Under the pieces are notes generated by a model. It saw nothing but the letters and a program-made list of their open reading frames with translations, was not told the origin of the DNA and made no database searches. The translations under genes were made by a program, and so were the position numbers. From contig NC_009486.1 in NCBI RefSeq assembly GCF_000016785.1, positions 248,001 to 312,000 of the forward strand: a stretch of DNA of 64,000 nt, written 5' to 3'. Positions 1 to 64,000 of the stretch are shown one piece after another. Each line of letters opens with the position of its first letter. Positions within the stretch are counted from its first letter, which is position 1. This DNA comes from Thermotoga petrophila RKU-1. GTDB taxonomy: Bacteria; Thermotogota; Thermotogae; Thermotogales; Thermotogaceae.

Positions 1-1251
1 TTCTTCTGTGTGAGTATCTCCTCTCTTTGTGAAAGAGTTGATTTTCTGATTTTCTCTGGAATTCTCGGAATTTTCATTTACGAGATTCAAACCAGTATCG
101 TCAAAGCTCGCCTGTGAAATTCTTTGATTGTTAACCTTCCAGACCTTTTCTCCATCACCGTTCGATGATTGTTGCTTTTCGTCTGCAGAGAGAAGCGGAA
201 CAAAACTGAGTTTGGACATTTTTATTTCATTCCCGATATTTCCCGTAATCCTTTCTTCAGAAGGTTCGTTTTTGATACCTGCTGTCTTTTCAAAGTCTCC
301 TGAAAGTTTCTCTGTATCGGAATTCTTAAAAAGAGATCTTGTCTCGTCGAAAATCGGTCGTTTTGCTGTGTGCCTTATCTTCCGATCATCTGATTTCAAA
401 AAAACTTCAGAACTTGTCTGAGAAACTTCAACAGGTGTTCTAAAAGAACTCGGAAGCTTTTTGTTCGATTCACTCCGAAAAGTCTCTGATTCCGAGTACA
501 AGATAGAACGGTGTTTCTTTTCGAACGAAATCTGACTTGCACTTTCTTTGTTCTCTGAATCTTTCACCAGAAAACCGTTTTCTCTCTTTTCTTCATGTTC
601 AGTGGAAGTCAAAAGCTTTTCCGTTGAAATATCATGTGTTCTGGATTTGAAAATCCCTTGCTCACTTTTTCGGTACTCATCATGATTTTCATCAATGAGC
701 TGTTCTAACTTTTCGTTTCTTTTAGACATTTCTTCCAAAACATGTTTTTCACTGGATTTATCATCGGTTGTTTTGATCTCTTTGCTCAGCTTGCTCGAAG
801 ATGAACGTCCAACTTCTTCTTCCCGTTCTTTCTGATCCTCAGAGACATTCTGAAGCCTTTCCGAAAACTGTCCATCCAGCATCTTTTCCAAATTCACATC
901 TTCCTCAACCGACATCGAAATGTGCTGAGCGCTGACACTGTCGAGATCGTCCAGCGTGTTCCTTTTCACCTTTTTGAGGACTTCATCACGGTTTTCAGTA
1001 GATTCTGACTTTACCTTTTCCTGAACATTCAGAAGGTCAATATCATTATTCTTTTGACGTTCGCTTTTCTTTCCAGCGATCTCTTTTTTCTTCTCATATG
1101 TGGAATCAATCATTTTTCCCTTTCTCCCCAGCGATTTCATCAGGTCCTTAACAGACTGAGAGAACAGAACCGCCGCTGATTTCTTTTTTAATTCACCTTT
1201 TTCCTCTGCTGTCTTGATCATCGCAAAAAGAGAAAATTGTCCTACCTTCAC
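1..1251 (-). CDS. FliK-like flagellar hook-length protein, 3' part outside window
   Basis: An open frame of 417 codons on the minus strand starts with GTG at 1251, overlaps the preceding MotE-like gene by 4 bases (GTGA) and runs off the left edge without a stop. The visible part is highly charged, rich in Lys, Glu and Ser, with no membrane segment and no recognisable domain, as is usual for the poorly conserved N-terminal part of FliK. FliK controls flagellar hook length and the export switch. The call rests on context: it follows a MotE-like gene, and in T. maritima (recalled) the next genes in this direction are hook genes flgD and flgE. The conserved C-terminal FliK domain would lie outside the window, so the identity is an inference. 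Confidence 0.5.
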   Translation of the reverse strand, partial: MKVGQFSLFAMIKTAEEKGELKKKSAAVLFSQSVKDLMKSLGRKGKMIDSTYEKKKEIAGKKSERQKNNDIDLLNVQEKVKSESTENRDEVLKKVKRNTLDDLDSVSAQHISMSVEEDVNLEKMLDGQFSERLQNVSEDQKEREEEVGRSSSSKLSKEIKTTDDKSSEKHVLEEMSKRNEKLEQLIDENHDEYRKSEQGIFKSRTHDISTEKLLTSTEHEEKRENGFLVKDSENKESASQISFEKKHRSILYSESETFRSESNKKLPSSFRTPVEVSQTSSEVFLKSDDRKIRHTAKRPIFDETRSLFKNSDTEKLSGDFEKTAGIKNEPSEERITGNIGNEIKMSKLSFVPLLSADEKQQSSNGDGEKVWKVNNQRISQASFDDTGLNLVNENSENSRENQKINSFTKRGDTHTEE

Positions 1252-2162
1252 TTTCTCTCCTCCAGAAGATCCGGAGCGTTCTGAACTATGTACTGAACCA
1301 GAACAGAAGCGTGTTCCCTATCCATCATGGAAAGAACCGTTCTCAAAGTTTCTGGATCCACATTCTCCCTTCTCAGGAAATCGACGGCTACCTCTGGTGT
1401 GATGTTGTTCAAAGCGTCCGCCACCGATTTCAAATAGGCTTCTTTCTGAAAAAGCTGAGATTCTTTTTCTGTCATCTGTTTCACCGCTTCCTGAGCTTGT
1501 TTAACCAGCATTTCGAGTCTTTCAATGGTGCTTTCTACACCCACCATGAGCTCCATCACCCGTGCAGCTTTCTGCGGATTGACACCGGCGAGCGCCTCGA
1601 GGAACTCCCCGGCGTACTCTGGATCGGTTCTTTTAAAGATCACGGCGAGTGTTTCATCGTCCACTTCGTTGAGCGCGCCCGCAAGATTCCTCGGAGCGGT
1701 GTTCAAAAGCACGTTGACGAGTTCATCCACCTGCTTCTTGTAGGATTCCAGTCTGTTTTTCTCTTCGAGCAACTGATTTTTGAGAGATTGAATCTCTTCG
1801 ATCATTCTCTCAACGACATTCTTCTGTGTGTCTAGCACTTTCGCCTGTTCTTCGAGCTCTTTTTCTTTGCTGATCAGTTCGTCTATCTTCTGGTTGTATA
1901 TCTCGATGTATTTCTGATAGATTCTCGAGTAGTACTCGGCGGGACTTTCCGCTTTGAGGGGTTGATAGTTGATTCTGTCTTTCAAAAACGGTACCTTAGA
2001 GGCAAGAAAAGCAATATAACTCCTCCAGTCTTCAAAAGGAGACATCCTTCCACCGTAAAGCCTGTTTATTTCAAAGGAGATGTAGCCGTACATGAACACG
2101 ATCACGAGAATCAGAAACGTTATTAAAAAAGCAACGAAGAAACCTCTTCGTTTTCCAGGCAA
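1248..2162 (-). CDS. MotE-like flagellar protein (membrane anchor, coiled coil, MgtE-N-like domain)
   Basis: 304 residues. A basic N-terminus is followed by a membrane segment at about residues 9-28, a long coiled coil at about 80-145, and a C-terminal region with MgtE-N-like helical repeats (LLNTAPRNLAGAL, then LAGVNPQKAARVMELM, then a third copy near residue 265). This order is typical of MotE, the chaperone that holds stator protein MotB in place, and of related proteins encoded beside fliJ/fliK. The TTG start at 2162 has a GGGAGG ribosome binding site 10 bases upstream; an ATG between them is in another frame. First visible gene of its operon, coupled to the FliK-like gene by a GTGA overlap. 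Confidence 0.7.
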   Translation of the reverse strand: MPGKRRGFFVAFLITFLILVIVFMYGYISFEINRLYGGRMSPFEDWRSYIAFLASKVPFLKDRINYQPLKAESPAEYYSRIYQKYIEIYNQKIDELISKEKELEEQAKVLDTQKNVVERMIEEIQSLKNQLLEEKNRLESYKKQVDELVNVLLNTAPRNLAGALNEVDDETLAVIFKRTDPEYAGEFLEALAGVNPQKAARVMELMVGVESTIERLEMLVKQAQEAVKQMTEKESQLFQKEAYLKSVADALNNITPEVAVDFLRRENVDPETLRTVLSMMDREHASVLVQYIVQNAPDLLEERK

Positions 2163-2274
2163 GGTCCATCTACCTCCCTCGGTTTCATACTTCTACGGTG
2201 GATCTATCTTTTCCTAAAGGATGGTAAAATATGGTAAAACAAAAAAGGGGAACAAATATGGATAGAATACCTGT

Positions 2275-2619
2275 TTGAAAATCTCTTCTTCCGGGAAGAG
2301 ATACCGTGTGGAGATCGCTTTGAGAGACCCTCATGGTAAGATCTTTTCCGGTGAGAGTGAAGGGCCCAGAACAGCCCGGAATCTTCTCAGACTCATCGGA
2401 GAAGCGGTAACCGAAGCTTTCAACAGAGCTTTTCATAAATACGATGATGTGTCCATAGACGACATCAAAGAAACCACTCTCGCAGGAAGAAGATTTGTTT
2501 TTGCTCATCTCACGTTTTTGAAGAATGGAAAGGAAAGCTGGCGAATCGGTGTGGCTCCTTTAGAAAAAGATCTTCTCCAGAGCATCGTTCTCGCAGTAAT
2601 AGATGCTCTGATAAAATAG
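2275..2619 (+). CDS. Conserved small protein of unknown function, short paralog
   Basis: 114 residues, homologous to the C-terminal half of the next gene: both share the pattern GESxGP-(S)TxxNLxRLxGEAVxEAFN, then a VSxDDxxxxxLAGxxFVxxHL block and a GVAPLExDxLxS end. I recall similar small domains in actinobacteria and other thermophiles, all without known function. The only in-frame start is TTG at 2275, with no ribosome binding site of its own. A six-codon frame (ATG 2258 to TGA 2278, MDRIPV) with an AGGGG site ends exactly on this TTG (TTGA), so translation may be coupled. Alternatively the gene's true 5' end is lost through a frameshift. Confidence 0.6.
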   Translation: MKISSSGKRYRVEIALRDPHGKIFSGESEGPRTARNLLRLIGEAVTEAFNRAFHKYDDVSIDDIKETTLAGRRFVFAHLTFLKNGKESWRIGVAPLEKDLLQSIVLAVIDALIK

Positions 2620-2643
2620 TTAAAAACAGTGGGGGGTATTTAG

Positions 2644-3240
2644 ATGAGTGCAAAAACACTGGAAGAAGTCATATCGAAGATATCTGGAGTCATCTCCGTC
2701 AAGGTGATAGAAGAAAACGGCCAGCCCAGAGAGATCCACGTCATAGCGGATCCTTCCAGGAATCCAAAACAGATCGTTCGTGATATCGAAACAGTCGCCC
2801 TCGCGTCTCTCGGAATGAAGATAGACAGAAGGATCATCAGTATCGCCCAGTTGAGTCAGGGAAGATTCTCTCCCTCACAAACTTATGAGATCACCTCCAT
2901 AGAGGTGAAAAACCTCGACAGGAAAAAGCAGGTGAAGGTTACGATACACAACCCCCTTGAAGATGAAGACATGGTGGGGGAAAGCGCAGGTCCTGGAACA
3001 TCCACGAATCTTCCAAGGCTCGTTGGAGAAGCGGTGATAGAGGCGTTCAATCCTGATTGCCCCGTCTCGGTGGACGATGTTCAGAAGGTTTTTCTGGCTG
3101 GAAAAGAATTCGTGCTCGTCCATCTCACGATTCAGGACGAGGATCGAGAAAGAACAGAAGTGGGGGTCGCACCCCTCGAAGGAGACTTTTTAAAGTCAGT
3201 GGCCATGGCCACACTGAAGGTGGTAAAAGATCTCGCTTAA
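2644..3240 (+). CDS. Conserved two-domain protein of unknown function, long paralog
   Basis: 198 residues. The N-terminal 65 residues look like a small alpha/beta (ACT-like) fold, with VISVKVIEENGQPREIHVIA followed by a KQIVRDIETVALASLGMKID helix. The C-terminal 115 residues are the domain shared with the upstream gene at 2275. ATG 2644 is preceded by GGGGGG. It overlaps the convergent aminotransferase gene by 4 bases at the 3' ends. No membrane segment or signal peptide. Proteins with both halves occur, as far as I recall, in clostridia and thermophiles, without assigned role. A ligand-binding or RNA-binding role is possible but nothing in the sequence proves one. Confidence 0.65.
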   Translation: MSAKTLEEVISKISGVISVKVIEENGQPREIHVIADPSRNPKQIVRDIETVALASLGMKIDRRIISIAQLSQGRFSPSQTYEITSIEVKNLDRKKQVKVTIHNPLEDEDMVGESAGPGTSTNLPRLVGEAVIEAFNPDCPVSVDDVQKVFLAGKEFVLVHLTIQDEDRERTEVGVAPLEGDFLKSVAMATLKVVKDLA

Positions 3241-4370
3241 AGAAAGAGCGCTATCGTGTCAACGACTTCTTTTATTTCGTCATCTCTCAGCTCTGGGAAC
3301 ATGGGAAGAGCGAGACTTCTCCTCGAAAGAGATTCGGCCACCGGGAAATCCCCTTTTCGATATCCCAGATCCTTGAAGCACTCCTGAAGGTGGAGAGGCA
3401 GAGGGTAATAAATTGCCGTCTGGATGCCCCTCTCTTTCAGCCCTTCTCTGGCTCTCTCCCTCACCTCTTCGCTTTCGAAGAGTACCACATACTGATGGAA
3501 GACGTGGTATCTGAAACCCTTCTCCTCCACGCGGGTATAGACCACGGGCAGTTTTTTCTCCTCGAACAGTTTCTGGTACGTCCTCGCCACACGTATTCTC
3601 TCTTCTGTCCACCTTTCCAGATACCTGAGTTTCACCCTCAGAATCGCCGCGTGTATCTCATCGAGCCTCGAGTTGTATCCCACTTTTTCATGGAAGTATT
3701 TCTTCCTCGCACCGTGCACTCTCAGGATTCTGCTTTCTTCCGCTATCTCATCGCTGTTTGTCACGATCATTCCGCCATCACCGTAAGTCCCCAGGTTCTT
3801 CGTGGGAAAGAAAGAGAGAATCGCCGCGTCCCCCACAGACCCGCTCTTTTTGATCTCACCGCTTGAGAACTTCCATTCCGATCCCATCGACTGAGCGCAG
3901 TCTTCGAGGATCATCACTCCGTACTTCTCCTTCAAAAAGCTCAGTGCCTCGAGGTCCACGGTTCTACCGAAGAGGTGAACGGGGATGATCACCTTCACTT
4001 TCTCTTTTTTCAGAACGTGTTCGAGCTGGTTCAGGTCCATGTTGAAGGTGTTTTCGTCCACATCTACGAATATAACTCTGGCACCGAGTCTGTAAGGTGC
4101 GCTCGCCGTGGCGAAGAAGGTGTAGGGTGTTGTGACCACCGTGTCTCCTTTCCCAATCCCCATTGCCCCCAGCGCTATGAAGAGTGCGTCACTTCCACTT
4201 GCAACTCCAACAGCGTGTTTCACGCCGATGAAGCTGGCGATTTCTTCTTCGAGTCTTCTCACGTTCTCTCCAAGGATCACCCTTCCTGAAGAGATCACCT
4301 CGTCTATCGCGTTCAAGATTTCTCCCCTGATTCTCTCGTACTGCCTCGTGAGATCGAAAAGAGGGATCAT
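3237..4370 (-). CDS. DegT/DnrJ/EryC1 family PLP-dependent sugar aminotransferase
   Basis: 377 residues, full length for the family that transfers an amino group to keto-sugars for surface glycans or antibiotics. The PLP-binding lysine lies in SFFPTKNLGTYGDGG, the cofactor-contacting Asp/Gln in LEDCAQSMG, and the N-terminus has GENVRRLEEEIA and VGVASGSDAL. ATG at 4370 overlaps the tatD stop by 4 bases (ATGA), so both are one transcript. It lies well away from the polysaccharide cluster at 30-44 kb, yet could supply an amino sugar to it. The exact substrate cannot be read from sequence. Confidence 0.9.
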   Translation of the reverse strand: MIPLFDLTRQYERIRGEILNAIDEVISSGRVILGENVRRLEEEIASFIGVKHAVGVASGSDALFIALGAMGIGKGDTVVTTPYTFFATASAPYRLGARVIFVDVDENTFNMDLNQLEHVLKKEKVKVIIPVHLFGRTVDLEALSFLKEKYGVMILEDCAQSMGSEWKFSSGEIKKSGSVGDAAILSFFPTKNLGTYGDGGMIVTNSDEIAEESRILRVHGARKKYFHEKVGYNSRLDEIHAAILRVKLRYLERWTEERIRVARTYQKLFEEKKLPVVYTRVEEKGFRYHVFHQYVVLFESEEVRERAREGLKERGIQTAIYYPLPLHLQECFKDLGYRKGDFPVAESLSRRSLALPMFPELRDDEIKEVVDTIALFL

Positions 4371-5137
4371 TTCTCCACCTCCAGAAAGATTCTTCTGGCG
4401 TTTTCTGTGGTCACTTCATCCACCTTCGCTTCAGGCACACCCAGCACCTGAGAGATTGTTTCCACGACGTACCTCAGGTACTTCGGTTCGTTCCTTTTTC
4501 CCCTGAACGGCTGAGGTGGAAGAAAAGGACAGTCCGTCTCCAGAACGATGTGTTCGAGACCAACTCTCCTAACCACTTCCCTCAGAGCTTCGTTCTTTGG
4601 ATACGTCACAGGACCTCCTATCCCAAGCAGAAAACCGAGGTCGATGAACTTCTTCGCCCACTCGTAGTCCGAAGAAAAAGCGTGAATCACCCCCCGCTTC
4701 TCCGGAAGTGGTTCTGTTCTGAGGATATCGTACGTCTCACTGTACGCGTCTCTGATGTGAACAACGAGGGGAAGGTTCAACTTCCTTGCGAGTGATATCT
4801 GTTCAACGAAGACCCTTTTCTGGATTTCTGGTGGAGAGATGTTCCTGAAGAAATCGAGTCCGGTCTCACCGACGGCAACCACCTTTTCATCTTTCGCGAG
4901 TTTTTCGAGGCGTTCTATGAAATCTTCAGGAACTTCTTTCGCGTCGTGCGGGTGCACACCCACAGAGCAGAAGATTCGATCATCTGTCTTTGAGAGTTCG
5001 AGGGATTTCTTCGAATCTTCGAGGTTCACACCCACGTTCACCACGAATTCGATGTTGTTCTCTTCGAAATTGGAGATGACAACGTTTCTGTCACCGTCGA
5101 ACTGGTGAAAATGAAGATGCGTGTGCGTGTCTACCAT
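4367..5137 (-). CDS. tatD: TatD family metal-dependent DNase
   Basis: 256 residues, the normal length. Metal ligands are visible: the MVDTHTHLHF start (HxH), the glutamate in AVGETGLDFF, the histidines in PLVVHIRDAY and GVIHAFSS, and the aspartate in VLETDCPF. TatD proteins are cytosolic TIM-barrel hydrolases acting on DNA 3' ends. ATG at 5137 with a GGAGGG site. A likely -10 box (TATATT on the minus strand, 5162-5167) lies just downstream of the CACAAAGGCCTTTGTG palindrome. First gene of a two-gene operon with the DegT aminotransferase. Confidence 0.9.
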   Translation of the reverse strand: MVDTHTHLHFHQFDGDRNVVISNFEENNIEFVVNVGVNLEDSKKSLELSKTDDRIFCSVGVHPHDAKEVPEDFIERLEKLAKDEKVVAVGETGLDFFRNISPPEIQKRVFVEQISLARKLNLPLVVHIRDAYSETYDILRTEPLPEKRGVIHAFSSDYEWAKKFIDLGFLLGIGGPVTYPKNEALREVVRRVGLEHIVLETDCPFLPPQPFRGKRNEPKYLRYVVETISQVLGVPEAKVDEVTTENARRIFLEVEK

Positions 5138-5170
5138 TTGAAATATCCCTCCTTCTGTGTTAATATACTA

Positions 5171-5186
5171 CACAAAGGCCTTTGTG
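5171..5186. promoter_or_regulatory. 16-bp perfect palindrome between tatD and cysE
   Basis: CACAAAGGCCTTTGTG is a perfect palindrome lying where the -35 region of the minus-strand tatD promoter would be, and about 45 bases upstream of the cysE promoter. A second imperfect inverted repeat (GTGAA... TTCAC) follows at 5193-5206. It looks like an operator, but the protein is unknown. Confidence 0.45.
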
Positions 5187-5229
5187 AAAAAAGTGAAGAG
5201 GTTCACCTTTTTGTGATGAAAAGGTTTCT

Positions 5230-5257
5230 TTGACTTTAACAATTAGGTTGATATAAT
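5230..5257 (+). promoter_or_regulatory. Promoter of the cysE-cysK operon
   Basis: TTGACT (5230-5235), a 16-bp spacer and TATAAT (5252-5257). Transcription would start near 5264, giving a leader of about 27 bases before the leader peptide ATG at 5291. Confidence 0.75.
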
Positions 5258-5290
5258 TCTATTGAACCAAACGATCTGGAGGTGGTGAAT

Positions 5291-5350
5291 ATGGCATCGG
5301 GATGCGGCTGTTGTTCAGAAAGGCTGGTGAGTTCTTCAGGGATTTCGTGA
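5291..5350 (+). CDS. Cysteine-rich leader peptide overlapping cysE
   Basis: A 19-residue frame, MASGCGCCSERLVSSSGIS, with three Cys codons among codons 5-8 (TGC GGC TGT TGT). Its ATG sits 6 bases after the only good ribosome binding site of the region (GGAGGTG, 5278-5284). The cysE ATG at 5302 lies inside this frame in a different phase, 17 bases from that site. A short peptide with clustered codons for the end product of the downstream pathway is the hallmark of amino-acid-sensing leader peptides; mycobacterial Cys-rich upstream ORFs are a known parallel. The role here is an inference. Confidence 0.55.
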   Translation: MASGCGCCSERLVSSSGIS

Positions 5351-5964
5351 GTATCTTCAAGCACATCTCAGAAGATCTTGAGATGTACCTCAAGCTCGAT
5401 CCCGCCGCAGAGAGTAAGCTTCAGGTGTTTTTCTTCTACGCTTCCTTTCAGGGTCTCATGTGGTACAGGTTCGCCCATTTCTTCTACAAATGGAAACTGA
5501 AAATCCTCGCCTACATCATTTATTACTTCGTGCGCGTTGTGTTCTCCATGGACATCCATCCAGCGGCAAGGATCGCTCCGGGAGTGGTGATAGACCACGG
5601 CATCGGTGTGGTCATCGGAAGCACCGCTTCGGTGGGAAAGGGAACGCTCATCTACCATGGGGTCACTCTCGGAACGAGAAAGCCGTGCTTCGGAAAGAGA
5701 CACCCCGATGTGGGTGAGAACGTGATGATAGGAACGGGGGCTAAGATCCTCGGCCCGATAAGAGTGGGAAACAATGCCGTTGTGGGTGCGAACGCGGTCG
5801 TTCTCGAAGACGTTCCTGATGGAGCTGTTGTCGTAGGCGTTCCTGCGAGAATAATCAAGTGGAGGAGGGATTTCTGCGATGATGGAAAGACTGATAGGGA
5901 GCACTCCGATAGTGAGGCTCGATTCGATAGACTCGAGAATCTTCTTGAAACTGGAAAAGAATAA
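5302..5964 (+). CDS. cysE: Serine O-acetyltransferase
   Basis: 220 residues. It makes O-acetylserine from serine and acetyl-CoA, the first step of cysteine synthesis. The N-terminal helical domain carries LKLDPAAESKLQVFF, followed by the left-handed beta-helix of hexapeptide repeats (IHPAARIAPGVVIDHG, GVVIGSTASVGKGTLIYHGVTLG, IGTGAKILGPIRVGNNAVVGANAVV). The last 30 or so residues are an unconserved charged tail encoded where the frame overlaps cysK by 86 bases. No in-frame start exists upstream of ATG 5302, and the strong ribosome binding site belongs to the leader peptide, so translation depends on reinitiation, frameshifting or weak direct initiation. Confidence 0.92.
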   Translation: MRLLFRKAGEFFRDFVSIFKHISEDLEMYLKLDPAAESKLQVFFFYASFQGLMWYRFAHFFYKWKLKILAYIIYYFVRVVFSMDIHPAARIAPGVVIDHGIGVVIGSTASVGKGTLIYHGVTLGTRKPCFGKRHPDVGENVMIGTGAKILGPIRVGNNAVVGANAVVLEDVPDGAVVVGVPARIIKWRRDFCDDGKTDREHSDSEARFDRLENLLETGKE

Positions 5965-6754
5965 TCCCGGTGGCAGCGTAAAGGACAGACCTGCCCTCTT
6001 CATGATTCTCGATGCGGAAAAAAGAGGACTCCTCAAAAATGGAATCGTGGAACCAACGAGCGGCAACATGGGAATCGCCATAGCGATGATCGGAGCAAAG
6101 AGAGGTCACAGGGTGATCCTTACGATGCCCGAGACCATGAGTGTTGAAAGAAGAAAGGTCCTGAAAATGCTTGGAGCAGAACTCGTTCTCACACCGGGGG
6201 AACTGGGAATGAAAGGTGCTGTGGAAAAGGCGATCGAGATATCCAGAGAAACCGGCGCACACATGCTCAACCAGTTCGAAAACCCCTACAACGTCTATTC
6301 CCACCAGTTCACCACGGGTCCGGAGATTCTCAAGCAAATGGACTATTGGATAGACGCATTCGTTGCGGGAGTGGGAACGGGAGGCACGATCAGCGGAGTT
6401 GGAAGGGTTTTGAGAGGATTTTTCGGAGACAGAGTGAAAATAGTGGCGGTGGAGCCAGCGAAATCTCCTGTTCTCTCCGGAGGCCAGCCGGGAAAACACG
6501 CCATTCAGGGCATAGGAGCTGGCTTTGTTCCGAAGATCCTGGACAGATCCGTGATAGACGAAGTGATCACCGTGGAAGACGAAGAGGCTTACGAAATGGC
6601 GAGGTACCTCGCAAAGAAAGAGGGACTCCTCGTGGGGATCTCCTCCGGTGCCAACGTTGCAGCCGCTCTGAAGGTGGCCCAGAAACTCGGGCCAGACGCG
6701 AGGGTCGTGACCGTTGCGCCGGACCACGCGGAAAGATACCTGAGCATATTATGA
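5879..6754 (+). CDS. cysK: Cysteine synthase (O-acetylserine sulfhydrylase)
   Basis: 291 residues. It converts O-acetylserine and sulfide to cysteine with PLP. The PLP lysine is in NNPGGSVKDRPA, the substrate loop in EPTSGNMGIAIA, the phosphate-binding loop in GVGTGGTISG, and the C-terminal serine in GISSGANVAAAL. It starts inside the cysE tail (ATG 5879 or 5882, GGAGGAGGG site) and ends with a 4-base ATGA overlap onto the DUF123 gene. Slightly shorter than the 300-310 residues usual for CysK. Partner of CysE in one operon. Confidence 0.93.
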   Translation: MMERLIGSTPIVRLDSIDSRIFLKLEKNNPGGSVKDRPALFMILDAEKRGLLKNGIVEPTSGNMGIAIAMIGAKRGHRVILTMPETMSVERRKVLKMLGAELVLTPGELGMKGAVEKAIEISRETGAHMLNQFENPYNVYSHQFTTGPEILKQMDYWIDAFVAGVGTGGTISGVGRVLRGFFGDRVKIVAVEPAKSPVLSGGQPGKHAIQGIGAGFVPKILDRSVIDEVITVEDEEAYEMARYLAKKEGLLVGISSGANVAAALKVAQKLGPDARVVTVAPDHAERYLSIL

Positions 6755-7182
6755 AGGGAACTTACGTTCTGCTTTTGAAGCTCGAAAAGGGCGTTGGTCT
6801 GAAGTACGGCAAGAAAACATCACACCTGGAACCGGGTTACTATGCCTACGTGGGATCCGCTATGGGGGGATTCTTCAGGAGAATCCCCCGCTATTTTCTC
6901 GGTCCCGGGAAGAAACACTGGCACATCGACTACCTACTGGATCACGCGCGGATCGCCGGGCTGATAATGTTCAGCGGAAGAAATATCGAAGAGGAGATCT
7001 CGAATGTGTTATCATATCATTTTGAAGGAATAGAGAGTTTCGGTGCGAACGATCTCAGGGTGAAGACCAATCTCTACCGCGTTGATCCCGACAAACTCTT
7101 TTCTCTTCTGGGGGGGTTCCGTGAGAATAGAGATACTCGATGGCCACAGAAACATAGGGGGAAACAAGATCAGAGTGGTTGA
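6751..7182 (+). CDS. DUF123 / GIY-YIG-like protein
   Basis: 143 residues from ATG 6751, which overlaps the cysK stop (ATGA). The sequence matches the DUF123 family: KGTYVLLLKLEKG start, GYYAYVGSAMGG, then HWHIDYLLDHA. The family is found alone or fused to endonuclease III in archaea and thermophiles and is distantly related to GIY-YIG nucleases. The last 20 residues or so overlap the next gene (GTG 7121) and are unlike the family, so the functional domain probably ends near residue 122. Function in the cell is not established; nothing ties it to cysteine metabolism except the operon. Confidence 0.75.
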   Translation: MKGTYVLLLKLEKGVGLKYGKKTSHLEPGYYAYVGSAMGGFFRRIPRYFLGPGKKHWHIDYLLDHARIAGLIMFSGRNIEEEISNVLSYHFEGIESFGANDLRVKTNLYRVDPDKLFSLLGGFRENRDTRWPQKHRGKQDQSG

Positions 7183-8689
7183 TTCTGAGAACGACGGTTT
7201 CCTGCTGGACTTCGGGTTGAACTTTTCCAGATGGGGAGAGTTCTTCGAGGAGTTTCTGAACCCAAGGACGGGGAGGATCCTTCACGACCTGCTGAAGCTC
7301 AAAATGATTCCCCGGCTCAACATTTACAGGGACGACCTCTTCGATGGAAAGTTCGAAGATCCTGTGAACCACGCCTTTCTTTTTTTGAGCCATGCGCACG
7401 CGGATCACACCGGAATGGTGGGCCTCATTGACGAAAAGATCCCCCTCCTCATGACCGGTGAAACCTTCGCGGTGATGAGAGCCAGTGTGTACACGAGCAA
7501 CTCAAACGTTCTGACTCAGCTCGGTGGAAAGAAAAGAAGAAAGGCCTCAGATAAAGATCTGGAAAACGGAATCCGCGAAGACCTCACGGTGAGCCCGGGA
7601 AATTCGAAGAGCGCGGAAAGATTGACAAGACGCGTTTCTTTTCCTAAAGAGGTCGAACTCAACGACGATTCAACTGTTGTCGATATGAACTCCCTGTGGA
7701 AGAACGAGCTGTTCGTTGAACCTGTGTACCACTCCGTCATAGGAGCCGCGGGCCTTGCGGCAAGGGTGGACGATCTCTGGCTCGCTTACACCGGAGACTT
7801 CAGAACGGGTCCCGAGACAGCAGAAGAAGAGCGCTACTGGCTGGACACTCTCGGTGAAAAGAGACTCGCGCTTTCTCTCAGGACCTCGAGATTTTTTGAG
7901 AATCTGAAAGACAAGCGCCCGCTCGTTCTCATCGTTGAGGGAACCAGAGTCACGAGGGAAGAGAACGTGGAGAACACGGAAAAGGACGTCTTCGAAAACG
8001 CGATGAGAGTTTTCAGGGGGACGAAGAATCTGATACTCGTAGATTTTCCCATCAGACACCTGGAGAGGCTCTTCACCTTCCTTAAGGTCTGCATGGAAAA
8101 CGACAGAAGACTCGTTCTCATGCCAAAAGACTACGCCTATCTTCTCGAGATGGAACGAGTGGAACCACTCTGGAAGCTGACGGATGAGGAAAGGTCCTTC
8201 GTTCGTGTGTACCACCCCGGGAAGGTCACCTACATAAACCTCGAAAAAGACGCACTGCTTCGAGCCAAAGAGGAAGGGATCCTTCTCTCACCAGAGGAGA
8301 TAAACCTGCATCCAGAAAAACACACCATGGTTGCGGGATACTGGGACTTCCCGCACATCCTCGATCTCGACGAAAGAGTTCTGAACGGCGCCGTCTATAT
8401 CCACTCAACGAGCGAAGCCTACACGGAAGAGCAGGAGATCGACGCAAGGCGCTTCATGAACTGGCTCAGGTACTTCAACATAGTTCCTTTCGGTATAAGA
8501 GAAGTGAACGGAAACATCGTCTTCACGAAAGAGTTCCACGCCTCGGGCCACGTTTCTCCTCAGGGCCTGGAAAAGATTTTGAACGAACTGAACCCGGATT
8601 ACATAGTGCCCGTTCACACCCTGAATCCGGGCTGGTTCGTCGAGCGCTGGGATGAAAGGGTCTTACTTGAGAATGTGATTGTGTTATAA
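7121..8689 (+). CDS. RNase J-like / beta-CASP type metallo-beta-lactamase fold hydrolase
   Basis: About 522 residues from GTG 7121 (GGGGGGG site just upstream). The frame is open to 7082, but the extra N-terminus lacks similarity and a ribosome binding site. Metal motif LSHAHADHTGM lies about 80 residues in, LAYTGDFRTG in the middle, and near the C-terminus HASGHVSPQGLEKIL followed by PDYIVPVHTLNPGWF, which matches the end of the beta-CASP nuclease domain. Such enzymes process RNA ends. The stretch of Lys/Arg near residues 130-175 is an unusual insertion. It overlaps the DUF123 gene by 62 bases. The exact substrate is unknown. Confidence 0.75.
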   Translation: MRIEILDGHRNIGGNKIRVVDSENDGFLLDFGLNFSRWGEFFEEFLNPRTGRILHDLLKLKMIPRLNIYRDDLFDGKFEDPVNHAFLFLSHAHADHTGMVGLIDEKIPLLMTGETFAVMRASVYTSNSNVLTQLGGKKRRKASDKDLENGIREDLTVSPGNSKSAERLTRRVSFPKEVELNDDSTVVDMNSLWKNELFVEPVYHSVIGAAGLAARVDDLWLAYTGDFRTGPETAEEERYWLDTLGEKRLALSLRTSRFFENLKDKRPLVLIVEGTRVTREENVENTEKDVFENAMRVFRGTKNLILVDFPIRHLERLFTFLKVCMENDRRLVLMPKDYAYLLEMERVEPLWKLTDEERSFVRVYHPGKVTYINLEKDALLRAKEEGILLSPEEINLHPEKHTMVAGYWDFPHILDLDERVLNGAVYIHSTSEAYTEEQEIDARRFMNWLRYFNIVPFGIREVNGNIVFTKEFHASGHVSPQGLEKILNELNPDYIVPVHTLNPGWFVERWDERVLLENVIVL

Positions 8690-8690
8690 T
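8685..8690 (+). promoter_or_regulatory. Extended -10 promoter of acpP
   Basis: TATAAT preceded by TGT (TGN extended -10). The TAA stop codon of the preceding hydrolase gene is part of the box. A weak -35 may lie near 8661. Confidence 0.55.
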
Positions 8691-8722
8691 TTTTTTCGAC
8701 ACTTCTAAGAGGAGGTGGAAAA

Positions 8723-8968
8723 GTGGCGAGCAGAGAGGAGATCTTTTCAAAGGTGAAGAGCATAATCTCTGAAAAACTCGGAGTGGATGAGTCACAGGTC
8801 ACAGAGGAGGCAAAACTCATAGACGATCTCGGTGCGGATTCCCTCGACCTTGTCGATCTCGTGATGGATTTTGAAAGCGAGTTCGGTGTAAAGGTGGATG
8901 ACGCCGATCTTGAAAAGATCTCAACGGTCGGCGACATCGTCAGCTACATTGAAAAGAAATTGGGGTGA
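8723..8968 (+). CDS. acpP: Acyl carrier protein
   Basis: 81 residues from GTG 8723, preceded by GAGGAGG. It carries growing fatty acyl chains on a phosphopantetheine arm attached to the serine of the DSLDLVDL motif (LIDDLGADSLDLVDLVMDFE), and is acidic and helical as expected. It is monocistronic, with its own promoter in the end of the upstream gene and a hairpin terminator directly after the stop. Confidence 0.95.
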   Translation: MASREEIFSKVKSIISEKLGVDESQVTEEAKLIDDLGADSLDLVDLVMDFESEFGVKVDDADLEKISTVGDIVSYIEKKLG

Positions 8969-8985
8969 GCTCGCTCACCCCTTTT
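8962..8985 (+). terminator. Intrinsic terminator after acpP
   Basis: An 8-bp stem GGGGTGAG/CTCACCCC with CTCG loop followed by TTTT. It overlaps the 3' ends of both acpP and the convergent gene and may act on both strands. Confidence 0.8.
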
Positions 8986-9904
8986 CTATCTCCTCCGGTG
9001 TTAGGACCCTAACCCTCCTGGGAAGACCGTGATCTCTGAACCTGTCACCGCTCAGAACCACCGCGTCCATGGTGTTCGCAAGGGAGATGATGAGGCCATC
9101 CGCTGGAGATTCGAAGAGAACGTTCGGAGAGTTTTTCCACCTTTCGAATCCCTTCCTCTCGTGAACTGGCAGCACGAACTCCGCGTTCCTGTCGAAAACG
9201 ATCCTGTAGGGAAAGAAGAACTCCCGGAAAACAGCGAGCCTCTCAAACACCTCGTAGATGTAAGAGACAGAGAGCCCTCCACGCCAGAGCAGGTTGCTTC
9301 CATCGATGACGATCGGTGCAGAAGGGTTTCTGATGATGGCAGAAAGAATGTACGGATGAATGTTCAGCGTTCTCACGGATTCCTTTCCTCGAAGATCGAG
9401 CAAGGAGTAGAAGTATCTCAACTCCTCAATCTCACTCTCTGATAGTTTCTCAATCGAAAGGTTTCGAACTCTCTCCAGAAGATCCGTGTTCTCTCTTTTT
9501 TCTTCCTCTTCTTCCGCTTCTTCGAGATGAAGGTAGAGCTCCATGAAATCCTTCTTTCCAAGTTTCACCCTAAGTCTGTTGGCTTCTTCGATGAACTCTT
9601 TCACGCTTCTGGCTTTCAGCCTCTTTTTGAGCCTCTCTGAAGGAAGGGGATACTTCTTCGGCAGGTACCAGAAGAGGATCTCAAGAGTGTCTATCTCACT
9701 CACTCCAAGGAGTTTCGAAGAAAGCTTCAAGTTCCCCTTCACGGCCTCCTTGATAGCAAGCTCAAAGATGTCAGCCGGCACGTCCACCCTGGAAAGCTCT
9801 CCAAGGAAGATTCCTCTCAGTATATTCAGGTCTTTCTCCTTCCAGCCTCTTCTTTTGAGAAGACTCAGAAAATCCTGCCTTGCCTCAAGAAGAACCTGTT
9901 TCAT
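8975..9904 (-). CDS. NYN/PIN-type ribonuclease domain protein
   Basis: 309 residues from ATG 9904 (ATGA overlap with the upstream gene; ATG 9910 is the alternative). The N-terminal two thirds are helical, with a Glu-rich stretch (EEAEEEEEKRE) near residue 130. The C-terminal 120 residues are a Zc3h12a-like NYN domain: PIVIDGSNLLW (first acidic residue), an RIVFDRNAEF strand and SPADGLIISLANTMDAVVLSGDRFRDH, where the acidic residues form the metal site. Such domains cut RNA. The N-terminal region is not one I recognise. Co-transcribed after the SAM hydrolase gene. Confidence 0.7.
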   Translation of the reverse strand: MKQVLLEARQDFLSLLKRRGWKEKDLNILRGIFLGELSRVDVPADIFELAIKEAVKGNLKLSSKLLGVSEIDTLEILFWYLPKKYPLPSERLKKRLKARSVKEFIEEANRLRVKLGKKDFMELYLHLEEAEEEEEKRENTDLLERVRNLSIEKLSESEIEELRYFYSLLDLRGKESVRTLNIHPYILSAIIRNPSAPIVIDGSNLLWRGGLSVSYIYEVFERLAVFREFFFPYRIVFDRNAEFVLPVHERKGFERWKNSPNVLFESPADGLIISLANTMDAVVLSGDRFRDHGLPRRVRVLTPEEIEKG

Positions 9905-10692
9905 CTGCATATCTCGATCTCGTCTCCTTCTTTAACCGAAAGCACCTGACTCGCGTCTCCCAGATTCACGGCGATTTCGAGGAAACCTGCGCTGTCTGGA
10001 TGAACGAGCAGTTCTCCCGTGTCCACATCTCCGAAGGCCTTCGCGACAGCCGCTTTGAACTCTTTTCTTCCCACTCTCACTCTCACCACGTCGTCGAAAT
10101 CCACACTGAGCTTCAAAAAGAGATCGAAGGGAATGTTCGTCGACACGTTTCCGAAGGTGTCAACTATCGCCACTTCTCCGATGACTTTCTCGTTCTCGAC
10201 AACAGGCTTTCTCATCTTGAGAACCTCGTACGAGAGCAGTCTGTCTCCCACTCTCTCCAGCGGAAGTCCCATGTCGAGGTGGGCGGCAACCGGTGCGAAG
10301 ATGTCCCTTCCGTGGAAAGTGAAGGAAGGATTCTTCTTGTAGAAGAGCTCTCTGTTCTCTATCTCTCTGATCTCGGCAACTCCGTATTCTTCAGCTACAA
10401 CCGTGAGAACTCCGTTGTCGGGTGCCACGAAGTACTGGTCGTTCTTGGTCTTCATCACGATCGCCTTTCTTGAAGTTCCAACGCCGTAGTCGACAACCAC
10501 AAGAAAGACGGTGGAAGGAGGAAAATCGAGGGAGGCTCTGTAGAGAACGTGACTCGCCTTTCTCACGTTGAAAGGTTCTACTTCGTGCGTGATGTCGATG
10601 ATCTCCGCGGAGGGGTTTATCCTCTTGATCACCGCCTTCGCGACTCCCACGTAGTGACTCTTCAAGCCCCAGTCTGTGAGAAATCCGATCAT
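9901..10692 (-). CDS. SAM hydroxide adenosyltransferase (DUF62, SAM hydrolase)
   Basis: 263 residues, full length for the family that splits S-adenosylmethionine into adenosine and methionine. Family motifs: IGFLTDWGLKSHYVGVAKAVI at the N-terminus, ITHEVEPFNVRKAS, DYGVGTSRKAIV (other members have DPGVG), VAPDNGVLT, FHGRDIFAPVAAHL and the C-terminal beta-barrel domain with VDTFGNVSTNI. ATG 10692 follows GGGGGGAG. First gene of an operon with the NYN ribonuclease; a TATAAT box lies at 10739-10744 on the minus strand. Confidence 0.88.
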   Translation of the reverse strand: MIGFLTDWGLKSHYVGVAKAVIKRINPSAEIIDITHEVEPFNVRKASHVLYRASLDFPPSTVFLVVVDYGVGTSRKAIVMKTKNDQYFVAPDNGVLTVVAEEYGVAEIREIENRELFYKKNPSFTFHGRDIFAPVAAHLDMGLPLERVGDRLLSYEVLKMRKPVVENEKVIGEVAIVDTFGNVSTNIPFDLFLKLSVDFDDVVRVRVGRKEFKAAVAKAFGDVDTGELLVHPDSAGFLEIAVNLGDASQVLSVKEGDEIEICR

Positions 10693-10738
10693 CTTTCTCC
10701 CCCCAGATTTTTTGTTTGTTTATCTACTTTATGGTATT

Positions 10739-10744
10739 ATTATA
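10739..10744 (-). promoter_or_regulatory. -10 box of the SAM hydrolase operon
   Basis: TATAAT on the minus strand (GTTATAATAATACC), about 47 bases upstream of the ATG at 10692. No clear -35. The rest of 10745-10800 shows nothing else. Confidence 0.5.
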
Positions 10745-10800
10745 ACGAGAGTTATCATTTTCTTTTCGGATCCCGCCCGAGCCCGCCGGGTCGTGGGGAA

Positions 10801-10833
10801 AGAGAAAGGGGAGGGCCAGCCTCCCCTTTCTCT
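10801..10833 (-). terminator. Terminator of the rubredoxin operon
   Basis: A 14-bp stem AGAGAAAGGGGAGG/CCTCCCCTTTCTCT with a 5-base loop, 18 bases after the rubredoxin stop on the minus strand. The T-run is short and interrupted (TTCCCC). Confidence 0.8.
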
Positions 10834-10851
10834 GACGGTAAGACTTCCAGA

Positions 10852-11013
10852 TCACTCAACCGGTTCAAAATCCTCCTTCGAAGCTCCACAGAGCGGACAG
10901 ACCCAGTCGTCTGGAAGATCCTCGAAGGGTGTCCCCGGTTCGATTCCGCTGTCGGGATCTCCTTGTTCAGGATCGTAGATGTAACCACAGAGTTTGCACC
11001 TGTACTTCTTCAC
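10852..11013 (-). CDS. Rubredoxin
   Basis: 53 residues from GTG 11013 with GAGGTGA seven bases upstream; a longer frame exists but would overlap the upstream gene and lacks a site. The four cysteines binding the single iron are in KCxxCGYIYDP (CKLCGY) and WVCPLCG. A small cytosolic electron carrier. As the last gene of the rubrerythrin-superoxide reductase-rubredoxin operon it delivers electrons to both partner enzymes for removal of superoxide and peroxide in an anaerobe. Confidence 0.97.
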
Positions 11014-11023
11014 AGAACTCACC

Positions 11024-11419
11024 TCACTCTTCAACAGTGATCTTTTGACTGCTTTCCCAGAGGCCGTGTATGTTGCAGTAGGAGAGGGCTATGATCGTTC
11101 CCGATCTGTTCAATTTTACCACGGTTGTGACAGTAGGCTCTGTGTAAACAGCGCCGATGTTCGGCCCCTGAACGGACTCTCCGTGCGCGTTGAACTCGTA
11201 CCTTCCCACCTCGTAAACGTATGGATCACCATCAGGTTGGAAGAAAACTTTGATCCACCTGATGTGGTGTTCTGTTGTGTTCGGGTGCGGGATCTCCTTT
11301 CCCACGGTAACCACGATTTGAACTTTTTCGTCTTTTTTCACCTTCTCGGGTGCTTCTATGACCGGAACGTGCTTTTCCTTCTTGAAATCTTCCGTCTTGA
11401 TGAAATCAGAAAGTTTCAT
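11024..11419 (-). CDS. Superoxide reductase (neelaredoxin type)
   Basis: 131 residues. It reduces superoxide to hydrogen peroxide without making oxygen. Iron ligands visible: the histidine in KEKHVPVIE (next to the conserved Glu), the two in [13 protein letters not shown], and the cysteine and histidine in [11 protein letters not shown]. It lacks the extra N-terminal rubredoxin-like domain of desulfoferrodoxin, so it is the one-iron class. ATG 11419 with an AGGAGG-like site. It sits between rubrerythrin and rubredoxin in one operon. Confidence 0.95.
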
Positions 11420-11431
11420 GCTATCCCTCCT

Positions 11432-11944
11432 TTAAATTGAAAATTCCCTGTAAGCGCTCTTCGGTGCTCCGCAAACCGGACACTTCTCTGGTGGCTCTCC
11501 TTCAACGGTGTGACCACAGACGGGACAGATGTAGATCTTCTCCGCTGTGTAGTCTTCTCCCTTTTCCACGAGTTCTTTGGCCTTTTTGTACATCTCCGCG
11601 TGGATCTTTTCGGCTTCCCAGGCGAACTTGGTGCTTCTTTCCGCTCCTTTTTCTTCCTGGAACTGTGCGACGGTGTTGTAAACCGGGTACATCTCATCGA
11701 TTTCGAAGGTTTCACCGTCGATGCACTGCTGGACGTTTTCGGCCATCTCTTTGTAGATCTTTCCGAGTTCTCTGTAGTGGTTCCTCGCGTGGACGTACTC
11801 CGCGTACGCGATCGCCCTGAAGAGATTCGCGAGTTTCTTCAGTCCCCTCTGCTCTGCTTCATCCGCGAAGATCAGATACTTCATGTGCGCCATGCTCTCC
11901 CCTGCGAAAGCGTCCTCAAGGAACTTCTTCGTCATCTCTCTCAT
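11432..11944 (-). CDS. Rubrerythrin
   Basis: 170 residues from ATG 11944, which has GGGAGG seven bases upstream; a GTG nine bases earlier is too close to that site. The N-terminal ferritin-like four-helix domain binds a di-iron centre (AFAGESMAHMKY, AEYVHARNHYRELG, then the EIDEMYP and EAEKIHAEMYKKA segments). The C-terminal rubredoxin-like domain has ICPVCGHTVEG and CPVCGAPKS. A cytosolic NADH/rubredoxin-linked peroxidase. First gene of the oxygen-defence operon. Confidence 0.95.
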   Translation of the reverse strand: MREMTKKFLEDAFAGESMAHMKYLIFADEAEQRGLKKLANLFRAIAYAEYVHARNHYRELGKIYKEMAENVQQCIDGETFEIDEMYPVYNTVAQFQEEKGAERSTKFAWEAEKIHAEMYKKAKELVEKGEDYTAEKIYICPVCGHTVEGEPPEKCPVCGAPKSAYREFSI

Positions 11945-11996
11945 ACTCTGCACCTCCCTATTTCCATGGTATTTCCTGGATTTATTTTACCACATA

Positions 11997-12002
11997 ATTA
12001 TA
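11997..12002 (-). promoter_or_regulatory. -10 box of the oxygen-defence operon
   Basis: TATAAT on the minus strand (TTTATAATTATG), about 53 bases before the rubrerythrin ATG. The -35 is weak. The motif TTACATTAA at 12024-12032 lies just upstream. Confidence 0.5.
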
Positions 12003-12100
12003 AACTGTAATGATTTTGAATAGTTACATTAAACGATGAGGCTGTTCTAATTGAACTGAGAAAAGATTGCGATCTGCTTTTAGATCATTCCTCCAAGATA

Positions 12101-12126
12101 AGTTACCTTAATGTAACTTAAGTAAC
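12101..12126. promoter_or_regulatory. GTAAC/GTTAC inverted repeats between divergent operons
   Basis: AGTTAC (12101-12106), GTAACT (12113-12118) and AGTAAC (12121-12126) form overlapping inverted repeats. The core TTAATGTAA (12108-12116) recurs inverted as TTACATTAA at 12024-12032. Together they could be binding sites for a regulator of either divergent promoter. Confidence 0.4.
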
Positions 12127-12138
12127 ACAAAATTAACC

Positions 12139-12166
12139 TTGACAACGAAAGGGGGGTGGGTATAAT
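12139..12166 (+). promoter_or_regulatory. Consensus promoter of the regulator-speD-speE operon
   Basis: TTGACA (12139-12144), a 16-bp spacer containing GGGGGGTGGG, and TATAAT (12161-12166). Both hexamers match consensus exactly, so basal activity should be strong and control must come from repression. Confidence 0.88.
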
Positions 12167-12189
12167 AATGTCTGTGATACTGAACAAGT

Positions 12190-12209
12190 TTGTCAACTAT
12201 AGTGGACAA
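12190..12209 (+). promoter_or_regulatory. Near-perfect 20-bp palindromic operator before the regulator gene
   Basis: TTGTCAACTATAGTGGACAA is symmetric except for one position in each half. It lies between the predicted transcription start (about 12173) and the ribosome binding site, a good place for autorepression by the XRE protein it precedes. Confidence 0.65.
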
Positions 12210-12225
12210 AGGAGTTGGGAACTTT

Positions 12226-12756
12226 GTGAGGATCGGAGAAAAACTCAGGAAATTAAGGCTCTCAAAAGGGCTCACACAAGAAGAACTCGCAGAACGCACA
12301 GATCTTTCAAGAAGTTTCATTTCACAGCTCGAATCAGACAAGACGTCTCCATCTATAGATACCCTTGAAAGGATTCTGGAAGCGCTGGGTACAGATTTGA
12401 AGCACTTTTTCTCCGACGTGGAAGAAGAGAGGGTTGTGTTCAAAAAAGAAGAGAGGGTTCCGGTCTACGACGAGCCAGAGGGTGTGAAGAGTGAGATTCT
12501 GATGAGCGGTGTGGAAGACAAAGAGATCGATCCGATTCTCGTAACACTGGAACCCGGTGCACAGACGGAGGAAGAATCGTACCATGAAGGTTCGGAGTTC
12601 GGCTTTGTGATCCAGGGAAGGATAGATCTTTACCTCGATGACAAACGTTACAGGTTGAAAGAGGGAGACTGTTTCTACTACAAAGCAGACAAAAAGCATT
12701 ACGTAAAGAATTCGGGAAAGAAGAAGGCGGTGTTACTCTGGATCATGATTGACTAA
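12226..12756 (+). CDS. XRE-family regulator with C-terminal cupin domain
   Basis: 176 residues from GTG 12226 (GGAG site). The frame continues upstream to 12190, but that part is the operator. Residues 3-60 form an HTH_XRE domain (KLRKLRLSKGLTQEELAERT, then SRSFISQLESDKTSPSIDTL). Residues 100-176 form a cupin: LEPGAQTEEESYHEGSEFGFV, then LKEGDCFYYKADKKHYVKN. This architecture is shared with PuuR-type regulators, which sense polyamines or other small molecules. First gene of the operon with speD and speE, so it most likely controls polyamine synthesis and itself. The ligand is inferred. Confidence 0.85.
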   Translation: MRIGEKLRKLRLSKGLTQEELAERTDLSRSFISQLESDKTSPSIDTLERILEALGTDLKHFFSDVEEERVVFKKEERVPVYDEPEGVKSEILMSGVEDKEIDPILVTLEPGAQTEEESYHEGSEFGFVIQGRIDLYLDDKRYRLKEGDCFYYKADKKHYVKNSGKKKAVLLWIMID

Positions 12757-12780
12757 AAATTTCAGAGGGGAGGGATTAAC

Positions 12781-13173
12781 ATGAAAAGTCTGGGAAGGCA
12801 CCTGGTGGCGGAATTCTACGAATGTGACAAAGAGGTTCTTGACAACGTGCAGCTGATAGAACAGGAGATGAAGCAGGCAGCCTATGAAAGTGGAGCAACA
12901 ATAGTCACGTCAACGTTTCACAGGTTCCTCCCCTATGGGGTGAGTGGTGTGGTGGTGATATCCGAATCCCACCTAACCATTCACACCTGGCCAGAGTACG
13001 GGTACGCTGCTATCGATCTCTTCACCTGCGGAGAGGATGTCGATCCCTGGAAAGCCTTCGAACATCTGAAAAAAGCGCTGAAGGCAAAGAGAGTTCACGT
13101 GGTGGAGCATGAAAGAGGCAGGTACGACGAGATAGGAATACCCGAGGACTCGCCACACAAAGTCACCGTTTGA
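12781..13173 (+). CDS. speD: S-adenosylmethionine decarboxylase (class 1B proenzyme)
   Basis: 130 residues. It makes decarboxylated SAM, the aminopropyl donor for polyamines. The proenzyme cleaves itself to create an N-terminal pyruvoyl group from the serine in [20 protein letters not shown]; the conserved histidine of HTWPE and the cysteine of FTCGEDV complete the site. GGGGAGGG precedes ATG 12781. It lies between the cupin regulator and speE with tight spacing. Confidence 0.96.
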
Positions 13174-13186
13174 GGAGGTGGAAAAG

Positions 13187-14068
13187 TTGAAAGAATTTGA
13201 AAGAGATCTCCAGCCAAGACAGCACCTGTGGTACTTCGAGTACTATACAGGAAACAACGTGGGACTCTTCATGAAGATAAACCGCATGATCTACTCCGGA
13301 CAGAGCGACATTCAGAGGATAGATATCTTCGAGAATCCCGATCTTGGCGTGGTTTTTTCGCTCGACGGCATCACGATGACCACGGAAAAGGACGAGTTCA
13401 TGTACCACGAAATGCTCGCACACGTTCCCATGTTCCTCCATCCGAACCCGAAGAAGGTGCTCATCATCGGCGGTGGAGACGGCGGAACGCTCAGAGAAGT
13501 CCTGAAACACGACAGCGTGGAGAAGGCGGTTCTCTGCGAAGTGGACGGACTCGTCATAGAAGCCGCAAGGAAGTATTTGAAGCAGACTTCGTGCGGTTTC
13601 GACGATCCAAGGACAGAGATCGTGATCGCAAACGGTGCCGAATACGTGAGGAAGTTCAAGAACGAGTTCGATGTCATCATCATAGACTCCACGGACCCGA
13701 CGGCGGGCCAGGGTGGGCACCTCTTCACCGAAGAGTTCTACCAGGCCTGTTACGATGCCCTCAAGGAAGACGGAGTCTTCTCCGCCGAGACGGAAGACCC
13801 GTTCTACGACATCGGATGGTTCAAGCTCGCTTACAAGAGGATCAGCAAGGTCTTTCCTATCACGAAGGTTTACCTTGGATTCATGACCACCTATCCCTCC
13901 GGCATGTGGTCCTACACCTTCGCCTCCAAGGGAATAGACCCGATAAAAGACTTCAACCCCGAAAAGGTGAAAAACTTCAACAAAGAGCTGAAGTACTACA
14001 ACGAAGAAGTTCACGTCGCGTCCTTCGCCCTTCCGAACTTCGTGAAGAAAGAACTCGGACTGATGTGA
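13187..14068 (+). CDS. speE: Spermidine/aminopropyl synthase
   Basis: 293 residues from TTG 13187, six or seven bases after GAGGAGGTG; the GTG at 13178 is part of that site. It transfers aminopropyl groups to polyamine acceptors. The N-terminal beta domain carries QHLWYFEYYTG, and the Rossmann part has VLIIGGGDGGTLREVLKH (SAM-type nucleotide site), LCEVDGLVIEAARKY, and DVIIIDSTDPTAGQGG with the catalytic aspartate. Thermotoga homologs have broad specificity for longer polyamines. Last gene before a strong terminator. Several residues differ from the T. maritima MSB8 protein as I remember it. Confidence 0.96.
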   Translation: MKEFERDLQPRQHLWYFEYYTGNNVGLFMKINRMIYSGQSDIQRIDIFENPDLGVVFSLDGITMTTEKDEFMYHEMLAHVPMFLHPNPKKVLIIGGGDGGTLREVLKHDSVEKAVLCEVDGLVIEAARKYLKQTSCGFDDPRTEIVIANGAEYVRKFKNEFDVIIIDSTDPTAGQGGHLFTEEFYQACYDALKEDGVFSAETEDPFYDIGWFKLAYKRISKVFPITKVYLGFMTTYPSGMWSYTFASKGIDPIKDFNPEKVKNFNKELKYYNEEVHVASFALPNFVKKELGLM

Positions 14069-14073
14069 ATCGA

Positions 14074-14094
14074 CCCCGCTCCGGCGGGGTTTTT
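14074..14094 (+). terminator. Terminator of the spe operon
   Basis: A stem CCCCGC/GCGGGG with TCCG loop followed by TTTTT, five bases after the speE stop. Confidence 0.9.
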
Positions 14095-14100
14095 CCTTTC

Positions 14101-14109
14101 TGGTATAAT
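14101..14109 (+). promoter_or_regulatory. Extended -10 promoter of miaB
   Basis: TGGTATAAT: TATAAT at 14104-14109 preceded by TGN. No recognisable -35, since the terminator hairpin occupies that region. Confidence 0.6.
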
Positions 14110-14141
14110 CTAATTAGCCTGAACGAACTGGGAGGTCGAAC

Positions 14142-15473
14142 ATGAGATTTTACATCAAGACCTTCGGCTGTCAGATGAACGAGAACGACTCGGAAACGAT
14201 GGCCGGTCTTCTAATGAAGGAAGGGTTCACCCCCGCCTCGGCTCCCGAAGAGGCGGATGTGGTCATCATAAACACCTGTGCAGTGAGAAGAAAGTCTGAG
14301 GAGAAGGCCTACAGCGAGCTCGGTCAGATGCTGAAGATCAAAAGGAAAAGAAAGCTCGTTGTGGGAGTTGCGGGTTGTGTCGCCGAAAAGGAAAGAGAGA
14401 AACTCCTGGAGAGAGGAGCCGACTTCGTCCTTGGAACCCGCGCCGTCCTGAAAGTGACAGAGGCGGTGAAAAGGGCGCTTCAGGGGGAGAAGGTGGCGCT
14501 CTTCGAAGACCATCTCGACGAGTACACACATGAGCTTCCACGTATCAGATCCAGCAAGCATCACGCCTGGGTCACGATCATATTCGGCTGTGACAGATTC
14601 TGCACCTACTGTATCGTTCCGTACACGCGCGGCAGGGAAAAGAGCAGACCGATGGAGGATATTCTGGAAGAGGTGAGAGAGCTCGCGAAACAGGGCTACC
14701 GCGAGGTGACCTTCCTCGGTCAGAACGTAGACGCCTACGGAAAAGACCTGAAGGACGGCTCTTCCCTCGCCAAACTCCTCGAAGAGGCCTCAAAGATAGA
14801 GGGAATTGAAAGAATCTGGTTTCTCACTTCCTATCCGACGGACTTCTCCGACGAACTCATAGAGGTGATCGCCAGAAATCCGAAGGTGGCAAAGTCCGTC
14901 CACCTCCCCGTGCAGTCCGGAAGCAACAGGATACTGAAGCTCATGAACAGAAGTTACACGAAGGAAGAGTACCTCGCCCTTCTTGAGAGGATCAGATCGA
15001 AGGTGCCGGACGTTGCCATAAGCAGCGACATCATCGTCGGTTTTCCAACGGAGACGGAAGAAGACTTCATGGAGACGATCGATCTTGTGGAGAAGGCGCA
15101 GTTCGAACGCCTCAACCTCGCGATCTACTCTCCACGAAAAGGTACGGTGGCGTGGAAACACTACAAAGACGAGGTGCCCTACGAAGAGAAAGTGAGGCGC
15201 ATGCAGTTTCTCATGAACCTCCAAAAGAGGATCAACAGAAAGCTGAACGAGCGCTACAAGGGAAAGACGGTGCGCGTCATCGTGGAGGCTCAGGCAAAGA
15301 ACGGCCTCTTCTACGGCAGGGACATCAGAAACAAGATCATCGCCTTCGAGGGTGAGGAGTGGATGATCGGCCGATTCGCCGACGTGAAGATCGAAAAGAT
15401 CACGGCCGGTCCGCTCTACGGAAAGGTGGTATGGATTGAAGAAACTCCTTCTCCTGTTTCTACTGATAAATGA
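14142..15473 (+). CDS. miaB: tRNA-2-methylthio-N6-dimethylallyladenosine synthase
   Basis: 443 residues. It adds a methylthio group to adenosine 37 of tRNA by radical SAM chemistry. The N-terminal UPF0004 domain holds the auxiliary cluster cysteines (TFGCQMN, INTCAVR, VAGCVAE). The radical SAM motif is [17 protein letters not shown]. The C-terminal TRAM domain covers about residues 375-440. ATG 14142 with GGGAGG. It overlaps the following gene by 38 bases. Confidence 0.95.
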
Positions 15474-16296
15474 GATAATTTTCTCGCGGGTCTATTTCAG
15501 CACGGTGGACGATCTTTCACAGCTGGTTCTCTCACACCTGAACTCTGCAAGCGACATCACGATCGTTGCCTACTCGATCGACCCGGAGTATCTCGGATTG
15601 AAAACTGCGAAAATGGCTTCCGAGGTACCCGTTCAGGGTGCTTTCGTTCACGTTTCAGAGGGACTTCTTCACTCGAAGTTCATAGTTCTCGACCATGAAA
15701 CGGTGATCTTCGGCTCTGCGAACTTCAACCGCTCCAGCTTAGAAGAACATCTGAACAACCTCATCGTCTTTCACTCCAAAGAGATAGCGGACTTTTTCGA
15801 GGGAATTTATGACTGGCTCGTTTTTGGAAAAAGACCGGAGGTTCAGCTCAAAACAGAAGAAGGTGAGTTCTTTTTGATTCCCGCGGTGGATGTTGAAGAG
15901 ATCGTCTTGGATTCGCTCTGGAAGGCGAAAAAGTACGTTCTTCTCTGCAGCTACGCTTTCACAGATGAAGACGTCTTTGCCACGCTGAAATTCCTCTCCT
16001 CGCAGGGTGTGGAGGTGTACATCATCACGGACGAGTGGTTCGAGTCTTCAAAGCTCAGAGAACTTCCACTTGGAACCTTTCACGTTCTCGAGGTGAGAGA
16101 ACCCTTGATGCACCACAAGTTTCTTGTCGTCGATGGAAAAACTCTGATCACGGGCTCTGCGAACTTCACAGAGAGTGGTTTTCACAAAAATGTGGAGGTC
16201 GTGTTCAAAACGAGTAACAGAGAGTACGTAGAATCTTTCGTGGAAGAGTTCGAAAGGATCTGGAGGGGATACTTTGTACAGGGTGTTCGTTTTTGA
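15436..16296 (+). CDS. Exported phospholipase D-like protein with two HKD motifs
   Basis: 286 residues from TTG 15436 (AGGTGG site, inside the end of miaB). A signal peptide occupies about residues 1-17. Two HxK(x4)D motifs are visible: [20 protein letters not shown] in the first half and [20 protein letters not shown] in the second, as needed for a complete phosphodiesterase active site in one chain. The family includes phospholipases, nucleases and lipid synthases. The small size and export signal resemble exported PLD-like nucleases, but the substrate is not deducible. Confidence 0.8.
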
Positions 16297-17077
16297 TCTG
16301 GACGGAACGCTCTTGAACGACAGTTTGGAGATCTCAGAAAAGGACAGAAGAGCCATAGAGAGGCTTTCCAGAAAGTGCCGGGTTGTCTTTGCAAGCGGCA
16401 GGATGCTCGTCTCGACGCTGAACGTGGAGAAGAAGTACTTCGGCAGGACTTTTCCCACAATCGCATACAACGGCGCGATGGTGTACATTCCAGAAGAAGG
16501 TGTGATTTTGAACGAAAAGATTCCACCCGAGGTCGCAAAAGACATCGTGGAGTACGTGAAGCAGTTCAACGTGCACTGGCAAGCGTACATAGACGACGTG
16601 CTCTACTCCGAGAAAGACAACGAAGAGATAAGGGGCTATGCGAAACACTCGAGTGTGGAATACCGGGTTGAACCGAAACTTCTGGAGCTTGTCTCAAAGG
16701 TGGGAACAACCAAGATCCTTCTCATCGATACTCCGGAAAAACTCGACGAACTGAAGAAGATCCTCTTGGAGAAGTTCAACAATGTGGTGAAGGTCTTCAA
16801 GTCGTTCCCGACGTACTTAGAGATCGTTCCAGAGAACGTAGACAAGGGAAAGGCGCTGAGGTTTCTCCGGGAGAGAATGGGATGGAAGAAAGAAGAGATC
16901 GTCGTCTTCGGCGACAACGAGAACGACCTGTTCATGTTCGAGGAAGCGGGGCTTCGCGTGGCCATGGGAAACGCCATCGACAAGGTGAAGGAGGCGGCGG
17001 ACGTTGTCACGCTCACTAACAACGATTCTGGTGTGTCTCACGTTCTTGAGCTTATTTCCACAGATTGTCTTGATTGA
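16274..17077 (+). CDS. Cof-type HAD-superfamily sugar phosphatase
   Basis: 267 residues from TTG 16274 (GGAGGGG site). HAD motif I is [11 protein letters not shown], motif II VFASGRM, motif III includes the lysine of DKGKALRFLRE, and motif IV is VVFGDNENDLFMFEEAG. A C2B cap domain lies between residues 85 and 185. The T. maritima counterpart (TM0651, recalled) has a known structure and acts on sugar phosphates. It overlaps the upstream PLD-like gene by 23 bases and the next gene by up to 74. Confidence 0.9.
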   Translation: MYRVFVFDLDGTLLNDSLEISEKDRRAIERLSRKCRVVFASGRMLVSTLNVEKKYFGRTFPTIAYNGAMVYIPEEGVILNEKIPPEVAKDIVEYVKQFNVHWQAYIDDVLYSEKDNEEIRGYAKHSSVEYRVEPKLLELVSKVGTTKILLIDTPEKLDELKKILLEKFNNVVKVFKSFPTYLEIVPENVDKGKALRFLRERMGWKKEEIVVFGDNENDLFMFEEAGLRVAMGNAIDKVKEAADVVTLTNNDSGVSHVLELISTDCLD

Positions 17078-17774
17078 TGAGATTCCAGAGAACTCCACGG
17101 GTCTGGTGGCGGTGAGAGTTCCTCTTCAGAACGTTTTGAAAGACGTCTCTCTTCTGTGCCTTGGAAGTTCTGGAAATTTGACCCTCGCAAAAGACGTCGG
17201 AATCGCTGTAGGAAAGATCCTGAAAGAAAAAGGTGTGACCTACTACGTCTTCGGCAGTTTCGACGTTTTGAGAATAACCGACACAGATCCCCTCGCAAAG
17301 GTCTCAACTTCCCCATATATCACCGCTCAGGTGCTATCTCTTCTCGCGGAGGGACTCTCCACAGCGGGAGTTGTGCCCGTTTTCAGCGCAGCTGGAGAGG
17401 TGAACGAGCAGGTGATCAGTGCTCTCATCACAAGAAAGGCCACCTATCCCATGATGGTGGAAAGCGTGGAAAAGTACGAACGGCTGAAAAGGCTCGGCTA
17501 CACAACAACGCTCGTCATCGACACGGAAGGAAACGTTCTTGTTGGAAAACCCTTGAGATTCTCCTGGGCCTATGAAAAAGAGATAGACTACGAATCTCTC
17601 AGAAGGGAAGTACTGGAAAATTCTATCGTCCTTCTTGATAGAAACGTCAAAAAAATCAGTGTGAACGATCCGTGGAGCGGTGGAGTGCTCGTTTTCTCTG
17701 ATGAAGAGTGGCTTTTGAAGATCGCACAGGACGTGCTCGATGGGAGAAGAGCCCCTACAGGAAGGACACCATAG
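17004..17774 (+). CDS. Exported protein resembling a degenerate GH3 (NagZ-like) domain
   Basis: Up to 256 residues; the start is uncertain (TTG 17004, with later GTG/TTG options) because the frame overlaps the HAD gene. The N-terminus looks like a signal peptide (TILVCLTFLSLFPQIV). The order of blocks (GLVAVRVPLQ, AKDVGIAVGKILKEKGV, DPLAKVSTSPYITAQVLSLLAEGLSTAGVVPV) follows the N-terminal TIM barrel of GH3 beta-N-acetylhexosaminidases, but the KHFPG block and catalytic residues are missing. Probably an inactive relative with a binding role in the envelope. This is a weak similarity call. Confidence 0.45.
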   Translation: MSRSLTTILVCLTFLSLFPQIVLIDEIPENSTGLVAVRVPLQNVLKDVSLLCLGSSGNLTLAKDVGIAVGKILKEKGVTYYVFGSFDVLRITDTDPLAKVSTSPYITAQVLSLLAEGLSTAGVVPVFSAAGEVNEQVISALITRKATYPMMVESVEKYERLKRLGYTTTLVIDTEGNVLVGKPLRFSWAYEKEIDYESLRREVLENSIVLLDRNVKKISVNDPWSGGVLVFSDEEWLLKIAQDVLDGRRAPTGRTP

Positions 17775-17775
17775 T

Positions 17776-18135
17776 TCAAATCTCTATCCCCTCTCTTTCG
17801 ATCAATCTTTTGAGAAACTCGGGACATCCTTCAAGATCGATCAGATCTATCTCGAACTCAGAGAACCTGTTGATTTCAGAAAGCACCCTGAAATATTCCT
17901 CTTTCGGAAGGCCTTCCACCGCAAGATCGATGTCGGACCTTTCTGTGAACTCGCCTGTTCCTCTCAGGTACTTTGCGAGCGAGCCAAAAAGAACCGCTCT
18001 CCTCACACCGTACCTTTCCCTCAACACTTCTGCGACCCTCTTCGCCTCTTTGAGGGCCTTCTGAGCCAGCAATTTCATCTTTTCTTCTTCTCTCTTTTTT
18101 CTCTCTACCCAGGCCCTTATGTACTCTTCGTACAT
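17776..18135 (-). CDS. Minimal nucleotidyltransferase (MNT), solitary
   Basis: 119 residues from ATG 18135 (GAGGAG six bases upstream). An N-terminal helical stretch (residues 1-40) precedes the pol-beta-type core, with AVLFGSLAKYL and, ten or so residues on, the DxD of ERSDIDLAVEG. MNTs usually pair with a HEPN protein; none is encoded beside this gene, though a HEPN/MNT pair exists at 37.4-38.1 kb. It overlaps the end of ispF by 19 bases and is probably co-transcribed with it. Confidence 0.75.
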   Translation of the reverse strand: MYEEYIRAWVERKKREEEKMKLLAQKALKEAKRVAEVLRERYGVRRAVLFGSLAKYLRGTGEFTERSDIDLAVEGLPKEEYFRVLSEINRFSEFEIDLIDLEGCPEFLKRLIEREGIEI

Positions 18136-18599
18136 TCTTTCTCCTCTACAAGGCACACCGCGTAAGCCGAAATGCCTCTGCCTTCCCCTTCGAACCCCAG
18201 TGTGTTTCCGCTCTTGAACTTCACGTTCACGTGAGGAGTTTTCAACACGCTTTTCAGATTTTCGAGGATTCTGTCTCTGTAGGTCGACAGTCTCACACCG
18301 GAGAGAACAACCGTCGAGTCAACGTTTATCACCTTGAACCCTCTTTCCTCTATCATATCCATCGTCTTCTTCAGAAGCTCAAGACTGTTCGCGTCTTTGT
18401 ACTCCTCCGTCTCCGGAAACCACGTTCCTATGTCGCCAAGACCAGCAGCACCGAGCAGGGCATCTATGATCGCGTGTGAGAGAACATCCCCATCCGAGTG
18501 CCCGAGACTTCCCACGGGGGAGTCTATCTCCACACCTGCCAGAACAAGTTTTCTTCCCTCAACGAGTGGATGTCTGTCGTATCCAAAACCGATGAACAC
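18117..18599 (-). CDS. ispF: 2-C-methyl-D-erythritol 2,4-cyclodiphosphate synthase
   Basis: 160 residues from GTG 18599 (AAGGAG site); the frame stays open far upstream, but that part is antisense to nadE. It acts in the non-mevalonate isoprenoid pathway. Metal-binding residues are in GFGYDRHPL (DxH) and GHSDGDVLSHAIIDALLGAA; substrate contacts lie in DIGTWFPE and NVKFKSGNTLGFEGEGRGI. Family length is normal. Divergent from nadE across the 22-bp palindrome. Confidence 0.94.
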   Translation of the reverse strand: MFIGFGYDRHPLVEGRKLVLAGVEIDSPVGSLGHSDGDVLSHAIIDALLGAAGLGDIGTWFPETEEYKDANSLELLKKTMDMIEERGFKVINVDSTVVLSGVRLSTYRDRILENLKSVLKTPHVNVKFKSGNTLGFEGEGRGISAYAVCLVEEKECTKST

Positions 18600-18628
18600 G
18601 GGATCACTCTCCTTTTCTTTCCCCACCG

Positions 18629-18650
18629 GAATTCTACCATGGTAGAATTC
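18629..18650. promoter_or_regulatory. 22-bp perfect palindrome with back-to-back -10 boxes (ispF/nadE)
   Basis: The sequence reads GAATTCTACCA followed by its exact reverse complement. TAGAAT occurs at 18643-18648 on the plus strand and symmetrically at 18631-18636 on the minus strand, so each half can be the -10 box of one divergent gene. Starts would fall near 18655 and 18624. Confidence 0.55.
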
Positions 18651-18665
18651 ATCAGGGTGACCACA

Positions 18666-19511
18666 ATGAAAGAAAGTCTCATCAGTTTCATAAGAGAAAA
18701 GATAGAAGAGTACAATTACAAAGGAGCGGTCGTCGGTGTGAGCGGTGGGATCGACTCCGCTGTAGTTCTCTCGTTGTGTGTTCAAGCTCTCGGAAAAGAT
18801 CGGGTGTTTGGTCTCATTCTCCCCGAGCGCGACTCCTCGAAAGACTCGGTGAAAGACGCCGTTGAACTCTGCGAAAGCCTGAACGTTGAGTACAAAATAA
18901 AATCCATCACTCCCATCTTGAGAAAAATAGGTGTTTACAGGCTCTTCCCTCCAAAGCTCTTCTTTCCAGAATCGGTGGTGAAAAGATACGTCCTCAACAA
19001 ATGGAATTCTCTCTCGAAGGATCCCTTCCTGGACGATCTCAGAAACTCCGGCCCCGACGAATTTCTGAAAGGCCTCGCCTATTACAGGATCAAACACAGA
19101 ATCAGAATGTGTCTTCTCTACTTCGAAGCAGAGAAGAGAGGCTACGCCGTCGTGGGAACAACGAACAGAACAGAGTATCTCACGGGTCTGTACGTGAAGT
19201 GGGGTGACGAAGCGGTAGATATAGAACCCATCATGCACCTGTACAAGACGCAGGTTTTTGAACTCGCAAGAGAACTGAACATTCCGGAGAAAATCCAGAA
19301 AAAACCACCTTCACCAGATCTCATTCCCGGTGTCACGGACGAAATGGCCTTCGGGATGAGCTACATAGAACTCGACCGCATCCTGATGAAGATCGAAAGA
19401 AAAGAAGACCTATCAGATGAGGACCCGGAGAAAGTAGAGAGAGTGAAGAAAATCCTCGAACTTGCAGAAAAGCACCGCCGTGGAATTCCTGTCACATTTG
19501 ATAAAATATGA
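18666..19511 (+). CDS. nadE: Ammonia-dependent NAD synthetase
   Basis: 281 residues from ATG 18666 (AGGGTGA site). The adenylating PP-loop is VVGVSGGIDSAVVLS; the later blocks TNRTEYLTGLYVKWGDEAVDIEPI and KTQVFELAREL, and the PPSPDL loop, are typical of the ammonia-using form. There is no glutaminase domain. It forms NAD from nicotinate adenine dinucleotide. The central segment around residues 85-130 (GVYRLFPPKLFFPE) is an insertion relative to E. coli NadE. It divides the isoprenoid gene from the polysaccharide genes. Confidence 0.94.
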   Translation: MKESLISFIREKIEEYNYKGAVVGVSGGIDSAVVLSLCVQALGKDRVFGLILPERDSSKDSVKDAVELCESLNVEYKIKSITPILRKIGVYRLFPPKLFFPESVVKRYVLNKWNSLSKDPFLDDLRNSGPDEFLKGLAYYRIKHRIRMCLLYFEAEKRGYAVVGTTNRTEYLTGLYVKWGDEAVDIEPIMHLYKTQVFELARELNIPEKIQKKPPSPDLIPGVTDEMAFGMSYIELDRILMKIERKEDLSDEDPEKVERVKKILELAEKHRRGIPVTFDKI

Positions 19512-19537
19512 ACAGAACACACTAAGGAGGGAAAGAC

Positions 19538-21469
19538 GTGGAAGAAAGAGAACTAACACTCGGTGACATTCTTTTGATGTTCAAAAGAAGATCAAAACTC
19601 TTCTGGCTCGTTCTTGTTCTGACCGTCCTTGCAACGGGGATTTATCTTCTCTTCGCCACACCAAAATACGAAGCCTCCGCGAAGGTGAAGGTCTCCACAC
19701 AGAAGGGTATGAGTCTTGGACTCTCCATTGAAGGGCTTCTCGGAGGCCTCTCCAGTCTTCTAGGAGGTGGAGGAGGAAGCCTTGAAGACGAAATACAGAT
19801 CATGCTCTCTCGAAGAAACATCGTGGCTGTGATAGACGAACTCGATCTCGTTCACAAACTTCTCGACGAGAAAGATATAAAGAAAGCTATGGGAAACGGC
19901 CTCACAGAAGACGATTTAAAACTCTCTCTTTACAGTTACATGGTAGAAAAGCTCATAACCGTAGAACCTGTGAAAAATTCGAACATACTGGAAGTTAAAT
20001 TCACCTGGCGGGATCCAAAACTCGCTGCCGAGGTAGCGAACAAGATCGTAGAAAACTACGTCAAGATCAGTGAAAGCATCGCCAAAACCCAGCTCGGGGC
20101 GAAAAAAGAATTTCTTGAAGAGCAAATCCCCAAGGTAGAGCAGGAACTCAGAGAAGCAGAGAACAAACTCAAGGTCTTCAAAGAACAGAACAAAATCTAC
20201 TCCGTTGAAGCACAGTACCAAACGCTTATAGAACGTTACGCTTCTCTTCTTCAAAAGATGGAAGAATCTCAGATCGCCATGGAAGCAGCACAGAAACAGG
20301 CTGAATTCTTCTCAAACGAACTCAAAGATCTCGATGTTGAGATAGAACAGCTCAGAGACAGTATCACGTTCGATCCGATCATCTCCCAGCTCAAGAGCAG
20401 ACTGATCAACATTCAAATAGAACTCGCAGGGCTCATGGAGCGCTACACCGAATCGAACCCTGCGGTAGTTCAAAAGAAAGCGGAATTCGAAGAAACTCAG
20501 AAACAGCTCAAGGCGGAACTCGAAAGACTCCTCACATCTCAGGTGAAAAAGACAGGCTACACCATCTACGGAGAAGCGCTCAGCAATCTCATAAAGGCAG
20601 AGTCTGAAAGGATCCTCTACCAGACACAGTACGAAGCCTTCAAAAAGCTCTTTGAAAACTTTGAAAAGGAACTCTCAAAGCTTCCGGAACTCGAACAGAA
20701 ACTCATCGAGCTCGAAAGAGACTACAAAGTGAAAGAAACGATCTACACCACGCTTCTTCAGGCAAAATACGAGTCGCTCATATCTGAAGCAGCGATCACG
20801 GCCAACGTCAACGTCATAGACTGGGCTGTTCCGCCTCTCTCACCCTCGAAGCCGAACAAAAAACTCACCCTCGCGGTCGGAGGAGTGCTCGGAATCTTCC
20901 TCGGAATTCTCGCTGTCTTCTTTGCAGAGTTCTCTGACAGAAGGATCAAATCGGAAAGTGAAGCGGAGTACCTCCTCGGTGTAGAAAAGATCGTGGCGAG
21001 AGTTCCTCTGACAAGCAAAAGTGAAGTGATAGAAAAAGCCCTCGGAATCCCCGCGGTGAAAGCTGGAAAGGTGGTGTTCATCACCGCCATCGAAGACGGA
21101 GCGGGTGTGAGCACCATAGCAAAACACATGGCAAATCTTGTCTCAAAGAAAGAGAAAGTGCTTCTTTTCACCGAAGAAAACGCGGAAGGCTCTTTCGATA
21201 AAAGGGACTTGTTCGAACTTCTGAAGGATCCAGAGATCTTAGAGAATCTCAAACAGAGTTACGACAGAATCATCATCGACGCACCCTCACTGAAGAGAAC
21301 ACCGGAGTTCCTCCCGGTATCGGAAAAAAGCGACACTGTCTACATCGTGATCAGACTCGAACACACCTACTCAGAAGACTTGAAAATGCTCCACTCTCTG
21401 AAGAAGATAGACGGCTTCATCCTGAACGGCCTGACACGGAGAAACTCAGCGTACGTAGAAGAAAAATGA
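19538..21469 (+). CDS. Wzc-like polysaccharide co-polymerase with degenerate kinase domain
   Basis: 643 residues from GTG 19538 (AAGGAGGG). The Wzz domain is bracketed by membrane segments at about residues 26-44 and 448-470, with a long periplasmic coiled coil (residues 190-400). The cytosolic C-terminus resembles a bacterial tyrosine kinase, but the Walker A segment reads EDGAGVSTIAK, lacking the GKS/T lysine position; Walker A' is absent and only a Walker B-like DRIIIDAPSL remains. There is no C-terminal tyrosine cluster, just one Tyr near the end. It should set chain length or gate export but not autophosphorylate. It opens the polysaccharide region. Confidence 0.88.
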   Translation: MEERELTLGDILLMFKRRSKLFWLVLVLTVLATGIYLLFATPKYEASAKVKVSTQKGMSLGLSIEGLLGGLSSLLGGGGGSLEDEIQIMLSRRNIVAVIDELDLVHKLLDEKDIKKAMGNGLTEDDLKLSLYSYMVEKLITVEPVKNSNILEVKFTWRDPKLAAEVANKIVENYVKISESIAKTQLGAKKEFLEEQIPKVEQELREAENKLKVFKEQNKIYSVEAQYQTLIERYASLLQKMEESQIAMEAAQKQAEFFSNELKDLDVEIEQLRDSITFDPIISQLKSRLINIQIELAGLMERYTESNPAVVQKKAEFEETQKQLKAELERLLTSQVKKTGYTIYGEALSNLIKAESERILYQTQYEAFKKLFENFEKELSKLPELEQKLIELERDYKVKETIYTTLLQAKYESLISEAAITANVNVIDWAVPPLSPSKPNKKLTLAVGGVLGIFLGILAVFFAEFSDRRIKSESEAEYLLGVEKIVARVPLTSKSEVIEKALGIPAVKAGKVVFITAIEDGAGVSTIAKHMANLVSKKEKVLLFTEENAEGSFDKRDLFELLKDPEILENLKQSYDRIIIDAPSLKRTPEFLPVSEKSDTVYIVIRLEHTYSEDLKMLHSLKKIDGFILNGLTRRNSAYVEEK

Positions 21470-21499
21470 GGAGGGGAAATCCCCTCCTTTCATTTTTTT
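21469..21499. terminator. Bidirectional terminator after the Wzc-like gene
   Basis: A stem AGGAGGGGA/TCCCCTCCT with two-base loop, followed by TTCATTTTTTT on the plus strand and TCATTTTTC on the minus strand; it lies between convergent genes. Confidence 0.85.
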
Positions 21500-22965
21500 C
21501 ACGGTTGCGATAGCCAGTATCCTAAAAACTCGTCCCACTGTGTGTCGATGGGGAAGGAGAGAGTCATATAGTCGTTCTCATAAGCTCGATAAATATCCAG
21601 ATTCTCAGGCATAAAGATACTGACAGGAGCGGAAAGAGTTTGTCCGTTTTTTTCACCATAGGAATAAACAACGAACGAGGATGGATCTGGAACCGGTAAA
21701 ACATCCTTTGTTTCATCCCATTTAACCCACCTGTCTATAAAATCACCGAGATCAACGAGGATAGCTTTACCGCTCGCATCATCGCAACTCTTCACAACTT
21801 CGCTGTAGACAGAATTAACCTTGTTCAGATCTGCTTTCAGATCACTGATGAACGAATTCAAATCAGAAACAAAATCTTCCACCTGCGAAGTATCGTACAC
21901 CGCAAGACTCAGTCCATTCTGACGATAAGAATCGTAAGAAGAATAGTACCATTTGTAACTGTCAACTATCATTTTTGCCACATCGAGCTGTGTACTATCT
22001 GGAGTTACCTCACCCAAGAAACTGTAATCCCATCCATCCACTGGTTCGTTGAAGCTGGAAGCCACAATGTACTGAGCTGTGTTTCTGAGTTCGTATATCA
22101 CCTCCAGAGAACCCATAAGGCACGCATCGAACCCGAGAATGTCGATCTTCTGTCCGGCAAGAACGCTGTTGACCACGTTGTTAAGAGCTGTCCCCAGATC
22201 TTTCACTGCTATGGCGCTTCCAGAGGTATCATCGAAGCTGATCGCTTTTGAAGAAACGTAAATCGAATCATATATCCAAGCGCTTCCATGATCCCACATG
22301 ATCAGCGCCCTGTAAGTTGACGAGAAGTTCTCAAAGACATACTTCAACCAGTACTCGAGGTCTTCGTAAGAACCGCTGTTGAAGTCCACCCCAGTTATTC
22401 CCATGATCGCCTTCCAGTTTCCATCATCGTCGAGAACAAGAATTCCGTCGCTCGTACCTCCTCCATCGTAAAACACCACCACGGAGACATTTTCGTTGGA
22501 ATTTCTCATCTCTTCAAGGTCTTTATCACCGGCTCCCCACAGATTGTTGTCTCCACACATCCACACCACAAAGAGCCACTCAGGAGGGGTGAAATCGAGG
22601 GAAAAGCTTTTCATGAGGAAAGGATTCTCTTTCACCTGAACGTAAAGATCGTACTCACCTTCTTTCGGGGAAAAGAACGAAACTTCAGCCCATCCAGAAG
22701 AATTCGTTTCCGCCTCATCTTCTTTCACGTAGTAATAACCATTGGAATCTTTAATCTTCCTGTAGAGTTCCACTGTCACACCAGGAACAGGATTTCCGCT
22801 CTTATCGAGCACCTGAACATCGATCAGCGCGTACCTTCCCGCTACGTGTTCTCCACTCGTGTTCACCACAAGAGAAGCGGGGGTCTGTAAACTGCTCGTC
22901 AAATCAGGTAGCGTACATCCTGCAACAAGAAGGATCATAGATGCCACAAGAAGAAACCACCTCAT
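21499..22965 (-). CDS. Lipoprotein clostripain-family cysteine peptidase (C11)
   Basis: 488 residues. A lipoprotein signal peptide ends at the lipobox LVAGC (Cys 17). Residues 30-125 form an Ig-like domain (DVQVLDKSGNPVPGVTVELY). The peptidase C11 domain follows: WLFVVWMCGDNNLW, catalytic His in IMWDHGSAW and catalytic Cys in ILGFDACLMGSLEVIYEL. The likely location is the surface of the inner membrane or the outer sheath. C11 enzymes cut after Arg or Lys and need activation by self-cleavage. It is flanked by envelope barrel and export genes, so it may process surface proteins. Confidence 0.85.
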   Translation of the reverse strand: MRWFLLVASMILLVAGCTLPDLTSSLQTPASLVVNTSGEHVAGRYALIDVQVLDKSGNPVPGVTVELYRKIKDSNGYYYVKEDEAETNSSGWAEVSFFSPKEGEYDLYVQVKENPFLMKSFSLDFTPPEWLFVVWMCGDNNLWGAGDKDLEEMRNSNENVSVVVFYDGGGTSDGILVLDDDGNWKAIMGITGVDFNSGSYEDLEYWLKYVFENFSSTYRALIMWDHGSAWIYDSIYVSSKAISFDDTSGSAIAVKDLGTALNNVVNSVLAGQKIDILGFDACLMGSLEVIYELRNTAQYIVASSFNEPVDGWDYSFLGEVTPDSTQLDVAKMIVDSYKWYYSSYDSYRQNGLSLAVYDTSQVEDFVSDLNSFISDLKADLNKVNSVYSEVVKSCDDASGKAILVDLGDFIDRWVKWDETKDVLPVPDPSSFVVYSYGEKNGQTLSAPVSIFMPENLDIYRAYENDYMTLSFPIDTQWDEFLGYWLSQP

Positions 22966-22978
22966 CTCTTCGCCTCCC

Positions 22979-24406
22979 TCAAAATTCCCATTTCATGCCG
23001 AGTCCCACACTTGCATTCCCTTCAAACAGCTCTAAAGAAAAGAGAAAATTCTTCACACTTCCTCTGATGCTCAAACCGGGCGTCCTCTTTGGTTCTCCCT
23101 CTTCCTCCTTCGGATACTCCGAATGCAGCGTGTTCGGTCCTTTCACGAGATAGAAGGCATCCACTCCAACGCTCAGATCGCCGCTGAACAGATCGAGCGA
23201 GACGTTGAAGATCCTCGCGTCCGGCCCGAAGGCAAACCCCACTGGATAGTCAACGATCGTTCTGGAGGAAGGAAAGTTCGTGAGGTAGAGAAATCTGTTG
23301 TTGAATTTCAAGTAGGGAAGGAACGTGTTGTAGACGAACTTTGTGGCTAAGACGTACTCGACACCCAGAACACCTCTCAAGCCTCCCGCAGAAAACACCT
23401 TTCTCGCTCCCACGTTGAACGCGCAGGCTGTGGGTTTCGATTCGTTCTCCGTCGTTCCCACAAGGTCGTCGAGAGCGAACTCTCCGTGGATCTCCCATCC
23501 TTTCAGTGGAACGTAAGAGAAGTCGAGCACCGCCATGGAGTTTGTGTAGCCCTCGTTGTAGTTGTTGTGCCAGATCGCGAAGGGACTCGCGGAGAAAAGA
23601 TCGGGGTACTTTCCACCGATCATTGTGAGCTCTCCCACACCGAACCTGAAGTTCTCAAGAAGATACAGATCGATTCTGTGGGCCACCAAGGTTTTCACCT
23701 TCTCGGTGTACGGAGAGAGGGGATCGGCGTTCACCGGCCTGAAAGTGCTCTGTTTTTCCCACTCTTCAGTCGTCAGAACGGGATTTATCGAAACCAGATG
23801 GAACGTGTACTGTATCTGCGCCTTCGTCGAGAACGTGAAATGGTTGAAATAAGGACTCACATCAGAGATCGCAACGGGGAACTCGGCGCTTCCCCATCTG
23901 AGCTTTGATCTTCCCACGACCACGTAGAAATTCTCATCATCGTAGACACCGTAGGCAGTGTACGGAAAAGTCGAATCGGCACTCGAGAGCTCTTTCCACA
24001 GGGGAGGAACGTTGCTGTGAAAATCCATATAAAAGGCGTTGTAGTTGTTCGTGAAGGGAATCTCGGTGTAAAACGAAACCTTTCCCACAACTCCTTCCAG
24101 AGAAACGTTCAAAAAGGGAGGGGTGTTTTCGTACAGGTAAAAGTTCTCCCATGGAGGATCCGAGAGAACGAACCAGCCCGTTTTCGTATTTCTCTGGAAA
24201 TTCCCGAAATAAAAAAACGGTGAGACTTCAAGAGAAATTCTATTCTCCTTCTCACCGGACGGCAGAGGAAGAACGCCGGGAAGTGCTCTTCCTTCAAGAA
24301 CGTACTCGTAAACCATCTGAGGTGCAAGCTCTGTGATCAGCGGCTCTGAAAACAAAACAGAAGAGAAGACTAAACCAAAAAGAATCCACCACTTTCTCAC
24401 GATCAT
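22979..24406 (-). CDS. Outer-membrane beta-barrel, Wzi/capsule-assembly-like
   Basis: 475 residues with a signal peptide (about 1-20, LFGLVFSSVLFSEP). The rest consists of alternating strands rich in Tyr, Phe and Trp, and the chain ends in Phe (GMKWEF), the usual outer-membrane insertion signal. The second barrel gene of this operon (25012) has the same layout. Placement next to the SLBB export gene suggests a role in anchoring or assembling polysaccharide, as Wzi does, but I see no decisive motif. ATG 24406 overlaps nothing; 4 bases separate it from the HAD gene. Confidence 0.6.
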   Translation of the reverse strand: MIVRKWWILFGLVFSSVLFSEPLITELAPQMVYEYVLEGRALPGVLPLPSGEKENRISLEVSPFFYFGNFQRNTKTGWFVLSDPPWENFYLYENTPPFLNVSLEGVVGKVSFYTEIPFTNNYNAFYMDFHSNVPPLWKELSSADSTFPYTAYGVYDDENFYVVVGRSKLRWGSAEFPVAISDVSPYFNHFTFSTKAQIQYTFHLVSINPVLTTEEWEKQSTFRPVNADPLSPYTEKVKTLVAHRIDLYLLENFRFGVGELTMIGGKYPDLFSASPFAIWHNNYNEGYTNSMAVLDFSYVPLKGWEIHGEFALDDLVGTTENESKPTACAFNVGARKVFSAGGLRGVLGVEYVLATKFVYNTFLPYLKFNNRFLYLTNFPSSRTIVDYPVGFAFGPDARIFNVSLDLFSGDLSVGVDAFYLVKGPNTLHSEYPKEEEGEPKRTPGLSIRGSVKNFLFSLELFEGNASVGLGMKWEF

Positions 24407-24410
24407 CCCC

Positions 24411-25010
24411 TCACAATTCGATGTTCAGCTCTCTGGTCAGAATCTCTTTCAATCTCGACGGCTCTTCAAGACGAACAGCTCGAAAACCAAGTTCTCTTGC
24501 GGCCTCGACGTTTTCCGGTGTGTCGTCTATGAAGAGGCTCTCTTCCGGAGCGATCCCGTATCTTCTGATCAGTTCGAGGTATATCTCTTTCTCCGGCTTC
24601 AGATAACCCACGTGAGAGGAAATCACCATGCCGTCGAAGAGCTTGAAGAAATCGTATTTCTTTCTCACCATCTCGAAGTAGATTTTTCCGTAGTTGGAAA
24701 GAGCGTAGAGCTTGAAGCTCTTTTTCAGGGCTGGAAGCAGTCTCACGTTCTCTTCGATGGGTCTCAAAAGTTCTGGAACTTCCCTTTCGAGTCTTTCCAC
24801 GTACTCTTTAAACTCTGGAAGCTCTCTCTTTTTCTTTTCCCACAACTCGTTTTCAGGCAGAACCCCTCTGTCCATCAGCTTCCAGTCCTCGTGTTTGAAG
24901 ATCTCCTTTTCAAGGACCCTCGCCACTTCCTCCGGGAAGGACTCGAGCAGGTACTCACAGGGTCTCCAGTCGATCAGAACCCCTCCAAGATCGAAAACGA
25001 TGTTTTTCAC
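24411..25010 (-). CDS. HAD-superfamily hydrolase (subfamily IA)
   Basis: 199 residues from GTG 25010, chosen because family members begin at KNIVFDLGGVL; a TTG at 25022 would add four residues and overlap the upstream stop. Motif I is VFDLGGVLIDW, motif II ALSNYG, motif III lysine in YLKPEKEIYLEL, motif IV LFIDDTPENVEAA. A helical cap lies at residues 15-85. It is a cytosolic phosphatase of unknown substrate inserted between two outer-membrane barrel genes; a nucleotide-sugar or glycerol phosphate substrate is possible. Confidence 0.85.
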   Translation of the reverse strand: MKNIVFDLGGVLIDWRPCEYLLESFPEEVARVLEKEIFKHEDWKLMDRGVLPENELWEKKKRELPEFKEYVERLEREVPELLRPIEENVRLLPALKKSFKLYALSNYGKIYFEMVRKKYDFFKLFDGMVISSHVGYLKPEKEIYLELIRRYGIAPEESLFIDDTPENVEAARELGFRAVRLEEPSRLKEILTRELNIEL

Positions 25011-25011
25011 C

Positions 25012-26214
25012 TCAAAAACCAACTTCGAACCTCACCTCCAGGCCGAGACCGTCGAGACTGTTCCACCAGACATCCACGTTTCCTCCGTACTCTCCAAAGA
25101 AGGCGTTCAGGGACAACTTCACTGTGTGCTCCTTTGTTAGTTCTCCGATGAGCCATTTCGTGTCGGGTGGCATCTCTTCACCGTGCCAGGGCTCCTCCGG
25201 TGTTCTGTCTCCGTAGACGAGGTAGTGGTACATCACACCGAGAGAGTACCAGCCAAAGGTGCGTTCAAGGCCGAGTTTCAAAGAGAAGGAATTCTCACCG
25301 TATCTGTATCCGATCATCCTGTCTTCGATCGCTCCTTCAGAGAAGTACGTGTACTCGTAGGGAACGTTTGAGCTTGTCCTTTCGAAGGTGTACGCGCTCG
25401 CACCGGAGACTTCCCCGTAGAACCTCCAGAGACCTGTTCTGTACTCACCGCCGAGGAGGAGCGCTATCTTGTCCGGGTTCAGATAATCTCCCGTCCCGAG
25501 GAGTCTGTTCAGGCTCATATCGTCTATCAGCGCTTCGAAATAGATCTTTCCCGCACCGAAGCTGAACTCGACCCATCCACCCATGAGGGCGTTCGCGTTC
25601 TCCAAGGGATCTCTCCAGGGAGACCCCTCCTGATACTGCCAGATCTCCTGTATGGCGATTGTCGGTATGGGAACAAGGAAGTAGTAAGGGTTGAACACCT
25701 CGTTCAGATAAACCACAGCGTCTTCGTATGCGATCTTCAAAAGCCCAAGGTCGAACACCACCGTTCTGTAGTTGAAACTCTTCTTGTCGTTTATGCGAAG
25801 CCAGAGGGATTCAACGTGCCAGTTGTTTTGGGTGTACTTCAGAGAGAACCCGGGAAAGCCGTAAAAACGTGAGTTGTCGTCCAGAAAGAGCTTGTCGATC
25901 CCGGGGCCTCTCTCCTCGTTCAGAATTCCCGCTTTCAGTTCGAAGGGGCCTATCTTTCCAGAAAGATTCGTCTCCGGGAAGTAGTAGAACTCCACGAAGT
26001 TTTTGAGTTCGTCTATGATCCCGGTGTGAACTATCCCAAAGCCCCTGCCAACACCTGCTCTGTAGTTGAACCGCCAGTCCTCGTCGAGCCAGACATTCCC
26101 ATAAAGCTCTCCCGTCCATTTGAAACCGTTCTCATAAGACAGATCCAAAAAAACGTTCGTGCCCGCAAAGATGAAAACCGGTAGAGCGATCAGAAATGCA
26201 ACCAATCTCCTCAC
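25012..26214 (-). CDS. Outer-membrane beta-barrel protein
   Basis: 400 residues with a signal peptide (about 1-17, FLIALPVFIFAG), many amphipathic aromatic strands and a C-terminal Phe (LEVRFEVGF). The general layout resembles the barrel at 22979, and both have a conserved GGEYRTG/GVEY-type strand, so they may be distant paralogs. It lies directly after the SLBB export gene with one base between. A role in polysaccharide export or sheath structure is inferred from context only. Confidence 0.6.
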   Translation of the reverse strand: MRRLVAFLIALPVFIFAGTNVFLDLSYENGFKWTGELYGNVWLDEDWRFNYRAGVGRGFGIVHTGIIDELKNFVEFYYFPETNLSGKIGPFELKAGILNEERGPGIDKLFLDDNSRFYGFPGFSLKYTQNNWHVESLWLRINDKKSFNYRTVVFDLGLLKIAYEDAVVYLNEVFNPYYFLVPIPTIAIQEIWQYQEGSPWRDPLENANALMGGWVEFSFGAGKIYFEALIDDMSLNRLLGTGDYLNPDKIALLLGGEYRTGLWRFYGEVSGASAYTFERTSSNVPYEYTYFSEGAIEDRMIGYRYGENSFSLKLGLERTFGWYSLGVMYHYLVYGDRTPEEPWHGEEMPPDTKWLIGELTKEHTVKLSLNAFFGEYGGNVDVWWNSLDGLGLEVRFEVGF

Positions 26215-26215
26215 G

Positions 26216-29194
26216 TTACCACCCCATGAAGTCTCTGACGTTGCTTATCGTGTTCAGGATGGTGTTCACTATGGAGAGCGCTTCTGTCACCTGTATGAGC
26301 GGGTTGTCGGGAACGAAGACCACATCACCCGGCGCGACGTTCGGGTTCACTCCTCCACCCTTTCCAGAGAGAACTCCGGAGAGATCGCAGACGGTGACCT
26401 CTCCCTGAGGCCCTCCTTTGAAGAGGAATATCCTTCCCGTGGCGGCCCTGTCTGTGAACCCACCGGCCCTCATCACCACATCGAACACCGTCGAGTACCT
26501 GTCTACCTTCACGATACCTGGTGTTCTCACATTACCGAGCACGTACACGTAGTTCGTCTCAACGGGTGGCACGTACACCACGTCCCCCGGCTCTATCTTT
26601 ACTTTCTGCACCTCGTCCATGTTCGTGAAGTCGTAGGCTGTCTCGTTTTCTCCCCTTCTCAAGATCACCTTCGTCTTCAGCGCCCAGTTGCTCAAGCCCC
26701 CGGCCTGTGCGATGAGTTTGAGAAGTGTCACATCTCCTTTGAGTTCGTACGCACCGGGCCTTGCCACCTCTCCCACAACGTAGGCGAAGTTCTCCGTCTC
26801 GAGAGGCACGAAGACCACGCTTCCACTCTCGAGAACAGGACCGCCCGTGTTGATCACGTCTTCATAGTCCACTTCTTTCTTCTCTCCCGATGGACTCACA
26901 ACGACGATCTTTCTCGATCCTGTGCTCTTTATGCCCCACACCTTGCCCAGAACGTTCCTGAGTGTAGGCGTCTCTTCGTCCCTGAAGGTCACAAGCGTGT
27001 TCGTGATACCTTCTCCGAAGACGTAAACGTGTGGTCTTTCGGTGTACTTCACGTACACGAGGTCGCCGTCCTTCAGCTCGAACGAACTCAGCTGGTTTTC
27101 GGGAACGTTGATCTCACCGCCGTCCCTCAGAACAACGACGTCTCCCGCTTCGAAGAGAGCGTCTTCTTTGTATCCTCCGGCTTTCACAATGGCCCTGTCC
27201 AGGAGTACCGGTTCATCGGGCTCAAAGACAACCATCTGAGGAACTTTCACGAAGCCGTCCACATACACCCTGACGGCCTCTTTCACGTCCACCTCGACAA
27301 CTGCGCCGTCTTCGAGCGGAAGATCGGCAACTTCCGTCAGCTCCTGCACTTTTCCGTTTGAGTGAACCTTCAATCCCGCGATGTACTTCTTCTGTATCTT
27401 TCCAAACCTTGCGAGGGCCTTTTCGAGCGTGATGTCTTCGTCCTTAGTGAAATCGACGTATCCGTACACGTCTCCGGTGAAATAGACCCTTTTCGCCTGA
27501 ACGGTCTTCACGAGAACCGTGTCACCGGTCTTGAGGGAAACATCCTCCGTCAATATCTTCTTCGGATCAAAGATCTTCTCCTCGCCGTCTCTCAAAAGTG
27601 AAAGACTCTTCACAAGAGAGAAATCCTCGATACCGTACTTCTTCAGGGCCGTCGAGAGAGTGAACGGTTCGTCTTTTGCAAAGCTCATCCTTCCGTTCCT
27701 CGCGGTATTGTCTCCCACCATGTAAACGAACCTGTCCGTGTACTTCTCCACGTAGACGAACACGCCATCTTCGAGCAGGATATCGATCTTCACGATCTCA
27801 TCCGGCGAGTATTCCTTTCCAGACAGTTTCACGGAGACAACCTGATTTTCATCGATGAAACCACCGGCCTTCGCTATGAGGTTTCTCAGTGTGAACGCCT
27901 CGCCCTTTCCAAAGGTGTAAAGTCCAGGATTTCTCACGTATCCGAGGATGTAGGCCTTCTTCGGAACGAACTCCTTCACGTTCACAATGTCACCCGGTTT
28001 CACCGGAAAGTCCAGCTCGCTTGGTGAGAGCTCTATGACACTCCCATCTCTTGTGATGACGATCGAATCGACTCCCTCCACACTTCCCTTGAACCCTCCC
28101 ACCATCGAGAGGAGCTTTTCTAAGGTCACCGACTCTTTCGGGGAGATCTCGTAAACACCGGGTCTTGAGACGTATCCAGATACGTAAACCCTCGTTTCTT
28201 CGTACTTCTTTATCTCAACGACATCTCCGACATTCAGCTGAACGTTTTCGTTCAGCACTTCCGGTGTGTACTCGGTGGTCTTTCCATCCCTTGTGATCAG
28301 AACCTTTTCTATGTACCTGTCCTCAACGGAGGTGCCACCGGCCTTCGCCACGAGATTCTTGAGTGTGAGAGACTCTTCTCTGGAGAAGGTGTACATCCCC
28401 GGTCTTGCCACCGCTCCCACAACGTAAGCGAACCTCTCGTCGAGCTTTTGAACGTGCACCGTATCTCCCGGCTTCAGAAGAAGGTTCTTTTGATAGAGAT
28501 CTTTCTCAGATATCTCGGTCGTTTGGTCCTTCGAGAGGACGATTATCTTTCCTGAACTCTCCTGCGTGGTGCCACCCGCTGCCGCGATGGCGTCGAGCAG
28601 GGTCATCTCTCTTCTGTAGGGGTAGATCCCGGGCTTTGCCACAGCCCCAACGACCTTCACGAACTCCGTGTAGCTCTTTTCTGGAAGTATCACCTGATCG
28701 TCTTCCTGGAGCACCACGTCCTTATCGGGAGCTTCTCCCCAGAGAAGCGAGGAGAGATCCAGTTCAAAGACCTTCCCATCCCTGAGGACCTTCACCTTCG
28801 AAAGGTCAACGGAGGAAAGATCCACAGAGAGAAGAGAGAGAAGCTCAGAAACGCTGAGATCTTCTATTCCCATGTCCACCACTCTGTTCACAACACCGGA
28901 GACGTAGACGTTCCTTGGTGCGATCTGCTGAAGAGACACGATCACCTCAGGATCAGAAAAACTCTTGGAGAGCCTCTCTTTGAGAAACTCTGTCACCTGG
29001 TCCACACTGAGGCCTTCCACCTTCACACGTCCCACGTACGGAAAAGTGATCGCTCCTTCTATGTCCACCGCGCAATTTCTCGTCAGGTCCGGGTATCCCA
29101 CCACTTCTACTCTCAGAACGTCTCCCTTTCTTATGGTGTAAGATAGAGAAAACACCGCAGCTAAGAGAAACAGAAAGATCAGCACTCTTTTCAT
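26216..29194 (-). CDS. Giant Wza-like polysaccharide export protein with about 11 SLBB repeats
   Basis: 992 residues with a signal peptide (1-17). The poly-export (Wza) domain occupies about 18-90 (YTIRKGDVLRVEVVGYPDL), followed by a long chain of SLBB domains. Each has a VYVxGxVxxPGxY start and a TLxxLIxxAGG end; I count ten clear copies plus a first degenerate one. E. coli Wza has two. Some repeats (near residues 480 and 560) have lost the Pro-Gly. There is no lipobox and no visible C-terminal membrane helix. It probably forms a long periplasmic tube under the detached Thermotoga sheath. First gene of the export operon. Confidence 0.88.
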   Translation of the reverse strand: MKRVLIFLFLLAAVFSLSYTIRKGDVLRVEVVGYPDLTRNCAVDIEGAITFPYVGRVKVEGLSVDQVTEFLKERLSKSFSDPEVIVSLQQIAPRNVYVSGVVNRVVDMGIEDLSVSELLSLLSVDLSSVDLSKVKVLRDGKVFELDLSSLLWGEAPDKDVVLQEDDQVILPEKSYTEFVKVVGAVAKPGIYPYRREMTLLDAIAAAGGTTQESSGKIIVLSKDQTTEISEKDLYQKNLLLKPGDTVHVQKLDERFAYVVGAVARPGMYTFSREESLTLKNLVAKAGGTSVEDRYIEKVLITRDGKTTEYTPEVLNENVQLNVGDVVEIKKYEETRVYVSGYVSRPGVYEISPKESVTLEKLLSMVGGFKGSVEGVDSIVITRDGSVIELSPSELDFPVKPGDIVNVKEFVPKKAYILGYVRNPGLYTFGKGEAFTLRNLIAKAGGFIDENQVVSVKLSGKEYSPDEIVKIDILLEDGVFVYVEKYTDRFVYMVGDNTARNGRMSFAKDEPFTLSTALKKYGIEDFSLVKSLSLLRDGEEKIFDPKKILTEDVSLKTGDTVLVKTVQAKRVYFTGDVYGYVDFTKDEDITLEKALARFGKIQKKYIAGLKVHSNGKVQELTEVADLPLEDGAVVEVDVKEAVRVYVDGFVKVPQMVVFEPDEPVLLDRAIVKAGGYKEDALFEAGDVVVLRDGGEINVPENQLSSFELKDGDLVYVKYTERPHVYVFGEGITNTLVTFRDEETPTLRNVLGKVWGIKSTGSRKIVVVSPSGEKKEVDYEDVINTGGPVLESGSVVFVPLETENFAYVVGEVARPGAYELKGDVTLLKLIAQAGGLSNWALKTKVILRRGENETAYDFTNMDEVQKVKIEPGDVVYVPPVETNYVYVLGNVRTPGIVKVDRYSTVFDVVMRAGGFTDRAATGRIFLFKGGPQGEVTVCDLSGVLSGKGGGVNPNVAPGDVVFVPDNPLIQVTEALSIVNTILNTISNVRDFMGW

Positions 29195-29227
29195 GCCGAA
29201 CCCTCCTCTTCGTCTTTTCTGTTGAAG

Positions 29228-29271
29228 ATTATACCTTATGTCTGTAAAAAGACCGAATCAGAACTGATTCG
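29228..29271 (-). promoter_or_regulatory. Promoter and operator-like inverted repeat of the export operon
   Basis: TATAAT on the minus strand (plus 29228-29233), 34 bases before the SLBB gene. Upstream of it, near the -35 position, lies CGAATCAG-AA-CTGATTCG (29254-29271), an 8-bp inverted repeat that may bind a regulator. Confidence 0.5.
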
Positions 29272-29364
29272 TTAACCGTCTTTTATTCATTAATATGTTG
29301 AATACATAAAATAGATTTTTCATCCTAACACAATCGTTACACAATCTATGTCAAAAACACGGAC

Positions 29365-29391
29365 TATAATATATGGAGCGGCTGCGCAGCC
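29365..29391 (+). promoter_or_regulatory. -10 box and leader hairpin of the small-protein cassette
   Basis: TATAAT at 29365-29370 with no clear -35, followed by a GC-rich self-complementary GGCTGCGCAGCC (29380-29391) that would form the 5' end of the leader, about 30 bases before the first gene. Confidence 0.5.
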
Positions 29392-29419
29392 CACCAAAAA
29401 ATTCACAGGAGGTGTTATC

Positions 29420-29614
29420 ATGGAAAAGGCCCTCAGGATCGTGTGGGCAACAGGTGAAGTGGACGAAAACGGAAACCCTGTGACGAGAAGACAGACCATC
29501 TCCGTCAGTTCAAACGCGACGGCACAGGACCTTGCAAATGCGGTGAACGCCCTCGATTCTCTCTCGAGCTACACCTACGTTTCCGCCCAGCTCGTCACGT
29601 ACGAAACCATATGA
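29420..29614 (+). CDS. DUF1659-type small protein
   Basis: 64 residues from ATG 29420 with AGGAGGTG. The pattern LRIVWATGEVDENGNPVTRR, then TISVSSNATAQDLANAVNAL and a short strand pair, agrees with DUF1659 as I recall it: small proteins of firmicutes encoded beside DUF2922 and YvrJ genes. No membrane segment or signal. Function is unknown. The frame is open further upstream, but that part precedes the promoter. First gene of a five-gene cassette. Confidence 0.7.
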   Translation: MEKALRIVWATGEVDENGNPVTRRQTISVSSNATAQDLANAVNALDSLSSYTYVSAQLVTYETI

Positions 29615-29628
29615 GGAGGTGAAGCGGC

Positions 29629-29838
29629 ATGAAGAGATTGTACATGGATTTCTACAACGAGGCAGAGGGAAAGAGAAGGAGAATCATAGTGAACAGTCCA
29701 GCTGACGGTCTCACAGCTGATCAGGTTCAGGCAGCCATGCAGACGCTTCTGGACTCAAAAGTCCTGGAAGGCTACACGATCGATAGAGCAGTGATAGTTG
29801 AAACCAACTCCAACGAATTCTTCGATCTCATCCAGTGA
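29629..29838 (+). CDS. DUF2922-type small protein
   Basis: 69 residues from ATG 29629 (GAGGAGGTG). It contains RIIVNSPADGLTADQVQAAMQTLLDSKVL, then a strand with VIVETNSNEFFDL, matching the DUF2922 pattern of two strands, a long helix and a final strand. DUF1659 and DUF2922 genes travel as a pair in many genomes without assigned function. 14 bases separate it from the gene before, so they are co-expressed. Confidence 0.7.
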   Translation: MKRLYMDFYNEAEGKRRRIIVNSPADGLTADQVQAAMQTLLDSKVLEGYTIDRAVIVETNSNEFFDLIQ

Positions 29839-29856
29839 CGAAGGGAGGGCGTCTGT

Positions 29857-30090
29857 ATGATGACAATACTTCCATTTCTCAAGGACGTCCTCCCGCTCGC
29901 CGTCTCCCTGGTCGAAAGGCCGGGGGACGGTGAGTCCAAGAAGGAGGAAGTGAAAGAGATCGTCTTTAGCCTCTTCGACAGCTTCGGAATCGACCTTCCC
30001 TTCGACGACGATATCCTGGATCACATCTTAGACTACGCCATAGACTTCGTGGTGGACTTCTTCAACGATCGGGTGTGGAACAATGCCTGA
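29857..30090 (+). CDS. Small acidic protein of unknown function
   Basis: 77 residues from ATG 29857 (GGGAGGG). An N-terminal hydrophobic stretch (ILPFLKDVLPLAVSLVE) is followed by a charged linker and a strongly acidic helix (IDLPFDDDILDHILDYAIDFVVDFFND). It occupies the place that YvrJ, a small membrane protein, has in firmicute cassettes, but I see no sequence similarity to YvrJ. A membrane-associated or amphipathic peptide is possible. It overlaps the sigma-like gene by 8 bases. Confidence 0.6.
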   Translation: MMTILPFLKDVLPLAVSLVERPGDGESKKEEVKEIVFSLFDSFGIDLPFDDDILDHILDYAIDFVVDFFNDRVWNNA

Positions 30091-30463
30091 TCACATCAGA
30101 AGAAAACTCGAGAACACAAAGGACGAAGATCTCTCCATCGATTTGCTTTTTCAAAAATACGAACCAGATCTGAAGAAGAAGGCAGGACATTTCTTCAAGA
30201 AGTTCGGATACAAGTTCATTTCCTACGAAGACCTCTACCAGACGATCTGTTATCTGTTTTGTTACGCGCACAAACTGTGGGACAAAGACAAAGGAGAGTT
30301 CGAACCCTACTTCAGATGCATTGTAAACAGGAAGATGAACGACATCGTAGCAGGGAAAACACCTCCTCGCTGTTGCGATTATCCTTTCAACGTGCTCAAA
30401 CCTGAGTATCTCAAAGAGCCGTGTTATCCAGAAGACCTCGACGACGAAAAGATCGAAAACTGA
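30083..30463 (+). CDS. Sigma-70 region 2-like protein without region 4
   Basis: 126 residues from ATG 30083. The central part, SIDLLFQKYEPDLKKKA, then SYEDLYQTICYLFCYAHKLW, then DKGEFEPYFRCIVNRKMNDI, follows sigma-70 region 2 (core-binding and -10 recognition helices). The C-terminal 30 residues are an unrelated acidic tail with CCDYP; no region 4 is present. B. subtilis RsoA is a comparable region-2-only co-sigma that works with SigO, encoded near yvrJ. No separate region 4 partner is visible in this window. It could also be a phage-type late regulator. Confidence 0.6.
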   Translation: MPDHIRRKLENTKDEDLSIDLLFQKYEPDLKKKAGHFFKKFGYKFISYEDLYQTICYLFCYAHKLWDKDKGEFEPYFRCIVNRKMNDIVAGKTPPRCCDYPFNVLKPEYLKEPCYPEDLDDEKIEN

Positions 30464-30491
30464 AAGCGGGGCCATCCCCGCTTTCTTTCTT
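30463..30491 (+). terminator. Intrinsic terminator inside the cassette
   Basis: A stem AAAGCGGGG/CCCCGCTTT with CCAT loop, then CTTTCTT. It starts at the stop codon of the sigma-like gene and lies 15 bases before the glucosaminidase ATG, so it would reduce read-through. Confidence 0.75.
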
Positions 30492-30505
30492 CCGGAGGTG
30501 ATAAA

Positions 30506-30913
30506 ATGAAAGAGGAATTTCTCAAAAGGTTCAGCGAGACCGCCTTTCTTCTGGGAAAGCTCACCGGGATGGATCCGAAGATACTCCTTGCCCAGTCCGC
30601 CCTCGAAACCGGCTGGGGAAGACACACGGTGGGAAACAACCTTTTTGGCATAAAGAAACTTTCCTGGCTCGAAGGAGGAATCGAAGCAGAAACAAAAGAA
30701 TTCGATGGAGTGAAAACGATCGATATGTTTCAAACTTTTGTCAGTCCAGAAAACAGTATGATCGCCTACTTGATTCTTATCAAAGAGTGTTATAATAAGG
30801 CTTGGGAGTGTAGAAAGGAACCAGAGAGATACTTCGAACTTCTTCAAAAATTCGGGTACGCGACAGATCCATCGTACGCGGAAAAGTGCATAGGAGTGTA
30901 CAGGTGTTTCTGA
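30506..30913 (+). CDS. Glucosaminidase-domain peptidoglycan hydrolase without signal peptide
   Basis: 135 residues from ATG 30506 (CCGGAGGTG). The domain is a compact FlgJ/LytG-type N-acetylglucosaminidase: [21 protein letters not shown] with the catalytic glutamate, then GNNLFGIKK, and a [16 protein letters not shown] segment. There is no signal peptide or anchor, so the enzyme is made in the cytosol, as phage endolysins are. It follows the sigma-like gene across a terminator and precedes the WbaP-like transferase. Confidence 0.8.
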
Positions 30914-30938
30914 GAATTGACGAAGAGGAGGAGACAGG

Positions 30939-32165
30939 TTGAACGGGTTAATCCTCGTGGATTTTCTGGCGGTTTTTACATTCAACCTCCTCTTTTTTAA
31001 CTGGTATTTGGGCCTCCTGTTCACTGCAAGCTTGACCCTCTCTTTTTTTGCCTTCAGACTCTATGACACGGAAAGTCTTCAAAGTTACAACGAACAATTG
31101 ATAAGAACCATCGCTGGAACGATGGCGGGTTTCATCATCGTGTTGATGTTCTATCCTTTGCTTGAAAACGAAATAAACAGACACCATTTATTCGGGAACT
31201 TCCTGTTCTCCGTGACAGGGGTTCCCGTTTTAAACGTTCTGGTGCACAGACTTATCAAAGAGAAACTGCCCGTGAAGAGATATCTCGTTCTGGGAAGAAG
31301 AGAAGAGATAGAACCCGTTCTGAAAGAGATCGAGGAAAAATCCCTTGGAAGATACAGATTCGTTGAGTACATCAATCCCTCCGCCGAGACGGTGAAGGCA
31401 AAGCAAAAACTCTACGATGCCGTTCTCCTCGCAGATCCTCGGTTCGAACACATCTTAGAGAAAGTCCACGTCGAGAATCTGGAATACCTTCCAAATCTTG
31501 TGGAAAAGACCCTCAAGAGAATTCCCCTCGTGGTCATGGAAAAGTTCAGGGAGTACTACGAAGTTGCCTTCAGCAACGTAAAAGACGACTCACCCGCAAA
31601 GAGAATACTCGATGTTGCTGTTTCACTTGTTGCGCTCACTGTCTTTTCGCCGATCATGCTGATCGTTGCTATAATAATATACCTGGAAGATGGACTGCCG
31701 GTGGTTTTCAAGCAGGAGAGGGTGGGGAAAGATGAAAAACCATTCATTATCTACAAACTGCGCTCCCTGAGGAAAGGGGAAATTGATCCGAACAATCCAA
31801 ACAAAGCAATCGATGAGAGACCTTTGAAAGTAGGAAAAATCATTAGAAAACTCAGAATAGACGAATCTCCTCAGTTTTTGAACGTTTTAAAAGGTGATAT
31901 GAGTGTGGTGGGTCCCCGTCCTGAGATGGTGGAGTTTCACAATATGATGAAGGAGCAAATTCCTTTCTATTGCAAAAGATTAATCGTCAAACCGGGTATC
32001 ACAGGATGGGCTCAACTTTGCTACAAACACACTTCGACACTCGAAGATTACAGGGTGAAAACCGAATACGACCTCTGGTACGTGAAAAACAGAAACATCT
32101 TTCTGGATCTGAGAATAATTCTTCAAACACTGGAGGCTGTGCTATGGAGGAGAGGGGCGAAGTGA
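30939..32165 (+). CDS. Polyprenyl-phosphate sugar-1-phosphate transferase (WbaP/PglC family)
   Basis: 408 residues from TTG 30939 (GAGGAGGAG). It starts polysaccharide synthesis by moving a sugar phosphate to undecaprenyl phosphate. Four membrane segments lie in the first 120 residues, then a nucleotide-binding-like CoA-type domain, and from about 215 the catalytic domain: SPAKRILDVAVSLVALTV re-entrant helix, FKQERVGKDEKPFIIYKLRSL, then RKLRIDESPQFLNVLKGDMS and VGPRPE. First gene of the variable glycan cluster; GTGA overlap with the next glycosyltransferase. Confidence 0.92.
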   Translation: MNGLILVDFLAVFTFNLLFFNWYLGLLFTASLTLSFFAFRLYDTESLQSYNEQLIRTIAGTMAGFIIVLMFYPLLENEINRHHLFGNFLFSVTGVPVLNVLVHRLIKEKLPVKRYLVLGRREEIEPVLKEIEEKSLGRYRFVEYINPSAETVKAKQKLYDAVLLADPRFEHILEKVHVENLEYLPNLVEKTLKRIPLVVMEKFREYYEVAFSNVKDDSPAKRILDVAVSLVALTVFSPIMLIVAIIIYLEDGLPVVFKQERVGKDEKPFIIYKLRSLRKGEIDPNNPNKAIDERPLKVGKIIRKLRIDESPQFLNVLKGDMSVVGPRPEMVEFHNMMKEQIPFYCKRLIVKPGITGWAQLCYKHTSTLEDYRVKTEYDLWYVKNRNIFLDLRIILQTLEAVLWRRGAK

Positions 32166-33259
32166 GGAAAAAGATCTTACATATCATAACGCGTTCAGAT
32201 TGGACAGGTGCACAAAAGGTTCTGTACGGAATTGTTTATGGTCTTAAAGAAAATTATTCAGATCAATTCGAAGTTGAAGTTGCAGCTGGAAAGGAAAATG
32301 GAATGTTATTTGAAGAGCTGGACAAAGTAGGTGTCAAGTATCATGTGGTAGAAAATCTCGTCCGTGAGATAAATCCGGTAAAGGATTTGAAAGCGTACTT
32401 TGAGATAAAAAAACTCATAAAGCAGGGAAATTACGACATTGTCCATGCTCATTCTTCAAAAGCAGGTTTTCTGGCTCGAATTGCGGCGAAAAAGTGTGGA
32501 GTGAAAAAGGTCATCTATACATACCATGGTTTCTGGGGAATAGAGCAGTACAGGGGTATTAAGAAGAGTCTCCTCATCTGGGCAGAACGATTCGCGGCGA
32601 GATACTCCGATTATCTCGTATTTCTTTGTAACAGAGAGAAAGAGAAAGCTGAAAAATACAGAATCGGGAATCCTTCCCAATACGTGATAATTCCAAACGC
32701 GATACTGCCAATTGGTAACATTCAGAAAGGGAAACTGAGAAGAGAGCTTGGAATACCAGATCACGTAAAAATTGTTGGAAACGTAGCAAGGCTTGATAGA
32801 CCAAAAAATCCTATGCGATTTCTCCAAGTCGCAGAAAAGGTTGTTCAGGAAAGAGATGACGTGATATTTGTATGGATAGGTGGAAGTATAGTTGAAGACT
32901 TCTACGCCAAGCAAGTTCAGCAGTATCTTGATGAAAGACCTTGGTTGAAAGAAAAGGTAAAAATCCTTGGCTTCAGAAAAGATGCGATAGAACTGATGGC
33001 GGATTTTGATGTGTTTTTGTTGACTTCTGACAATGAAGGAATGCCGCTTGTTGTTCTTGAAGCGCAACAGCTTGGAATACCTGTGGTGAGCACAGATGTA
33101 GGGTGTGTGGGAGAGATGATAGACAGCGTTTATTCAAAAAAAGAGGATCTTGCATTAAATCTCCTCAAGATACTGAATGAAAACGACTATGTAAGTCATA
33201 GATATAAAGAGATATACGACAGGTTCATAGAAAATCATATATCGATCTATAGGAAGTGA
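32162..33259 (+). CDS. GT4-family glycosyltransferase
   Basis: 365 residues from GTG 32162 (GTGA overlap, GGAGGAG site); ATG 32144 would add six residues. It begins KKILHIITRSDWTGAQKVLYG, has DIVHAHSSKAGFLARIAA in the first Rossmann half and DNEGMPLVVLEAQQLGIPVVS (the E-x7-E region) in the second, as in GT-B glycosyltransferases. It adds one sugar to the lipid-linked repeat unit on the cytosolic face. From here to about 34.7 kb the DNA is clearly more AT-rich than the surrounding genes. Confidence 0.88.
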   Translation: MRKKILHIITRSDWTGAQKVLYGIVYGLKENYSDQFEVEVAAGKENGMLFEELDKVGVKYHVVENLVREINPVKDLKAYFEIKKLIKQGNYDIVHAHSSKAGFLARIAAKKCGVKKVIYTYHGFWGIEQYRGIKKSLLIWAERFAARYSDYLVFLCNREKEKAEKYRIGNPSQYVIIPNAILPIGNIQKGKLRRELGIPDHVKIVGNVARLDRPKNPMRFLQVAEKVVQERDDVIFVWIGGSIVEDFYAKQVQQYLDERPWLKEKVKILGFRKDAIELMADFDVFLLTSDNEGMPLVVLEAQQLGIPVVSTDVGCVGEMIDSVYSKKEDLALNLLKILNENDYVSHRYKEIYDRFIENHISIYRK

Positions 33260-33440
33260 TCGATTGATGGAGGGTTTATCAATCAAGAGAAGATGCCTAT
33301 CTCTATCAGTTGCTTGAACGACATTTTTGAAACAGGATTGGCTAAGGATGCCTCGGAGGTTATAAAATCATGCTAAATGTTCTACATGTACTATGGCCTG
33401 ATAAGACAGTAAGCATGCATAGAGGGAGGAACTATAAAAA
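33260..33440 (+). other. Short non-coding stretch with possible gene remnants
   Basis: 181 bases with no complete gene. Two short frames are open: one ending in a TAA near 33376, and one from ATG 33371 starting MLNVLHVLWPD, which resembles the first residues of GT4 glycosyltransferases and then breaks. They may be remains of a deleted glycosyltransferase. Confidence 0.3.
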
Positions 33441-34508
33441 ATGTTCTGGTACATTTTTATTTTTCTTGTCATAGCTTCAACATTATTCCTGAGCTATCAA
33501 TATAAGTTTGATAGAAAAACGAGCGTAACTGTAAGATCGCTTCTCTTTATTCTTCTGGTTCTCTTTATAGGTTTGAGACATGAGGTTGGAGGTGACTGGT
33601 TTGGTTATTTAGATTGGTTCCGAAGGGTTTCTTCTGGTGGTTTGACATTGTCTTTTGAAGATATATTCCTCAAGGATTTTGGTTATAACCTTTTCAACTG
33701 GCTATCATCAAAAATTGGATGGGGAATCTACGGGGTTAATCTGCTCTGTGCTTCTATTTTCTTGATAGGTTTGTTTGCCTTCCTTGATTATCTGGGAAAC
33801 GACCGAGGATTCTATCTGGGCCTTCTGGTTTCTTATCCATATCTGATAATGGTTGTGGCAAACGGGTACACAAGACAATCGGTGGCGCTTGGATTGATCA
33901 TGCTGTCATATTCACTGTTTTTGAAAGAAAGGTATATGTCCTCCTTCCTCTGCCAAATGTTGGCTTTTTTCTTTCATAAGACATCTGCGATTGGCTTCAT
34001 AATTTTTCTATTTCATAGAAAAACACTAAAATGGATTCTGCCACTAATTCTGGCGATTCTTGCAATTGCCTTCAGTTTTTTCGGGCAACTTTTCGTCAGG
34101 TACTATGCATTATATGTGGAAAATCCCATGTACTCAGAGGGCGGTACAATAAGGGCTGTAATGAACCTGGTACCGGCTTTGATTTTTATAGTCCTGTTTA
34201 GATACTTTGAAAGAAGATATCCCGACAGCAAGTTCTGGCTGATAATATCTGTTATAGTGTTGATACTATCCATACCAAGTATCCTGAAATTTACATTTGC
34301 CGATAGACTTTTACTGTATTTCTCCATGATACAGCCCCTTGTTTTTGTACGTCTAGAATACGTTTTAAAAGAGATTGAGGTTAAGGCTATGTTGTTTATC
34401 AGTATTATCTTTGTATACTGCCTGGCAATGACTGTATGGTTACTATTTGCTAAGCACGCTCCGTACTGGATACCTTATAAAAATCTTATTTTAAAGCTAT
34501 TAGAATAA
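33441..34508 (+). CDS. EpsG/Wzy-like polysaccharide polymerase
   Basis: 355 residues with about ten membrane helices. The region RSLLFILLVLFIGLRHEVGGDWFGYLDWF near residue 45 and the NGYTRQSVALGLIMLSYSLF block near 145 follow the EpsG family (LRyxvGtDyxxYxxxF, then xRQxxAxxixxxa). Polymerases of this type join lipid-linked repeat units on the outer face of the membrane. AGGGAGG precedes ATG 33441. AT-rich, consistent with acquisition from elsewhere. Confidence 0.82.
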   Translation: MFWYIFIFLVIASTLFLSYQYKFDRKTSVTVRSLLFILLVLFIGLRHEVGGDWFGYLDWFRRVSSGGLTLSFEDIFLKDFGYNLFNWLSSKIGWGIYGVNLLCASIFLIGLFAFLDYLGNDRGFYLGLLVSYPYLIMVVANGYTRQSVALGLIMLSYSLFLKERYMSSFLCQMLAFFFHKTSAIGFIIFLFHRKTLKWILPLILAILAIAFSFFGQLFVRYYALYVENPMYSEGGTIRAVMNLVPALIFIVLFRYFERRYPDSKFWLIISVIVLILSIPSILKFTFADRLLLYFSMIQPLVFVRLEYVLKEIEVKAMLFISIIFVYCLAMTVWLLFAKHAPYWIPYKNLILKLLE

Positions 34509-34717
34509 ACCCAGAACCATTAAGGCAAGAGAGCATCTTGAAATACCGAATAGTTAAAATAGACATAACCTTGCGACAGATAAGAAGATGGGAGAGAACT
34601 TTATCAGTAAATAAAAAGCTACACTATAAAAGAACAGCATCTCAAGGAGGAAAAGATAGAAAGTCTGCTGAGTAATATTTACTTTACCATATTATACGAC
34701 TGAGGTGAAATAAACTT

Positions 34718-35881
34718 ATGATCTATATTTCCACATTCGAAGATCTGGAATTTACACCGGGAGTTCGAAAGAAAATTTACTCACAATCACGATGGTTTGC
34801 CCATTACACTGGCGAAAACACGCATATCATTCTCACGAAGAATCGAGCCACGTTCTGGCAGGTGCTGACGGCCGGTAAAGATATTCTGTTTTCAGAAAAG
34901 CTTTTCGATGTCAACGGCATCTTCGAAAAGAGCCGTTATTACAGAAAACTCCTCGGTGTTCTTCCGAGGTTAACCGCTGACAGTTCTTTGCGGTTCAAGG
35001 TTGCTTACACAAGGACAGTGGTTTACGATAAACACCTTCTCAATCTTCTGACAGCTTTGAAGAAGGAAGGCTTTAAGATCGTTCTGGAAATACCGACGCC
35101 AGCATTTGTAAAAGAGTACATCAACAGCTTTCCAAAAGGCTGGTACAAACTCTTCAATTTCCTGCTCTACCACAAAAAGATATACAGGCTTGCCGATTTA
35201 ATAGTTTCAATAGGTGAAATGTCTCCCGTTTTGAAGGGATTAGAAGATAAGGTACTTGTGATAGGAAACGGTATTGATCTTAACGAAATTCCCGTGATCG
35301 ATCCTCCAAAGTTTGAGAAAGAATTACATCTAATAGGTGTTGCCAACGTTGCATATTGGCACGGCTACGATCGAGTGATAAAAGGGCTTTGGGAGTATTA
35401 CAGGAAAACCCCTGGAAAGAAGGTGTACTTTCACATCGTAGGTGACGGACCGGAACTTCCCAGGCTGAGAAAACTCACCAAAAAACTGGAACTGGAAGAG
35501 TACGTTGTTTTCCATGGACCAAAGCACGGTGAAGAATTAGATAAGATGTTCGAGAAAATGCATGTTGGTATTGGTGCTCTGGGAAACCATAGAAAAAAAC
35601 TATTGACAACTTCAGAACTGAAAATTAGAGAATACTGTGCGAGAGGCATTCCATTCGTCTCTGCAAGTTACGATCCTGATTTTCCCGAAGATTTTCCATT
35701 CTTGCTGAGAATTCCTTCGGATGAGTCACCCGTTGATATCCAGAAAGTGATATCCTTCTACGAAGAGTTGAAAAAGACACATCCTGACTATCCTCTTTTG
35801 ATGAGAAAATACGCGGAAGAGCACCTCAGTTGGGAAATCAAAATGAAACCACTTGTTGAAAGGATCATGGAGATGAGGTGA
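34718..35881 (+). CDS. GT4-like glycosyltransferase
   Basis: 387 residues, a GT-B fold with VIGNGIDLNEIPVIDPP, HLIGVANVAYWHGYDRVIKG and YFHIVGDGPELPRLRKL in the second half, and KIREYCARGIPFVSA replacing the usual E-x7-E block. ATG 34718 with GAGGTG. The 209 bases before it (34509-34717) contain no complete gene. The GC content returns to the genome norm part way through the gene. Four bases separate it from wecB. Confidence 0.82.
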   Translation: MIYISTFEDLEFTPGVRKKIYSQSRWFAHYTGENTHIILTKNRATFWQVLTAGKDILFSEKLFDVNGIFEKSRYYRKLLGVLPRLTADSSLRFKVAYTRTVVYDKHLLNLLTALKKEGFKIVLEIPTPAFVKEYINSFPKGWYKLFNFLLYHKKIYRLADLIVSIGEMSPVLKGLEDKVLVIGNGIDLNEIPVIDPPKFEKELHLIGVANVAYWHGYDRVIKGLWEYYRKTPGKKVYFHIVGDGPELPRLRKLTKKLELEEYVVFHGPKHGEELDKMFEKMHVGIGALGNHRKKLLTTSELKIREYCARGIPFVSASYDPDFPEDFPFLLRIPSDESPVDIQKVISFYEELKKTHPDYPLLMRKYAEEHLSWEIKMKPLVERIMEMR

Positions 35882-35885
35882 TCGA

Positions 35886-36965
35886 ATGAAAGTACTCTCA
35901 CTGGTTGGTGCAAGGCCTCAGATCATAAAAGAGGCGGTGCTTCACAGAAGGTTCAAAGAAAAGGGGATCAAAGAAGTTCTTGTTCACTCCGGACAGCACT
36001 ACGACTACAACATGTCTGACGTGTTCTTTGAGATCCTTCAAATCAGAAAGCCAGACTACAACCTCAACGTGGGATCCGGAACCCACGGTGAAATGACCGG
36101 AAAGATCATGATAGAGTTCGAAAAGGTCCTTTTGAAGGAAAAACCTGATCTTGTTCTGGTTTACGGTGACACCAACACAACCCTTGCTGGTGCGCTCGTG
36201 GCTGCAAAACTCAAAATACCTGTTGCCCACGTTGAAGCGGGTTTGAGGCAACATCCCAAAGACATGCCCGAGGAGATAAACAGGATCGTCACAGATCGAG
36301 TCTCTCAGATTCTTTTCTGTCCAAGCAAACTCGCGGTGAAGAATCTCGAGAGAGAAGGAATCACAGAAGGAGTTTACTTTGTGGGGGATGTGATGTACGA
36401 TCTTTTCCTTAAAATGGAGGATAGATTCAGATACGATGTGTTCGAAAAGCTGGGGCTGAAAGAGAACGAATTCATTCTCGTTACTCTCCACAGGGATTTC
36501 AACGTGGACGATCCAGTGAAGCTGAGAAAGATTTTAGAGCAACTCAAAAGAATCTCCAGAGAGAAGAAAGTAGTCTTTCCCATCCATCCCAGGACGAAAA
36601 ATAGAGTGAAGGAATTCGGCCTCGAAAACCTCCTGGAAGGTATGGTTGTGATAGACCCGGTAGATTATCTGAACCTCATGGGACTCGTAAAAAGGTGTTG
36701 GAAGGTGGTGACAGACAGCGGTGGTCTTCAGAAAGAAGCGTATTTTGCAGGGAAAAGAGCGATAGTCATAATGCCGGACACGGGATGGAGAGAACTCGTT
36801 GAAGCGGGATGGAACAAGCTGGCCAGCGAAGAGAACCTCTTCGACGTGACCATGGAAGAAGACTGTTCAGAATATCCATCAGGACTGTACGGTGACGGAA
36901 ACGCCGCTGGAAAGATCGTTGAGGTGATAGAGGAATGGTTTCGAAGCCTTCGAGGAATTCATTGA
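35886..36965 (+). CDS. wecB: UDP-N-acetylglucosamine 2-epimerase, copy 1
   Basis: 359 residues. It interconverts UDP-GlcNAc and UDP-ManNAc, a precursor for surface glycans. Family blocks: VGARPQIIKEAVLHR, HSGQHYDYNMSD, VYGDTNTTLAGALVAAK, HVEAGLRQHPKDMPEE, TDSGGLQKEAYFAGK and RELVEAGWN. It shares long identical DNA runs with copy 2 at 42245-43303 on the opposite strand, including 71 identical bases at 36252-36322, while the C-terminal third is much more diverged. Last gene of the plus-strand arm of the cluster. Confidence 0.93.
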   Translation: MKVLSLVGARPQIIKEAVLHRRFKEKGIKEVLVHSGQHYDYNMSDVFFEILQIRKPDYNLNVGSGTHGEMTGKIMIEFEKVLLKEKPDLVLVYGDTNTTLAGALVAAKLKIPVAHVEAGLRQHPKDMPEEINRIVTDRVSQILFCPSKLAVKNLEREGITEGVYFVGDVMYDLFLKMEDRFRYDVFEKLGLKENEFILVTLHRDFNVDDPVKLRKILEQLKRISREKKVVFPIHPRTKNRVKEFGLENLLEGMVVIDPVDYLNLMGLVKRCWKVVTDSGGLQKEAYFAGKRAIVIMPDTGWRELVEAGWNKLASEENLFDVTMEEDCSEYPSGLYGDGNAAGKIVEVIEEWFRSLRGIH

Positions 36966-37129
36966 GTCTCTTTGAGTGAAGAAAGAGCGCACAAGTCCCG
37001 GTGATAACACAAACTAAAAAATCCAGAACTACACGAGAAAAACATCCACCCGTGGTTTCAGATACACCCGAGAGTCGTCAGAATCCCTCTAAGGGATTGA
37101 AAGGAAGTCATGAAAAAGCTCTGTCTATG

Positions 37130-37352
37130 CTGTGGAGCGAGAGTGTGAGATGGAGCAGTAAAATGTGGTGAGTACCTGGTTTCGGGAGATCTTGACGATA
37201 CCCTCAGAATCTGAAGAGTCTCTGATGGTAGATTGATCAAAACGTTGAAAGAGCACACAAAAATCGTGAGATCTGTTACCTTTTCACCGAATGGAAAATA
37301 CCTGGCTGTAGGTGATATTTGCGGCACCGTTGAGATCTGGCGTGTTTTATAA
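37130..37352 (+). pseudogene. Decayed WD40-repeat gene remnant
   Basis: From about 37152 one frame reads two WD40-like blades: GEYLVSGDLDDTLRI, then a TGA stop at 37212-37214 where a Trp codon (TGG) is expected, then RVSDGRLIKTLKEHT, SVTFSPNGKYLAVGD and CGTVEIWRVL, ending at TAA 37352. Earlier bases show matching fragments in other frames, so frameshifts exist as well. The rest of 36966-37130 shows nothing I can assign. An intact ancestor would have been a beta-propeller protein. Confidence 0.65.
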
Positions 37353-37353
37353 T
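37348..37353 (+). promoter_or_regulatory. -10 box before the HEPN/MNT pair
   Basis: TATAAT, overlapping the stop codon of the WD40 remnant, 18 bases before the HEPN start. No clear -35 at standard spacing. Confidence 0.4.
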
Positions 37354-37370
37354 AGTTTGAGAAGTCCCCA

Positions 37371-37781
37371 TTGAAAGGTGGTATTGATCTGGAGAGAAGC
37401 AAAGACTGGTTGGATGCGGCAAAAGATGATCTGGAGCATGCAAAACACGATTTGGAGCACGGCTTCTACAACTGGGCATGCTTTTCTTCCCAGCAGGCAG
37501 CAGAAAAAGCCGTGAAAGCTGTGTTCCAGAGAATGGGTGCACAGGCATGGGGATATTCTGTACCGGATTTTCTCGGGGAACTCTCCAGCCGTTTTGAAAT
37601 CCCTGAAGAACTCATGGATTTCGCCCTTGAACTGGACAAAGCCTATATCCCCACCAGGTACCCGGATGCCCTTCCTTCCGGATCTCCCAGAAACAGGTAC
37701 TCCAGAATTGAAGCCGAAAGGCTGGTGGACTATGTCAAAAAGATTGTCAGGTTCTGCGAAGATCTTCTATCCAGAATATGA
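37371..37781 (+). CDS. HEPN-domain protein
   Basis: Up to 136 residues; the start is uncertain (TTG 37371 or a codon just after the AAAGGTGG site at 37374-37381). A four-helix HEPN core is clear: SKDWLDAAKDDLEHAKHDLE, then FYNWACFSSQQAAEKAVKAV, and TRYPDALPSG. The R-x4-6-H ribonuclease motif of toxin HEPNs is missing, so it is more like the substrate-binding or antitoxin-like class; the T. maritima counterpart (TM0613, recalled) has a solved structure. Paired with the MNT gene overlapping its end by about 50 bases. Confidence 0.85.
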   Translation: MKGGIDLERSKDWLDAAKDDLEHAKHDLEHGFYNWACFSSQQAAEKAVKAVFQRMGAQAWGYSVPDFLGELSSRFEIPEELMDFALELDKAYIPTRYPDALPSGSPRNRYSRIEAERLVDYVKKIVRFCEDLLSRI

Positions 37782-38082
37782 TCGGGAAAAGGTCCTGGAG
37801 ATAATCAGAAACTCCCTCCCACAGCTTTTGAAGGTACTTCCTGTAAAGCTTGTTGTGCTTTTTGGCTCTTATGCAAAGGGGAATTTCACCGCCTTCAGCG
37901 ATGTCGATCTTCTTGTCGTGTACGAAGACCCGTTCAGAGAAGACGCTTATAAAATCGTGAAAAGGACCATCAAATTGAAAGGACTGGAACCGCACGTCTA
38001 CTCTCTGAGTGAATACAAACAGATGGAAAAGACCATCTCGAAGATGATCGAGGGTGGAGTGGTTGTTTATAAAGCGTTATAG
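37732..38082 (+). CDS. Minimal nucleotidyltransferase (MNT) of a HEPN/MNT pair
   Basis: 116 residues if translation begins at ATG 37732, inside the HEPN gene; TTG 37744 is the other option. The pol-beta core has LVVLFGSYAKGNFTAFSDVDLLVVYE, the complete GS-x10-DxD signature for metal and nucleotide binding. In known pairs the MNT adds AMP to the HEPN partner and silences it. Since the HEPN here lacks its nuclease motif, the pair may have another role. It ends 6 bases before the first TCGACA array. Confidence 0.85.
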   Translation: MSKRLSGSAKIFYPEYDREKVLEIIRNSLPQLLKVLPVKLVVLFGSYAKGNFTAFSDVDLLVVYEDPFREDAYKIVKRTIKLKGLEPHVYSLSEYKQMEKTISKMIEGGVVVYKAL

Positions 38083-38087
38083 AAATC

Positions 38088-38140
38088 TCGACAACCTCGA
38101 CAAACTCGACAGACATCGAACGGGATCGACAAACCGTCAG
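38088..38140 (+). repeat. TCGACA array A at the 3' end of the AAA+ ATPase gene
   Basis: Four TCGACA units at 38088, 38097, 38106 and 38126 (steps 9, 9, 20). The stretch 38097-38115 (TCGACAAACTCGACAGACA) is identical to 39366-39384 in array B. It overlaps the stop codon of the ATPase gene. Confidence 0.85.
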
Positions 38141-39294
38141 ATCTCCATGTAACTGAACTTTCCAGAGATCCTGTAGCCTTCCTTTTCAACAAGGAGTATC
38201 CGCTTTTGAAGGAGTTGATCCATGACTGAGTACGCCGTTGTTCGCTTGAAGCCCTCTTTCTGAAGTGTTTCTATGATCTTTTCTCTGGAGTAGACAGAAC
38301 CTCTCAGGACTCGAATGGCCTTTTTCTGGTTTTCTGTCAGGTTCAGAGTCAGCCCGGTGTACTCTGATATCGTCCTGTTGATCGTGTTGATCAGATCCTC
38401 TTTACTCAACAGTTCCTTGTGAATGTTGTCGTAGATCGCCTTTGTCAATATCCACAGGCCGTCTCTTGGGTTTCCATCGGAAAAACCGGCCACTATATCG
38501 AGCACTCCGTCTTCGATGAGTTCAATGTAAGATCCAAGCCTTTTGATGATCAACTCTTTGATCTCAAGTTTCTTCAGAGTCTCAACAAAAACGATGTCCG
38601 TGAATATGTTTTCCAGATTTCCTGCTTCGTTCCATCTCAGTCTGTCGGCAGCGTATTCGCGGTATATCGAAAAGGGAAGAGAAAGTATAACGACAAAATC
38701 CTCCATGATGATGAAGTTCTTTATCGAATCTATCACCCTGAGAACGTCTTCCTTCTTCTCCTTGTCCAGTTCGTCTATGATCAGAAGGAATTTTCCCTTT
38801 CTCTGAACCGTCTGTTTTATCAGTTCTCCGAGTTTTTCTCTGGCTTCGAAGAAGTTGAACCTCGGTCTGATCGATTTCTCGTGTGTCAGGCTGGCGTTCA
38901 CACCAAAGGAAACACCAAGGGAAAAGCCCTTTATGGTTGAAACTTCATCCGTTATCCACTTTCTAACCTCTTTTGCAAGATCCGACACTCCCTCCACCTT
39001 CTCCAGGGAAAGCGCCAGACTGTGCAAAAGATCGTAGAGTATGCTCTCCATGGAGTCTCTGAGCGAGATGTTCACCCTGACCGTGAATACTCCTTCCGGG
39101 TTCACGAAGTTGAGTACCGTCGTTTTTCCAATGCCCGTCTCTCCAGAAACACCAACAATCCCAAAAGGTTGATGAAGTGCTATTGAGTTCAGATAGTTTA
39201 TCTCCCTGGCCCTGTTCACCAGGTACTCTGATTCGCCTTCTCTGAGCGGTCTGTCCACCAGAACACTCAAAAGATCGGCCACCGTTTGCTTCAC
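38137..39294 (-). CDS. AAA+ ATPase with C-terminal winged helix (Orc1/Cdc6-like layout)
   Basis: 385 residues from GTG 39294 (GGGGTGA site). Walker A is VSGETGIGKTTVLNF, Walker B KFLLIIDELDKEK; the segment FSDGNPRDGLWIL is a sensor-2-like region (G-N-PR), as in Cdc6/Orc and STAND ATPases. The last 75 residues read as a winged helix (SREKIIETLQKEGFKRTTAYSVMDQLLQKRIL). No membrane segment. The gene is bracketed by two TCGACA arrays with identical spacing, one over its promoter, suggesting the protein binds them and controls itself or marks this locus. Function is unknown. Confidence 0.8.
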   Translation of the reverse strand: MKQTVADLLSVLVDRPLREGESEYLVNRAREINYLNSIALHQPFGIVGVSGETGIGKTTVLNFVNPEGVFTVRVNISLRDSMESILYDLLHSLALSLEKVEGVSDLAKEVRKWITDEVSTIKGFSLGVSFGVNASLTHEKSIRPRFNFFEAREKLGELIKQTVQRKGKFLLIIDELDKEKKEDVLRVIDSIKNFIIMEDFVVILSLPFSIYREYAADRLRWNEAGNLENIFTDIVFVETLKKLEIKELIIKRLGSYIELIEDGVLDIVAGFSDGNPRDGLWILTKAIYDNIHKELLSKEDLINTINRTISEYTGLTLNLTENQKKAIRVLRGSVYSREKIIETLQKEGFKRTTAYSVMDQLLQKRILLVEKEGYRISGKFSYMEI

Positions 39295-39329
39295 AAAATC
39301 ACCCCTGTATTATTTTCTGTTTTGTTTAG

Positions 39330-39335
39330 ATTATA
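39330..39335 (-). promoter_or_regulatory. -10 box of the AAA+ ATPase gene
   Basis: TATAAT on the minus strand (AGTATAATC), 36 bases before the GTG start. Array B begins 22 bases upstream and covers the -35 position, so a bound protein would block the promoter. Confidence 0.6.
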
Positions 39336-39356
39336 CTACAAATTCCTGTTACCGTC

Positions 39357-39408
39357 TCGACACCGTCGACAAACTCGACAGACACCGGACAGGTTCGACA
39401 GACTTCAG
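39357..39408 (+). repeat. TCGACA array B upstream of the AAA+ ATPase gene
   Basis: Four TCGACA units at 39357, 39366, 39375 and 39395 (steps 9, 9, 20), the same spacing and orientation as array A, 1269 bases apart. It shares a 19-base identical core with array A. Confidence 0.85.
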
Positions 39409-39450
39409 AAAAACACTTTCGATGAACGGACTGGTTTCAACTTGTAGGTA

Positions 39451-39508
39451 TTTATCGAATGTAATCGATAAATTCGTACGAGTTTATCGAATGTGTTCGA
39501 TAAATTCG
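39451..39508. repeat. Two palindromic 26-bp iterons
   Basis: Copies at 39451-39476 and 39483-39508 repeat with a 32-bp period, about three helical turns. Each holds the palindrome TTATCGA-N6-TCGATAA and differs from the other only in the middle (TAA or TGT). The remaining bases 39509-39628 hold a 30-codon open fragment ending in WLFLALVEAD with no start codon, perhaps a remnant. Confidence 0.8.
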
Positions 39509-39628
39509 AACGGTTTGGTATAGTTGAAGGGAAATTCTCATCACCCAGGATACCATCTTCAAAGACGAAGGTGTTGTAGGAATTCCCGCATGGCTGTTTC
39601 TGGCCCTGGTGGAGGCTGATTGAGATTT

Positions 39629-41032
39629 TTACCTGTGCAGGTTTTTGAAATGGTTTTTCAGATAGATCATCTCGTCTCTGTAGAGAAGTAAGATAAGAAA
39701 TATCCCTGTGACGGATAGAAGAGGAAAGATCAGGAAATTTTCCAGGAAAGTTCCAAAAAATGCTACCAGTGAGACAACAAGGACACCAGCGTAGATCTTC
39801 TTAAGGTTAAAACCGATCGGATAAAGTTTCTCGGCTATGAGTGTTCTGAGGGTGAAGAAAAGAACATATGAAAGACCTGTGGATATGGCGGCACCTTTTG
39901 CTCCAAGGTATGGAACAAGAAGCTGGTTCCCTGCAAAATTGGCCAGAGCAGAAAGTCCGGTCACGACGATGTGCCAGTACGTCTTTTTCGTGAAGTTTAT
40001 CCCAAGAACCGTTGTCTCTGATACAACATACATGATCGGTTGTAAAATCAGAAAAGGAGCAATGAAAGATGCATTTCTGTAACTTCTGGCAAAGAGCAAG
40101 AAGATCATATCCTTGAAGGAAAGAACAAGAAGACCAAACAAAAATATGGTGAGGCTTACCATTTGATTTGCCTTTTTGAAGAATTCTCTGGAGTCGGGCC
40201 GGGTCTCGAATCTTTCATAAGCGAGCGGAATCCAGAATGTGGTGAAACCTGCCTGAAACAGTTGCATCACAGAGACTATCTTGAAAGCCGCACTGTAGAG
40301 TCCTATCTCTGTAAAATTTGAGTACTGTCTCAGGGAAATTCTGTCTATCGAAGAAAAAAGCCAAAAGAGAAGAGAACTTGGAAGAAGCGGCAAACCGTAC
40401 TTTAGGAACTCTCCTATTTTTTTGAAATTTACCTTCGCGAACTTCCGTGACTCTCTGTCGGTGATAAAACCCAAAACCAGAGCTGATACGTTTCCACAGA
40501 TCTGTCCCCAGACAACAGCATAAAAACTTTTTGAAACGGTCAGAGCAAAAACTATGGTTCCTCCCACGTTTCCAAGAGAATTCACTACATCAAGTATAGA
40601 ATAGAGAACTCCTCTCTTTTGCATTCTGATAGAGAGTTGGTTGAACCTCTGGAAGATGCCCGTCATAAGAGAGATGGAGAAAATAAGTCCTATTCCTTGA
40701 TAGTCTTTTCCGAAAAGAATCAGACTAAGATGAGACTCGAAAAGAATGAAAATAAGGGATACAGAAATACCAAAAGTAAAAGGTAAAAATACACAACTCC
40801 AGAACAACTCATTCCTTTTCTCTTCTTGGTAATAATATCTCACAAAACTCTGATCGAGCCCTGTTAGAGAAACAAGAAGAGCGATGTTATAAACGAGTGT
40901 GAACATGGCTGCTTTTCCGAACTCTTCAGGAACAATCAGATAACTTATGACGGGAGTAGAAAAAAAGCTAACAATAGCACGGATCCATGTGCCAGCAGAA
41001 AACGAAAGGAATCCCTTTATATACTGTTTCAT
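39629..41032 (-). CDS. Wzx-type polysaccharide flippase (MATE/MVF superfamily)
   Basis: 467 residues with about 12-14 membrane helices. Family features: SFSAGTWIRAIVSFFSTPVISYLIVPEEFG at the N-terminus, LTGLDQSFVRYYYQ, and a KYGLPLLPSSLLFWLFSSIDRISL block near residue 205. It moves the undecaprenyl-linked repeat unit across the inner membrane for polymerisation by the EpsG-like protein. Last gene of the minus-strand arm; ATG 41032 lies 1 base from the preceding gene's stop. Confidence 0.9.
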   Translation of the reverse strand: MKQYIKGFLSFSAGTWIRAIVSFFSTPVISYLIVPEEFGKAAMFTLVYNIALLVSLTGLDQSFVRYYYQEEKRNELFWSCVFLPFTFGISVSLIFILFESHLSLILFGKDYQGIGLIFSISLMTGIFQRFNQLSIRMQKRGVLYSILDVVNSLGNVGGTIVFALTVSKSFYAVVWGQICGNVSALVLGFITDRESRKFAKVNFKKIGEFLKYGLPLLPSSLLFWLFSSIDRISLRQYSNFTEIGLYSAAFKIVSVMQLFQAGFTTFWIPLAYERFETRPDSREFFKKANQMVSLTIFLFGLLVLSFKDMIFLLFARSYRNASFIAPFLILQPIMYVVSETTVLGINFTKKTYWHIVVTGLSALANFAGNQLLVPYLGAKGAAISTGLSYVLFFTLRTLIAEKLYPIGFNLKKIYAGVLVVSLVAFFGTFLENFLIFPLLSVTGIFLILLLYRDEMIYLKNHFKNLHR

Positions 41033-41033
41033 T

Positions 41034-42224
41034 TCATCCCACCTGATCGTAAATTTTTATTTCCCTTTTCACTATCTCTTCCCATGTAAATCCTTTTGCT
41101 CTTTCTATCAACCTGTTTCTATCATAGCCACTTTTTAGAACATCAACCACTTTTCTGGCAAACCTTTCCTCGAAATTTTCTCCCTCTTCCACCACGTACT
41201 CATCAAAGCCTATCGCTTCTGGAATACCACCATTACTGCTTCCAACCACACACGTTCCACAGGCCTGGGCTTCCAGCACAACACATGGCCATCCTTCATT
41301 CCTGCTTGGAAGAACCATCACGTTCATCGCGTTCATGTACTTTGCAACTTCCACCTGCGGCACCCTTCCGGCAAAGATAACATCGAGCCCTTCCATCTCT
41401 TTCAGTATTTTATCTCTCAGCACTCCATTTCCGACGATCAAAAATCTGGTGTTTGGAAGTTCTTTTGCTATTTTTCTAAATATCTCAGGCAGTTTATCTG
41501 CCCTTTTTATGGGTATCAGATTTCCGACAAAACCCACGTATTGCGTGTCTTCTTTGTATATTCCAAGTTCTTTTATCACGGTGTTTTTGTCCATGGGTTT
41601 GAAGACATCCGGGTCGTATCCGTTTGGTATCACAGTTGCGTTTTGACCAGAATAGCCAAAAGATTTTGCCTTCTCAAGAAGTGCTCTGCTTACAAAGATG
41701 CATCTTGCGGCGTTTTCTAGAGTTTCCAGGTATATATCTCTCACATCACGTCTTGCCATGTTCAGGTTCACATCGCTTCCATGAAGCGTCACAACGTAAG
41801 GAACGTTCCAGATCTCAGAGACCTTCCTTGCAACAACACCTGCTGGTGCGGGAAGATACATCCCGTGTGCGTGGATGATGTTGTGTTTTGGAAACTTCTG
41901 AAAAATCTGTTCAGCAAATCGATCCGTGAAGTTTTCGAGTGCTTTTTTCATTGTCCAGAACTTTTGAATAACTACATCAAAGAGCCCTCTTTCAACAAAA
42001 ACAGGATTGAAAGACACTCCTTCCAGTTCTTTAAGAGGAACTTCAGAAGGTTTGCGTAGAAGGCTTCTTAGAAGACTTAGAAGTCTTCCCTTATCCCTGA
42101 ACGCCAGCGAAACGGCCGTAAAATCAACGCCGAGTTTTTCGTGCTCCTTCAGCCTTTTTGTTATGAAGATACCTGAGTTTGGGTTGTCTTTTGTTGGGAA
42201 GAGATTTGTCAGGATGAGAACCAT
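41034..42224 (-). CDS. GT4-family glycosyltransferase
   Basis: 396 residues from ATG 42224 (TTG 42227 also possible, AGGA site). A typical GT-B enzyme: VLILTNLFPTKDNPNSGIFI start, HGMYLPAPAGVVARKV, VVTLHGSDVN, VIPNGYDPDVF, RFLIVGNGVLRDKIL, and the nucleotide-sugar block RNEGWPCVVLEAQACGTCVVGS. It works between WecB copy 2 and the flippase in the glycan operon. The sugar added is unknown. Confidence 0.9.
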   Translation of the reverse strand: MVLILTNLFPTKDNPNSGIFITKRLKEHEKLGVDFTAVSLAFRDKGRLLSLLRSLLRKPSEVPLKELEGVSFNPVFVERGLFDVVIQKFWTMKKALENFTDRFAEQIFQKFPKHNIIHAHGMYLPAPAGVVARKVSEIWNVPYVVTLHGSDVNLNMARRDVRDIYLETLENAARCIFVSRALLEKAKSFGYSGQNATVIPNGYDPDVFKPMDKNTVIKELGIYKEDTQYVGFVGNLIPIKRADKLPEIFRKIAKELPNTRFLIVGNGVLRDKILKEMEGLDVIFAGRVPQVEVAKYMNAMNVMVLPSRNEGWPCVVLEAQACGTCVVGSSNGGIPEAIGFDEYVVEEGENFEERFARKVVDVLKSGYDRNRLIERAKGFTWEEIVKREIKIYDQVG

Positions 42225-42244
42225 CAACTTCCTATCCTCCCTGG

Positions 42245-43303
42245 CTAGAGTTGAAGGATCACTTCTGCGAGCTTTTCACTGGCATTGCCCTCACCATAGA
42301 CATTCTCTGGAAGACTGACATGATTGTCAATATACTCTGATTTTTCTGTGATCTCATCTGGTTCACTCAAAACGTTCCAGCCTGCCTCGACGAGTTCTCT
42401 CCAGCCTGTGTCTGGCATCACCACTATCGCTCTTTTCCCACACCAGTAGGCTTCTTTCTGCAGTCCTCCAGAGTCTGTTATCACAAATCTGCTTTTCTCT
42501 ATCAGGCCCATCATGTTGAGATAGTCGGCAGGTTCTATCACAAGGATTTCATTTAGCAATTCAGCCAGTCCAAATTCTCTTATTCTTTTTGCAGTTCGAG
42601 GATGCACTGGAAATACTACCTCATATCTCTTCGATAATCTTCTGAGCTGCTCAAGTATTTCTCTCAATCTTTCTGGAACATCTGTGTTGAAATCCCTATG
42701 TATCGTACATACAATGTACCCGTTTTCTTTTAAACCCAGCGTTCTGAACAAATCATATCTAAACAGCGGCTTCATTTTCAAAAATAAGTCATACATCACA
42801 TCACAGGTGAAATAAACACCTTCTGTAATGCCTTCTTTTCTCAGGTTCTCCACGGCAAGTTCACTGGGACAGAAAAGAATCTGAGAGACTCGATCTGTGA
42901 CGATCCTGTTTATCTCCTCGGGCATGTCTTTGGGATGCTGTCTCAACCCTGCCTCAACGTGTGCGACAGGTATTTTGAGTTTTGCAGCCACGAGCGCGCC
43001 AGCCAGAGTCGTGTTGGTGTCACCGTAAACCAGAACAAGATCAGGTTTTTCCCTGAGGAGAACCTTTTCAAACTCGATCATGATCTTTCCCGTCATTTCT
43101 CCATGTGTTCCAGATCCCACGTTGAGATTGTAATGAGGTTGTCTGATTTCAAGAACTTCAAAGAACACATCTGACATGTTGTAGTCGTAGTGCTGTCCGG
43201 AGTGAACGAGGATCTCCTCTATCCCCTTCTCTTTGAATTCCCTGTGAAGCATCGCCTCTTTTATGATCTGAGGCCTTGCACCGACCAGTGAGAGTACTCT
43301 CAA
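42245..43303 (-). CDS. wecB: UDP-N-acetylglucosamine 2-epimerase, copy 2
   Basis: 352 residues from TTG 43303 (TTGA overlap with the glycosyltransferase stop); an ORF to 43348 exists, but its N-terminal part is antisense-like. Blocks VGARPQIIKEAMLHR, HSGQHYDYNMSD, VYGDTNTTLAGALVAAK and TDSGGLQKEAYWCGK match copy 1. The first 160 residues are nearly identical to copy 1, the rest about 60 percent, a mosaic that suggests gene conversion. The inverted copies enclose about 6 kb. Notable change: YFTCDVMYDL where copy 1 has YFVGDVMYDL. Confidence 0.92.
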   Translation of the reverse strand: MRVLSLVGARPQIIKEAMLHREFKEKGIEEILVHSGQHYDYNMSDVFFEVLEIRQPHYNLNVGSGTHGEMTGKIMIEFEKVLLREKPDLVLVYGDTNTTLAGALVAAKLKIPVAHVEAGLRQHPKDMPEEINRIVTDRVSQILFCPSELAVENLRKEGITEGVYFTCDVMYDLFLKMKPLFRYDLFRTLGLKENGYIVCTIHRDFNTDVPERLREILEQLRRLSKRYEVVFPVHPRTAKRIREFGLAELLNEILVIEPADYLNMMGLIEKSRFVITDSGGLQKEAYWCGKRAIVVMPDTGWRELVEAGWNVLSEPDEITEKSEYIDNHVSLPENVYGEGNASEKLAEVILQL

Positions 43304-44394
43304 CCCATGACTCTTTCCAGAAATTCTTCTTCCTTCTTCTTGTCCCACACGAATCCCTCCTGATGTCTTCTAATATTCTCCAGTATCTCTTCATATCTCT
43401 GACAGGCGTTTTCTATTCTCTTCAAGCTTTCTTCAACGTTTGCCGGGTCTATAACAACTCCTATTCCCAGATCCTCAACTATCTTTGCCATCGAAACGAA
43501 AGAATTCTTCACGATAACGGGTGTTCCGGCAGCGATGGAGTCGTAGAATTTGTGCGGCAGAGCGTACAGATCGTTCTTGTAATCTTCTCTCCCGATAGTG
43601 CTGTACGATATCAATGAAAACATGCTTTTTGAGAGTTCTCCCATCATCTTTTCGTACGGCAGAAAAGATGTGTACGTGTGCGGAACATCGGAAAACGTTT
43701 CTGAATCCATTCCTATTATTCTGAAGGAAAATCCTCTTTCGACAAGTGCTTTTACGAGCCTCTTTTCATGAATGAGATTTCTCGTTGTTTTTCCTACCAG
43801 AACGATTTCCATCCTCTTTTTATCCGGATCTGGTTCGATTTTCATCGATGCGTAGTTTGGTACAACGAAAGTTTTCTCCGGGTTCAGTCCGGTCTTTGCC
43901 ACAACATCGTTCCGTGTTTCTTCAGAGACGAAGATACACAGGTCAGACAGCTGAAGCTGTTTTTTGAATATCCTCCACATCACAAATTCTTTCAGATCAC
44001 TCAAAGGCCTGGGAAGAGTTTTGAGAAAATTCTGAGGATGATACTCGTGTATATCGTAGACGATCTTTTTTCCACGCTTTTTAGCCACAACGAAGGGTTT
44101 TAGAGGTTTTGTAGCCGGAAAGTGATGCATGTAGAGGATATCGTAATCCTCACTCTCTACAAGATGACAGATTTTTTCATCGAATTGTTTTCTTTCAACG
44201 GCTTTCTGGAAAATATTTCCCCTGTTCGAACATTTCACGGGGATGTATCTGATGTTATTCTCCTTAAAAGGTAGCTCTTCTTTCTCCGTCCAGTACTGGT
44301 AAATAACTTCACCTTTCTTGGACAGAGCCTGAACTGTTCTGAAGACCCTCTTGTCGTTTCTCAGGTGCATGTATCCAATGACGAGCACTTTCAA
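43300..44394 (-). CDS. GT4-like glycosyltransferase
   Basis: 364 residues from TTG 44394, eight bases after AAGGAG; the GTG at 44403 touches that site and is less likely. Features: LKVLVIGYMHLRNDKRVFRT start, ILYMHHFPATKPL, KIVYDIHEYHP, FVVPNYASM, and DLYALPHKFYDSIAAGTPVIV, a pattern of GT4 enzymes that act on membrane-linked sugars. It follows the queuosine-precursor transporter gene closely and is first of the minus-strand glycan arm. Confidence 0.82.
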   Translation of the reverse strand: MKVLVIGYMHLRNDKRVFRTVQALSKKGEVIYQYWTEKEELPFKENNIRYIPVKCSNRGNIFQKAVERKQFDEKICHLVESEDYDILYMHHFPATKPLKPFVVAKKRGKKIVYDIHEYHPQNFLKTLPRPLSDLKEFVMWRIFKKQLQLSDLCIFVSEETRNDVVAKTGLNPEKTFVVPNYASMKIEPDPDKKRMEIVLVGKTTRNLIHEKRLVKALVERGFSFRIIGMDSETFSDVPHTYTSFLPYEKMMGELSKSMFSLISYSTIGREDYKNDLYALPHKFYDSIAAGTPVIVKNSFVSMAKIVEDLGIGVVIDPANVEESLKRIENACQRYEEILENIRRHQEGFVWDKKKEEEFLERVMG

Positions 44395-44399
44395 ACCGC

Positions 44400-45110
44400 T
44401 CACTCCTTCTGAAGATAAGGTTCACTGCTGTTCAACATCCACCCCACACCCTTCACTACGACCCACGTGTCAAGGTAGTCGAAGAGCCACTCAAAGAGCG
44501 TGGTCCAGATCAGAAAGACCGTGATCGTTCTCAGGGAGAAGTACCCGGTGAGGGCTCCGTAGAAGAAGATCACGTTGTCCACAAGCTGAGACAGTTTCGT
44601 TGCAGCGTTGTCGCGCAGCCACAGGTGTTTTCCGAAAAGTCCCTTCGTTCCCTTCAAAAAATCCTGAAACCTCGCCTTGAATATACCGGACGCGATGAAC
44701 GCAAGCCAGCTGAAGAGCGTGGTTCTCCAGACGGGGAGAAAGAGAGCCTTCATGTGTTCGTGTGCCCAATCTTCGCTGGAAGGGATGTAACCGAGCGCGA
44801 TCAGCATCCCCACCAGAAACACGACCTGGGCAAAGAAACCCACCGCCACCAGTTTCTGCGCCTCTCTGTACCCGTACACCTCGGTCACGATGGCGATCAG
44901 CGTGACAAAGAAAGGTCCGAGGAAAACCCCGGCGTACAGCTGAACACCGGGAAGCAGTTCGTACGCCTTCAAAACGGCAACGTTCATGTAGAGAACAAGA
45001 ATCGCTCCAAGAGCGTACATTCCTTTCAGGCCGAAGAAACGTATCGCAAAGAAAACAAGAAGAACTCCCACAAGATACTCGAGTCCAAGGAACATCCAGT
45101 TCACCAGCAT
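44400..45110 (-). CDS. Queuosine precursor transporter (YhhQ/VUT family)
   Basis: 236 residues from ATG 45110, which shares one base with the upstream stop (TGATG) and has GGAGG eight bases before. Six membrane helices. Family motifs are VTLIAIVTEVYGYREAQKLV and LWLRDNAATKLSQLVDNVIFF, with conserved Asp and Gln. The family imports queuine-pathway precursors for tRNA modification. It lies between a metallo-hydrolase and the glycan operon and belongs functionally to neither. Confidence 0.85.
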   Translation of the reverse strand: MLVNWMFLGLEYLVGVLLVFFAIRFFGLKGMYALGAILVLYMNVAVLKAYELLPGVQLYAGVFLGPFFVTLIAIVTEVYGYREAQKLVAVGFFAQVVFLVGMLIALGYIPSSEDWAHEHMKALFLPVWRTTLFSWLAFIASGIFKARFQDFLKGTKGLFGKHLWLRDNAATKLSQLVDNVIFFYGALTGYFSLRTITVFLIWTTLFEWLFDYLDTWVVVKGVGWMLNSSEPYLQKE

Positions 45111-45985
45111 CAGCACCGCCTCCATACAAGAACGTTGTCTCTGAATTCCCTCTCTATCTCTTTCCTGTCCAGAAGAAAGCTCAGATACGCGTGAACGGTG
45201 GATCTGTAGAGTATGTACTGTGTGAGATTCTCCAGTGTGATTTCGAATCTGTTGAAGAGCTGTTTCATCAGTTCGTCTGTGCTCACAGGATTTACTGTGA
45301 TTTCCAGAACAGCGTTGATGATGTTCTCCACCGTCTTTCTGTTTTTCTCCACAAGTTCACCGATATCTCGAGTCACCTCTCCATGAGACGGAACGTAGCA
45401 GCTGTAGTTTGTCTTTTCAAGAAAGTCGAGCGTTTCAAGGAACTTCTCCACGCTGTAGATGACGAATATTCTGTGTTTTCTCAGTGTTTCTTCAGAAAAC
45501 ACGGCGTCTGCACAGAAAAGGACACCATCCACAGCCACTCCGATCTGGTTCGGTGAGTGTCCAGAAAGAGGTACTATCTCAAGATCCACGCTCTCAATCG
45601 TGATGGTTCCCTCTTCGATCGCCTCATCGACAGCGGAGGGGTCTGCCATGAGAAACTTGTTTCTGAGTTCACCTGGAGGATGAGCACCGTACAGGTAGAA
45701 AGGCTCAAAGACGGTGTTTTCTATGATCTCTTTTTCCATCTTTGGGGCGAACACGCGGGTGGAGAAGCGCTTTTTCAGAAAGGCGTTCCCGCCGCAGTGG
45801 TCGGCGTGTGAGTGGGTGTTTATGAGATAGAACGGAGGCTTTTCTAAAAGACGTGAGACCTTTCTCGGAACGCTTTCGTCGATGCCGCTGTCTATGAGAA
45901 CGCTGGAATTTTCTGCGTGAACGACTCCTATGTTCACCGGGTTTGGAACGTAAGACACCCTCTCTGTGAGGCGTTCTATCTCCAC
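45110..45985 (-). CDS. Metallo-beta-lactamase fold hydrolase
   Basis: 291 residues from GTG 45985, ten bases after GGGAGG; the frame is open to 46198, but that part is antisense to the His-rich DUF1292 gene. Metal motif LINTHSHADHCGGN, then VPLSGHSPNQIGVAVDGVLFCADAVF (second His and bridging Asp), and YVPSHGEVTRD (last His). The C-terminal 70 residues are helical, as in the family members with a winged-helix-like tail. The substrate is unknown; a glyoxalase II or lactonase-like reaction is possible. Confidence 0.85.
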   Translation of the reverse strand: MEIERLTERVSYVPNPVNIGVVHAENSSVLIDSGIDESVPRKVSRLLEKPPFYLINTHSHADHCGGNAFLKKRFSTRVFAPKMEKEIIENTVFEPFYLYGAHPPGELRNKFLMADPSAVDEAIEEGTITIESVDLEIVPLSGHSPNQIGVAVDGVLFCADAVFSEETLRKHRIFVIYSVEKFLETLDFLEKTNYSCYVPSHGEVTRDIGELVEKNRKTVENIINAVLEITVNPVSTDELMKQLFNRFEITLENLTQYILYRSTVHAYLSFLLDRKEIEREFRDNVLVWRRC

Positions 45986-46102
45986 GGTTTCAGGACCTCC
46001 CGAAGATCGAGTCTTTGGAAGACCATACCGGCTACTTGATTTTATCCTCCACAAATGGTAGTATTTCTCAGAGCCCAGTTTTTTGTCAAGGAGGTTTTTA
46101 TT

Positions 46103-46450
46103 ATGAGTATGCACGAACATGAGCATGAACATGAACACGAACACACAACGGAAGTTTTCAGCCTGATCGATCAGGATGGAAACGAAGTCTTCTTCCACAA
46201 GCTGGGAGAAGTGGAGGACGAAGGAAATCTCTTCTGGGTCTGCGAAGAGGTCTTTCTGAACGACGCAAGAGACATGATCGAAGACCTCGGTGAAGTCTAC
46301 ATCTTCAAAGCGGAAGAAACCCCCGAGGGTGTTATGCTTGAAGGAGTAGAATACGCAACGGCTCAGAAAGTCTTCGAAAAGTGGCAGAACAGCATACCCG
46401 ATATCGAAGAGATCTTCTTCGAAGAAGACACTGAAGAGGACGGAGAATGA
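46103..46450 (+). CDS. DUF1292-type acidic protein with a His-Glu repeat N-terminus
   Basis: 115 residues from ATG 46103 (AAGGAGG). It starts MSMHEHEHEHEHEHTTEV, six alternating His-Glu pairs, followed by a DUF1292-like domain (FSLIDQDGNEVFFHKLGEVE, then YIFKAEETPEGVMLEGVE) and an acidic tail. DUF1292 proteins are small, cytosolic and of unknown role. The His run is a likely zinc or nickel ligand. Monocistronic, ending in a strong hairpin. Confidence 0.75.
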   Translation: MSMHEHEHEHEHEHTTEVFSLIDQDGNEVFFHKLGEVEDEGNLFWVCEEVFLNDARDMIEDLGEVYIFKAEETPEGVMLEGVEYATAQKVFEKWQNSIPDIEEIFFEEDTEEDGE

Positions 46451-46474
46451 AGAAGGGCGCTTCAGCGCCCTTCT
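46451..46474. terminator. Bidirectional terminator between the DUF1292 gene and rpsR
   Basis: A 10-bp stem AGAAGGGCGC/GCGCCCTTCT with TTCA loop, flanked by TTCAT on one side and TTCATTC on the other, between convergent genes. Confidence 0.8.
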
Positions 46475-46475
46475 T

Positions 46476-46703
46476 TCATATCTTCAGGTATGGAAGGAGT
46501 CCCATCTGTCTTGCCCTCTTGATAGCTACCTTCACCATTCTCTGGTGCTTTGAACAGTTTCCGGTGAGCCTCTTTGGTATGATCTTTCCCTTGTCGGTGA
46601 GAAATTCACTGAGAAGCCTTGTGTCTTTATAATCAACGTAGTCCAATTCCATTTCACAGAGTCTGCACTTCTTGACCTTCTTTCTTTTTCTCTTGTAAGC
46701 CAT
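46476..46703 (-). CDS. rpsR: 30S ribosomal protein S18
   Basis: 75 residues from ATG 46703 (GGGAGGTG). Typical S18 blocks: [16 protein letters not shown], then [43 protein letters not shown]. The CxxC and later CSKH form the zinc-binding (C+) form common in thermophiles. Last gene of rpsF-ssb-rpsR. Confidence 0.97.
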
Positions 46704-46717
46704 CAAACACACCTCCC

Positions 46718-47143
46718 TCAAAATGGTGGTTCATCTTCACTGAAAGTATCGCTGGAAAAGTCTTCCTCCGGTATCTCCAGTTCCTCTTCAGTCTCGTTGA
46801 CCGTTTCAGCAGGTTTTCTGTCCATGAATCTAACAACGTTTGCGACAACCTCCGGAGATACCCTTTTTTCTCCAGACGGTGTTTCCCATCTTCTCATTCT
46901 CATTTCACCTTCGATGAGAACAAGCCTTCCCTTGGTGAGATAGGTTCCCGTGAATTCTGCGAGTCTTCCAAAGGTAACAACATTGAAGAAATCCGTTGTC
47001 TGAGCATCGTCCGGCGCGTTCTTTCTGGGAACCCTGTCCACCGCTATCGTGAAGGTGGTGACGGGAGTTCCGCTGAGCGTGTATCTCTTTTCAGGATCTC
47101 TCACGAGTCTTCCTATGAGTATGATCTTGTTGAAGAAAGACAT
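46718..47143 (-). CDS. ssb: Single-stranded DNA-binding protein
   Basis: 141 residues. An OB-fold domain ([21 protein letters not shown], then [30 protein letters not shown]) is followed by an acidic tail ending DEPPF, the partner-binding tip. ATG 47143 shares a base with the rpsF stop (TAATG). Its place between S6 and S18 is the standard bacterial arrangement. Confidence 0.97.
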
Positions 47144-47529
47144 TAAGCTTCGGATCCTCCTTCACCTGTCTCGACAGCTTCAGCAGCTGCCTTTTCTCTC
47201 TGCGCCTTTCTCTCTTTCTTTTCCAGATCGAACCTTCTGAAGGTCTGCCATCTGATGATTTCGGGTGTCACTCTGTAGAAATTCTCCAGCTCCTGAAGGT
47301 TCTGACCATCGCACCTGAAGTAAATCACCGTGTAATCTCCTTCGCTGAACTTCTTGATCTCGTAGGCGAACTTTCTCATACCCATCCTTTCCACTTTTTC
47401 GATCTTTCCCTTGACTCTTTCTTCGATGATCTTCTTGACTCTTTCGACGAGATTTTCTCTCTCTTCCTCTGGAACGTTCGGTGCGATGATGAACATGCTC
47501 TCGTAGATCCTCTCTTTCACGTAAGCCAC
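47143..47529 (-). CDS. rpsF: 30S ribosomal protein S6
   Basis: 128 residues from GTG 47529 (GGGAGGTGAG). The S6 fold is seen in YESMFIIAPNVPEEERENLV, then ERMGMRKFAYEIKKFSEGDYTVIYF and a C-terminal arm rich in Lys, Arg and Glu. It forms a dimer with S18 on the 30S platform; in many bacteria this dimer also binds its own leader RNA. Confidence 0.97.
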   Translation of the reverse strand: MAYVKERIYESMFIIAPNVPEEERENLVERVKKIIEERVKGKIEKVERMGMRKFAYEIKKFSEGDYTVIYFRCDGQNLQELENFYRVTPEIIRWQTFRRFDLEKKERKAQREKAAAEAVETGEGGSEA

Positions 47530-47556
47530 AGAAACTCACCTCCCTCGGACGTTCGG

Positions 47557-47602
47557 CCCCACCTCCGGACGGGTGGAGCGGGATTTCACTTTCACGATTA
47601 TA
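47557..47602 (-). promoter_or_regulatory. rpsF promoter and candidate S6:S18 leader hairpin
   Basis: Minus strand: TGGTATAAT (extended -10, plus 47597-47602), with its upstream part inside the end of the DtxR gene. The leader then folds CTCCACC with GGTGGGG (plus 47557-47578), leaving an 8-base loop CGTCCGGA containing CCG, the trinucleotide recognised in known S6:S18 leader motifs. Confidence 0.5.
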
Positions 47603-47605
47603 CCA

Positions 47606-48061
47606 TCACCTTCTGAGTCTGCAAAGAGTTGGAAACTCTCCTGTTTCCAGATATTCTTTGAAGCCCTTTATGCATATCGGCGTTATGTGTGGACAGTGGG
47701 TGAGGAAGTTCATGAAATCAACGACCCTATCGGCGATACTCTCCTCGAGGTTGAAGAAGATCTCCCAGGCACCTTTTTCTGCCTCTTCTTCGTTGAGGAA
47801 GAGAATCTTCTTCAGAAATTCTTTCAGGTTGTTGAATCGCTCCATTTCTTTTTGAGCGAGCTCCATTCCCTTTTTCGTCAAAGAGATAGGGCCTCTTCTC
47901 ACGTAATTTATGAACTTTTTGGTTGCGAGGTCCTCCAGAATCTGCTTCGCGGAGGGCATTTTCACTTTCAAAAAGTCCGATACTCTCTTCAGTCTCGTGC
48001 TTCCCTCTTCCGTTGTCAAAAGAACGGCGAGTAGATACCTTTTTTCCGTTGGTGATAACAT
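47606..48061 (-). CDS. DtxR/MntR-type metal-dependent regulator
   Basis: 151 residues. The N-terminal winged helix (MLSPTEKRYLLAVLLTTEEG, then SDFLKVKMPSAKQILEDLATKKFI, and GPISLTKKGMELAQK) is followed by a helical dimer domain with FLTHCPHITPICIKG, whose Cys and His may bind metal. It lacks the SH3-like third domain of DtxR, resembling MntR in size. ATG 48061 with GGGAGG. Its targets are not visible; the divergent membrane protein is a candidate. Confidence 0.75.
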   Translation of the reverse strand: MLSPTEKRYLLAVLLTTEEGSTRLKRVSDFLKVKMPSAKQILEDLATKKFINYVRRGPISLTKKGMELAQKEMERFNNLKEFLKKILFLNEEEAEKGAWEIFFNLEESIADRVVDFMNFLTHCPHITPICIKGFKEYLETGEFPTLCRLRR

Positions 48062-48082
48062 ATTTCTACCTCCCTTTAAGGT

Positions 48083-48114
48083 TATTCTAACACAGGTTTT
48101 AAAGTGGTAGAATA
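48083..48114. promoter_or_regulatory. Divergent promoter pair with inverted TATTCTA/TAGAATA
   Basis: TATTCTA (48083-48089) and TAGAATA (48108-48114) are inverted copies 18 bases apart. Each contains TAGAAT as -10 box for one of the divergent genes. Arranged this way the two promoters overlap and compete. Confidence 0.5.
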
Positions 48115-48138
48115 TTCTCGAGTGCAGATGAGGGAGGG

Positions 48139-48453
48139 ATGGACTTGAGATTCTTTGGAATGGTTCTGATACTTCTCGGTGTACTCATTCCTCTTTCCGT
48201 TTTCAATGTGTTCGATGTTTCGTTTGGAAAGTTTCTTGGAATCGTCTTTGCCACTCTCTTCGGATACGCGGGAATCAGCGCTCTCGTGAAAAAGGGTTTC
48301 CCGAACGGTCTTGTTTCCTGTGCCATAGCCACCGTTCTGTTTCTTCACATCTTCAACGTGCACAGGTTCACCTTCTGGGAAGGTTTCGTCGTTTTCTTCT
48401 CTGTTCTTCTCATCGAGTGGGGATTCTTTGCGATTCTGTCTCACAGAGATTGA
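48139..48453 (+). CDS. Small membrane protein with four helices
   Basis: 104 residues from ATG 48139 (GAGGGAGGG). Hydrophobic segments lie at about 6-23, 30-48, 58-72 and 82-98, with short polar loops. It resembles the membrane half of LiaF/DUF5668-type stress proteins, but the similarity is general. It overlaps the convergent FAD gene by 13 bases. Its gene shares a regulatory region with the DtxR-type gene. Confidence 0.6.
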   Translation: MDLRFFGMVLILLGVLIPLSVFNVFDVSFGKFLGIVFATLFGYAGISALVKKGFPNGLVSCAIATVLFLHIFNVHRFTFWEGFVVFFSVLLIEWGFFAILSHRD

Positions 48454-49784
48454 ATCTTCATTCCAACAGCTCTCATGTATCCCATCGAGGTGGCGTACTG
48501 GATCGATCTGGTCCACCCGGAGCAGTCTCCCACCACGTGGAGACCTTCCACGATGTCGTTCAGGAACTTGTTCGTGTAGAACTTCACCTCGACGGCGTAG
48601 AGCAGGTTGTCGAAGTAGGAAGCCCCCGGTATGACCTTCTCCAGGTTCTCCACGAAATCCACGAGGGATTCTCTGATCTTCGACGGAAAGACGAGATTCG
48701 CGTCTCCCAAAATGTAACTTTCGGGATCCAGAGTGGGATGAACCCTTCCGAGCCTCTTCGTCCTTCTGAACTCTTTGAAATCCCCGTACGTCTGCAGAAT
48801 CACCTTCTCTCTGTCGCCGGCTAAGATGTTTGCGAGCTTTGCGAGGTTGACACCGTATCCCGTGGGATCCTTGAACGGCTCTGTGAAGCGCGTGGTGACG
48901 AGAATGGCGAAGTTCGTGTTCTCCGTCTTATGCAGGCTGTCAGAATAGCCGTTCACCGTGGTGAAGTCTTCGTACTTTTCCAGTGTCACCTTCCCTGCCG
49001 GATTCTGGCAGAAGATCCTGCAGATGTAACCCGTTTTGGTCCTGTAGCGAACCTTCACCTCGTACATATCGGAGAATGGATCCATCACGTGGTTCGGGAG
49101 TTCGTACCTGACACCGATGTCGACGAACTGGTTCGGCTTGACAAGCTGTGGATATTTCTCTTTGAGACGCTCCATGAGTCTGTGTCCGCTTCTTCCAACG
49201 GCGATCACGAGCTCGTCGAACTCGAACTCTCCCCTGCTTGTGTGCACCCTGTGGGGAGGGCCGAACTCCACATCCTCCACAGCGGTTCCAAAGAAAAACT
49301 CTATGTTCTCAAAGGAGGAGAAGTACTCGTATATGTTCTTGTTAGTCTCTTTCAGGATATCCGTTCCCAGATGGAAGAAATAGGACTTCACCGGTTCGAA
49401 ACCGTGGTGATAGAAGCGCTTGTAGATCTCTTCGTTCGAGAAGGACTCTCCGAACTCTATCTTCCTGCCATCCCTTTCGAAGGACTTCAGGTAGTTCACG
49501 ATGCCTTCTCTTTTATCGACGGTGGGAGTGTAGCCGGAAAACTTCAGGTAGAACTCCACCGTCTTCGCTTGTATTTCAAGAGGAATGTAGATCTCTCCTC
49601 CCATGCCGTGGGAGATGAAGATCTTCCCGTCCATCCTCACACCGGAGATGGTGTTGTGGGAGTAGTCTTTTCCCCTTTCCAGAACGATGATCCTGTAGTC
49701 TTTCACCCTTCCACTCTCTATGAGTCCGTTGATGAACCCGATGGCACTCGCTCCAAAGCCGACTATTCCAAGCCTCTTCAACAT
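48441..49784 (-). CDS. FAD-dependent oxidoreductase (COG2509-like)
   Basis: 447 residues. The FAD-binding motif LGIVGFGASAIGFINGL opens the protein; the second half of the nucleotide site is FDELVIAVGRSGHRLME, and the C-terminal GLHVVGDCSGWTRSIQYATSMGYMRA is the FAD-domain closure of this family. An iron-sulfur site is not evident. Substrate unknown. 3 bases separate its ATG from the stop of the PHP gene, so it is the last gene of the sugar-ABC operon. Confidence 0.82.
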   Translation of the reverse strand: MLKRLGIVGFGASAIGFINGLIESGRVKDYRIIVLERGKDYSHNTISGVRMDGKIFISHGMGGEIYIPLEIQAKTVEFYLKFSGYTPTVDKREGIVNYLKSFERDGRKIEFGESFSNEEIYKRFYHHGFEPVKSYFFHLGTDILKETNKNIYEYFSSFENIEFFFGTAVEDVEFGPPHRVHTSRGEFEFDELVIAVGRSGHRLMERLKEKYPQLVKPNQFVDIGVRYELPNHVMDPFSDMYEVKVRYRTKTGYICRIFCQNPAGKVTLEKYEDFTTVNGYSDSLHKTENTNFAILVTTRFTEPFKDPTGYGVNLAKLANILAGDREKVILQTYGDFKEFRRTKRLGRVHPTLDPESYILGDANLVFPSKIRESLVDFVENLEKVIPGASYFDNLLYAVEVKFYTNKFLNDIVEGLHVVGDCSGWTRSIQYATSMGYMRAVGMKIQSL

Positions 49785-49787
49785 TCA

Positions 49788-51428
49788 TCACTCCTCGAGC
49801 AGTTTCCTTCTCAATTCTTCGAGTGTGACAACCTCCCCTTTTATCTTCTCCAGATAGATCTTCCTGTACTCCTCGTCACCACCCGGGACGATGTATATCT
49901 TGCCCTTGAAATTCTCAATGGCCTCGATCTCTTTGTCCGAAAGCTTCTTTGCAAAGCTCAATCCACCTTCTTTGGGAGTTGAGACGATGAGGATGTCCAC
50001 ACCCTCCAGGTCTTTCAGCATCACTTTCGGGTACTTCACGTTGTATCCTCTCTTTTCCAGTTCTTCTACGAGCGATTTGAGTTCTTCCAGATGATCGTTC
50101 TCGTGAAGGGTGTCGATCATGATCACACCCTTCAGCTTTTCTTTCACGAAGAAAACGCTCGACTGAACGAGTTTCCCATCCACAAGGAAAGAAACACGAT
50201 GGTAGCCTTTCTCCAGCGATCCTGTGGGAACGACGAATCTTTTCACCTGGTACGGTGAGAACTTCAGCTCTACCTCTCTCAACGGGTTTCCATCGAGAAG
50301 AACGGAAAGCTTCACATTCTGGTCTTCACCGGTCACGTTGTAGATCTCGAAGTAGACCTTCGCCGATTCACCGTCGTGTATCTCTTCTGGAGAGATCCTC
50401 ACACTGTTCACGTAGACAGAAGAAGAGATCTGAAACCAGATCGGTGAGGTGACTATCTCGTCACCGTCGAACTGTTTCATGTAAACGAAGTACCACTCGT
50501 ATCCATCGGGAGGTATGACTGAGAGAGTCAGATTCAATCTCTCTGTGTTCGGTCTGAGTTCCAAAACGGTCCCGCTCTGAGAGATGACGGCAAGGTAGAG
50601 GAGTTTTTCTGTGTCTTCGTACTCGAGGTTGATCTTCTGGGGAGAGAGATCTTCCACAAAAACGATGTCTCCCATCAGATGGGTATCGCTCTTCAAAAGA
50701 ACTTTGACGTTCTTGTCTTCGCTTCCGAAGGTGTGCCTCTTCCAGAGGGCGTCCATTATGTCGTCGTAGGTCAGAGCGTCCGCCACGATGCCGGTTCTTC
50801 CCTCGTTCGCGCTTCCCCAGTTGGGCTTGTGGTTGTCCTGTCCCACGGTGGCACCGAGGTGCCATCCTTTGTTCAACGCGAGGATGTAGTTTCCGAACAT
50901 CTCTTCGTTTATCACGTCTCCTGAGGCCCAGTTCCCGTTTCCTACCTCGATCAGGTTCACGTACTGGTCCGCTTCCGGGAAATACCGGAACGAATCGAAG
51001 GTCCCAAAGGTGCTTATGGGATGGTTGAACTGGGCGAGTTTTTTGTGTTCAACGAGCCACCTGTAGAAACCTTCTAGAGAACTTTCCTGGTTTCTGTCGA
51101 TCCACTCGAGAGACTCGTACACGTTTATGTGTCCCACTCCCGCGGTCCACTCGAAACCCTGAAGTGCGACGAACTCACCGTCTTTTGTGTGCCTCTCCGC
51201 GGCAAGCTTCGTCAGATAAGGCTTCGTATTTCCATCGATCTTCTGGGTGAAGTAGTAGGCGTGGTCCGTTATCGCGAGAACGTCGAGATAACTCTTCGCA
51301 TACTCGTAGGCCTGGTCTGGTGTTCCAGAACCATCTGAATAGGAGGTGTGTGAGTGAAGGTTTCCATAGTATATCCCTCCAAAGACCACACAGGAAAGAA
51401 TCAGAATCAGAAGAACGAGTTTTTTCAT
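49788..51428 (-). CDS. Secreted PHP-domain phosphoesterase/hydrolase
   Basis: 546 residues with a signal peptide (1-17, LILILSCVVFGG). The PHP domain of the CehA/McbA type has YYGNLHSHTSYSDGSG, VLAITDHAYYF, FNHPISTFGTF and TVGQDNHKPNWGS as metal-binding blocks. From about 250 on there are two beta-sandwich regions and at the C-terminus a flavodoxin-like segment (IMIDTLHENDHLEELKSLVEELEKRG, then VDILIVSTPKEGG). Location is periplasmic or surface. It is encoded after two ABC permeases, so it may release the transported substrate. Confidence 0.82.
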   Translation of the reverse strand: MKKLVLLILILSCVVFGGIYYGNLHSHTSYSDGSGTPDQAYEYAKSYLDVLAITDHAYYFTQKIDGNTKPYLTKLAAERHTKDGEFVALQGFEWTAGVGHINVYESLEWIDRNQESSLEGFYRWLVEHKKLAQFNHPISTFGTFDSFRYFPEADQYVNLIEVGNGNWASGDVINEEMFGNYILALNKGWHLGATVGQDNHKPNWGSANEGRTGIVADALTYDDIMDALWKRHTFGSEDKNVKVLLKSDTHLMGDIVFVEDLSPQKINLEYEDTEKLLYLAVISQSGTVLELRPNTERLNLTLSVIPPDGYEWYFVYMKQFDGDEIVTSPIWFQISSSVYVNSVRISPEEIHDGESAKVYFEIYNVTGEDQNVKLSVLLDGNPLREVELKFSPYQVKRFVVPTGSLEKGYHRVSFLVDGKLVQSSVFFVKEKLKGVIMIDTLHENDHLEELKSLVEELEKRGYNVKYPKVMLKDLEGVDILIVSTPKEGGLSFAKKLSDKEIEAIENFKGKIYIVPGGDEEYRKIYLEKIKGEVVTLEELRRKLLEE

Positions 51429-51441
51429 ATCACCGCCTCCT

Positions 51442-53547
51442 TCATTTCAATCCGGTCCTCGCGATTCCCTGGATGAAGTACTTCTGGGTGAAGATGAAGA
51501 GTATCACCACGGGAAGAATCGAGAACGTAGCGGCCGCCATGAGCAGGTTGTACTGAGTTCCCACGTCTGAACTGAACGCCTGGAGTCCCACGGGCAGTGT
51601 TCTGTACTTTTCGCTGTTTGTGACGATGAGGACCCACAGGAACGCGTTCCAGCTTCCGACGAATTTGAGAAGTGCAGAGGTGATGACGGCAGGCCTGCTG
51701 AGAGGCACCACCATCTGCCAGAGAAACCTCCAGTGAGAACATCCGTCTATCTTTGCAGCATCGAAGAGTTCCCTTGGTATGGTCAGAAAGTGCTGTCTCA
51801 GAAGGAATATCGCGAAGACACTGACGATCCAGGGAATTATGAGGGCGTAGTAGGTGTCAATCCAGCCGAGTTTCGAGATCGTGATGAAGTTGGGAACGAG
51901 GAGCACCTCTCCCGGGATCATCATGGTCGCAAGGAAGAGACCGAAGATGAAGTCTCTTCCGGGAAAGACCATCCAAGAGAAGGCGTACGCGGCGAGAGAT
52001 GCGGTAACCACCTCGAGCAGAGTGGTTATCGTCGCCACAAAAAACGTGTTGAAGTAGTACCTTGGGAAGGGTGCTGCGTTCCAGGCATCAACGTAGTTCT
52101 GGAAGATGTTAGCCAGCACTTCGGAGAAAGAGAACCTGAGTTTCACAGAGTCGATGGGTTCATCACTCAGGAAAACGGAAGGGACACCCTCCAGAAGAAC
52201 TTCTATCACTTCGCCACCCTTCACACGGACTTCCTTCACAAAGTCAGGAGCGTCCACAATCTTCCAGGAGCTCATCGCGTCTTCGTAGGCCTTTCTGAGG
52301 AGCGCAACGCTTTTGAGATAACCGGCCACTTCGGTGAGGAACTTCTCATCCAGACCAAGCTGGGAGAGTTTCGACTTCAACACTCTGTAGGTGCTACTTT
52401 CAGCGAGTTTGATGTCCATCTCAGCGACCATTTGAGAGAAGTTTTCTGTTTCGATCCCGTTTTCCTGTGCGAGAGAGATCAGAGAAGAGACAACCGGCTT
52501 CGCCGAAGCGATGGTAAGAAGATCCACGTGGTGTTTCTCCGAGAGTTCTTTCTCTTTCAAAGAGACGTAGTCCTCAACGGGGCTTTCCGATTCCTCCAGG
52601 AGCCTTTCCACGAGCTCTCTGTCGGGGAAGTTTCCGATCTTTTTCAAAAAGAGAGCTTTTCTCTCATCTTTTTTCATCGAGCGGGCGACGATGTCTTTTT
52701 CCACAGCGAGGTTCTGAACGCTCTGGAAGAAGCCGCTGACCTCAAGGTAGTAGGAGACGTTTCTCTTCACCTCTTCGAAAGGAGAGACCACATTCTTTCT
52801 GTAGACAGGAACGAGCGGATTGTCTCCAGAGTATTCGAGCCGTAAACCATCGAGAAGCTCATAGAGTTTCTCCACTTCTTCGTCGGAGAGAACGAGAGTG
52901 GTACCCGATTTCATGCTGAGCACCTTCTCCTGGAAAGAAGAGAGTTCCCCACTCACGGTCTCGAGAAAAGAAAGAAATCTTTCCTTTTCCTCCTCATCTT
53001 TTATCCTGACGTCCGCAAATCGATTCATCTGAGAGATGGTCCGCAGAGCACCCTCTACTGAACTCAGAATTTCGTTCACCAGTTTTGCACGTTGAAGGTA
53101 CGGATCCGCACCACTCTTGTAGTGTATGAAGAACTGCTCGAAGAATTCTTCTGGTGTTTTCCAGGAAAATTCCACCGGAGATTTAGAGGAGAGTTCTTTG
53201 ACTTTTTCAACATCTACCTCCGTTGTGTATCTTGCCCCTTTGAGAGGGATCACCATCGTTCCTCTTTGGAACGGGTCGTCGTTCACCGTGATGGTGAGCA
53301 GATTTTTTTCGGCCGTTTTCAAAGCGTACGCTTCTCTCAGGCTGACTCCCTTTGCGACCCTCTGAACACCAGGTTTCAGGATCGTTTTCACGTCGCGTGA
53401 GAAAGCGAAGTTCTTCGTGTAGAAGCTCGGGGGCCATTGCTGAACCTCCGAAGGTGCTTTGAAGGAGGTGAGCAGCATCCAGATGAAAGGTCCCAGCATG
53501 ACAACGGCACCGAATACGAGGAGAATGTATATGACCAGCTTCTTCAC
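51442..53547 (-). CDS. MalG-type sugar ABC permease with giant insert
   Basis: 701 residues against a family norm of 270-300. Residues 1-35 contain the first membrane helix (YILLVFGAVVMLGPFIWMLLTSF). Residues about 45-465 are a hydrophilic, helical insert with no similarity I recognise. Residues 500-701 are a normal permease core with five helices and the EAA loop FDAAKIDGCSHWRFLWQMVVPLSRP that contacts the ATPase. By topology the insert lies outside the membrane, between helix 1 and 2. It is coupled with the MalF-type gene 9 bases upstream. Confidence 0.85.
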   Translation of the reverse strand: MKKLVIYILLVFGAVVMLGPFIWMLLTSFKAPSEVQQWPPSFYTKNFAFSRDVKTILKPGVQRVAKGVSLREAYALKTAEKNLLTITVNDDPFQRGTMVIPLKGARYTTEVDVEKVKELSSKSPVEFSWKTPEEFFEQFFIHYKSGADPYLQRAKLVNEILSSVEGALRTISQMNRFADVRIKDEEEKERFLSFLETVSGELSSFQEKVLSMKSGTTLVLSDEEVEKLYELLDGLRLEYSGDNPLVPVYRKNVVSPFEEVKRNVSYYLEVSGFFQSVQNLAVEKDIVARSMKKDERKALFLKKIGNFPDRELVERLLEESESPVEDYVSLKEKELSEKHHVDLLTIASAKPVVSSLISLAQENGIETENFSQMVAEMDIKLAESSTYRVLKSKLSQLGLDEKFLTEVAGYLKSVALLRKAYEDAMSSWKIVDAPDFVKEVRVKGGEVIEVLLEGVPSVFLSDEPIDSVKLRFSFSEVLANIFQNYVDAWNAAPFPRYYFNTFFVATITTLLEVVTASLAAYAFSWMVFPGRDFIFGLFLATMMIPGEVLLVPNFITISKLGWIDTYYALIIPWIVSVFAIFLLRQHFLTIPRELFDAAKIDGCSHWRFLWQMVVPLSRPAVITSALLKFVGSWNAFLWVLIVTNSEKYRTLPVGLQAFSSDVGTQYNLLMAAATFSILPVVILFIFTQKYFIQGIARTGLK

Positions 53548-53556
53548 ACTATCACC

Positions 53557-54819
53557 TCACGAAACATATTCGACCGCTCTTCTTCCAACCCTGTACTGGA
53601 TGAAGGTGAAGATCAGAATGATCGCAAAAAGAATATAGGCTGCCGCCGAAGCAATTCCCATTCTCTGTTGTCTGTAGAACAGATCGAACACGTAGTAAAC
53701 GAGCGTCATTCCGCTGTTGTTGTACGGTCCCGGAAGCCCATCGTAGAGAACGTAGACTTCCGCGAAGACCTTGAAGGCTCCTATCAATGAGACGATGAGC
53801 AGAAAGAAGGTCGTCGGTGACAAAAGCGGCCAGGTGATGTAGAAGAACTTCTGCAGGGAATTTGCACCATCCACCTCAGCCGCTTCGTAGTAAGACCTGT
53901 CTATGTTCTGGAGCCCCGCGAGGAAGATCACCGCATCGTACCCTACGGTCTTCCAGACGGAGACGATGGCTATCGTGGGAATAGTCCATCTTTCGTCTTT
54001 CAGCCAGGAGATGGGTTCTATGTTGAACAGAGAGAGGATGTAGTTCAAGAGACCGAACTCGTCGTTGAAGATCCACTTCCAGACAAGAGAGATTGCAACA
54101 ACTGATGTGACGAAGGGTATGAAGTAGGCGGTCCTGAAGAACACCCTGAACTTCACGTTGCTGTTCAGAAGAAGGGCGATCACGAGAGAAAGGAAAATCT
54201 GCGAAGGAACGCTCAGTATCACGTAGTACAGTGTGTTGGTGAGCGACTTCAGGAAGAGATTCTTGTCCTTCGCGTCGAGCAGGAAGTTCACCAGCCCAGG
54301 AAGAGACGAGCTCAGCTCCACGAAAACGAAGACCGCAAGAAACAGGATGAACCAGAGCCAGGTGTTCTTGAGTTCCACCCGCTTGAAATCGTACACCAGC
54401 CAGCTCCAGGAGATAGCCGCAGCCAGAAAAGAGAGGATGGGATTTTCCGCGTTGAAGAGGTTCAAAACGATGTAAATCAATACAATGAGAGTGTTGGAAA
54501 CGATTCCCGAGAGGGTTCTTTTCCTGATCAGATGGACGATCAGCATCACAATCGCACCGGCAACCGCGAGATGAAAGAAGGTGTTCAGAACGGTGAAAAC
54601 GAAAGAGTACTTCGGTGGATAGTCGAACTTGAAGATCTCAATGTAGTTGTCAAGTCCCGTGAAGTATGGATTCTTCATGTTTCTGAAATCCCACTTGAAG
54701 AAACTCAGGACAAAAGAGAATCCAACTGGCCAGAAAACGAACATCCCAAGGATCACAAGTGACGGAAGAAGAAAGAGGTACGCAAGAATCGCTTCTCTCA
54801 GCTTCTTCGAGGGTTTCAT
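53557..54819 (-). CDS. MalF-type sugar ABC permease with extra helices
   Basis: 420 residues. The first helix (YLFLLPSLVILGMFVFWPVGFSF) is followed by about 130 extra residues with three or four more hydrophobic helices (near 75-170), then the regular core: LTNTLYYVILSVPSQIFLSLVIALLLN and the EAA loop YEAAEVDGANSLQKFFYITWPLLSP. Family norm is 290-310 residues. Partner of the MalG-type protein; the ATPase is not in the window and is probably shared with other sugar systems. A TATAAT box on the minus strand lies at 54858-54863. Confidence 0.88.
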   Translation of the reverse strand: MKPSKKLREAILAYLFLLPSLVILGMFVFWPVGFSFVLSFFKWDFRNMKNPYFTGLDNYIEIFKFDYPPKYSFVFTVLNTFFHLAVAGAIVMLIVHLIRKRTLSGIVSNTLIVLIYIVLNLFNAENPILSFLAAAISWSWLVYDFKRVELKNTWLWFILFLAVFVFVELSSSLPGLVNFLLDAKDKNLFLKSLTNTLYYVILSVPSQIFLSLVIALLLNSNVKFRVFFRTAYFIPFVTSVVAISLVWKWIFNDEFGLLNYILSLFNIEPISWLKDERWTIPTIAIVSVWKTVGYDAVIFLAGLQNIDRSYYEAAEVDGANSLQKFFYITWPLLSPTTFFLLIVSLIGAFKVFAEVYVLYDGLPGPYNNSGMTLVYYVFDLFYRQQRMGIASAAAYILFAIILIFTFIQYRVGRRAVEYVS

Positions 54820-54857
54820 ACTCAGACCTCTCTTTCCTTGAGTTTCTTCACATTCAA

Positions 54858-54879
54858 ATTATAACCTATGCGGTATAAT
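54858..54879. promoter_or_regulatory. Overlapping divergent promoters of the sugar ABC genes
   Basis: TATAAT on the minus strand (54858-54863) for the permeases and TATAAT on the plus strand (54874-54879) for the binding protein lie 10 bases apart, back to back. Initiation at one should hinder the other. Confidence 0.6.
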
Positions 54880-54913
54880 TCAAGGGGAAATCATTGAGAA
54901 AGGAGGGATTCCT

Positions 54914-56173
54914 GTGAAGAAATTTCTCGTTGTTTTCATGGTGATTCTCAGTGTTTTTGCCCTCGCGAAGGTGAAAGTCACGTTCTGGCACGCCATGGGC
55001 GGGGGACACGGCAAAACTCTCCAAGAGATAGTGAACACCTTCAACGAACTTCACCCGGATATCGAGGTCGAAGCGGTCTACGTTGGAAACTACGGTGCAC
55101 TCTCTCAGAAGCTCCTCGCAGCAGCGCAGGCAGGAGAACTTCCCACGATCGCACAGTCTTATTCCAACTGGACGGCAAAACTCATCCAGAGCGGTGTCGT
55201 GCAGCCTCTGAACGAGTTCGTGAACGATCCGAAGATAGGGCTGACCAGGGAAGAGTGGGAAGATGTCTTCAAACCTCTGAGAGACAACTGTATGTGGGGA
55301 GACACCGTCTACGCGGTTCCGTTCAACAAGAGTCTCTACATACTCTACTACAACGCGGACGCCTTTGCAATGTACGGTGTGGATGTGCCCAAAACGATCG
55401 ATGAACTCTACGAAGCCGCGAGAATCATGACGGAAGATCTTGACGGAGATGGGAAGATCGACCAGTACGGTTTTGGCTTCAGGACGACCGTTGACTTCTT
55501 CCAGATACTCCTCATCCTCCGCGGTGGTTCCATCCTGAAACAGGTCGACGGCAAATGGGTTTCCAACATCGACAGCCAGGAAACAAGAGAGGTCCTTGCC
55601 TTCGTGAAGAAGATGGTGGACGATGGTATCGCGTACTTCCAAGGTGGATACCTCAACGATATCTTCGGTCAGCAGAAGATCATGATGTACATCGACACAA
55701 TAGCGGGAAGGCCCTACGTGGAAAGCTCCACAAAGGGGAAGTTCACCTGGAGCTGGGCTCCAGTTCCCACCTGGGTGACGAACAAGGTGCCGTTCGCCGG
55801 AACAGACATCATCATGTTCAACACGGCAAGCGATGAGGAAAAACGTGCCGCCTGGGAGTTCATGAAGTACCTCATCTCTCCTGAGGTGACTGCTTACTGG
55901 GCGATCAACACGGGTTACATTCCTGTGAGAAGAAGCGCCCTCGAAACGTCGATCTGGAAGGAAGCGGCTAAATCCGATCCTCTGATCGAAATACCTCTGA
56001 AGCAGATAGACAACGCCGTGTTCGATCCACAGATCGGTGTATGGTACGAGATCAGAACGGTGGTTGGAAACATGTTCTCCGATTTCATCAACGGAAAGGT
56101 AGACATGGAAACTGCGATAAAGACGGCGGATCAGAAGATAAGGGAGTATCTCAAGGAAGAGTACGGCGAGTGA
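54914..56173 (+). CDS. Sugar ABC transporter substrate-binding protein
   Basis: 419 residues from GTG 54914 (AAAGGAGGG). A signal peptide (1-17) is followed by a family 1 (UgpB/MalE-like) binding protein: VKVTFWHAMGGGHGKTLQEIVNTFNELHPDI start, NKSLYILYYNADAF, YEAARIMTEDLDGDGKIDQYGFG, FTWSWAPVPTWV and a C-terminal helix. It has no lipobox, so it is soluble in the periplasm. Transcribed away from its two permeases. The sugar bound is unknown; similarity to glycerol-3-phosphate binders is only general. Confidence 0.92.
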   Translation: MKKFLVVFMVILSVFALAKVKVTFWHAMGGGHGKTLQEIVNTFNELHPDIEVEAVYVGNYGALSQKLLAAAQAGELPTIAQSYSNWTAKLIQSGVVQPLNEFVNDPKIGLTREEWEDVFKPLRDNCMWGDTVYAVPFNKSLYILYYNADAFAMYGVDVPKTIDELYEAARIMTEDLDGDGKIDQYGFGFRTTVDFFQILLILRGGSILKQVDGKWVSNIDSQETREVLAFVKKMVDDGIAYFQGGYLNDIFGQQKIMMYIDTIAGRPYVESSTKGKFTWSWAPVPTWVTNKVPFAGTDIIMFNTASDEEKRAAWEFMKYLISPEVTAYWAINTGYIPVRRSALETSIWKEAAKSDPLIEIPLKQIDNAVFDPQIGVWYEIRTVVGNMFSDFINGKVDMETAIKTADQKIREYLKEEYGE

Positions 56174-56198
56174 GCGGGAGGTTGTTCCTCCCGCTTTT
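56174..56198 (+). terminator. Terminator of the binding protein gene
   Basis: A stem GCGGGAGG/CCTCCCGC with TTGTT loop, followed by TTTTCC, directly after the stop codon. Confidence 0.88.
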
Positions 56199-56250
56199 CC
56201 TTTGTTTAAAACTCCTTTAAAGAAAACATGAGAAAATCAAAACAAAGTAC

Positions 56251-56279
56251 GGGATCCAGAGATCCCCTTAAATTTTTTA
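56251..56279 (+). terminator. Hairpin with T-run just before the purine permease gene
   Basis: A stem GGGATC/GATCCC with CAGA loop, then CTTAAATTTTTT, five bases upstream of the ribosome binding site. It may be a weak terminator ending leftover transcription or an attenuator. No purine riboswitch core is visible in 56199-56297. Confidence 0.5.
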
Positions 56280-56297
56280 TATTTGGAGGTGAGCTGT

Positions 56298-57614
56298 GTG
56301 TTCCGTCTCAAAGAGAACGGGACGAACGTGAAAACGGAGATCTTCGCGGGTATCGCCACTTTCCTCACCATGGCCTACATCGTTTTTGTGAATCCTTCCA
56401 TCCTCGTTCAGGCGGTTGGTGTGGACGCGAGCAGCCCCCTGTACCAGCAGTTCTTCGGAGCATTCATGGTCGCAACGATACTGGGATCCGCCACAGCCAC
56501 TCTCGTCATGGCCTTCTTCGCGAACTATCCTTTCGCACTCGCACCCGGTATGGGACTGAACGCGTACTTCACCTACACTGTGTGCCTCGGCATGGGGATA
56601 GACTGGAGAGTGGCCCTCGCTGCCGTGTTCGTTGAAGGTCTGATCTTCATAGGCTTGACACTCGTTGGGTTCAGAAAGTTCGTCGCCGGGATCATACCCG
56701 AGTCCATAAAAGTGGCCATCTCCGCGGGTATCGGTTTCTTCATCGCCTTCATAGGGTTGAGGAGTGCGGGAATCGTTGTTTCCAATCCCGCCACTTCCGT
56801 TGCCCTCGGTGATCTCACGAATCCCGGTGTATTCGTGACGGTCGTGGGGCTCCTGGTGATCGTGGCGCTCTACCACAGGAAGATCCCGGGAGCGGTGATG
56901 ATAGGGATTCTCGTGGCCACACTCGTAGGTGCCATCCCCGGCATAGGAGTCACGAAGTACCAGGGAATCGTCGGTCCTGTTCCAGATATATCTCCGACGT
57001 TCATGAAGCTCGACTTTTCTGGATTTTTGAGCCTTGACTTCTGGATCGTTGTTCTCACTTTCTTCTTCGTCGACTTCTTCGACACACTCGGTACCATCAC
57101 AGGACTCGCTCAGAGCGCTGGTTTCATGAAGAACGGAGAGCTTCCGAGGGCGAACAGGGCGTTCCTCGCGGACGCGATAGGAACTTCCGTGGGTGCACTC
57201 TTTGGAACTTCGACGGTGACCACGTACATCGAGAGCGGTGCGGGTATCGCAGAAGGAGGAAGAACTGGCCTCACGGCCCTCGTCGTTGCACTCTGTATGC
57301 TCGCCATGCTCTTCTTCGCCCCTCTCGCCCAGACGGTTCCTGGATACGCGACCGCTCCCGCTCTGATCTTCGTTGGTGCGCTCATGATCGGAAACCTTGG
57401 AAGAGTGAAATGGGACGACATCACAGAAGCGCTCCCTGCGTTCATCACCGTTATAACTATGCCACTCACATACTCCATAGCCAATGGAATAGCGCTCGGT
57501 ATCATTTCTTATGCACTGGTGAAGTTCTTCTCCGGGAAATCGAAAGAAGTACACTGGTTCACGTGGATTCTCGCTCTCGCCTTCGCTCTGTGGCTGCTCT
57601 TCATAAAGCATTGA
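56298..57614 (+). CDS. NCS2 purine permease (AzgA-like)
   Basis: 438 residues from GTG 56298, eight bases after GGAGG; an in-frame TTG at 56283 lies on the site itself. About 13 helices. Family blocks: TEIFAGIATFLTMAYIVFVNPSIL, ANYPFALAPGMGLNAYFTYTVC, FFFVDFFDTLGTITGLAQSAGFM, and DAIGTSVGALFGTSTVTTYIESGAGIAEGGRTGL. These match the AzgA branch that imports adenine, guanine or hypoxanthine with protons. Confidence 0.93.
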   Translation: MFRLKENGTNVKTEIFAGIATFLTMAYIVFVNPSILVQAVGVDASSPLYQQFFGAFMVATILGSATATLVMAFFANYPFALAPGMGLNAYFTYTVCLGMGIDWRVALAAVFVEGLIFIGLTLVGFRKFVAGIIPESIKVAISAGIGFFIAFIGLRSAGIVVSNPATSVALGDLTNPGVFVTVVGLLVIVALYHRKIPGAVMIGILVATLVGAIPGIGVTKYQGIVGPVPDISPTFMKLDFSGFLSLDFWIVVLTFFFVDFFDTLGTITGLAQSAGFMKNGELPRANRAFLADAIGTSVGALFGTSTVTTYIESGAGIAEGGRTGLTALVVALCMLAMLFFAPLAQTVPGYATAPALIFVGALMIGNLGRVKWDDITEALPAFITVITMPLTYSIANGIALGIISYALVKFFSGKSKEVHWFTWILALAFALWLLFIKH

Positions 57615-57626
57615 TATGCAGCACTG

Positions 57627-57635
57627 TGTTATAAT
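57627..57635 (+). promoter_or_regulatory. Extended -10 promoter of the arginine ABC operon
   Basis: TGTTATAAT: TATAAT at 57630-57635 with TGN before it, 18 bases ahead of the start codon. No -35 at normal spacing. The site follows the permease stop codon directly. Confidence 0.6.
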
Positions 57636-57652
57636 AAATCGGAGGTGATAAT

Positions 57653-58393
57653 ATGAAAAAATTACTCGTGGTTTTGGTTCTTCTGGTTTCGATCGTGATC
57701 TTCTCTGGAACCATCGACGAGATCAAAAGCAGAGGATACCTGCTCGTTGGACTCTCCGCGGATTTTCCCCCATTCGAATTCGTCGATGAGAACGGTAACA
57801 TCGCGGGTTTCGACGTCGATCTTGCAAAGGAAATCGCGAGAAGACTCGGTGTTGAGCTGAAGATCGTCGATATGACCTTCGACGGACTCATTCCGAGCCT
57901 GCTCACAAAGAAGATCGATGTGATCATCTCCGGCATGACGATCACGGAGGAGAGAAAGAAGGTCGTGGCCTTCTCCGATCCGTACTTCGACGCGGGACAG
58001 GTCATCGTAGTGAGGAAAGACAGTGACTTCCGACCGAAGACCTACGAAGATCTCGTAGGGAAAACCGTGGCTGTTCAGATCGGTACCACCGGAGACATAG
58101 AGGTTTCAAAGTACGAAGGTATCAAGGTCGTCAGGTTCGATAAATTCACGGACGCGTTTCTCGAACTGAAGAGAGGCCGAGCAGACGCGGTGGTGCTGGA
58201 CTCCGCCACGGCAAGGGCCTTTGTGGCGAAGAATCCGGATCTTGTTATCTCGAGTGGAGTGCTCTCCAGCGAGCAGTACGGTATCGCCGTGAGGAAAGAG
58301 GACACGGATCTTCTGGAATTCATCAACAGCGTTTTGAGAGAGCTCAAAAAGAGTCCGTACGACGTGCTCATAGAAAAATGGTTCTCAGAGTGA
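57653..58393 (+). CDS. Amino acid (arginine) ABC transporter binding protein
   Basis: 246 residues with a signal peptide (1-20). A family 3 binding protein: YLLVGLSADFPPFEFVDENGNIAGFDVDLA, VDMTFDGLIPSLLTKKIDVIISGMTIT, and RFDKFTDAFLELKRGRADAVV. It is almost identical to the T. maritima arginine-binding protein (TM0593, recalled), known for domain-swapped dimers with a displaced C-terminal helix (LIEKWFSE). Periplasmic. First of three genes, 15 bases before the permease. Confidence 0.93.
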   Translation: MKKLLVVLVLLVSIVIFSGTIDEIKSRGYLLVGLSADFPPFEFVDENGNIAGFDVDLAKEIARRLGVELKIVDMTFDGLIPSLLTKKIDVIISGMTITEERKKVVAFSDPYFDAGQVIVVRKDSDFRPKTYEDLVGKTVAVQIGTTGDIEVSKYEGIKVVRFDKFTDAFLELKRGRADAVVLDSATARAFVAKNPDLVISSGVLSSEQYGIAVRKEDTDLLEFINSVLRELKKSPYDVLIEKWFSE

Positions 58394-58407
58394 TGGAGGA
58401 GTGAAAG

Positions 58408-59058
58408 ATGCCGGAATGGTTGAGCGTAATTGTGGATAATCTACCGCTCCTTCTGAAGGGTGCCCTGCGCACCCTTCAGCTTACTTCTCTGGCCGTTCTC
58501 ATAGGGCTCGCCATAGGGATCTTCGTCGGCATGGGAAGGCTCTCGAAGTACCGGATCATAAGGTACCCGTCTTCTATCTACGTGGAGTTTCTCAGGGGAA
58601 CACCCCTGATGGTCCAGCTGTTTCTCGTGTACTTTGGACTTCCCGAACTGGGGCTCGAATTCGACAGGTTCACAGCCGCTGTCGTTGCGCTCGGAATAAA
58701 CAGCGGTGCGTACGTTGCCGAGATCGTGAGGGCGGGGATACAATCCGTTCCAAAAGGACAGTACGAGGCGGCGAGATCTCTCGGTATGTCACACGCACAG
58801 GCGATGATCTATGTGATCCTTCCCCAGGCCTTCAGGCACATACTTCCGGCCCTCGGAAACGAGTTCATCGCCCTCGCAAAGGACAGTTCCCTCGCCATGG
58901 TGATAGGAACCGTGGAACTCATGAGAAGCGCTCAATACATCGTGAGCAGAACCTTCATGAGTTTCCCCATATACGGTGGTGTTGCGCTGATCTACTTTGC
59001 CATAACTTTCTCCGTTTCCAGACTGGTGAAGTTCGTGGAAGGAAGGTTGAAAGTATGA
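58408..59058 (+). CDS. Amino acid ABC transporter permease
   Basis: 216 residues with five membrane helices, the standard polar amino acid (HisM/GlnP) type. Motifs: [22 protein letters not shown] start, [22 protein letters not shown], and the EAA loop [36 protein letters not shown]. It forms a homodimer channel with the ATPase that follows (ATGA overlap). Confidence 0.95.
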
Positions 59059-59783
59059 CCGTTTTAAAAGTCGAAGATCTTCACAAGTACTTCGGAAAAC
59101 TCTACGTGCTCAAGGGAATCGACCTCGAGGTGAAAAAGGGTGAAGTGATCTCCATCATCGGCCCGAGCGGCAGCGGAAAGAGCACCTTTCTTCGCTGTAT
59201 AAACCTGCTCGAGGAGTATCAACAGGGGAAGATCTATTTCAAAGGTGAACTCATCACCCACAGGAACATAAACAGGATAAGGAGTTCCATAGGTATGGTC
59301 TTTCAGCAGTTCAACCTGTTTCCGCACCTTTCCGTCCTGAACAACCTCATACTCGCTCCGATGAAGGTGAAGAACATGCCGAAAGATGAAGCTGTAGAAA
59401 AAGCGAGAAAGCTCCTGGAAAGGGTGGGTCTCATCGAAAAGATAAACGAAAAGCCCGGAAACCTCTCCGGTGGACAGCAGCAGAGGGTGGCTATAGCGAG
59501 GGCCCTCATGATGGACCCGGAGCTCATGCTCTTCGACGAACCCACCTCCGCTCTCGATCCTGAGCTCGTGAAAGAGGTGCTCGACGTCATAAAGGACCTG
59601 GCCCAATCGGGTATGACCATGCTGATCGTGACACACGAAATGAGATTCGCCCGTGACGTCTCCGACAGGGTAGTTTTCATGGACGATGGACGAATCGTCG
59701 AGATGGGACCTCCCGAGAAGATCTTCTCTAATCCTGAGAACGAGAGGACGCGGGAGTTTCTTGAGCACTTTCTTTCAGTTTGA
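59055..59783 (+). CDS. Amino acid ABC transporter ATPase (GlnQ type)
   Basis: 242 residues. Walker [11 protein letters not shown]-loop [17 protein letters not shown], signature [15 protein letters not shown], Walker [17 protein letters not shown] and the switch histidine in [12 protein letters not shown] are all intact. ATG 59055 overlaps the permease stop by 4 bases. Its 3' end runs 56 bases into the convergent PBP2 gene. Confidence 0.96.
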
Positions 59784-61401
59784 AGTATTCTTCCAGAACT
59801 CTTCTTGCTATCTGGGACGCTACACCGGAACCGTATCCCCCGTGTTCCACCATCACCACGATTGAAACTTCTGGATTTTCCGCGGGAGCAAAACCTATGA
59901 ACCACGAGTGAGGAGCACCGCTCCCGGTCTCGGCGGTACCCGTTTTCCCAGCCACTCTGTACGGAAAGTCTCCGAACACGTGGTACGCCGTTCCGGGGTC
60001 TTCCTCCTCGTTTCCTTTGAAGGACGTCACGTCGACCATGGCGTTCCTGAGAAAGGTCCATATCTTCTCATCGATCTGAACCTGTGTTTCAATCTCCGGT
60101 TTCATCACCTTTGAACCGATCTTTTTCACCACGTGTGGTCTGTAGAATATTCCTTCGTTTGCCACAAGTGAAACAAGCTTCAAAAGCTCCAAAGGAGTCA
60201 CTGTGAGATATCCTTGGCCGATGGACATCAGGATGGTGTCACCAGGATACCAGGGTTCTCCTATCTTGGACATCTTCCACTCGGGGGTTGGAAATGTACC
60301 GCTCTTCTCACCTGGAAGGTCTATTCCTGTCTTTTCGAAAATGCCCAACTTCTTCGCAACTTCCGCCATTTTGTCCACACCGATCTTCAGTCCCAGCTGA
60401 TAGAAGTAGACGTTGCAGGAGACCCTGATCGCCTTTCTAAGATCGGTGAGGCCGTGACCCTCTTCTTTCCAGTCCCTGTACCTCGCCACCACTTCTCCCT
60501 TGCTGTTTCTGTAATCGAACACTCCACGGCAGTTGATCTTCTCTTCTGGATCGACTCCGTTCAGCAAAGCAGCTATGGCCCAAAGGACCTTTATGGAAGA
60601 CCCCGGGCTGTACGCGGACGATATCGCTCTGTTGACCAGAGGAGAAGGTGAATTTCTGGCGAGCCTTTCCCACTCTCTTTTTGTGAAGCCCTCGTAAAAA
60701 TCCTGGGGATTGTATCCTGGAAACGATGCGAGAACGAGGATTTCTCCTGTTCTGACATCAGAGAGGATCACAGAGCCCGGATTTCCAGTTTTTTCAAGAG
60801 ATTCCTCGGCAACTTTCTGTATCCTGGTATCGATCGTGAGTGTTACATCTTCGCCGGGCTTTGGAGGGCTTCTAAGAACCTCGGAAGATATCGCGCCGGA
60901 CGGTTCCACAAAGACCATCTTCACACCGTCTGTACCCGTCAGGAATTCGTCGTACACACTCTCCACACCGTACATTCCCGACCTGTCTGCGTTCACGTAA
61001 CCAACCACATGCGGTGCGAGCGGCTCGTACTTTCTCCTGTAATCCATGACGACCCGCATTCCAGCCTTCGAAATCACATCCGCTCTCGCTTTGTCGATGA
61101 CTATGGATTCACCTTTGACAAGTGAGAGAATCTCCTCGGGAGTGAAGAGGCCTGTTTTTTTCAGCTCATCTATGCTGTTCAGCCACGGATCGAGGACGTA
61201 CACCACTTCATCTTTTGCGAGCACTTTTCCATCACTTGAGATGATCTTTCCCCGTGGAGCGGGAATCTTCACGAGCCTTGTTTGAAGAAGGTCTATGTAC
61301 TTTTTGTGTTTCTCGTGTTCGAGGATCTGCACCTGGAAAGCTTTCATGATGATCAAGACAAACGATAGGGCCATCAGGATCAGAATCAACCTGTTCTTCA
61401 C
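59728..61401 (-). CDS. mrdA: Penicillin-binding protein 2 (elongation transpeptidase)
   Basis: 557 residues. A membrane anchor lies at 4-22, then the pedestal domain ([23 protein letters not shown]), and the transpeptidase domain with the active serine in [13 protein letters not shown] (SxxK), SCN (SxN, in [13 protein letters not shown]) and [10 protein letters not shown] (KTG). It cross-links peptidoglycan during side-wall growth with the MreBCD system encoded upstream in the same operon (ATGA overlap with mreD). The catalytic set is complete. Confidence 0.94.
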
Positions 61402-61738
61402 CGCTTCGATCCTCCCAGAATGAACACGATGCCAGTGGCGGCGGAAAGCAAAACCGTCAGCATCCGAATTTCACCGACAAGACAGCCGACAGCCACAAGG
61501 ACAACAGCGGGGAGCAACACTGAAGAGAAATGCTCCCTCAAGGCGTCAAGGATCAAAAATACGATCAAAACGAAGATATACCAGTATCCTGGAATTGCGA
61601 AGAGTCTGATCAAAATCACAATAAACAAAAGAGGAATGTTTCTCCTGCAGAAGGCAAGGCCCAGAAAGGCGGGAAAGAAACTCAAAACGTCTTGGAAGAC
61701 GTAGTCCCAGAAGATGCTGAGAAAGGCAAGAACATAGA

Positions 61739-61742
<4 letters not shown>
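61398..61742 (-). CDS. mreD: MreD-like rod-shape membrane protein
   Basis: 114 residues, shorter than the usual 150-170, with four or five membrane helices. The call rests mainly on its place between mreC and PBP2 in a row of genes overlapping by 4 bases; MreD is very poorly conserved. It would be an inner-membrane partner of MreC. Confidence 0.7.
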
Positions 61743-63429
<1,687 letters not shown>

Positions 63430-63453
63430 TTTTTAGTAGTGGAGGTGAAAACA

Positions 63454-64000
63454 TTGGAAAGAGTGTACGTGATAGGACACAAAAATCCGGATACCGACAG
63501 TGTCTGCTCTGCGATAGGGTACGCGCACTTCAAAAACAATGTGGAAAAGGGAAAAACATTCATTCCAGCTCGAAGTGGTGAACTCACGAACGAGTCTCTC
63601 TTCGTACTCAAATATTTTGGAGTAAAGCCTCCCGTTCTCATTGAAACGCTCGAACCTACCGTTGAAGATCTCGAGCTGAAAAACCCCATTTTTGTCTCTC
63701 CGAACACTCCGGTTTACGACGTGGCCATGCTCATGGAAAGCAAAGGAATAAAAAACGTTCCGGTGGTTTCAAAGGAGAAAATGATAGGAGTGGTCACTGA
63801 AAGCAACATTGCTCGAGTCTACGTGAGGAGATTGAAGATAGAACCATTGGTTATACACCCGGTTCCGTTCGATCAGCTAGTAAGGATACTGAAAGCAGAG
63901 GTCGTGTGTGACCACATGAAAGAAAAAATCGTGGCTGGAAAGGTTCACATAGCGGTGGATGCCCTTCATGTGCTCCTGGGAAAGATAGAGATAGGTGACG
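63454..64000 (+). CDS. Manganese-type inorganic pyrophosphatase with CBS domains, 5' part
   Basis: The first 182 codons, from TTG 63454 (GGAGGTG six bases upstream); the gene runs off the right edge. The DHH-type start VYVIGHKNPDTDSVCSAIGYA holds metal-binding His and Asp residues; after about 65 residues comes a CBS domain (LKNPIFVSPNTPVYDVAMLMESKGIKNVPVV, then GVVTESNIARVYVRRL). After it a DRTGG-type region may start (VVCDHMKEKIVAGKVHIAVD). CBS pyrophosphatases are controlled by adenine nucleotides. It removes pyrophosphate in the cytosol. Confidence 0.9.
   Translation, partial: MERVYVIGHKNPDTDSVCSAIGYAHFKNNVEKGKTFIPARSGELTNESLFVLKYFGVKPPVLIETLEPTVEDLELKNPIFVSPNTPVYDVAMLMESKGIKNVPVVSKEKMIGVVTESNIARVYVRRLKIEPLVIHPVPFDQLVRILKAEVVCDHMKEKIVAGKVHIAVDALHVLLGKIEIGD

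Follow-up and report, generated by a model that had tools for sequence, protein, structure and literature searches.

Why is a single AAA+ ATPase gene of Thermotoga petrophila RKU-1 enclosed by two arrays of the same short word? A preliminary description of this locus proposed that the arrays form a multi-unit protein binding site at both ends of the gene, which would permit DNA looping or autorepression, or that they mark the boundaries of a mobile unit. Here we report a computational comparison of the locus, which lies in a stretch of 64,000 nucleotides (the window, to which coordinates refer unless a locus is named), with its homologs in a sample of 103 Thermotogota genomes, one genome per species (genomes and loci carry G and L numbers).

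Anatomy of the array-gene-array unit

The unit extends over 38086..39403 on the reverse strand and comprises, in about 1.3 kb, an array, a promoter, the AAA+ ATPase gene and a second array, with the two arrays in direct orientation. Word search, direct-repeat comparison and array profiles place the five words of the upstream (U) array at 39355..39403 (-), and the downstream (D) array, at 38086..38134 (-), has the same orientation and unit spacing. Together the two blocks constitute one direct repeat of 49 nt with 86% identity, offset by 1269 nt (the repeat period of the whole unit), and homology to the loci of G076 and G004 begins at 38084/38085. All eight TCGACA words reported previously (at 38088, 38097, 38106 and 38126, and at 39357, 39366, 39375 and 39395) match the sequence, and the identical 19-base core claimed for both arrays is present. 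The word positions behind the earlier count of four words with 9-9-20 spacing hold, but not the count itself: each array is built of five units at intervals of about 9-10 nt, the 20-base gap being filled by a degenerate word (TGTCCG on the gene strand), and reads TGTCGA-n-TGTCcg-n-TGTCGA-n-TGTCGA-n-TGTCGA on the gene strand with units at ~0/10/20/29/38. Local alignment of the flanks of the ATPase gene gives scores of 35-36 against a shuffle maximum of 13-15, and these shuffles, together with conservation in 33 loci, rule out a chance repeat. Moreover, the three-word pattern TCGACAnnnTCGACAnnnTCGACA has no third occurrence across the 1.82-Mb genome, the reversed-pattern control giving 0.

A perfect TATAAT -10 box (39330..39335 (-), 6/6 match) lies 19 nt past the end of the U array, which thus covers or abuts the -35 region, as had been claimed. 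The other array does not overlap the stop codon as had been thought, since the D array starts 4 nt past the ATPase stop and 3 nt from the stop of an MNT nucleotidyltransferase gene (38080-38082), which is convergent with the ATPase gene and abuts the array. The D array lies between two convergent genes and is neither coding nor promoter. The nucleotidyltransferase (PF01909) forms a pair with a HEPN protein (PF05168) at 37371..38082 (+), identified by profile matches and situated in the flank outside the unit; by eye, an OsmC-like gene in G004 and a GIY-YIG-like gene in G076 stand next to the array instead of HEPN-MNT.

On its other side the U array is adjoined, outside the unit, by a second repeat region of TTTATCGAATGT..TTCGATAAATTCG dyads (ATCGA; 39439..39512, without strand), recognized by sequence comparison; in related genomes, where an ATPase gene of AAA_14/DUF4143 type runs divergently, it lies in the promoter region of that gene. 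That DUF4143-type gene is full length in L048, L049 and L050 and is deleted here save for its C-terminal coding end, a remnant at 39533..39604 (+) that matches L048 from 6141 downwards and L052 at 10933-11004. In G004 (L052 8267-9741), the ATCGA repeat region is present twice, and its second copy lies beside a third, degenerate TCGACA array; the two composite repeats enclose an antitoxin-like/PIN-like gene pair, an arrangement that is a local duplication or a cassette addition.

The ATPase and its fold

An open reading frame, profile matches and a fold model identify the gene at 38137..39294 (-) as encoding an AAA+ ATPase of 385 aa, with a GTG start and a TGA stop at 38137-38139. The protein has a Walker A motif (GETGIGKTT), a Walker B-like motif (LLIIDELDKE), a conserved DGNPRD motif and a C-terminal winged helix with the recognition helix KRTTAYSVMDQLLQK. 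In profile searches the AAA+ core matches PF13401 and KAP_NTPase above cut-off and AAA_16 below it, and the PF01637 (archaeal ATPase) score of 24.2 bits is less than the Pfam curated cut-off of 33.2. The AF2 model (pLDDT 80) places a winged helix at the C-terminus, in agreement with the preliminary description. For the Orc1/Cdc6 likeness that was proposed alongside it the picture is mixed: ORC/Cdc6 and RuvB are the top Foldseek matches by E-value, but the ORC/Cdc6 matches have TM ~0.45 with high rmsd, and the best full-length matches are the archaeal ATPases 2qen/2fna (TM 0.53-0.58). The window protein has no match to TIGR02928 (orc1/cdc6), and two homologs score 15.8-16.9 bits against a cut-off of 181.3, so that by sequence score the ATPase would not be counted as an Orc1/Cdc6 family member. 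A sequence search of the PDB gave no convincing relative, and the PADLOC models of anti-phage defence gave no match to the window protein. There is no transposase, recombinase or nuclease in the unit, profile matches being to AAA/KAP-type ATPases only.

Conservation across the Thermotogota

Homologs of the ATPase occur in 35 of the 103 genomes. For each full-length homolog we compared the DNA before the start with that after the stop and then scanned it with array profiles. U and D arrays, both in the orientation of the gene, flank 33 of the 38 full-length Thermotogota homologs, although these loci are related by descent and the counts are not independent events. Homologs that lack one or both arrays, which the preliminary description regarded as telling against its reading, are therefore a minority (5/38), with L056, L081 and L085 having only a weak U array and L069 and L084 having no array. 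The D array begins 1-18 nt past the stop codon in 32 of the 33 paired loci, the exception being L066, in which it overlaps the called 3' end, and a TATAAT box (at least 5/6) follows the U array by 4-24 nt in nearly all homologs. Because an array stands at the -35 position in nearly every homolog, autorepression by the ATPase at the U array is a plausible prediction. Inverted alignments of the flanks are at shuffle level for most loci, and the ends are direct repeats in 33/33. Array models built without reference to the gene, from sequence only, gave matches down to E 1e-15.

We considered several simpler accounts of the arrays. Neighbouring DUF4143 and ATPase_2 genes, taken as a control, lack such array pairs, the flagged cases being dispersed REP-like repeats, and this rules out array pairs as a general property of island AAA ATPases. 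The D array can likewise be ruled out as the operator of the next gene, because the strand of that gene is mixed across loci and because TATAAT (at least 5/6) after D arrays is only mildly enriched (14/33 versus 25% in shuffles). A decayed copy of the promoter is seen at the D array only in L053, L066 and L068 and is rejected as a general explanation. Some copies are damaged. In G072 the ATPase gene is split between codons ~68 and ~69 into pieces that lie 54 kb apart on opposite strands, each with its own array (L059 4354-4632 and L060 6798-7822), which suggests an inversion with a breakpoint inside the gene, and broken ATPase copies in G094 and G054 keep one or both arrays (L088 6319-7498 and L089 6415-7711).

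Array words, recognition helices and selection

Two types of array word are found, TGTCGA/TGTCGG and TGTCACA, and the word type corresponds to the type of recognition helix (for example KRTTAYS or PRSTAYS versus KRQT[AV]YTYI) in all 33 paired loci. Six genomes (G007, G052, G056, G076, G077 and G091) carry one gene of each type, each with arrays of its own type, and we regard this pairing as the strongest indirect evidence that the ATPase may read the arrays. Conserved words, fixed spacing and the match of word to protein thus strongly support the earlier proposal of a putative multi-unit protein binding site at both ends. Among the five Thermotoga loci and the G076 copy, 0 of 24 word sites vary in U and 2 of 24 in D, compared with 6 of 23 non-word sites in U and 12 of 23 in D (combined Fisher p = 3e-5), a pattern indicative of purifying selection on the words in both arrays. 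The D array is thus constrained, even though it is neither coding nor promoter. The likeness between U and D within a locus is 85% at freely varying columns, whereas between loci the arrays reach 33-37% where the proteins are 30-50% identical and 49-55% where they are 50-65% identical. This greater likeness within a locus than between loci implies that U and D either have a recent common origin or have been homogenised.

These observations bear on the most conservative reading of the locus, namely that an ordinary chromosomal DNA-binding ATPase loops between a promoter operator and a 3' operator and is not an element at all, with solo arrays and patchy distribution arising from recombinational gene loss and ordinary gene transfer. 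In its favour, almost every locus places the array at -35 ahead of a perfect -10 box, and the words of both arrays are under selection, though D lies between convergent genes. Vertical inheritance in Thermotoga is also consistent with it; the locus in the window's genus looks vertically inherited, with a HEPN-MNT flank common to G000-G003. Regulation only, however, leaves unexplained why U and D are almost identical in most loci, and since the next gene on the D side lies on either strand, D is not simply an operator of the neighbour. Given these points and the comparisons described below, we consider an exclusively regulatory role unlikely, while taking it seriously.

Occupied sites, empty sites and transfer

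Occupied and empty alleles of the same site are present in close relatives at two sites. At the first, G084 has left flank, U array, gene, D array and right flank, while G082 has left flank, one array and right flank; past the array, on the right, the two genomes are 95% identical over 6 kb. In G082 the solo array has exactly the sequence of D in G084 and not that of U. Because of this identity, what separates these genomes is precisely the U array plus the gene, and the switch falls within the first word or ahead of it. At the second site, G055 and G058 have a single array where G052 and G054 carry D-gene-U, and the flanks match to the array edges, the left flank gene of the G055/G058 site in G054 and the right flank in G052. 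Neither clean empty site has a target-site duplication, flank, array and flank being joined without extra bases. The absence of the unit from the same site in relatives, for which a search had been proposed, is thus found at two sites, with a single array left and exact junctions. In the window's own genus, G005 and G006 lack the gene, and too little flank is common to show an empty site. The window copy, which looks old and has drifted arrays, may be inactive.

Further footprints are seen in genus g27. In the solo arrays of G042 and G043, the outer flank on the left is that of U and the one on the right is that of D, as would be expected of an exchange between U and D, and the solo array of G041 retains the last codons of the ATPase gene. 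About 50 nt of outer flank are common on both sides of solos at several sites of this genus. Clean array-free target sites were not found in genus g27, where flanks are built of dispersed repeats; in L071, L153 and L154 very many dispersed REP-like repeats form the outer flanks of units and solos. Regulation only does not explain why, at several places within one genome, solos have the outer flanks that occupied copies have. With regard to gain versus loss, identical solos would arise if a rare insertion were followed by plain recombination between the direct repeats.

The array edges are also where homology ends. L066 and L067, which lie in different contexts, share a 96% identical block that starts 20 nt ahead of U and stops 1 nt past D, and L074 and L075, again in different contexts, share a 97% identical block ending 11 nt and 35 nt beyond the arrays. 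Blocks common to loci in different contexts (95-97% identity) therefore end at the array edges or at most 35 nt from them. In addition, a 96% identical protein is present in a genome of another family, and the window unit is 90% identical to a unit in G076, a genome of another family, the gene-3' homology edge of that comparison being the array edge (38085). A purely regulatory role leaves both the array-edge breakpoints at such identity in different contexts and the transfer between families unexplained. Array-edge breakpoints, occupied and empty sites and horizontal transfer together support the suggestion that the arrays are boundaries of a mobile unit.

A mobile unit might have originated as a mini-replicon, that is, a small circle having an iteron-like array as origin and the ATPase as initiator, which integrated by crossover with a resident array to give direct repeats. 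An initiator beside its own repeats is the classical layout, ORC/Cdc6 proteins head the Foldseek matches by E-value, and array plus gene is the exact unit that differs at the empty site. This origin is nevertheless very improbable in our judgement: homologs are absent from 72,556 plasmids and from 50,697 phage records, a pattern search of IMG/VR viral contigs likewise gave no homolog, and the ORC/Cdc6 matches (TM ~0.45, high rmsd) are surpassed over the full length by 2qen/2fna (TM 0.53-0.58). These searches of plasmids, phage records and IMG/VR contigs also led us to reject a known plasmid, phage or viral element.

Solo arrays and other cargo

The array models recover 108 arrays at E up to ~1e-5, many of them solo arrays without an ATPase remnant. 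The preliminary description held that TCGACA arrays scattered without the gene would speak against its proposal; none are scattered in this genome, but solos exist in other genomes, where they fit an excision scar or an empty target. One such array lies inside an apparent type III CRISPR (Cmr/Csx-like) locus, at the matching place in G076 and G077 (L157 18382-18415 and L159 5323-5368; gene identities by eye).

Pairs of arrays in direct orientation also bracket other genes, in general defence-like ATPases, toxin-antitoxin genes and glycan genes. In G080 an array pair encloses an ATPase_2/DUF234 gene and an AAA_14/DUF4143 gene at a site where G081 and G084 have the ATPase unit and G082 has a single array. 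The array pair of G055/G058 brackets a segment with radical-SAM, MFS and ParE-type toxin genes. Array-bracketed cargo elsewhere comprises an IrrE-type peptidase, DUF4276 and AbiEii/OLD-like ATPases in G042, an AbiEii/OLD-like ATPase with a DUF3226 protein in G095, and the ATPase together with glycosyltransferase-like genes in G083. Neighbouring array pairs that are not spaced as U and D are direct in 16 of 16 cases (p = 3e-5), although neighbours may share descent and island polarity. Regulation only does not account for other cargo between direct arrays. In G084 (L160 2085-5960), an istAB-like pair (IS21-type, by eye) replaces the left part of the array-bracketed two-ATPase segment, which is intact in G080 and otherwise 99.4% identical to that of G084.

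The abundance of solos raises the question of whether the arrays with their short flanks are themselves a mobile or repeated sequence, moved by something else, with the ATPase gene a passenger that exploits them. Intact solos are indeed common, occurring also in genomes without a matching ATPase (G009, G082 and G099), and the ~50 nt of common outer flank in genus g27 would be expected of such a sequence. We find this hardly credible, since the array word follows the recognition helix of the ATPase in every locus and since window-type arrays in Thermotoga genomes are confined to the ATPase locus, except for the one degenerate copy in G004.

Proposed mechanism and significance

On balance, we conclude with modest confidence that these loci probably form a phylum-wide family of one-gene units, in which the ATPase would bind its own end arrays and repress itself and which would be gained and lost by exchange at arrays. 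We infer DNA binding, repression, bridging and the chemistry of exchange alike from comparative evidence. Most likely, the ATPase forms a directional oligomer along an array of its own type, where five words follow one another every ~9-10 nt. At the U array this oligomer would block the promoter, resulting in autorepression, and through U and D together it would bridge the ends of the unit or mark them. Exchange at arrays could then add or remove array plus gene, with a single array being left behind or used, and arrays would act as recurrent breakpoints at which other island genes join in direct orientation. Because the unit encodes no recombinase or transposase, we propose that strands are exchanged by host recombination or by an enzyme acting in trans; host recombination between the 47-nt repeats would suffice for loss. 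More tentatively, and as a possibility that we rate somewhat below even, the units may represent a new class of mobile unit without its own recombinase, in which the ATPase drives or licenses array exchange and the arrays are directional docking points for defence and glycan genes.

If true, these would be among the smallest autonomous-looking mobile units, with an Orc-like ATPase in place of a transposase, and they would provide a concrete handle on gene gain and loss in Thermotogota islands. Even on the conservative reading, the loci define an undescribed AAA+ family of putative DNA-binding proteins, together with the site that these would bind, paired operators and a division into two specificity classes. 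For binding and specificity-swap work, the genomes themselves offer cognate and non-cognate arrays as controls.

Comparison with known systems

No known element family fits the unit, and searches of the open-access literature gave no description of this array-gene-array layout. Insertion sequences and DDE transposons differ from it in that the unit has no transposase, no terminal inverted repeats and no target-site duplication. Elements of the LTR or solo-repeat type resemble it in having direct terminal repeats that are alike within a copy and in giving solos after recombination, but the unit lacks reverse transcriptase and integrase, and the clean sites examined show no target duplication. 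Archaeal Orc1/Cdc6 genes at ORB origins and iteron plasmids also place an AAA+ winged-helix protein beside repeats, a likeness of layout only, whereas the sequence matches are marginal, no origin or plasmid is known for the unit, and its arrays lie on both sides of one gene. In the pB171 partition locus the repeated centromeres parC1 and parC2 flank an ATPase gene set. Direct-repeat arrays on both sides are again a similarity of layout only; the present unit is chromosomal, has one gene, lacks a ParB/ParR partner and belongs to another ATPase class. The archaeal ATPases SSO1545/PABY2304 (PDB 2fna, 2qen) are the best full-length fold match, as noted above, with a weak PF01637 match, but that match is below the curated cut-off and neighbouring PF01637-type genes are without such arrays.

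Integron cassettes (attC) are comparable in that gene plus one site makes up the difference between occupied and empty alleles and in that cargo stacks in one orientation. The unit differs in having neither an integrase nor attC-type inverted repeats, and in carrying an array in the gene's promoter as well as past the stop. The pdif (dif) modules of Acinetobacter plasmids consist of genes, often toxin-antitoxin pairs, between short sites that undergo site shuffling, with no recombinase in the module; each site measures 28 bp and has XerC/XerD half-sites, and the two sites around a module are inversely oriented (PMC13141974). Like these modules, the present units hold genes between short sites and need no recombinase inside the module. 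Unlike pdif sites, those described here consist of five direct words and always lie in direct orientation; their consensus shows no apparent dyad symmetry, and the protein that probably binds them is encoded within the unit.
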